Source: Prevotellaceae bacterium (GTDB lineage Bacteria; Bacteroidota; Bacteroidia; Bacteroidales; Bacteroidaceae). Taken from it: a stretch of DNA of 27,491 nt. Each line of letters starts with the position of its first letter. The stretch's first letter is position 1. Under the pieces are notes generated by a model. It searched no databases and was not told where the DNA came from. It was given only the letters and a program-made list of their open reading frames with translations. The position numbers and the translations under genes are program-made. Location of the stretch: NCBI GenBank assembly GCA_003150315.1, contig QAML01000039.1, positions 1 to 27,491 on the forward strand. Direction: 5' to 3'. Positions 1 through 27,491 of this stretch are shown in pieces.

Positions 1-128
1 AAGGCACTTATTTTAAAATATGTGCCTTGTATTTTTTGCGATAAGCCATGTGTTTTTTCGGCTGTCGGAAAACGCAGTCTTTCCAACCCGTGTTTCTGCG
101 CCTTTCGGGCATGTGTTTTTGCGCATAC
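1..128. repeat. Palindrome-centred 21-bp modular repeat, copy A (cut by window edge)
   Basis: Bases 1-28 form a near-perfect palindrome (one T/T mismatch, 8 against 21) centred between 14 and 15. To its right, modules beginning GCCTTGTATTTTTT (24) and GCCATGTGTTTTTT (45) follow at exactly 21 bp. Two more lie in the same register at 87 (weaker) and 108 (GGCATGTGTTTTT, 15 of 21 bases matching the module at 45). The register at 66 is barely recognisable. The left arm is missing because the window starts there. The same element occurs near 4796-4918 and at 11510-11611. The remaining gene-free stretch to 350 holds only a promoter. Confidence 0.8.
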
Positions 129-350
129 GCAACTTTGTTTTCGAAGTTTGCATTTACAGCGGCGAAGCATGACACACACAGCATATACCGGTGCATGAGG
201 TTTGCGACTTTAGCCTTCGGTCATCGTGCTAACGGATGTCATTATACGGCATTCGGCTTACACGAATTTCGAAAAATACACCCAAAGTGCGCCAAAATAA
301 ATTATTTAGCTATCTTTGTAAGCACATTCAAACAATAATCAGAAAATATC
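129..350. other. Gene-free upstream region of the phosphodiesterase gene
   Basis: I see no convincing gene here. Open frames are short, lack family resemblance and overlap on both strands. Degenerate traces of the 21-bp register may continue to about 150. The only recognisable signal is the -7 element at 311-318 upstream of the start codon at 351. Confidence 0.5.
311..318 (+). promoter_or_regulatory. Bacteroidota -7 promoter element (TATCTTTG)
   Basis: TATCTTTG matches the Bacteroidota -7 consensus TAnnTTTG. It would start transcription about 25-30 nt before the ATG at 351. No clear TTTG -33 element lies 19-21 nt upstream. Confidence 0.55.
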
Positions 351-1577
351 ATGAAAAAAATTCTTGTCCTGTCAACCATTGTGCTGATGATTTTCACATC
401 TATCGCAGCGCGCACACGCAAAGCCCTATACGTAATTATAGACGGCATACCTGCCACCGCACTCGAGCGTCTGCAGCCGCCCACAATCATGGAAATAGCC
501 AAAGCAGGCGGCTATGCCAGAGGATATTGCGGCGGAATGGTAGGAAGATATTCGCAAACGCCCACAATTTCGGCAATAGGATACACAAACATAACCACAG
601 GCACATGGATGAACAAGCACAATGTGCAGGGAAACGACAATATTAACGCAAACTACAACTATCCCACGATTTTCCGCATAGCCAAAGACCAGAAACGCGA
701 CGTGAAAACCGCGCTGTATTCCAGCTGGACGGACAACCGAACCGTGCTTCTTGGTGTGGGCAAGCCGGAAACCCGCCATCTCAAGGTAGACTACGTGATA
801 GACGGCTTTGACCTTGACCACGAAAAATATCCCAACAAACCCGGCGACCTTCAGGTTTTCGACTATGATGCCGAAGTGTGCAAAGGCGCGGCGGAATGCA
901 TACGCAACAACGCACCCGACCTCAACTGGCTGTATCTGTGGTATTCTGATGACGCATACCACCACAACGGAAACGGACACATAGGCGATTGGAGCGTAAT
1001 GGCGGAAGACTCCATACTGAAACAGGTGTGGGAAGCCGTGAAAGAGCGTCAGAAAAAGCACGATGAAGACTGGCTTGTCATTGTAACCACCGACCACGGG
1101 CGTTCCTACAACGGCACAGGGCATGGCGGACAAACCGATACGGAACGCACTATCTGGGTTTCCACGAATCTCAAAAAACGCAACGGAAAATTCGGACGCG
1201 CCGACCTTTCACACGTTGACATCCTGCCCACAATATGCAAATGGATGAACTTTGAAATACCACAGAAGAACCTCTTTGAACTCGACGGCTCGTCATTCTA
1301 TGGTCAGGAGGACATTTACGACCTCAAAGTAGACCCCTGGGACTCCAAAGTCTATCTGCAGTGGAAATCCACGGGCAAAGATGTTCCCGTTGACATATAT
1401 GTTTCCACCTCAAACAACATAGCGAAGGGCGGAACAGACACTTGGACGAAAATAGGCAGCACCACATCGCGCAAAGAAAGATTCCTGGTGGAAGACGAAA
1501 GCTATTCGAAATGCCCGTTTGTGAAGTTCACCGTAAAAACAAGCAACTCAACACTCAACACATGGTGGAAACTCTGA
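351..1577 (+). CDS. Exported alkaline-phosphatase-superfamily / type I phosphodiesterase protein
   Basis: 408 residues. Residues 1-20 form a signal peptide (KK, hydrophobic core, S-I-A-A), so the product is exported to the periplasm or envelope. Superfamily motifs are visible: VIIDGIP (metal-binding Asp31), PTISAIGYTNITTG at 71-84 (nucleophile region, Thr72 or Ser74), TTDHGR, GTGHGG, and VDILPTICKW. These fit the nucleotide pyrophosphatase/phosphodiesterase branch, which hydrolyses phosphate esters using two metal ions; the substrate cannot be told. From about residue 330 a C-terminal beta-rich module follows (IYVSTSNN ... KCPFVKFTV). A 64-codon relic of the same module lies at 20467-20661. 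The gene stands alone, with a promoter at 311 and a terminator at 1599. An A-rich leader precedes the ATG. Confidence 0.85.
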   Translation: MKKILVLSTIVLMIFTSIAARTRKALYVIIDGIPATALERLQPPTIMEIAKAGGYARGYCGGMVGRYSQTPTISAIGYTNITTGTWMNKHNVQGNDNINANYNYPTIFRIAKDQKRDVKTALYSSWTDNRTVLLGVGKPETRHLKVDYVIDGFDLDHEKYPNKPGDLQVFDYDAEVCKGAAECIRNNAPDLNWLYLWYSDDAYHHNGNGHIGDWSVMAEDSILKQVWEAVKERQKKHDEDWLVIVTTDHGRSYNGTGHGGQTDTERTIWVSTNLKKRNGKFGRADLSHVDILPTICKWMNFEIPQKNLFELDGSSFYGQEDIYDLKVDPWDSKVYLQWKSTGKDVPVDIYVSTSNNIAKGGTDTWTKIGSTTSRKERFLVEDESYSKCPFVKFTVKTSNSTLNTWWKL

Positions 1578-1598
1578 AAACCGAAGCAGACGAAAAGA

Positions 1599-1633
1599 GA
1601 AAAGACCCGAGCCGCTAAAGCCCGGGTCTTTTC
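1599..1633. terminator. Bidirectional intrinsic terminator
   Basis: An 11-bp perfect stem pairs GAAAAGACCCG (1599-1609) with CGGGTCTTTTC (1623-1633), extended inward past one mismatch. On the minus strand it is followed by a T-rich tail (TTTTCTCTTTTC). It can therefore end both the phosphodiesterase transcript and the oppositely oriented tRNA-Arg transcript. Confidence 0.75.
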
Positions 1634-1654
1634 AAAAATTGTCCACGCCTATTG

Positions 1655-1726
1655 TATCTCCACCGGGAATCGAACCCGGATCAGCAGTTTAGGAAACTGC
1701 TGTTCTATCCATTGAACTATAGAGAC
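1655..1726 (-). tRNA. tRNA-Arg (anticodon CCT)
   Basis: Read on the minus strand, all arms are present. The acceptor arm GTCTCTA pairs with TGGAGAT, with a G-T pair at position 1-72 and discriminator A. The anticodon arm is GCAGT-TTCCTAA-ACTGC with anticodon CCT, decoding AGG. The T-arm is CCGGG-TTCGATT-CCCGG. CCA is not encoded. The transcript has its own promoter at 1758-1789 and ends at the hairpin at 1599-1633. Confidence 0.95.
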
Positions 1727-1757
1727 AACACATGCCTTGAACTTGCGCGGACAACTG

Positions 1758-1789
1758 CAAAGGTAAACATTTTATTCCGTTCGCACAAA
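1758..1789 (-). promoter_or_regulatory. Promoter of tRNA-Arg (TTTTG-N20-TACCTTTG)
   Basis: On the minus strand, TTTTG (around 1786-1789) is followed after 20 nt by TACCTTTG (1765-1758). This is a full Bacteroidota -33/-7 promoter. It predicts a transcription start some 20-25 nt before the tRNA 5' end. Confidence 0.8.
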
Positions 1790-1850
1790 AACACACCGTT
1801 TTTTACATCTGCGCCACCCCGTTGCAGCCTCCGGTTTGAACGGTTTTTTA

Positions 1851-1858
1851 TAACTTTG
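1851..1858 (+). promoter_or_regulatory. -7 promoter element (TAACTTTG) of the permease gene
   Basis: TAACTTTG matches TAnnTTTG and lies 38 nt before the ATG at 1897. The nearest upstream TTTG (1835) is too close to act as a -33 element. It is divergent from the tRNA-Arg promoter. Confidence 0.6.
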
Positions 1859-1896
1859 CGCAAATATATTAACCAACAACCAAGCAATAAAAAGAA

Positions 1897-3564
1897 ATGG
1901 GACTGTTTGTTCGCAAACCATTCGACATGCTTTACGCCGAAGCTTCGGAAACCGGAAACAAAACCTTGAAACGTGTGCTCGGACCTGTGAGCCTCGTGGC
2001 ATTCGGAATAGGAGTGATAGTGGGCGCAGGGCTTTTCTCGATAACAGGAACCGTTGCGGCAAACTATACAGGTCCCGGAATTATTCTTTCGTTCATTCTT
2101 GCCTCGGTGGGGTGCTGCTTCGCAGCCCTGTGTTACTCGGAATTTGCTTCCATAATACCTGTGTCGGGCAGCGCATACACTTATTCTTACGCCACAATGG
2201 GTGAGCTGATTGCATGGATTATTGGTTGGGATTTGGTATTGGAATACACCGTGGCGGCAACCACTGTGAGCATAAGCTGGAGCCGGTATTTCAACGTCTT
2301 TCTGCAACACATAGGAATTTTTCTGCCTCCCGAACTCTGCGCATGCCCCTGGGACGGCGGAATAATAAACCTGCCCGCTGCGGGAATAGTGATAGTGATG
2401 AGCATATTCCTCATACGCGGAATAGAAGGCAGTTCGATAGTCAACACAATAATCGTGGTGCTGAAGATATCCGTTATATTGATATTCGTAATCCTTGGCT
2501 GGAAATACGTAAACACTGAAAATTTCCACCCGTTTGTTCCCGCCAACACAGGAAAGCTCGGCGAGTTCGGCATATCGGGCGTATTGCGCGGAGCAGCAGT
2601 TGTGTCGTTCGCCTTTCTTGGTTTCGATGCCGTTAGCACAGCAGCACAGGAATCCAAAAACCCGCGCCGCGACATGCCTATAGGCATTCTCTGCTCGCTT
2701 CTCGTAGTAACCATTCTATACATTGCTTTCGGATACGTAATGACGGGAGTTGCCAATTACAAAGAGTTTGGCGGACTGGAAGGAATAGCACCCGTGGCAG
2801 TGGCAATACAGCATATCGGCACAACAGATGCCTCGGGAATATTGCAACCTGCCTATCCGTGGCTCAACGCTGCCATTACGCTCGCCATTCTGATAGGCTA
2901 TTGCTCCGTGATAATGGTTACACTTATGGCGCAAAGCCGTGTGTTCCTAAGCATGAGCCGCGACGGACTTCTTCCGCCGTTTTTCTCGAAAATAAATCCC
3001 AAGTTCCGCACTCCGGCACACAGTAATATTCTCTTTATGGTCTTTGTGGCATTCCTCGCATCCATTGTGCCCGCCGAAGTGGCAGGCGAAATGACAAGCA
3101 TTGGCACTCTGCTGGCGTTCACACTTGTTTGCGCGGCAGTGATAATACTCCGCAAAACCATGCCGGGCGTTGAAAGAGCGTTCAAAGTGCCCCTCGTACC
3201 ACTCATACCCATTCTCGGCATTCTCACATGCCTCGGACTGATGATTTTCCTGCCTGCCGACACATGGATTCGTCTTGTGATCTGGATGCTGATAGGTCTT
3301 GACATCTACGCAGCCTATGGCATACACCACAGCAAGCTTGAAGAGGGCGTGAAACTGCGTCGCGGGAATTCCGTTCTCAATGGTTTGGGTCTCGGACTCT
3401 CTATATTGTGCTTCATAACCGGACTTTGGCATCAGCAAACCGCAGGATGGAGTTCAAGCAAAATATTATTGGTGATCGCCTTCGCAATAGGAGCGTCGCA
3501 TTTCGCCTATTACATGGTAAGAATATACCGCCAGGCATCCGAAAAAGCCGAACAAAATTTTTAG
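1897..3564 (+). CDS. APC-superfamily amino-acid permease (CAT-like)
   Basis: 555 residues and strongly hydrophobic, with about 12-14 membrane helices. Near residues 35-48 lies the APC signature GVIVGAGLFSITGT in TM1. YSEFASIIPVSGSAYTYSYATMGE and FLGFDAVSTAAQE are further typical segments. The C-terminal part, with RAFKVPLVPLIPILG followed by more helices, resembles the long cationic-amino-acid-transporter (CAT) branch rather than the shorter 12-TM permeases. It should be an inner-membrane proton- or gradient-driven amino-acid carrier; substrate unknown. It has its own promoter element at 1851. The next gene, 69 bp downstream on the same strand, may be co-transcribed. Confidence 0.88.
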   Translation: MGLFVRKPFDMLYAEASETGNKTLKRVLGPVSLVAFGIGVIVGAGLFSITGTVAANYTGPGIILSFILASVGCCFAALCYSEFASIIPVSGSAYTYSYATMGELIAWIIGWDLVLEYTVAATTVSISWSRYFNVFLQHIGIFLPPELCACPWDGGIINLPAAGIVIVMSIFLIRGIEGSSIVNTIIVVLKISVILIFVILGWKYVNTENFHPFVPANTGKLGEFGISGVLRGAAVVSFAFLGFDAVSTAAQESKNPRRDMPIGILCSLLVVTILYIAFGYVMTGVANYKEFGGLEGIAPVAVAIQHIGTTDASGILQPAYPWLNAAITLAILIGYCSVIMVTLMAQSRVFLSMSRDGLLPPFFSKINPKFRTPAHSNILFMVFVAFLASIVPAEVAGEMTSIGTLLAFTLVCAAVIILRKTMPGVERAFKVPLVPLIPILGILTCLGLMIFLPADTWIRLVIWMLIGLDIYAAYGIHHSKLEEGVKLRRGNSVLNGLGLGLSILCFITGLWHQQTAGWSSSKILLVIAFAIGASHFAYYMVRIYRQASEKAEQNF

Positions 3565-3633
3565 AAAAATATTCGCGCCCGACATAAAACCTTTTTCGCT
3601 TAAAAATTTACACGACTGTAAAAATCAAATATC

Positions 3634-4734
3634 ATGAAACGATTAAAATCTCTTGACGCATTGAGAGGCTTCGATATGATTTTCATCATGGGCGGGGCTT
3701 CGTTCATCGCAGCCTTGGCTGCGTTGTTCCCGGACTCGGATGTCTGGGCTTTTATTGGCGACCAAATGAATCACGCACAGTGGGCGGGACTGAAACATCA
3801 CGACACTATTTTTCCGCTGTTCCTTTTCATTGCGGGGGTAACCTGGCCTTTTTCTTTGGAAAACCAGATGGAGAAAGGCAAAACCCGGATGCAGATTTAC
3901 ACAAAGATCATAAGGAGGGGGCTGATGCTTGCGCTGCTCGGATTGCTTTACAACGGGCTGCTCGACTTCCATTTCTCTACACTCAGGTTCTGCAGCGTGC
4001 TGTCGCGAATAGGCTTTGCATGGATGTTTGCCGCAATTATTTTCACGGGAGTGAGGAGCAACAGGACGCGCATCATTATTGTTGCGGCAATTCTCGTGGG
4101 CTATTGGCTCGTCATGGGTTTTATTCCCGCGCCCGATGCTCCTGCGGGAACCGACATCTTCAGCAAGGAAGGCTCCATAGCCTGCTATCTGGACAAGGTG
4201 ATTCTCGGCGCACACTCTTACAAGGACAACTACGACCCTGAGGGACTTTTGTCAACCGTTCCGGCAATTGCCACGGCTCTAATGGGAATGCTGAGCGGAT
4301 GTTGGGTGAGAAACGAAAAGACATCAGGCAACAAAAAAGCACTTGGTCTGTTTGCTGCGGGAGTGGCACTTGCCCTGGCAGGATGGCTCTGGAACTTTGT
4401 TTTCCCCATAAACAAAGCCCTGTGGTCAAGCTCCTTCACATGCGCCGTGGCAGGCTATTCGCTCATAATGTTCTCCTTATTCTATTACATCATAGACGTC
4501 AGAGGCTGGCACAGATGGGCGGAATTTTTCGTGGTTATAGGTCTCAATTCCATAACAATCTACATGGCGCAGCGGTTCTGCCTTCTCGACGGCATACAAC
4601 ACAAGTTGTTTGACGGCTGCATAGACCTTGCGCCAGAAAATCTCCGCCGCGTGGCAGAAGAATTGTCTTGGATTGCCACCTGCTGGCTTTTCCTCTACAT
4701 CCTTTACCGCAAAAAGATTTTCCTGAAAGTATAA
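3634..4734 (+). CDS. DUF5009-type membrane acyltransferase-like protein
   Basis: 366 residues with about 10 hydrophobic segments. The N-terminus KRLKSLDALRGFDMIFIMGG is the hallmark of the DUF5009/DUF1624 family, related to heparan-alpha-glucosaminide N-acetyltransferase (HGSNAT/NagX). A His pair in LKHHDTIFPLFLFIAGV (around residues 54-56) lies where the family has its conserved histidine. Members are thought to acetylate sugars across the inner membrane; this activity is inferred from family, not shown. It follows the permease by 69 bp, and repeat array B begins just after its stop codon. Confidence 0.78.
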   Translation: MKRLKSLDALRGFDMIFIMGGASFIAALAALFPDSDVWAFIGDQMNHAQWAGLKHHDTIFPLFLFIAGVTWPFSLENQMEKGKTRMQIYTKIIRRGLMLALLGLLYNGLLDFHFSTLRFCSVLSRIGFAWMFAAIIFTGVRSNRTRIIIVAAILVGYWLVMGFIPAPDAPAGTDIFSKEGSIACYLDKVILGAHSYKDNYDPEGLLSTVPAIATALMGMLSGCWVRNEKTSGNKKALGLFAAGVALALAGWLWNFVFPINKALWSSSFTCAVAGYSLIMFSLFYYIIDVRGWHRWAEFFVVIGLNSITIYMAQRFCLLDGIQHKLFDGCIDLAPENLRRVAEELSWIATCWLFLYILYRKKIFLKV

Positions 4735-4795
4735 ACGGGTCAAAAAAACACAACTTTCGCACCCGGATATGCGCATATAACGCGCCGCATATTCG

Positions 4796-4918
4796 TTACG
4801 GGAAACACGACAAGCCTTTTTCGAAAAAACATAAGGCAAACAATAAAAAATACAAGCCATGTATTTCAAAATAAAAGGCACTTATTTTAAAATATATGGC
4901 TTGTATTTTTTGTGTTCT
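4796..4918. repeat. Palindrome-centred 21-bp modular repeat, copy B
   Basis: Four leftward-facing modules end at 4816, 4837, 4858 and 4879, each exactly 21 bp from the next. On the minus strand they read GGCTTGTCGTGTTT, GCCTTATGTTTTTT, GGCTTGTATTTTTT and GCCTTTTATTTT. One rightward module (GGCTTGTATTTTTT) starts at 4898. The outer arms 4845-4860 and 4896-4911 are a perfect 16-bp inverted repeat, extendable to about 22 bp with a wobble pair. Against copy C, the stem base GGCAC/GTGCC is replaced by GCCAT/ATGGC on both sides, a compensated change. Weaker modules may continue left to about 4740. Confidence 0.8.
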
Positions 4919-5197
4919 CAAGGATTTGATAAACAGCAACTTACACAAACTCGCAGAAACGCCGTTATCTCACTGTTTTTCAGCATGTTGCGGCAAAAAT
5001 TCCTTAATTGCGCTTTCTGACAGCCTTTTTTGCGCAAAATGAATACACACTGCCGTTTATGCGCATATTTTCCGAAAATATTTCTTTCTGCTTCCCGAAC
5101 GCCCGAAACACCTGCCGCCGCAGCCGACACAGGCATACCGCAAGGAGATATGCCGTTTTTTTGCAGCAATCTCCCAAAAATTCCACGGCAGAATGCC

Positions 5198-5226
5198 TTG
5201 GGTTTCGCACAGTTGAATTAACTTTG
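5198..5226 (+). promoter_or_regulatory. Promoter of the serine acetyltransferase operon
   Basis: TTG (5198-5200), an 18-nt spacer, then TAACTTTG (5219-5226), matching the Bacteroidota TTTG/TAnnTTTG pattern with a slightly short spacer. Transcription would start about 30 nt before the ATG at 5262. Confidence 0.65.
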
Positions 5227-5261
5227 CACGAACTTGCAATATAAGTTTTTCAGTTTCATTA

Positions 5262-6167
5262 ATGAACTCCAACGAAATAACCGGGCTTTTGACAGAAACC
5301 ACCCAAAAACTGTCGCAAACCACAACGATTAAGAAACTTTACCATCGCCACCGCCATTGCGACGCTATACCCTCGGGGCAGGTGCTTTCAGAAGTCGTAG
5401 ATCTCTGTCGCGCCGTACTCTTTCCGGGATATTACGGCAAATCCACCATAAACGCCGAAACAATGCTCTATACAATTGGCGTGAATGTGGAACGTCTCTT
5501 CGACCTTCTGCATCGTCAGGTTGAGGCAGCCCTGTGTTTTTCGGACGAGGAGCAATGCAGCCGCTGTCTTGACGACATTGACCGCTGCGCCACCGAAATG
5601 ACGGCAAAACTTATAGCGAGACTGCCGGAAATACGCGAACTCCTTGCCAGCGACGTGGAAGCCGCCTATCTCGGCGACCCTGCCGCAGAAAGCTATGCCG
5701 AAGTCATCAGTTGCTATCCGGTGATAAAAGCACTTTCAAACTATCGCATAGCCCACGCACTATACGAAATAGGAGTGCCGCTTCTGCCGCGAATACTCAC
5801 GGAAATGGCTCACAGCGAAACGGGAATAGACATACACCCCGGAGCACAGATTGGCAGAGGATTCATGATAGATCACGGCACGGGCGTGGTGATTGGCGCA
5901 ACGTGCGTAATAGGAAACAACGTAAAACTGTATCAGGGAGTAACGCTCGGAGCACGCAGCTTTCCCCTCGACGAGGACGGAAACCCCATTAAACGCATTC
6001 CGCGCCACCCAATACTCGAAGACAACGTGATAGTTTACTCAAACGCCACGATTCTCGGCAGAATAAGAATAGGAAAAGGAGCCGTAATAGGCGGAAATAT
6101 CTGGATAACGGACGATGTGCCCGCAGGAGCACAAATATCACAAAAGAAACACACCACTCTGAAATAA
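5262..6167 (+). CDS. cysE: Serine O-acetyltransferase
   Basis: 301 residues, cytoplasmic. It makes O-acetylserine from serine and acetyl-CoA, the entry step of cysteine synthesis. The N-terminal half is helical, as in the family. From about residue 175 a left-handed beta-helix of hexapeptide repeats begins: HSETGIDIHPGAQIGRGFMIDHGTGV (split here: HSETGIDIHPGA, then QIGRGFMIDHGTGV), GATCVIGNNVKLYQGVTLGA, then ILEDNVIVYSNATILG and GAVIGGNIWITDDVPAG. The His-rich segment IDIHPGA and the DHGTGVVIG motif carry the usual catalytic and substrate residues. Length and layout fit the EpsC/SAT-type enzymes of Bacteroidales. The next gene starts 5 bp after its stop codon, so the two are co-transcribed. 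Confidence 0.9.
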   Translation: MNSNEITGLLTETTQKLSQTTTIKKLYHRHRHCDAIPSGQVLSEVVDLCRAVLFPGYYGKSTINAETMLYTIGVNVERLFDLLHRQVEAALCFSDEEQCSRCLDDIDRCATEMTAKLIARLPEIRELLASDVEAAYLGDPAAESYAEVISCYPVIKALSNYRIAHALYEIGVPLLPRILTEMAHSETGIDIHPGAQIGRGFMIDHGTGVVIGATCVIGNNVKLYQGVTLGARSFPLDEDGNPIKRIPRHPILEDNVIVYSNATILGRIRIGKGAVIGGNIWITDDVPAGAQISQKKHTTLK

Positions 6168-6172
6168 TTTTA

Positions 6173-7783
6173 ATGGAACAGGAATTCGAACTCATAGCCA
6201 AGACATTCCAGGGAATGGAAGACCTCTTGGTACAAGAGCTTGCCGAAGCAGGCGCGCAAAACATAAAGAAAGGACGGCGCGTGGTTTACTTCACAGGAGA
6301 CACCTCCATGATGTATCGCGCAAACTACGCGCTGCGCACTGCCATACGCATACTCAAACCTTTGAAACATTTTAATGCCACAACAGCCGACGAAGTTTAT
6401 AACACCGTAAGAAACTACGAGTGGAAAAACATTCTCGATCTCAAGACCACTTTCGCCGTTGACGCAGTTGTTTATTCCGAAAACTTCAGTTACTCGAAGT
6501 TCGTGGCTTACAAAGTAAAAGATGCCATTGTCGATTACTTCCGTGAGAACTGCGGACAACGCCCGAACATAAGTGTGGCAAATCCCGACATACGTTTCCA
6601 CATACATATCTCCGACGACGATTGCACTCTCTCACTCGACTCTTCGGGCGACAGTCTTCACAAACGCGGATACAGGGAAGCGAGCGTGGATGCGCCGATA
6701 AACGAAGTTCTTGCGGTAGGGCTCGTGAAACTTACGGGGTGGAACGGAGAATGCGACTTCATTGACCCCATGTGCGGTTCGGGAACAATTCCCATAGAAG
6801 CCGGAATGATTGCCAAAAACATAGCCCCGGGAAAATTTCGCAAGGAATTCGCATTCCAGAAATGGCCGGATTACAGCGCAGACCTCTTTAACGAAATAAA
6901 AGAAGAGTATGAAGCGCAGGAAATACCCTTTAACCACAGAATCTATGCCTACGACATAGACGCAAATGCTGTGGAAGCCACAAAGGCAAACGTAATTGCC
7001 GCGCAACTTGACGAGGATTTTATCGTGGATCGCCGTGATTTTCGCGAATTCAAGCAACCTGCGGAAAAAGCCATAATGGTAATTAATCCCCCTTACGGCG
7101 TAAGAATAAAAAGCGACTCGGCACTGCCCCTGCTCTATAAGGCAATAGGCGAAAGACTCAAGCACCAGTTTGTGGGCAACGAGGCATGGATTATATGCAA
7201 CCACGAAGAACTTTTCCAAAGCATAGGTTTGAAACCGAGCATAAAGATTCCCATTTTCAACGGTTCGCTTGACTGTCAGTTCCAAAAGTATCAGATTTTC
7301 GACGGGAAGCTTGAAAAATTCCGCAAAGAGGGAAACGACATAAAAACAGACAAGGAACGCCGCGAAATGTCCGACCCTCATCGTTTCAAACTGCATCGCG
7401 ATTTCAAAAAACGCCTTGACGAGGACGAAGAAGCCGACTATGGCGACATTCCGGACTATGTAGTGAGAAAACATCGCGAATTTGAAGAAAACAATCGCCG
7501 AAAAGAACGCAGACAATCCTATGGCGACCGCCACGAAAACCGCGACGGCGACAGAGATCGCCGTTCTTTCTCGCGCGGAGACCGCAAACCATACGGCGGA
7601 GGAGGCAAAAGATTCGAACACAACGATAATCGCGGAGGATTTTCACGCAATCGCGATGAGCGTAAACCTTTCTCGCGCGACCGTAAAGGCTCGGAACGCA
7701 GCGGAGGACGCGGAGATTTTCGCGGAAAACGCGACGGAGGATTCCGAAAAGGCGGAAACAGAAAAGAAGGATTCGACAACTGA
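6173..7783 (+). CDS. THUMP-domain class I SAM-dependent RNA methyltransferase with Arg/Gly-rich tail
   Basis: 536 residues. The N-terminus has a ferredoxin-like plus THUMP region (about 1-160). It is followed by a Rossmann methyltransferase domain with SAM motif DPMCGSGT (Asp198) and catalytic NPPYG (Asn305-Tyr308), as in amino-group RNA methylases. This corresponds to the first half of RlmL/YcbY, which makes m2G in 23S rRNA; the exact target base here is inferred. After about residue 420 comes a long low-complexity tail of Arg, Gly, Asp, Lys and Phe with many RGD, RGG and FSR triplets (for example GGRGDFRGKRDGG). It resembles the RGG-type RNA-binding tails of DEAD-box helicases. It is 5 bp downstream of cysE. 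Confidence 0.88.
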   Translation: MEQEFELIAKTFQGMEDLLVQELAEAGAQNIKKGRRVVYFTGDTSMMYRANYALRTAIRILKPLKHFNATTADEVYNTVRNYEWKNILDLKTTFAVDAVVYSENFSYSKFVAYKVKDAIVDYFRENCGQRPNISVANPDIRFHIHISDDDCTLSLDSSGDSLHKRGYREASVDAPINEVLAVGLVKLTGWNGECDFIDPMCGSGTIPIEAGMIAKNIAPGKFRKEFAFQKWPDYSADLFNEIKEEYEAQEIPFNHRIYAYDIDANAVEATKANVIAAQLDEDFIVDRRDFREFKQPAEKAIMVINPPYGVRIKSDSALPLLYKAIGERLKHQFVGNEAWIICNHEELFQSIGLKPSIKIPIFNGSLDCQFQKYQIFDGKLEKFRKEGNDIKTDKERREMSDPHRFKLHRDFKKRLDEDEEADYGDIPDYVVRKHREFEENNRRKERRQSYGDRHENRDGDRDRRSFSRGDRKPYGGGGKRFEHNDNRGGFSRNRDERKPFSRDRKGSERSGGRGDFRGKRDGGFRKGGNRKEGFDN

Positions 7784-7810
7784 AAATTCTCCCCGCATAA
7801 AACAACAAAC

Positions 7811-10024
7811 ATGACATTAAAAAAATTATTCATTGCAATTCCGTTTATCTGCATGATGATTACCCCGGCAGCAATGGCGCAGAAAAAATCGTTTACTCTT
7901 GAGAATCTTCTCTGGGGAGGCGATTCTTATTGGAACTATCAGCCAAAAACTTTCTCGACAACCTGGTGGGGCGACAAACTTGTGAAACAGGGAGTGGACA
8001 ACTGCAAACTCCTAACCGAAGAAAAAGGCAGAAAAACGAAAGAGACCGTACTCTTTACGCTCGAAAACATAAATGCCTGCAAGGGAATAGACCTAAATGC
8101 AAAACCTTACAGCTTGCAAAACGTAAAATTCCCCGACGGCAAAAAAACGGAAGTCATTGTGTCGGCTGCCAAAAAGGTTTACCTCATTGACTGGAAGGCT
8201 AAAAAAGTGCTGAAAAGCCGCGAAATTCCCGAAGGATCAAGCAACCGCGACATGAATCTTAAAAGCGGAAACGAGGCATACGTCTGCAATAATAATTTAT
8301 ACGTAATCACCCCCGAAGGAAAGAAACTTCAGGTTTCCAAGGACGGTTCTCGCAATCTTGTTTACGGTCAAAGCGTTCACCGCGACGAATTTGGCATACG
8401 CAAGGGTACTTTTTGGAGTCCGGGCGGAGCAAAACTTGCTTTCTACAAAATGGATCAGAGCATGGTTACGGATTATCCGCAGGTTGACATCACTCCTATT
8501 TGCGCCGACAACAATAAAGACAGCGCAGGTGTATCACGTATTGCGAAAGTAGAGCCTGACAAATATCCCATGGCGGGAGAAACGAGCCACAAGGTCTATG
8601 TAGGCGTTTACGATGTCAATAACAATAGCACGGTTTACCTTAAAACTGCCGATCCTACCGACAGATATTTCACCAATATCAGTTGGTCGCCCGATGAGAA
8701 GACAATTTACATCTTCGAGCTCAATCGCGACCAGAACCACATGCAACTTATTTCATATGATGCCGCATCGGGCGAGAAAAAAGACCTGATATTCGAAGAG
8801 CGAAATGAGAAATATGTGGAACCGCAACACCCTCTTGTGTTTCTTCCATGGGACAACAGCAAATTTTTGTTTCAAAGCCGCCGCGACGGATACAATCATT
8901 TCTACATTTACAGCCTTACGGACAAAAAAACAACGCAGTTGACCAAAGGCAAGTTTGAAGTAATGGAATTTCTCGGCTTCAACAGTGCCGACAAAAGCAT
9001 TGTCTATACTTCCAACGAGGCTAATCCCATTCAGGAAAACGTTTACGCCGTGAGCGAAACCAATCTGAAACGCACGGCACTCGATGACGGCGAAGGCGTT
9101 CACAATGCCGAGCTATCGGCATCGGGCAAATTTGTTTTCGATCGCGGTGCTTCGCCGAGACTTGCAAGATATATTTGCGTTACAAACACCTCCAACGCCG
9201 TGAGAACGGAATTGGAAACCATTGAAAAGCATCCGTGGGAAGAAGAATTCAATATGCCGCAAATTTCAAGCGGTACAATCAAAGCGGCAGACGGAAAAAC
9301 TGATCTTTACTACCGTTTGGTTAAACCCGTGAACTTTGATTCTTCAAAGAAATACCCCGCTGTGGTTTACGTTTACGGAGGTCCGCACGCCCACAATATA
9401 TATGGTAATCATTTTTACGGTCTTCGCGGCTGGGAAGTATATATGGCGCAGAAAGGATATGTAATTTTCGTGCTCGACAACAGGGGGTCGGAAAATCGCG
9501 GGTTCGATTTCGAAAGCGTTACATTCCGTCATCTCGGCGACGAAGAGATGAAGGATCAGATTAAAGGCGTTGAGTTTTTGAAATCGTTGCCTTACATCGA
9601 CGGCGAAAAGCTCGGAGTTCACGGCTGGAGCTTCGGCGGATTCATGACAACCAATCTTATGTGCACCTATCCCGATGTATTCAAGGTGGGAGTAGCCGGC
9701 GGTCCGGTTATAGACTGGAAATATTACGAAGTAATGTATGGCGAGCGATACATGGACACTCCTCAGACAAACCCCGAAGGATATAAGGGAAGCAATTTGC
9801 TTTTGAAGGCAAAAAAACTCAAAGGTCGCCTGCAAATAATCAACGGTTATAACGACCCCACCTGTGTTCCGCAGCACAGTTTCGCTTTTCTGCGTGCTTG
9901 CGAGGATGCCGGCGTGCAGGTTGACTATTTCACTTATCCCAATCAGGGACATAACATGATGGGCAGGGATATGATTCATCTCCACGAGCGCATCACGCGC
10001 TATTTCACCGATTTCCTGAAATAA
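7811..10024 (+). CDS. S9-family serine peptidase, DPP-IV-like
   Basis: 737 residues. A signal peptide (1-23, ending PAAMA) targets it to the envelope. Residues about 30-480 form a beta-propeller (SWSPDEKTIYI-type blades). The C-terminal alpha/beta-hydrolase domain carries the triad Ser607 (GWSFGGF), Asp682 (GYNDPTC) and His714 (NQGHNMMG). The family releases dipeptides, often X-Pro, from peptide N-termini. The double-Glu substrate motif of classical DPP-IV (YEEE) is replaced here by HRDEF (190-194), so only one Glu is kept and specificity may differ. It lies 27 bp downstream of the methyltransferase and may share its transcript. There is no type IX C-terminal sorting domain. Confidence 0.87.
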   Translation: MTLKKLFIAIPFICMMITPAAMAQKKSFTLENLLWGGDSYWNYQPKTFSTTWWGDKLVKQGVDNCKLLTEEKGRKTKETVLFTLENINACKGIDLNAKPYSLQNVKFPDGKKTEVIVSAAKKVYLIDWKAKKVLKSREIPEGSSNRDMNLKSGNEAYVCNNNLYVITPEGKKLQVSKDGSRNLVYGQSVHRDEFGIRKGTFWSPGGAKLAFYKMDQSMVTDYPQVDITPICADNNKDSAGVSRIAKVEPDKYPMAGETSHKVYVGVYDVNNNSTVYLKTADPTDRYFTNISWSPDEKTIYIFELNRDQNHMQLISYDAASGEKKDLIFEERNEKYVEPQHPLVFLPWDNSKFLFQSRRDGYNHFYIYSLTDKKTTQLTKGKFEVMEFLGFNSADKSIVYTSNEANPIQENVYAVSETNLKRTALDDGEGVHNAELSASGKFVFDRGASPRLARYICVTNTSNAVRTELETIEKHPWEEEFNMPQISSGTIKAADGKTDLYYRLVKPVNFDSSKKYPAVVYVYGGPHAHNIYGNHFYGLRGWEVYMAQKGYVIFVLDNRGSENRGFDFESVTFRHLGDEEMKDQIKGVEFLKSLPYIDGEKLGVHGWSFGGFMTTNLMCTYPDVFKVGVAGGPVIDWKYYEVMYGERYMDTPQTNPEGYKGSNLLLKAKKLKGRLQIINGYNDPTCVPQHSFAFLRACEDAGVQVDYFTYPNQGHNMMGRDMIHLHERITRYFTDFLK

Positions 10025-10045
10025 CACCGACCTTTACAATAAACG

Positions 10046-10078
10046 CGCGCCGGGAAATTGTTTGCATTTTCCGGCGCG
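10046..10078. terminator. GC-rich hairpin after the peptidase gene
   Basis: CGCGCCGG (10046-10053) pairs perfectly with CCGGCGCG (10071-10078). Four weaker inner pairs (G-T, then three A-T) close a short loop. No long T-tract follows, so it may be a weak terminator, an mRNA-stabilising end, or a leader structure for the MATE gene. Confidence 0.45.
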
Positions 10079-10100
10079 TATGCTTTTCAACAACTTGATA

Positions 10101-11444
10101 ATGACTAACAAGAGCGACACAGTTTTTTCCGACAAAGCCCTGCTGCTGCTTTTTCTCCCCATAGCGGGCGAACTGGCACTCCATTACAGCGTGGGCATAT
10201 TCGACTCCATGATGGTGTCAAGCGTTGGCGAAGCCGCCGTGTCGGGCGTATCGCTCATGGACTTTGTCATATCCTTTTTCAACAGCCTTCTCACCGCCCT
10301 TGCAGTGGGTGGCGGAGTTGTTGTGGGGCAACACATAGGCAACATGCAGGAAAAGGAAAGCTCGGCAGCGGCAATGCAGACCCTTCTTTTGCTTTCGGTT
10401 TCCGGCGTGGTGCTTTGTGCCGCAGCCCTTTTGCTTCAACCTCTTATTGTAAACAGTCTTTTCGGCGACCTTGCCCCCGAAGTGCGCCGCCATGCCACGG
10501 TGTATTTCGAAATCATAGCCTTCTCGCTCCCCTTTCTCGGCATATACAGCGCAGCCGCTGCCGTATTTCGCGCACACGGAAACACTGCTCTGCCGCTTAG
10601 GATAATGATTGCGGCAAACATTCTCAATGTGGCGGGAAACGCATTCACTATATATATAATGAATATGGAGACACGCGGTGTGGCAATAGCCACATTGGGA
10701 GCAAGAGTGTTTTCGGCAGTCGTGATAACCGTGTTGCTCTTGAAACAAACGCCAAGGAAAGAAATTTCAGCCTTTATCCGCCCCGACATTCCCGCCGCCC
10801 GCAGAATCATACGCCTAGGCATTCCCTACAGCTTTGAGAACGGTATGTTCTATCTCGGCAGAATACTGGTATTAATCATGGTGGCATCGTTCGGGACAGC
10901 TTCCATAGCCGCCAACGCCGTAGCCCAGGCAATAGTGCTCTTTCAGGTGCTTCCCGGAATGGCTGCCGTAACTGGCATAACCGTTGTAGTGGCACGCTGC
11001 GTGGGAGCCGAAGATTTCAAAAAGGCGGAACACTACAACAACCGTATTGCAGGAGGCATTTATCTCTTTCACTTTGCAAGCTGCATGCTCATACTGCTGC
11101 TCCTGCCTCTCATAATGCAGCTCTACAACCTTTCGCCCGAAGCCACACGCCTCACCAAACAAATAGTAATGCTCCACGCATTTTTCACAATGGCTGTATG
11201 GCCCGCAAGCTACGCTCTTCCCGCCACGTTTCGCGCTGCGGGCGACACGCGATTCCCCATGATAGTCAGCGTAAGCTGCATGCTCCTCTGCCGCGTGGGC
11301 TTTTCCTATATTCTCGGCATTGTGCTCGGAATGGGAGTCGTCGGAGTATGGCTCGGAATGTTCGGCGACTGGATTGTTAAAGGCATTATTTTCATCATAC
11401 GCTATCGCAGCCGGAAATGGCAAAATTTCCGACTCGTAAACTAA
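10101..11444 (+). CDS. MATE-family efflux transporter
   Basis: 447 residues with about 12 membrane helices in two homologous halves, the MATE architecture. Recognisable segments are LFLPIAGELALHYSVGIFDS (TM1) with MMVSSVGEAAVSGVS, ALAVGGGVVVGQHIG, and VFRAHGNTALPLRI. It exports drugs or other organic cations in exchange for protons or sodium across the inner membrane; substrate unknown. I place the start at the ATG at 10101 (MTNKSD). An upstream TTG at 10062 and ATG at 10080 are in frame, but the 10062 codon lies inside the hairpin and the added residues are not family-like. Repeat element C follows its stop codon. Confidence 0.88.
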   Translation: MTNKSDTVFSDKALLLLFLPIAGELALHYSVGIFDSMMVSSVGEAAVSGVSLMDFVISFFNSLLTALAVGGGVVVGQHIGNMQEKESSAAAMQTLLLLSVSGVVLCAAALLLQPLIVNSLFGDLAPEVRRHATVYFEIIAFSLPFLGIYSAAAAVFRAHGNTALPLRIMIAANILNVAGNAFTIYIMNMETRGVAIATLGARVFSAVVITVLLLKQTPRKEISAFIRPDIPAARRIIRLGIPYSFENGMFYLGRILVLIMVASFGTASIAANAVAQAIVLFQVLPGMAAVTGITVVVARCVGAEDFKKAEHYNNRIAGGIYLFHFASCMLILLLLPLIMQLYNLSPEATRLTKQIVMLHAFFTMAVWPASYALPATFRAAGDTRFPMIVSVSCMLLCRVGFSYILGIVLGMGVVGVWLGMFGDWIVKGIIFIIRYRSRKWQNFRLVN

Positions 11445-11509
11445 CTCAAAATCACTTCCGGAGACGCATTTTTTTCGAATCTGTAAGTACTTACGCCACA
11501 ACATATTAG

Positions 11510-11611
11510 AAAAGGCGAAAAATACAAGGCACTTATTTCAAAACATAAGGCACATATTTTAAAATATGTGCCTTGTATTTTTTGCGATAAGCCTTATGTT
11601 TTTTTACGCCT
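11510..11611. repeat. Palindrome-centred 21-bp modular repeat, copy C
   Basis: The centre 11547-11574 is a perfect 28-bp palindrome. Two modules face left (ending at 11530 and 11551) and two face right (starting at 11570, GCCTTGTATTTTTT, and 11591, GCCTTATGTTTTTTT). They are 21 bp apart on each side and exactly symmetrical about 11560.5. Outer arms 11518-11532 and 11568-11582 form a perfect 15-bp inverted repeat, so the RNA could fold in alternative ways. It lies between two convergent genes, with T-runs leaving the palindrome on both strands. This fits a bidirectional terminator, although that would not explain the 21-bp phasing. Confidence 0.85.
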
Positions 11612-11620
11612 GCGCCATGA

Positions 11621-12028
11621 CTACTTTAAAAGTATCAAATCGCCGTCATCAAAACCGGTGGCAACATGGCGATTTCCCACCCAGTTTTTGAAGCCTTCGT
11701 TGTTTGCCAAAAGCCACGTTAGAGATTCCTTAACGCCTTCGAGAAAATATTCCCAATCCACATTGTCGCCTATAAGCATCTCCATGAAACCGTTCTCATC
11801 CGGTTCGTAGTCATTATTGCATGCCCAATCCTCATCCTCTTCATCGTATTCTTCCGAACCGTTCAGATAAATGCAATAGCCTTTCGGCGTTTCATACAAA
11901 CCGAAATTGAGCGCAACAATCTCTTCGGGCAAAGTTTCAGTCTCAACCAGCTCCGAAATCCACTGCGAAATGATGGTAAACATGCTTTCCTGCTTCGTGG
12001 ATTCGTCAATATTTTTGTCTTCTCCCAT
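11621..12028 (-). CDS. Small acidic protein of unknown function
   Basis: 135 residues, not recognised. It is very acidic (GSEEYDEEDEDW; NNDYEPDENG), without signal peptide or membrane segment. The order is: a helical N-terminus (FTIISQWISELV), a predicted beta section (ALNFGLYETPKGYCIYLNGS), the acidic patch, a helix (WEYFLEGVKESLTWLL), and a final HVATGFDDGDLILLK. This layout recalls small cytoplasmic immunity-type proteins of Bacteroidota, but no toxin gene is next to it, so that is only a guess. It has its own well-formed promoter (12091-12121) and a 5' leader of about 55 nt. It is convergent with the MATE gene. Confidence 0.7.
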   Translation of the reverse strand: MGEDKNIDESTKQESMFTIISQWISELVETETLPEEIVALNFGLYETPKGYCIYLNGSEEYDEEDEDWACNNDYEPDENGFMEMLIGDNVDWEYFLEGVKESLTWLLANNEGFKNWVGNRHVATGFDDGDLILLK

Positions 12029-12090
12029 TTTTCCTTGTGTTAAGTTTGCAATGTTTTTATGTTGCGTATTTACCGCCGTTTATTCCGACT

Positions 12091-12121
12091 CAAATGTACT
12101 TATGTTTTCCGAAACAGCAAA
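12091..12121 (-). promoter_or_regulatory. Promoter of the small acidic protein (TTTTG-N19-TACATTTG)
   Basis: On the minus strand TTTG (12121-12118) is followed after exactly 19 nt by TACATTTG (12098-12091), a perfect match to the Bacteroidota promoter. It is divergent from the type IX secretion operon. I found no equally good promoter for porP; TTTATTTG at 12195-12202 on the plus strand is the nearest candidate. Confidence 0.8.
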
Positions 12122-12249
12122 ACGAAACTAATTTTAATGCATATTTGGTTCAAAACACACCCCTTTACTTCCCGTCCCACGGCATCCGGAAATATTTATT
12201 TGCACATCCATACAATAACAGACGCAATAATCAGTTATAAAAATGAATT

Positions 12250-13191
12250 ATGCTCAAAAAGCTGCTCATATCATTCGTACTGACATTTGCGACGTGCATC
12301 GCCGTAAGGGGACAGTATGACCCCGAATACACCCATTTTTGGATGATGGAGACTTCGTTTAACCCGGCAGCCGCCGGAAACGAAGACGCACTCAACATAA
12401 CCGGCGCGTACTCCATGCAGATGACCGGTTTTCGCAATGCACCCAAAACAATGTTTGCCTCTGCCGACATGCCGTTCATTGTGTTGAAAAAACGCAACGG
12501 TGTGGGACTTCTGTTTCAGAACGACGCACTCGGACTTTTCTCACACAAGAAATTTTCGGCGCAATATGCCTTTCACATAGAAAAGTTTTTTGGCGGACGA
12601 TTAAGCATAGGAGCACAAGCCGACCTGCTTGCCGAAGAATTCGACGGCACCAAAGCCGACGTGGAAACGTCTAACGACCCGGCAATTCCCACAACCAAAG
12701 TAACAGGTTCGAAGGTGGACATGAGCGCGGGGCTTTTCTATCGCCGCAAAAGCTGGTATGTGGGAGCCTCAATGGCTCACATACTTTCGCCTACGGTAAT
12801 GCTGGGCGAAACCAACGAGCTGAAAATAGACCCCGTCTATTATTTGACCGGCGGATACAATATAAAACTAAGAAATCCGTTAATTACAATACATCCCGCA
12901 GTGCTCTGCATGTACGACGGAAGCGACTTCCGAGCCAACATAAGCGGACGTGTGGAGCTGCACGACGATAACAAAAAACTCTTTGCGGGAGCCACTTACA
13001 GTCCGCAGCATTCTGCCGCAGCATTCGTGGGAGGACTTTTCCACGGCATCACAGTGAGCTACTCCTATGAGGCTTACACTTCCATGCCCGACCTTAAAAG
13101 CGGTGCGCACGAGATAGTGCTGCAATACCGTCTCAATATGAATTTGTATAAAAAAGGGCGCAACCGCCACAAAAGCGTGCGCTATCTGTAA
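12250..13191 (+). CDS. porP: PorP/SprF-family type IX secretion outer-membrane protein
   Basis: 313 residues with a signal peptide ending near VRGQ. The mature start YDPEYTHFWMMETSFNPAAAG is the signature of the PorP/SprF family. A predicted beta-barrel follows, ending with GAHEIVLQYRL, typical of the family. PorP-type proteins sit in the outer membrane and associate with the PorK-PorN ring. It opens the P-K-L-M-N operon, with porK 21 bp downstream. Length matches the family (about 300). Confidence 0.92.
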   Translation: MLKKLLISFVLTFATCIAVRGQYDPEYTHFWMMETSFNPAAAGNEDALNITGAYSMQMTGFRNAPKTMFASADMPFIVLKKRNGVGLLFQNDALGLFSHKKFSAQYAFHIEKFFGGRLSIGAQADLLAEEFDGTKADVETSNDPAIPTTKVTGSKVDMSAGLFYRRKSWYVGASMAHILSPTVMLGETNELKIDPVYYLTGGYNIKLRNPLITIHPAVLCMYDGSDFRANISGRVELHDDNKKLFAGATYSPQHSAAAFVGGLFHGITVSYSYEAYTSMPDLKSGAHEIVLQYRLNMNLYKKGRNRHKSVRYL

Positions 13192-13212
13192 ACATTAGAA
13201 ACAACAGCAAAC

Positions 13213-14658
13213 ATGAAACAAATAGCTTATGCCTTTACAGCTTTCATTCTGTGTCTGATGCTCGCCTCGTGCTTCAGCAGCAAGAAAATGATGAGCGACG
13301 GAGGCGAAGTAACAGGACAGCGCGGGGTTCGCTCGGAAGAACCCGCACCCTACGGAATGGTAAAAATACCCCGCGGATACCTGAAAGTGGGACTTGCCGA
13401 ACAAGACAGCCTTTGGGGAAACGTAATTCCGCAAAAAGACATTTCGGTTGACGGTTTCTGGATGGACCAGACCGAAGTAACAAACTCAATGTACAGACAA
13501 TTTGTATATTGGGTGCGCGACAGCATCATCCGCGAGCGTCTTGCCGATCCCAGCTACGGAGGCGACGAAACTTATAAGATAGAAGAGGACAAATATGGCG
13601 ACCCTGTTACTCCCCATCTCAATTGGAAGAAACCCATTCCCTGGCGTAAACCGTCGGAAGACGAAGAACGCGCCATAGAAAGCGTTTATACCTATCATCC
13701 TATCGATGGTTCCCGCATGCTCGACACAAAACAGTTGAACTATCGCTATGAAATTTTCGACTATGCCAAAGCAGCAATGCGAAAATACCGTCTTAATCCC
13801 GAAGAACGCTCACTCGATACCGACAATCCCGCAGACCTCAACGAAGTTGTCATGATTTCGAAAGACACAGCCTATGTGGACGACGACGGAAACATAGTAA
13901 GACAAACCATTACCCGTCCTCTTTCGAGTATGTACGACTTCCTTAATACATATATAGTAAATGTATATCCCGATACCACTTGCTGGGTGAACGACTTCCA
14001 AAACGCCAACAACGAAGTCTATCTGAAAACATATTTCTCCTCACCCTCCTACAACGACTACCCCGTTGTGGGCGTAACATGGGAACAAGCCAACGCTTTC
14101 TGTGCCTGGCGCACCGAATATCTGCTGAGAGGTCTCGGACCGGAAGCGAGAAACATACAACGATACCGCCTGCCGTCCGAAATAGAATGGGAATACGCCG
14201 CAAGAGGCAAGGAAGGCAATCCGTTCCCATGGAAAGACAGCGGCACGAAAAACGACAAGGGATGTTTCTTTGCCAACTTCAAACCCGACAGAGGAAACTA
14301 CACCGAAGACGGAAACCTCATAACATCGAAAGTGGGTATTTACGGAGCAAACTCGAACGGTCTGTTTGACATGGCAGGCAATGCCGCAGAATGGACAAAC
14401 ACCGAATATACCGAGGCGGGCGTAAGCAATATGAGCGACATCAATCCCGAGCTGAAATACAACGCAGCAAAAGAAGACCCTTACCGCTTGAAGAAAAAAG
14501 TTGTGAGAGGCGGCTCGTGGAAAGACCCGGAATCGCTGATACGTTCGGCTTGGAGAACATACGAATACCAAAATCAGCCGCGCTCTTACATAGGTTTTCG
14601 CTGCGTTCGCTCGCTTGCGGGAGCCGAAGCGGGAACTAATAAGGACAAAAAGAAATAA
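13213..14658 (+). CDS. porK: PorK/GldK type IX secretion ring lipoprotein
   Basis: 481 residues. A lipobox LASC (Cys20) marks it as a lipoprotein of the periplasmic face of the outer membrane. The rest is a formylglycine-generating-enzyme (SUMF1)-like fold: GFWMDQTEVTNSMYRQFV, YPVVGVTWEQANAFCAWR, YRLPSEIEWEYAARG, GLFDMAGNAAEW, and RGGSWKDPES with YIGFRCVRS at the end. In this family the fold is structural; with PorN it builds the large periplasmic ring of the secretion system. Size matches P. gingivalis PorK. porL begins 10 bp downstream. Confidence 0.94.
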   Translation: MKQIAYAFTAFILCLMLASCFSSKKMMSDGGEVTGQRGVRSEEPAPYGMVKIPRGYLKVGLAEQDSLWGNVIPQKDISVDGFWMDQTEVTNSMYRQFVYWVRDSIIRERLADPSYGGDETYKIEEDKYGDPVTPHLNWKKPIPWRKPSEDEERAIESVYTYHPIDGSRMLDTKQLNYRYEIFDYAKAAMRKYRLNPEERSLDTDNPADLNEVVMISKDTAYVDDDGNIVRQTITRPLSSMYDFLNTYIVNVYPDTTCWVNDFQNANNEVYLKTYFSSPSYNDYPVVGVTWEQANAFCAWRTEYLLRGLGPEARNIQRYRLPSEIEWEYAARGKEGNPFPWKDSGTKNDKGCFFANFKPDRGNYTEDGNLITSKVGIYGANSNGLFDMAGNAAEWTNTEYTEAGVSNMSDINPELKYNAAKEDPYRLKKKVVRGGSWKDPESLIRSAWRTYEYQNQPRSYIGFRCVRSLAGAEAGTNKDKKK

Positions 14659-14668
14659 ACAATAAATC

Positions 14669-15493
14669 ATGAAAGCAAATAGCTTCAACATAATCGTACG
14701 CCTGCAACGCTGGATGGACAGTGTGCCGGGACAAACCTTTCTGAACTACGCTTACTCCTGGGGCGCATCAATCGTAATCCTTGGCGCACTTTTTAAGCTC
14801 ACACACCTTTTCGGCGCAGACATAATGCTTTTCATCGGTATGGGCACCGAAGTGATCGTATTCTTCTTGTCTGCATTCGACCGTCCGTTCGATACCGAAG
14901 AAGAAACGTCCGAACTCGAAGAAAGTAAGGAAAGCAGCGAAGAAAACGAGGAAGAAGACACTGCCAAAGGCATAACCGGCGGAACGGGAGCCACAATAAT
15001 CCTCAGAGGAGGCACCGTGGGCGGAGCGCAAGCCTCGGACGGCGAAACACCTCTGACAACAGCTGCCGCAACAGGCAACATGCCGGGCACAAATGCCGGA
15101 GGTTTCGTAATGGCAGGCACTGCCGCAGTAATAACCGACGCAGGAAACGCAGCAAATCCCGAACTCGGCGACGTAACTCAGAACTACGTTGAAAAACTCA
15201 AGGAATTAACCGAAGTTCTTACCAAGGTGGAAGAACAAAGCAGGAAAATGACCACCGACAGTGAGGAAATGATTAATCTTAATCGCACTCTGACGGGCAT
15301 CAACACCGTTTACGAACTGCAATTAAAGAACATAAGCGCGCAGATTGGCACTATTGACCAGATTAACGAGCAAACCCGCAAAATGGCAAAGCAAATCGAA
15401 GAGCTTAACGGCGTTTACAGCCGCATGATAAAGGCTCTCACCGTAAACATGAAGAACGCCGCAGCGGCATCATCGGTTGGCGACGACGAATAA
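14669..15493 (+). CDS. porL: PorL/GldL type IX secretion motor protein
   Basis: 274 residues. Two membrane helices lie at about 28-49 (SWGASIVILGALFKLTHLFG) and 51-71 (IMLFIGMGTEVIVFFLSAF). Glu61 in the second probably corresponds to the membrane Glu of GldL used for proton-driven rotation. With PorM it forms the inner-membrane motor. Unusual for its size are a strongly acidic stretch (about 75-97, Glu/Ser/Asp) and a Gly/Ala/Thr-rich stretch (about 98-160) just after the membrane part. A coiled coil (about 165-255) follows. It lies between porK and porM. Confidence 0.92.
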   Translation: MKANSFNIIVRLQRWMDSVPGQTFLNYAYSWGASIVILGALFKLTHLFGADIMLFIGMGTEVIVFFLSAFDRPFDTEEETSELEESKESSEENEEEDTAKGITGGTGATIILRGGTVGGAQASDGETPLTTAAATGNMPGTNAGGFVMAGTAAVITDAGNAANPELGDVTQNYVEKLKELTEVLTKVEEQSRKMTTDSEEMINLNRTLTGINTVYELQLKNISAQIGTIDQINEQTRKMAKQIEELNGVYSRMIKALTVNMKNAAAASSVGDDE

Positions 15494-15544
15494 TCCCGCA
15501 TCTCACCCGACATTTGCCCCAAACAGCGAAACCAATACAACAAA

Positions 15545-17110
15545 ATGGGAATTAAAAGAAGACCGGTATCTCCAAGGCAGAAGATGATCAACCTCATGTA
15601 CATCGTTCTGCTGGCAATGCTTGCTCTGAACGTGTCGCCCGACGTTCTCAACGGTTTTACAATTGTTGAAGACAACATAAGACGCTCCACGGCAAGCACA
15701 GCATCGGACAACGCGGCAATGTACAGGAACTTTGACGAGCAAATGAAAGCCAATCCGGTAAAAGTAAGGGAATGGTTTGAAAAAGCACGCAGAGTTCGCG
15801 CCATGAGCGACTCACTTTACGACTACGCCGAAGAACTTAAACGCGCCATTGTGCTGCATTCCGACGGCGCAAAGGGAAATATTCACGACATTCTCAACAA
15901 AGACGACCTCGAAGGTTCGACATACGTGATGCTCAATCCCACAAGCGGACAGGGACGCAAGTTATATGACGCAATAAATGACTATCGCCGTAAAATAACT
16001 GCCATGATAACCGACAAGGACGAGATTGCCGTTGTGAGCAAAAACCTTGCAACAGTCGTGCCCCGCCGCGAAAACACGCTTGGAAAGAACTGGCAGCAAT
16101 ACATGTTTGAAAATACTCCCACGGCAGCCGCTGTGGCATTGCTCAGCAAGCTCCAAAACGATGTGAGATACGCAGAAGGAGTTGTGCTTCACAATCTTGT
16201 TTCAAACATAGACATGAAAGACATCCGCGTAAACGAACTTGATGCGTTTGTAATACCTAATTCCAACACCATAGTGCAAGGCGGAAAATTCAGTGCGAGG
16301 ATTATTATGGCGGCTGTGGACACAACGATGCGCCCATCTATATATGTAGGAGGTCGCAAAGTAGCTTCAAACGGAATATACGAGTTCACATGCGGAAGCA
16401 CAGGCGATTTCAACTTCTCCGGATATATAGAAATGCAAAACGGACAGGGAAACACCGTACGCCGCAACTTTACACAGAAATACACTGTGGTAGCTCCTTC
16501 CGCCACAGTCTCTGCCGATTTGATGAACGTCCTTTATGCCGGCTACAACAACCCAATGAGCGTTTCCGCTCCGGGAGTTCCGCTCAACAAGATCGGAGTT
16601 TCCATGACGGGCGGCACACTTCAGCCCAACGGCAACGGAAAATACATTGCCCGTCCCGCAGCTGTGGGAACCGATGCCGTGATTACCGTTACCGCAAACA
16701 TGGAAGGACGTAACGTGGAAATGGGAAAATTCACATTCCATGTGAGAAAACTCCCCGATCCTACGGCTTTCATAGCCTTTAACGACGAAAAAGGCAACGC
16801 AAATCAGTATAAAGGCGGACGACCTCTGTCAAAAGCCACACTCATGGGCACACACGGCATAGGCGCAGCCATAGACGACGGACTGCTAAACATTCCGTTC
16901 AGAGTGCTCGGTTTCGAAACCGTATTCTTTGACAACATGGGCAACGCAGTGCCCGAAATCTCCAAATCCTCGAGCTTTACCGAAAGACAGAGAAACATGT
17001 TCAGAATGCTCTCAAGGGGAAAACGCTTCTACATAACCCGTGTGAAAGCCGTGGGACCCGATGGAATAGAGCGCACATTGCCTCAGGCTCTCGAGGTTAT
17101 AGTAAACTAA
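15545..17110 (+). CDS. porM: PorM/GldM type IX secretion motor protein
   Basis: 521 residues, the usual length (GldM/PorM about 515). The N-terminal segment RRPVSPRQKMINLMYIVLLA followed by MLALNVSPDVLNGF is the single membrane anchor that inserts into the PorL pentamer. The rest is periplasmic, with a helical D1 followed by beta-sandwich domains D2-D4 (for example SATVSADLMNVLYAGYNNPM and GVSMTGGTLQPNGNGKYIARP). It transmits motor rotation to the PorK-PorN ring. It lies 51 bp after porL and 25 bp before porN. Confidence 0.95.
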   Translation: MGIKRRPVSPRQKMINLMYIVLLAMLALNVSPDVLNGFTIVEDNIRRSTASTASDNAAMYRNFDEQMKANPVKVREWFEKARRVRAMSDSLYDYAEELKRAIVLHSDGAKGNIHDILNKDDLEGSTYVMLNPTSGQGRKLYDAINDYRRKITAMITDKDEIAVVSKNLATVVPRRENTLGKNWQQYMFENTPTAAAVALLSKLQNDVRYAEGVVLHNLVSNIDMKDIRVNELDAFVIPNSNTIVQGGKFSARIIMAAVDTTMRPSIYVGGRKVASNGIYEFTCGSTGDFNFSGYIEMQNGQGNTVRRNFTQKYTVVAPSATVSADLMNVLYAGYNNPMSVSAPGVPLNKIGVSMTGGTLQPNGNGKYIARPAAVGTDAVITVTANMEGRNVEMGKFTFHVRKLPDPTAFIAFNDEKGNANQYKGGRPLSKATLMGTHGIGAAIDDGLLNIPFRVLGFETVFFDNMGNAVPEISKSSSFTERQRNMFRMLSRGKRFYITRVKAVGPDGIERTLPQALEVIVN

Positions 17111-17135
17111 CGAAAATACATCAACGATAGGAAAT

Positions 17136-18389
17136 ATGCGTAACTTAAAGACGAAATACCTGCTCCCTGTCATAACCGCCGTAATGGCTATGCTCACGAT
17201 CATACCGGCAGAGGCACAAAACAAATCGGGAGGCGAAAGCCAGCCGACCCTCTCAGTGCGCCGCCAACGCCAGTCGGCATCCACACCGCGCAAGACGCAA
17301 ACCAAGAAACAGGTTGAAGCAAAACCTGCAGCAAAGAAAACCGACACGGCAACAAAGGGCGCAATAACGCCAACCAAAAACGCGGCAAACGACACGGCAA
17401 AAAATGCAAATCCTTCACGTCCGCGTTTTGTGCCGCGACAGCAAAGAGCGGCTGCGGCAACTCCAAAAACTTCCGACGAACGCGCACAAATCGATTTTCC
17501 CACCGCACCCGACATGCCCAAAGACGTATCGTGGCGCAGGGACATCTATCGCACGCTCGACCTTACACAGGATGCAAACGCCACACTCTATTATCCGCTC
17601 GAACAGCAGGGAGACCAGATAAATCTTTTCACTTACATTCTGAAACTCATACTGCGCGGACAGGTCAAAGCCTATGACTATTCGCTCAACGGCAATGAAA
17701 ATTTCGATGCAAAGAATCAAGTTAAACCCAAGGACATTCTTGACCGCTACCATATATATTATGAAACAAAAGACGGCAGAATGCACATTAACGACAGCGA
17801 CATTCCCGCAGCCGAAGTCCTTGAATATTTCCTGAAAGAAAGCTCGTATTTCGACCAGCATACGGCAACCTATCACACAAAAGTAACAGCATTGTGCCCT
17901 GTTCTGAAAAGAGCCGACGATTTCGGCGGAGCCGATGCCAAATATCCCATGTTCTGGGTAAAATATGACGACATCGCGTCCTTCCTTACCAAATTGCCGC
18001 TAACAGGAAGCAACTACAACAACGCATCTACCATGAGCGCGGACGATTATTTCGCAATGAACCGTTATCAAGGCAAGATATACAAAACTAATAACCTTCA
18101 GGGCAAAGTACTTGCCAACTACTGCACCACCGATTCCGCTCTCACAAAAGAGCAAAAGAAAATCGAAAAGCAGCTGACCGATTTCGAGCAACACATATGG
18201 GGAAACGACTCCACCGATTCCACCAAAATCAAAAAAGACACAGTTGTTGCAAAGAAAGAAAAGCGCAGCCGTACACTCTCGAGCCGCCGCAGCGGAAACA
18301 CGTCAAGCGTGAAAGAAAAGAAAACCAAAGGTTCGAACACTTCATCTTCGGGAAGCGCACGCGTGTCAGTACGCCGCCAACGCCACTAA
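17136..18389 (+). CDS. porN: PorN/GldN type IX secretion ring protein
   Basis: 417 residues. The signal peptide ends near AEAQ (residue 28). The GldN domain starts at about residue 126 (DMPKDVSWRRDIYRTLDL) and includes NATLYYPLEQQGDQINLFTY and HIYYETKDGRMHINDSDIPA. PorN binds PorK to form the periplasmic ring. It is longer than typical PorN because of basic low-complexity regions at both ends: a Lys/Ala/Thr-rich stretch of about 90 residues after the signal peptide, and a Lys/Ser/Arg-rich tail of about 60. The motif SVRRQR occurs at both extremes (40-45 and 411-416), encoded by nearly identical bases. It is the last gene of the operon. Confidence 0.92.
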   Translation: MRNLKTKYLLPVITAVMAMLTIIPAEAQNKSGGESQPTLSVRRQRQSASTPRKTQTKKQVEAKPAAKKTDTATKGAITPTKNAANDTAKNANPSRPRFVPRQQRAAAATPKTSDERAQIDFPTAPDMPKDVSWRRDIYRTLDLTQDANATLYYPLEQQGDQINLFTYILKLILRGQVKAYDYSLNGNENFDAKNQVKPKDILDRYHIYYETKDGRMHINDSDIPAAEVLEYFLKESSYFDQHTATYHTKVTALCPVLKRADDFGGADAKYPMFWVKYDDIASFLTKLPLTGSNYNNASTMSADDYFAMNRYQGKIYKTNNLQGKVLANYCTTDSALTKEQKKIEKQLTDFEQHIWGNDSTDSTKIKKDTVVAKKEKRSRTLSSRRSGNTSSVKEKKTKGSNTSSSGSARVSVRRQRH

Positions 18390-18415
18390 GAAACCCGCAC
18401 CACAACAAACATACC

Positions 18416-18445
18416 AAGCCCCGCCCAGAAAGCGGGGCTTTATTT
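18416..18445 (+). terminator. Intrinsic terminator of the type IX secretion operon
   Basis: A perfect 9-bp stem AAGCCCCGC (18416-18424) / GCGGGGCTT (18432-18440) with a 7-nt loop is followed by TATTTTG. It lies 27 bp after the porN stop. A second perfect dyad, GTCCTG-N10-CAGGAC (18451-18472), overlaps the stop codon of the convergent gene and may serve that one. Confidence 0.9.
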
Positions 18446-18465
18446 TGCCTGTCCTGCAAAGTTTG

Positions 18466-18924
18466 TCAGGACTTGCGCCTCGTCAAATGACAAATCGCCC
18501 CGCCAATCATAAGTACCGCGAAACTCGCAATCCACAAGTAATACCCTTCCGCCAACACAAAATCGTCCGTATGCATAGCCTCATCAACGATTATCTTCGG
18601 GCAAAACGAGAACAAGCATCCCAGGGCGATTGTGAGTATCGCACAACAATAAAAGCGTCTGTACTTATTATTGAGAAAGCAAATGATTGACAAAACATAG
18701 GTTACATTCGCATACCATGCAAGGAAGTAAAAGCCGTACTTGCCGCCGACAAACACCGCCAGCCATCCCCATAGCAAACTCCACCATCCGCCAATCGCAT
18801 TCTCACGCGACAAATTTTCGGTAAGATAATCGGGAAAACAACAAGCGGCAATGTAACACAGCACACTGAGCATCACTGCCATTTTTTTACATACCGGTAT
18901 TTCCTTAAACCATACCTGCGACAT
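18466..18924 (-). CDS. Small membrane protein of unknown function
   Basis: 152 residues, not recognised. Four hydrophobic segments are visible: AVMLSVLCYIAACCF (about 15-29), WWSLLWGWLAVFVGG to YFLAWYANVTYVLSIICFL (about 47-83), CCAILTIALGCLFSF (about 93-107) and YLWIASFAVLMIGGAICHL (about 128-147). It ends in the basic TRRKS. It should be an inner-membrane protein. It is convergent with porN and lies about 100 bp downstream of the DUF1016 gene on the same strand. It could be accessory cargo. Confidence 0.6.
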   Translation of the reverse strand: MSQVWFKEIPVCKKMAVMLSVLCYIAACCFPDYLTENLSRENAIGGWWSLLWGWLAVFVGGKYGFYFLAWYANVTYVLSIICFLNNKYRRFYCCAILTIALGCLFSFCPKIIVDEAMHTDDFVLAEGYYLWIASFAVLMIGGAICHLTRRKS

Positions 18925-18986
18925 ATTCTTTCTTTTACATTACTGTCCCGCCTGTTTACTTAATCCAACAACTTAGGTTACTGACA

Positions 18987-19021
18987 GTTTCCTTTTTAGT
19001 ACTTACTTGTTTTTAGGAAAC
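18987..19021. repeat. Short inverted repeat after the DUF1016 gene
   Basis: GTTTCCT (18987-18993) pairs with AGGAAAC (19015-19021), with A/T-rich flanks inside. It sits 2 bp beyond the DUF1016 stop codon on the minus strand. It may be a weak terminator, though no T-tract follows the stem. Confidence 0.35.
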
Positions 19022-19023
19022 AT

Positions 19024-20136
19024 TCAATCGTTTTCATCCAAAGGGCCGTTTCCTGTGGCTTGCTGCCTTAATTCAAGCAATGTCCGTTCATAAACTTCCT
19101 GCAACTGATAGCTTGCCACACCCAACGGAGTTGTTACGCCACGCAGCGACCATTCCACCACAGACGAATCTTTGTCCTTGCACAGAAGTATGCCTATGCT
19201 TGGGTTATCGCCCTCTCCTTTTAACAATTCGTCGGCAGCCGAAACATAGAAATTCAACTTGCCGATAAACTCTGGCATGAAGTCAACAATTTTCAATTCG
19301 ATAACCACATAGCATTTCAATCGTGTGTGATAGAAAACCATATCCGGAAAATACGACTTTCCACTTGGCGTATCAAGTTCCATCTGCCGCCCGACATACG
19401 CAAAGCCTCTGCCAAGTTCCAAAAGGAAGCGAGTGATATTTGCGGCTAACTTGTTCTCCAAGTCCATTTCGCTGAACTTGCTTGGCAAAGAAAAGAAATC
19501 CAACTTGTAAGGGTCTTTTATAATCTCTGTTGCCAATGCGTTTTGAGGTTGTGGCAGTGTAACATCAAAGTTATTCAAAGCCTTTCCTGTATGTTCGTAT
19601 AGTTGAGCCTTAACAACATTCTCCAACTCTGTGCGACTCATGTTGCCTTCAACCACCTTGTTGATATAGAATAAGGCAGCATTTATGGTGTCGCATTTGG
19701 AAACAATAATTGTTTGATGTCTCCAAGGCACACAAAGCAATACCTCTGGGATAGGTGCATTAGCATTATCCACTTTCTGTAATTGTCCACCAGCTTGGTG
19801 GACAAATTCAATTTGGCTTGAATAGAATATAAACCACCGTTTGATGTCATATAAGTTGGTTCTGGAAAAGCCCTCACTCTGAGGAAACTCCGAACGCATA
19901 TCAAGACTAAGCCTGTCAATAACCTTTGCGCCCCATTTATTTTGCTTCTGCTTTTCACAAATGTCCTCGCCCAAACTCCAATAGAATTTGAGCATTTCTG
20001 TATTCACCTTAACAGCAGCTTTTAGCTGTGCCATACGGAAACGTTTTTTCAGGTCAGACAACCACTTTACACAGTTCTTGTCTGCCATAAAGGAGTCGCT
20101 GCTCACGAACTGCGGAATGTTGTCCTTTTCTGCCAT
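19024..20136 (-). CDS. DUF1016/YhcG-family PD-(D/E)XK nuclease-domain protein
   Basis: 370 residues from the chosen ATG at 20136 (MAEKDN). An in-frame ATG at 20193 would add 19 residues, but the only promoter element (20157-20164) lies between the two, so the shorter form is preferred. The N-terminal DUF1016_N region includes WSLGEDICEKQKQNKWGAK and GFSRTNLYDIKRWF. The C-terminal nuclease fold has Asp265 (FPDMVFYH) and Glu280-Leu-Lys282 (VVIELK), matching PD-(D/E)XK. This family is common in accessory DNA and near restriction or mobile elements. No partner gene is adjacent here. Confidence 0.88.
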   Translation of the reverse strand: MAEKDNIPQFVSSDSFMADKNCVKWLSDLKKRFRMAQLKAAVKVNTEMLKFYWSLGEDICEKQKQNKWGAKVIDRLSLDMRSEFPQSEGFSRTNLYDIKRWFIFYSSQIEFVHQAGGQLQKVDNANAPIPEVLLCVPWRHQTIIVSKCDTINAALFYINKVVEGNMSRTELENVVKAQLYEHTGKALNNFDVTLPQPQNALATEIIKDPYKLDFFSLPSKFSEMDLENKLAANITRFLLELGRGFAYVGRQMELDTPSGKSYFPDMVFYHTRLKCYVVIELKIVDFMPEFIGKLNFYVSAADELLKGEGDNPSIGILLCKDKDSSVVEWSLRGVTTPLGVASYQLQEVYERTLLELRQQATGNGPLDEND

Positions 20137-20156
20137 TTCGTCTTTGTTTTGTAATG

Positions 20157-20164
20157 CAAATATA
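20157..20164 (-). promoter_or_regulatory. -7 element (TATATTTG) of the DUF1016 gene
   Basis: TATATTTG on the minus strand matches TAnnTTTG and predicts a transcript starting around 20150, some 14 nt before the ATG at 20136. No clear -33 element lies at the proper distance. Confidence 0.5.
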
Positions 20165-20348
20165 ACAGTTTTCCAAACAACACCGCACGGCATACACCAT
20201 TTCCCAAATGGCTGCGTTTCTTCTTTTGAACATTACGCGGCGCATTTTCGGTTGTCTTTTACAAACTATTGGTTTTCTGCATTTTACGCGTTTTTGGGAG
20301 GGTTTTGTAAAAGATTGTCATTCAGAGGTTTGCAACGGTGTAAAAAAG

Positions 20349-20430
20349 GTCTGATGTAGTTTGAATTATATCAGACATAATTTTTTTTTACATAGGACGT
20401 AGTTTTTCTCATGTCCGACGTGATTTTCGT
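20349..20430. repeat. Degenerate short repeat modules with dyads
   Basis: Four copies of GAYRTRRTTT start at 20353, 20374, 20397 and 20417 (spacings 21, 23 and 20). They are interleaved with dyads GTCTGAT/ATCAGAC (20349-20355, 20370-20376) and GGAC/GTCC (20395-20398, 20413-20416). The first dyad is followed by a run of nine T, so it could also work as a terminator on the plus strand. Confidence 0.6.
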
Positions 20431-20466
20431 GCCGTATCAAAAGGGCTATCAGTTTGGACTTAGCAA

Positions 20467-20661
20467 AAATCCACAGGCAAGAACACACCCATTAACATAT
20501 ACGTCTCGACCACCAACAACATTGCCCAAGACGGCACGGACACATGGGAGAAAATCGACACAACGTCCTCGCGTAAGGAAATCTTCACCGTTGAGAACGA
20601 GAAATGTCCAAAATGTCCAATCACTAAATTCACAGTACCTCCATCAAAACACAACACTTAA
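20467..20661 (+). pseudogene. Relic of the 3' end of a phosphodiesterase-like gene
   Basis: A 64-codon stretch ending in TAA (20659-20661) translates to a protein matching residues 339 onward of the phosphodiesterase at 351-1577. The alignment has no gaps and I count about 39 of 64 identical residues (STGK, IYVST, NNIA, GTDTW, SRKE, KCP, KFTV). No start codon is present. TAG lies in frame at 20461, and the match stops abruptly at about 20465, where short repeats begin. The catalytic part is absent, so it is a decayed or truncated duplicate. Confidence 0.85.
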
Positions 20662-21066
20662 TGTCCAAAGAAAAACACAATACTTTGACAATTAAACATA
20701 AGTTCATGAAATTTCAGTATCTAAAATGGCAAATATAGCCACAAACCTGTTATTGCAGAGTTAAATCGTTCCACACACACTTTGAAAAATAGGGCTAGTA
20801 AAGGATTGCGCTATAAGAGAATATGTAAATTATTTATATTCGAAAGTAAACAGTTACAGAATCAGGATATTAGCAAATATTAGGCTTATACGTCTTACCT
20901 TTTAGATAAAATAAGTATCTTTACACCCTATAACTGAAGATATATTACGAATTGAATAGATCATAGACAAGAATTCTTGCAGACCTGCACAAACATTATA
21001 AATAATAGTTTATTGATAATAAGATAATGTTTTCGTTCTTAATGGACAACTAATTAAATAATTAAC

Positions 21067-21663
21067 ATGATGAAAAAACTTATTTTTGAACTTTGCTTGT
21101 TTGCTTTATCAACAGGAAGTATCATTGCACAGAATGCGTATTCTGAACTAAATGTGAAAACAGAATACATAACAGATGTACAAAATTCAAGAGACGCTTT
21201 GTTTATCAATGCTCAGACATGGGCCAATGCTAACACTACGAAAAGAATAACAAGTATTGAAACAAGTGACAAAGGAACAGGTACGCTCATTCTTAAAACT
21301 TCATCCCAACTTCCAAGCACGAAAGGAATAAACTACTATTCCAAAATTAACGTACAGATGAATGTCAAAATTGATTGCAGAGATAATAAATATCGTATTT
21401 CGTATTCTAATTTCACATCTACCGTACAATCCGATGAAACAATAGATTTTCAATATTTGGGAATCAGTTCTTTGCGAGAGATGCAGAAAGAATTAGAAAC
21501 TCCTATACGATTGGCCACAGATGATTTTGGAAAAGAGGTTTATTGGGGGTACGACCAAATAATTGCTGTTAAACAAAAATATCTAGAACAGAATCAGAAA
21601 TTTAAAAATGAAATAACCACATTTGAAGCAAGCTGCAAAAAAAGAAAAAAGAAATCAATTTAA
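21067..21663 (+). CDS. Exported DUF4468-like protein
   Basis: 198 residues with a signal peptide (1-21, ending SIIAQ). The mature part resembles the DUF4468 family of Bacteroidota, which has a TBP-like fold: SRDALFINAQTWANANT, then ITSIETSDKGTGTLIL, then INVQMNVKIDCRDNKYRISY. Function is unknown; such proteins are probably periplasmic. The gene is clearly more AT-rich than its neighbours, pointing to a different origin. It ends in a Lys/Arg-rich stretch coded by an A-tract. A -1 shift there would add 47 residues (see 21645-21794). The leader is long and AT-rich. Confidence 0.7.
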   Translation: MMKKLIFELCLFALSTGSIIAQNAYSELNVKTEYITDVQNSRDALFINAQTWANANTTKRITSIETSDKGTGTLILKTSSQLPSTKGINYYSKINVQMNVKIDCRDNKYRISYSNFTSTVQSDETIDFQYLGISSLREMQKELETPIRLATDDFGKEVYWGYDQIIAVKQKYLEQNQKFKNEITTFEASCKKRKKKSI

Positions 21664-21794
21664 ACAATAAGCGGATTGCAAAAAATGAGATGTATATAAA
21701 TTACCTTGATTATATATTGAGAGGTTTTGAACATACAATAACTGATTTACAAAAGTCCATTGACAAAGCGATGAATATTTGCGATGGTTTTTAG
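21645..21794 (+). other. Possible -1 frameshift site and C-terminal extension
   Basis: A-AAA-AAG (21645-21651) lies in the zero frame exactly as in the E. coli dnaX slippery heptamer, four codons before the annotated stop. A -1 shift continues as 47 open codons to TAG at 21792-21794, with a helix-like product (for example NEMYINYLDYILRGFEHTIT). The extended protein would be 242 residues. It could also be a plain indel in an A-run, or chance. Confidence 0.4.
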
Positions 21795-22196
21795 GAACAT
21801 TTGGCATTGCAGAGTTACCAAACCTTCCTAAATAATTGTACCTTACTCGTATTTCTTGAAACATACGATACGTCATACGCAGTGAAACCAAGCCTTTGCT
21901 CTGTGTTCTTCTTGACATATCTGTCTAAATGTTGTCGAAGAAACAATAAGCCTACGATATTACATCTTATTGTTTCCCCATTGTATATTTGTGTGGCGTA
22001 TTTCATACGCCATGCACAACACCGCGTAAACCGCTTACAGACCTCTATTGCCGCATTGCGAGACCGATTGCCCTTTTATATGCAAAAATCCGCGCCGAAT
22101 GGTGGGAAAAGACGTTTTCAAGGGTCATGATTTACGCCGCAGGTAATATCTGCATAATTTCCCGGTATTTTTGCACACCAATATTTCAAATATTAT
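21795..22196. other. Gene-free stretch with two perfect hairpins
   Basis: No supportable gene: frames on both strands are short and without recognisable domains. Two perfect dyads stand out: GAAACAATAAG (21940-21950) / CTTATTGTTTC (21966-21976), and GGCGTAT-TTC-ATACGCC (21995-22011). The first could end the upstream transcript. The second has a tight 3-nt loop. Confidence 0.5.
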
Positions 22197-22227
22197 TTTG
22201 CACGAAATACGTAATGCGGTAATTTTG
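22197..22227 (+). promoter_or_regulatory. Promoter of the export operon (TTTG-N19-TAATTTTG)
   Basis: TTTG (22197-22200), a 19-nt spacer, and TAATTTTG (22220-22227) form a perfect Bacteroidota promoter. It predicts a 5' leader of about 70 nt before the ATG at 22303. A second -7-like element, TATTTTTG, lies at 22166-22173. Confidence 0.85.
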
Positions 22228-22302
22228 CAGTTGTAAACAGCCCGCCATACGCGGACTGTACATAAACGAAACCCGCATGATACAACATAACGGTAAACGC
22301 GC

Positions 22303-23757
22303 ATGAAAAGAATAGTTTTCTTCCTGTTCGCCTTGCTTTTAACCGCCACGACACAGGGGCAGAATCTGCTCACACTCGACAGCTGCCGCTCCATGGCTCT
22401 TGCAAACAATAAAAGGTTGCTTATAGGCGAAAAGGAAATAGAAAAAGCCGGCTACGACAACAAGGCTGCAAAAACCAATTACCTGCCTAAACTTAAGGCA
22501 ACGGCTGCATATTTTCGCAACAGCCGTGAAACACATCTGCTTAACAATTCCACACGCCACAAGCTGAACAATCTCGGTTCGTCGATAGCACAACCGCTCG
22601 CCTCGGTGGCTCAAATTGTGGAAAAATACCACCCCGAACTGACCGATGCGCTTAACGAATTCGGCAACAACGTGATTGACGAATTTTCGGGCGTGGGAAA
22701 GAAAATAAACGAAGGCTTCGAAACCGACACTCGAAACATGTTTGCCGGCGCACTCACCATTACGCAGCCGCTGTATATGGGCGGAAAAATCCGCGCATAC
22801 AACGAAATTACCGACTATGCCAAACAAATAGCCGAGGAAAAACATCGCGGCGGGGCGCAGGAGGTGGTGCTCGAAGTGGACGAGGCGTATTGGCGTGTGG
22901 TTTCGCTTGCCAACAAAAAGAAACTCGCTGAAAGCTACGTGAATCTGCTTAAGCATCTTGACGACGACATGCAAAAGATGATTAAGGAGGGAGTGGCAAC
23001 AAAAGCTAACGGACTTACGGTGAGCGTGAAACTGAACGAGGCTGAAATGACGCTTACCAAAGTGGACAACGGGCTTACGCTTTCGCGCATGTTGCTTTGC
23101 CAGCTCTGCGGCATGCCCATTGAAAGCAATTTCACCCTTGAAGACGAACAAAAAGAGCAATTGGCACCGGTTAAGAACAATGCCGCTTTCGACATGAACC
23201 AGGCATACGTCAACCGTCCCGAGCTTCGCAGTCTGGAACTCGCCACAAAAATCTACGACAAGAAGATTCAGATAGCCCGTTCCGAATTTCTCCCGCAAGT
23301 GGTGCTGACCGGCAACTACATGCTCACCAACCCGTCGGTTTACAACGGCTTCGAAAAGAAATTCAAAGGCATGTTCAACGTGGGAGTAATGGTAAGCGCG
23401 CCACTATTCGAGTGGGGAGAAAACAAATATAAGATTCGCGCCGCAAAATCAGAGGCGGCAATAGCAAAATACGAGCTTGAAGAGGCAAAAGAAAAGATTG
23501 AGCTGCAAGTGAACCAGCAATCGTTTCGTGTGAAAGAAGCCGAAAAAACTCTGGCACGCGCACGCAAAAACTGCGAAAGCGCAGACGAAAACATGAAAAC
23601 CGCCAACGCGGGATTCAAAGAGGGAGTAATTCCCACGAGCGACCTTCTTGCGGCGCAGACAGCCTGGGTGTCGGCTCACAGCGAGGTGATTGACGCGGAA
23701 ATAAACGCACGCCTCACACAAGTATATCTGAAAAAATCATTGGGAACACTGGAATAA
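22303..23757 (+). CDS. TolC-family outer-membrane efflux protein
   Basis: 484 residues with a signal peptide (1-20, ending TTQGQ). The remainder has the TolC/OEP pattern of two repeats of long helices and short strands: LTLDSCRSMALANNKRLLIGEKEIEKAG (given in part: LTLDSCRSMALANN), GALTITQPLYMGGKIRAY and VGVMVSAPLFEWGENKYKIR. The final coiled stretch is VNQQSFRVKEAEKTLARA. It forms the outer-membrane channel of a tripartite exporter. It is first in an operon with the adaptor gene 17 bp downstream. Confidence 0.92.
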   Translation: MKRIVFFLFALLLTATTQGQNLLTLDSCRSMALANNKRLLIGEKEIEKAGYDNKAAKTNYLPKLKATAAYFRNSRETHLLNNSTRHKLNNLGSSIAQPLASVAQIVEKYHPELTDALNEFGNNVIDEFSGVGKKINEGFETDTRNMFAGALTITQPLYMGGKIRAYNEITDYAKQIAEEKHRGGAQEVVLEVDEAYWRVVSLANKKKLAESYVNLLKHLDDDMQKMIKEGVATKANGLTVSVKLNEAEMTLTKVDNGLTLSRMLLCQLCGMPIESNFTLEDEQKEQLAPVKNNAAFDMNQAYVNRPELRSLELATKIYDKKIQIARSEFLPQVVLTGNYMLTNPSVYNGFEKKFKGMFNVGVMVSAPLFEWGENKYKIRAAKSEAAIAKYELEEAKEKIELQVNQQSFRVKEAEKTLARARKNCESADENMKTANAGFKEGVIPTSDLLAAQTAWVSAHSEVIDAEINARLTQVYLKKSLGTLE

Positions 23758-23774
23758 GAAAAACTATAAGGCTT

Positions 23775-24773
23775 ATGGCTAAAATGACAAAAGAGAGAAA
23801 GAACCTCTCGATAGGATTGCTGATTTTCACCGCAGTAATAATTGCAACGGCAGTAATGGGAATTATCCTCCTTAAACCTTCCACCGAATACATAGAGGGA
23901 CAGGCTGACGTAGAAGAGTATCGCGTTTCGAGCAAAGTGCCTTCGAGAATCGTGAAATTCCTTGTTGAAGAGGGCGATACGGTTCATGCCGGCGACACAC
24001 TCGTAATTCTTGACGCTCCCGACGTGGAAGCGAAACTGCAACAGGCACAAGCCGCCGAAGCTGCGGCACAGGCACAAAGCGACGAAGCACGCAACGGCGC
24101 ACGCAAAGAACAGATTCAGGGCGCATACAGCATGTGGCAGAAAGCAAAAGCCGGAGTGGAAATAGCACAAAAGACATACAACCGAATAAAAAACCTCTAC
24201 GACCAGGGAGTAGTGGCAGCGCAAAAATTTGATGAAGCCTCGGCACAACGCGATGCCGCAATAGCCACCGAAAAAGCCGCCCGCTCACAATATGAAATGG
24301 CTGTGAACGGAGCACGAAGGGAAGACAAAGCAGCAGCCGAAGCCCTCGTGAAAAGAGCTCAGGGAGCCATCAACGAAGTTCGGTCATACATAAACGAAAC
24401 AGTGCTTACCGCACAAACAGACGGCGAAGTAACCGAAATATTCCCCCAAGCCGGAGAACTTGTAGGCTCGGGAGCACCAATAATGAGCATATCGGTGATG
24501 GGAAAAATGTGGGTTTCGTTCAATGTCAGGGAAAATTTGCTGAAAGATTTCGGAACGGGAAAAACATTCAAGGCAACGGTTCCCGCACTCGGCAACAAAG
24601 AAATAACATTACGCACATACTACATGAAAGATGTGGGAAGTTACGCAGCATGGAAGGCAACAAAAGCAACAGGTGCCTATGACATGAAAACTTTCCAGAT
24701 AAAAGCCCGCCCAAACGAGACAGTAAACGGATTGCGACCGGGAATGTCGGTTATCTTTCCCATTAAAAACTGA
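23775..24773 (+). CDS. HlyD-family periplasmic adaptor protein
   Basis: 332 residues. One N-terminal membrane anchor (about 12-36, IGLLIFTAVIIATAVMGIIL) is followed by a lipoyl half-domain (VPSRIVKFLVEEGDTVHAGD, TLVILDAP), a long Ala/Gln-rich coiled-coil hairpin (about 85-200), the second lipoyl half (VLTAQTDGEVTEIFPQAGEL) and a beta-barrel part ending GLRPGMSVIFPIKN. It bridges the inner-membrane transporter and TolC. It ends normally for the family, so the 21-bp array just downstream is not its missing tail. Confidence 0.92.
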   Translation: MAKMTKERKNLSIGLLIFTAVIIATAVMGIILLKPSTEYIEGQADVEEYRVSSKVPSRIVKFLVEEGDTVHAGDTLVILDAPDVEAKLQQAQAAEAAAQAQSDEARNGARKEQIQGAYSMWQKAKAGVEIAQKTYNRIKNLYDQGVVAAQKFDEASAQRDAAIATEKAARSQYEMAVNGARREDKAAAEALVKRAQGAINEVRSYINETVLTAQTDGEVTEIFPQAGELVGSGAPIMSISVMGKMWVSFNVRENLLKDFGTGKTFKATVPALGNKEITLRTYYMKDVGSYAAWKATKATGAYDMKTFQIKARPNETVNGLRPGMSVIFPIKN

Positions 24774-24790
24774 CGGGTAAGCCGAAAGTT

Positions 24791-24900
24791 TCAAAACACA
24801 TCAAAGACGCAGGCAAACAAAACAAATCTGTAAGCAAACATAACCAAGAAGTCGGCAAATACAAACTGTCTGCCGGCAAACATCTCCAATCAGTAAACAA
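24791..24900. repeat. Exact 21-bp tandem array between adaptor and permease genes
   Basis: Five units start at 24791, 24812, 24833, 24854 and 24875, and a partial sixth at 24896 runs into the permease start codon. Each unit has AAA at positions 4-6 (24794, 24815, 24836, 24857, 24878, 24899), mostly in the context GGCAAACA. The rest is degenerate. Read in frame 24791 it gives a 7-residue repeat (such as GKHLQSV), but there is no start codon and TAA closes that frame before the array. The A-runs are phased by two helical turns. Confidence 0.75.
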
Positions 24901-26082
24901 ATGTCCGGGTTCGTTAACAGGATAAAAACCACTTTAAGAGTGTCGCAAAGGGAAACAAGACGGATTTTCTCAAGTCCGCTCTACGTTTTCTGCATGATAA
25001 TTGCACCCGTAGCCTGTTTCGTGTTTTTCCTGACCCTTATGGGGCGCGGCGTTCCCACCGAACTTCCCGTGGCAATAGTTGACCTTGACAATTCATCCAA
25101 TTCGCGCTCGCTGACAAGAAACATAGAATCTTTTCAACACACTAAAGTCATTGCCCATTGCCGCGATTTTTCGGAGATGAGGGACATGATGCAGCGCGGA
25201 AAGATTTACGGAGCGTTTCTGATTCCCGAAAATTTTTCAAAAGACCTTCAGGCACAGCGGCAACCCACAATTTCTTACTACTGCAACTATTCTTATTTCA
25301 CTGCTGCCTCACTTGCTTTTCAGGATTTCAAGACTATGAGCGAACTTACGGGAGGTGCGGCAACACGTAGCACTCTTCGCGCAAAAGGAGTGGACAACGA
25401 GCACACCAATGCCTTTTTACAGCCAATCGTGGTGGAGAAACATTTAATAGGAAATCCGTGGGTAAATTATTCCATATACCTCAACAATGTTCTCGTACCT
25501 GCCGCGATGATGATTTTTATCTTTCTCACAACGGTCTATTCCATTGGTGTGGAACTTAAAGACGGTACGGCGCGAAAATGGATACTTCTTGCCGACAATT
25601 CGATATTCAAAGCAGTGATGGGAAAGCTTCTGCCGCAAACCGCGATATTTTTCGTACTCGGCACATTCTACAACTTTCTCATGTTCGGGGTTATGAAATA
25701 TCCCTGCCACTGTGGAATCCCGGCAATGCTCGTTATGACATATCTTTTTATCCTTGCTTCGCAGGGCTTCGGGGTTTTCCTCATAGGTTTAATCCCCAAT
25801 TTCCGTTTTGCAATGTCCATGTCGTCTCTGTGGGCTATCGTAAGCATTTCCATGTCGGGCTTCACGTTCCCCGTAACAAGCATGCAGCCATCGCTGAAGG
25901 CTCTTTCAGTTTGCTTTCCCCTCAGACACTATTTTCAAATCTATGCGTGCAGGGCGTTAAACGGTTATCCGGCGTTCTATTGCCTCGACCACATTCTCTT
26001 CCTGCTTCTTTTTGTGCTGCTGCCCCTCACGGTGCTCTACAAACTTAAAGACGTGCTGCTGACATATAAATACGAGCCTTGA
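24901..26082 (+). CDS. ABC-2 type transporter permease (YhhJ-like), first
   Basis: 393 residues. An N-terminal helix (about 23-44, SPLYVFCMIIAPVACFVFFL) is followed by a large periplasmic domain (LPVAIVDLDNSSNSRSLTRN; GAFLIPENFSKDLQ). Five further helices lie in the C-terminal half (for example NVLVPAAMMIFIFLTTVYSI and LFILASQGFGVFLIGL). This is the ABC2_membrane_3 layout. The permease would form a dimeric inner-membrane pore with its partner gene 1 bp downstream. I see no ATP-binding domain. The start ATG at 24901 follows the 21-bp array directly. Confidence 0.9.
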   Translation: MSGFVNRIKTTLRVSQRETRRIFSSPLYVFCMIIAPVACFVFFLTLMGRGVPTELPVAIVDLDNSSNSRSLTRNIESFQHTKVIAHCRDFSEMRDMMQRGKIYGAFLIPENFSKDLQAQRQPTISYYCNYSYFTAASLAFQDFKTMSELTGGAATRSTLRAKGVDNEHTNAFLQPIVVEKHLIGNPWVNYSIYLNNVLVPAAMMIFIFLTTVYSIGVELKDGTARKWILLADNSIFKAVMGKLLPQTAIFFVLGTFYNFLMFGVMKYPCHCGIPAMLVMTYLFILASQGFGVFLIGLIPNFRFAMSMSSLWAIVSISMSGFTFPVTSMQPSLKALSVCFPLRHYFQIYACRALNGYPAFYCLDHILFLLLFVLLPLTVLYKLKDVLLTYKYEP

Positions 26083-26083
26083 G

Positions 26084-27349
26084 ATGAACTTCATGAGAAA
26101 TATCATAAAGAGATTTTGGCGCACGGTGTCCGAAACGGCGTTCGTCTGGATTCACGAAATGAACACTGCATTCCGCGACGAAGCCGTGTTGGTGTTTATG
26201 ATTCTCGTGCCATTGGGCTATCCGCTTCTCTATTCCTATATATATAACAACGAAATTGTCCGCGACATTCCCGTGGCTGTTGTAGACGAAAGCAATTCTA
26301 GTTTGTCGCGCCAATACATCCGCAACCTCGATGCTTCGCAGTACACCAACGTTACGCAAACGCCCGCAAACATGAAAGAGGCGCAGGAACTGATGAGGAG
26401 AAGCAAGGTATATGGAATTGTGCGCATTCCCGCCGATTTCAGCAAGAACATAAATACCGGCAAACAGGCTTACGTTTATGCTTTCTGCGATGCAAGCACG
26501 CTGCTTTACTTCCGCCAGTTTTCCATAGCCAACACCGATGTTTCGCTGGGCATGAACGCGAAAATCAAAATAAAACAAGCGGGAAACACAACCGACCGTC
26601 AGGACGCGCTGACCGCTGCGCCGCTGAAATATGAGGAGGTTAATCTTTTCAACTCCACCACCGGCGTGGCGTCATACCTTCTCCCGGCTGTGCTGATGAT
26701 GATTCTTCAGCAGACAATGCTTCTCGGCATGGGCATAAACGCCGGCACAATGCGCGAAAAGAACATGTTCCGGCTGTTCTCCCCCATAGCCCGCCATGCA
26801 GGCGGCACATTCGAAATTGTTCTCGGGCGTGCGTTCAGCTATATACCTGTGCACATTGCCAATGCCTTTTATGTGCTCGGCATAACGCCTATGATTTTCC
26901 ACTTCAACCGATTGGAGCATTTCCCGGATGTGGTGGCATTCATCACGCCATACCTTCTTGCCGTGGCGTTCATGGGCATCGTGGTGTCGCATTTCATTAA
27001 AACGCGCGAGTCGAGCATGATGGTCATTCTCTTCTCCTCTCTCGTGCTCCTGTTCATCTCCGGAATTTCCTGGCCATGGAGTGCCGTGCCCGCGTTCTGG
27101 AAAAACGTGGCTTACATGATACCTTCCACGTTTGGCATAAACGGATTCGTAAGAATGACTAACGAGGGCGCAAGGCTTTCGCAGGTCAGTTTCGAATACA
27201 CAGGGCTTTGGATTCAGGCGATATGCTATTTTGTTTTGGCTATTTACACCACACGGCTCGACATACGCCAAAGCTGCCGAAACTTCAACCGTCAACACCG
27301 TCGCTTACGCAACAAATCGGCTGTTTTGAGCGGAAATGACAAAAAATAA
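26084..27349 (+). CDS. ABC-2 type transporter permease, second
   Basis: 421 residues, same architecture as the upstream gene and clearly its paralogue: DIPVAVVDESNSSLSRQYIR parallels LPVAIVDLDNSSNSRSLTRN, and YGIVRIPADFSKNI parallels YGAFLIPENFSKDL. The N-terminal helix is VLVFMILVPLGYPLLYSYIY. C-terminal helices include YLLPAVLMMILQQTMLLGMG and MVILFSSLVLLFISGISWPW. The tail is basic. It begins 1 bp after the first permease stop, so translation is probably coupled. The two should form a heterodimer. No ATPase gene follows before the tRNA. Confidence 0.9.
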   Translation: MNFMRNIIKRFWRTVSETAFVWIHEMNTAFRDEAVLVFMILVPLGYPLLYSYIYNNEIVRDIPVAVVDESNSSLSRQYIRNLDASQYTNVTQTPANMKEAQELMRRSKVYGIVRIPADFSKNINTGKQAYVYAFCDASTLLYFRQFSIANTDVSLGMNAKIKIKQAGNTTDRQDALTAAPLKYEEVNLFNSTTGVASYLLPAVLMMILQQTMLLGMGINAGTMREKNMFRLFSPIARHAGGTFEIVLGRAFSYIPVHIANAFYVLGITPMIFHFNRLEHFPDVVAFITPYLLAVAFMGIVVSHFIKTRESSMMVILFSSLVLLFISGISWPWSAVPAFWKNVAYMIPSTFGINGFVRMTNEGARLSQVSFEYTGLWIQAICYFVLAIYTTRLDIRQSCRNFNRQHRRLRNKSAVLSGNDKK

Positions 27350-27375
27350 CGGTAAAAATGCAATTTCTTTGCCGT
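27349..27375 (+). terminator. Likely terminator of the export operon
   Basis: ACGGTAAA (27349-27356) pairs with TTTGCCGT (27368-27375) through eight pairs, one of them T-G, with an 11-nt loop. It overlaps the last base of the permease stop codon and is followed by AAATTTTC. Moderate strength. Confidence 0.45.
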
Positions 27376-27378
27376 AAA

Positions 27379-27410
27379 TTTTCGCAATTAAAATATTTCC
27401 CGTAAATTTG
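27379..27410 (+). promoter_or_regulatory. Promoter of tRNA-Asn (TTCG-N18-TAAATTTG)
   Basis: TAAATTTG (27403-27410) matches TAnnTTTG. TTTTCG (27379-27384), 18 nt before it, is an imperfect -33 element. It predicts transcription starting about 17 nt before the tRNA 5' end. Confidence 0.65.
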
Positions 27411-27433
27411 CACTGCTTTTCAAGCAAAACACT

Positions 27434-27491
27434 GCTTCAATAGCTCAGTTGGTTAGAGCACCTGACTGTTAATCAGGGGGTCGTTGGTTCA
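27434..27491 (+). tRNA. tRNA-Asn (anticodon GTT), cut off by the window end
   Basis: The acceptor 5' strand GCTTCAA, D-arm GCTCAGTTGGTTAGAGC, and anticodon arm CCTGA-CTGTTAA-TCAGG with anticodon GTT are complete. The sequence ends in the T-loop (GGTTCA), so the 3' part lies outside the window. Confidence 0.93.

Follow-up and report, generated by a model that had tools for sequence, protein, structure and literature searches.

The question raised by this Prevotellaceae contig is what the short repeats between its genes are, and why they recur at so regular a distance. The window, meaning the whole stretch of 27,491 nucleotides that was analysed, carries three such repeats (copies A, B, and C), originally predicted to consist of 21-bp modules mirrored about a palindromic centre. 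Modules at 21 bp were verified at all three sites. A clear module consists of 7+7+7 bases, with an AT-rich arm (e.g. AAAATAT), a 7-bp core, and a second arm nearly reverse-complementary to the first. The core is asymmetric, reading AAGGCAC when forward and GTGCCTT when inverted, and modules follow one another head to tail without spacers. The predicted 21-bp repeat is real, but the unit is better read as the whole 7-7-7 dyad than as the proposed GCCTTGTATTTTTT plus spacer. The fixed 19-bp offset claimed for the two innermost modules follows from this build, since two mirrored 21-bp units produce it. The modules are listed here, with strand given where one applies.

1..14: copy A module 1, forward core AAGGCAC, left arm lost at the window edge
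15..35: copy A module 2, AAAATAT GTGCCTT GTATTTT, inverted core
36..56: copy A module 3, TTGCGAT AAGCCAT GTGTTTT, degenerate arms
4805..4846: copy B outer pair, both modules degenerate, with cores AAGCCTT and AAGGCAA, arm pairs 1/7 and 2/7
4847..4867: copy B module, AAAATAC AAGCCAT GTATTTC, arm pairs 6/7
4868..4888: copy B module with forward core, AAAATAA AAGGCAC TTATTTT, arm pairs 7/7
4889..4909: copy B module with inverted core, AAAATAT ATGGCTT GTATTTT, arm pairs 6/7
4926..4949, plus strand: weak tail-like TTGATAAACAGCAACTTACACAAA adjoining copy B, by eye, with several mismatches against the array tail of genomes G036 and G337
11519..11539: copy C module 1, forward, AAAATAC AAGGCAC TTATTTC, arm pairs 5/7
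11540..11560: copy C module 2, forward, AAAACAT AAGGCAC ATATTTT, arm pairs 6/7
11561..11581: copy C module 3, inverted, AAAATAT GTGCCTT GTATTTT, arm pairs 6/7
11582..11602: copy C module 4, degenerate, TTGCGAT AAGCCTT ATGTTTT, arm pairs 2/7
20342..20383: copy D, two mirrored-core modules, AAAAAAG GTCTGAT GTAGTTT and GAATTAT ATCAGAC ATAATTT
20385..20426: copy D, two further weak modules, cores ATAGGAC and GTCCGAC, arm pairs 3/7 and 3/7

Each array was scored for adjacent dyads against 1000 first-order Markov shuffles of its gap, the shuffles being allowed any period between 15 and 30 while the copies were scored at 21. Copy B, with three clear 21-mers (4847, 4868, 4889) and weaker ones at 4826 and 4805, scores 27, and copy C, in the order forward, forward, inverted, degenerate, scores 29; neither score was reached by any of the 1000 shuffles. 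The score of copy A was reached by all 1000, since a module truncated at the window edge is lost to the scan, and its support is instead a 95% match to copy C over 58 bases (1–58). At least four right-hand modules had been claimed for copy A. Two fit, the second with degenerate arms, while 57–98 does not, and by eye the register is regained only at 108–120. A fourth, weaker array (copy D, 20342–20426) has spacings of 21, 22, and 21 bp and other cores, and its score of 24 was reached by 44 of 1000 shuffles. One of its cores, ATAGGAC, also serves as a module core in G036. Beside copy D, 20480–20670 resembles by eye a decayed remnant, from the 3' part, of the gene for a sulfatase-like protein at 351–1577, the two sharing codon order around TDTW and SRKE.

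A search of related genomes found a phased element family with a spacing of 21 bp that is not random, as the original prediction had anticipated. Among the genomes compared G036 is nearest to the window, judged by one DPP-IV-like protein that is 70% identical in G036 and 60% identical in an Alloprevotella-type genome. With the 87-base window array as query and two candidates scored per genome, at least 4 of 399 family genomes gave matches at E <= 0.001. When more candidates were scored, at E <= 0.01, G036 gave 19 matches, G279 five, G276 one, and G337 at least seven, from 40 scored candidates out of 158. When two neighbouring AT-armed 21-mer modules were sought with a pattern that ignores the core and allows up to 3 mismatches, there were 339 matches in G337, 62 in G036, and 27 in G176, where one three-module array can yield two matches; the reversed control gave 0 in all three. 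The pattern matched 16 of 399 genomes in all, the 13 beyond these three with one to three matches each. As the reversed pattern gave one match in each of about 15 of the 399 genomes, about as many as the pattern itself, single-match genomes mean little and only those with many matches count as array-bearing.

Core sequences differ from genome to genome, with TAGTAAC in G337, CTCCGAG in G176, AAGCACT in G005, and mainly ATTTGAG, ATAGGAC, and AAGGCAC in G036. Chaining by core word, with steps restricted to 20–22 and 41–43 bp, assembled 36 arrays in G337, 21 in G005, and 81 in G036. Steps of 21 bp account for 66 of the 68 in G337 chains, and 30 of its 36 arrays run forward-forward-inverted. The commonest order in 67 tail-anchored G036 copies is ATAGGAC, ATTTGAG, inverted ATTTGAG (30/67), and a second order has ATTTGAG twice followed by its inverted form (16/67). 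The architecture is that of near-palindromic modules centred 21–24 bp apart, often two one way and one the other, and a complete array therefore forms a long inverted repeat as well.

Other repeats were seen in the same material. G036 has a second kind of intergenic array of ~22 bp per unit, GATTGCATGACAGTTGCGATGC-like (L160 at 7241, L173 at 16257, L172 at 2687), and G337 has a second family with core GTGCCGA / GTCGGAC alongside the abundant TAGTAAC family (L279, L098, L110). A palindromic element starting AAGTGTAGTCCCCG occurs twice in the 22-kb locus L001 (16590–16670 and 21880–21980); by eye, it contains a mirrored two-module array and its ends resemble terminal inverted repeats.

Spacing was also measured with a sequence-blind detector requiring palindromic arms in both modules and cores alike or inverted. 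Over centre distances of 15 to 32 bp, 229 kb of G337 held 21 matches spaced at 21 bp, and no other distance collected more than 2. In 400 kb of G005 the count at 21 bp was 24, with no more than 4 at any of the rest; in 770 kb of G036, 21 and 22 bp drew 15 and 16 matches and every remaining distance 1 at the most. Matches at 21 bp inside called genes numbered 0 in G337, 6 in G005, and 4 in G036. The densities in G036 and G337 are not unbiased, as part of these stretches had been picked for holding matches. An unbiased survey covered 481 intergenic gaps of 80–1200 bp from 78 loci fetched for a protein, including some from closely related species, and scored palindromic arms plus neighbour similarity with a cut-off of at least 23. 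Adjacent dyads 21–24 bp apart, some of them simple-sequence repeats, were found in 65 of the 481 gaps and in 45 of the 78 loci; five shuffles gave 9, 5, 5, 8, and 5 passing gaps. By period, 3 gaps passed at 20 bp, 29 at 21, 21 at 22, 19 at 23, 6 at 24, and 10 at 25, with 16 at 14 bp, 1–8 at each period from 15 to 19, and 1–6 at each from 26 to 35. By comparison, 3 of 113 gaps passed in 300 kb of E. coli K-12 (0–1 in shuffles), with no period peak. Direct repeats without dyads rise at 21 and 22 bp too (32 gaps each, and 42 at 14 bp), which indicates that the two-turn unit is broader than its palindromic form. Arrays are more frequent in long gaps, at 27/107 of those of 400–1200 bp versus 7/163 of those of 80–150 bp.

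Orthologous gaps show how the arrays differ between relatives. The gap between what we take, from their protein sequences, to be an HU gene and a convergent DedA-like neighbour carries arrays in five of seven orthologous cases, and these are of four unlike kinds with periods of 21, 22, 23, and 23 bp: 21-bp arrays in L020 and L055, a 22-bp array in L044, and two unlike 23-bp arrays in L041 and L037. In L009 and L026 the gap is 60–65 bp long and holds a terminator-like hairpin and no array. By eye, all five array-bearing gaps keep such a hairpin beside the HU stop with the array further on, the T-run being clear in four species and weak in L041. The array is not the sole terminator-like structure at this gap. 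It sits in DNA missing from L009 and L026, a difference that is not polarised as gain or loss, and this extra DNA, at ~220–450 bp with imprecise breakpoints, exceeds the array. Neither a target-site duplication nor a precise empty site was seen, which weighs somewhat against a mobile element. Another gap, common to L048, L051, and L022, carries related 23–24 bp arrays.

Copy B lies upstream of a serine acetyltransferase gene, and G036 and G001 also have arrays there with cores of their own, the gaps being matched by the serine acetyltransferase side alone; G337 has no array at this position. Of 26 gaps in front of serine acetyltransferase genes, 11 are significant at p<=0.02, in a set where L001 and L251 are the same genome and where simple repeats or plain hairpins make up several of those 11. 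Such recurrence could mean a function at that place. In G036 the gene order behind the MatE gene differs from that at the copy C locus, with no array directly behind it, and none lies in front of the PorP gene. The window itself holds a PorP/SprF gene (Pfam PF11751) and a GldK-like FGE-sulfatase gene (PF03781) within 12250–18389. The three genes that follow the latter are presumably GldL, GldM, and GldN of a type IX secretion core operon, judging from gene order and appearance.

The arrays are mainly intergenic and occur in every type of gap. The survey found them in 40/271 co-directional, 14/92 convergent, and 11/118 divergent gaps, and the 138 chains of G036, G005, and G337 comprise 40 in co-directional, 29 in convergent, and 17 in divergent gaps, 13 inside called genes, and 39 at the ends of contigs. 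Array tails in co-directional gaps face with the genes in 6 cases and against them in 8 in G036, and 10 and 4 in G337, a lean. Convergent gaps hold 19/45 placed arrays in G036 and 9/27 in G337, versus 23% and 16% of intergenic bases, respectively; G005 shows no excess (1/14). Arrays lie at a median of 382 bp from the upstream stop in G036 and 120 bp in G337.

Sequence shared beyond the modules bears on how the arrays are copied. In G036 the array is part of a longer dispersed repeat, with a doubling at 232–233 bp in at least six contigs. An alignment of 60 copies carries 1.2–1.3 bits per column over ~120 columns of array and tail, falling to 0.35–0.66 bits either side, and no element end could be fixed. 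All 24 aligned copies in G337 share a left flank and a right tail, while by eye the G005 arrays have no shared flanks. The tail motif CTGATTWTCANNTANTTACAAAGG accompanies the arrays of both G036 and G337, sometimes adjoins arrays with other cores, and is close to the IHF consensus. It was found in 25 of 399 genomes, compared with 3 for the reversed control. A significant repeat or hairpin lies upstream at 12 of 30 tail loci, three of the 12 being in G036 or G337 themselves and several being plain hairpins. With up to 4 mismatches allowed, the tail occurs in 0/65 array gaps and 0/416 other gaps of the survey and is therefore no general part of the arrays, marking instead a sub-lineage. IHF-like sites occur in 2/65 array gaps versus 0.75 in matched gaps, which is no clear enrichment. 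IHF as a general partner of the arrays is unproven.

Candidate mobility partners were sought in the draft genomes. A Y1 transposase family is present in three of six (G036, G005, G276). By eye, the G036 locus holds an IS605-like pair, and neither this locus nor that of G005, two of the three, has an array; G337, the array-richest draft, has no Y1 match. Mobilisation as in RAYT/REP systems was rejected on these grounds. Locus L231 of G005, also by eye, has a single RAYT-like Y1 transposase with GC-rich REP-like flanks unlike the 21-bp arrays of that genome. No transposase or autonomous partner was found in the draft genomes examined, which counts against a mobile element. Viral contigs gave no exact match to the array pattern and plasmids no blastn match, and phage or plasmid origin was set aside. 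A tyrosine-recombinase core site, which would share the 7-7-7 layout, was entertained by analogy and dropped.

Two other suggestions of the original prediction were curved DNA and a role in termination. For the window copies a wedge model gives z of 0.18, -0.38, and -0.60 versus shuffled sequence, no excess of curvature, and curved DNA was rejected for them. Elsewhere, G337 arrays average -0.56, and those of G036 (+1.67) and G005 (+2.88) do score as curved. Runs of two forward modules and one inverted would form AT-rich hairpins preceded by A-runs and followed by T-runs, as expected of bidirectional terminators, and copy C lies between convergent genes and was flagged on both strands by a terminator scan, which overall gave 15 versus 17.2 in shuffles. 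The excess in convergent gaps of G036 and G337, not seen in G005, points the same way. As the main role, however, termination is disfavoured by the separate hairpin kept in five of five array-bearing HU gaps and by the arrays in divergent gaps, as well as by the distance from the upstream stop in G036, though not in G337. Arm mismatches in co-directional gaps are about equally G-T (50) and A-C (45), and in G036 module pairs A-C exceed G-T; there is no sign of RNA-strand pairing, and the near-equality is what would be expected were DNA being read and not a single RNA strand. Rfam searches of seven sources including the window returned only tRNAs at the gathering score, and RNA structure was likewise set aside. 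We regard bidirectional terminators as an unlikely explanation, and simple ones are disfavoured by the HU gap.

There is about an even chance that the copies belong to a widespread class in the family, that of amplifying, non-coding intergenic repeats like BIMEs and BrickBuilt. Cores that are a genome's own yet occur at tens to hundreds of places mean that copies must spread or be homogenised. Amplifying miniature elements are argued for by the homogeneity of cores within genomes and their difference between them, by flanks shared in two of three genomes, by the near lack of orientation preference in G036, and by presence and absence at one gap. Such elements would be non-autonomous and BIME-, REP-, or MITE-like. 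The two-turn dyads are probably protein sites, as their spacing suggests a protein reading on one face; this may be a dimeric mobility enzyme or nucleoid protein. Template switching at hairpins could flip or perfect modules. Counting against amplification are the orientation lean in G337, the chains within genes, the flankless G005 arrays, and the rise of non-palindromic tandem repeats at 21–22 bp, which fits plain slippage.

The last of these points would be expected of neutral minisatellites, in which short palindromes within long gaps would be lengthened and made more perfect through replication slippage and template switching at hairpins; long gaps are indeed where arrays are commoner. Slippage at single places would not, however, produce the conserved flanks of G036 and G337, and identical cores at dozens to hundreds of places per genome also speak against it; we think it no likelier than bidirectional termination. 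A platform for a nucleoid or regulatory protein, selected in place with the core co-evolving with the protein in each genome, would account for the two-turn spacing centred on 21–23 bp, for orthologous gaps that share the architecture but not the cores, and for homogeneous cores within a genome. Against it, no cognate protein was identified, the HU gap of two relatives has no array, neither the window arrays nor those of G337 show added curvature, and IHF-like sites are not clearly enriched near arrays. This platform is doubtful, if slightly less so than termination or slippage. More improbable than any of these, by analogy with centromeric satellites, would be lineage-wide, genome-specific dyad arrays whose architecture, with mirrored two-turn palindromes at favoured intergenic positions, is conserved and whose sequence is replaced wholesale between species; they might be recognised by a fast co-evolving protein that binds DNA or organises the chromosome, and be re-seeded at the same gaps whenever the sequence turns over.

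Amplifying repeats have parallels in the same order. BrickBuilt, a MITE/minisatellite of Porphyromonas gingivalis, is described in excerpts of its report as 19 elements with up to 22.8 direct repeats and with terminal inverted repeats most similar to ISPg1 and ISPg9 (PMC4596501); it is also mentioned in PMC5771137. By that description the arrays resemble it in their repeats of about two turns (23 nt in BrickBuilt) joined head to tail without spacers, an intergenic location (always so for BrickBuilt), flanking leader and tail sequences, and a species-specific family (PMC4596501). A spacerless tandem unit of ~21–24 bp is found here too, intergenic except for the 13 of 138 chains in called genes. 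Unlike BrickBuilt, the arrays mostly have 2–4 dyad modules of mixed orientation, reach hundreds of copies, and are without identified transposon ends. PINSR, a 188-bp repeat of the Prevotella intermedia/nigrescens group with 177 and 184 copies, about three quarters of its regions being common to two strains, is likewise a high-copy, non-coding intergenic repeat of one lineage without terminal inverted repeats; the available portion of its description mentions no 21-bp modular build (PMC4755523). REP/BIME sequences, outlined in part of PMC3733652 as small extragenic palindromes tagged GTAG or CGTC, are similarly single or grouped, mixed in orientation, numerous per genome, and different between species. 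The strict 21-bp centre spacing and the two Y1 loci with no array set the present arrays apart from them. Among the open-access papers listed by literature searches, with subscription journals mostly outside them, none was on 21-bp dyad arrays across the family, a weak sign of novelty.

Intergenic repeats of bacteria have usually been described species by species; here a single build of two-turn-spaced dyads recurs in 45 of 78 family loci, with unrelated letters and with an array identity that differs between relatives at the same gap. This build makes it testable what recognises such an array and whether the array moves. Knowing this would link BrickBuilt and similar minisatellites, perhaps PINSR among them, and would show whether bacteria possess fast-evolving, functional satellite-like DNA.
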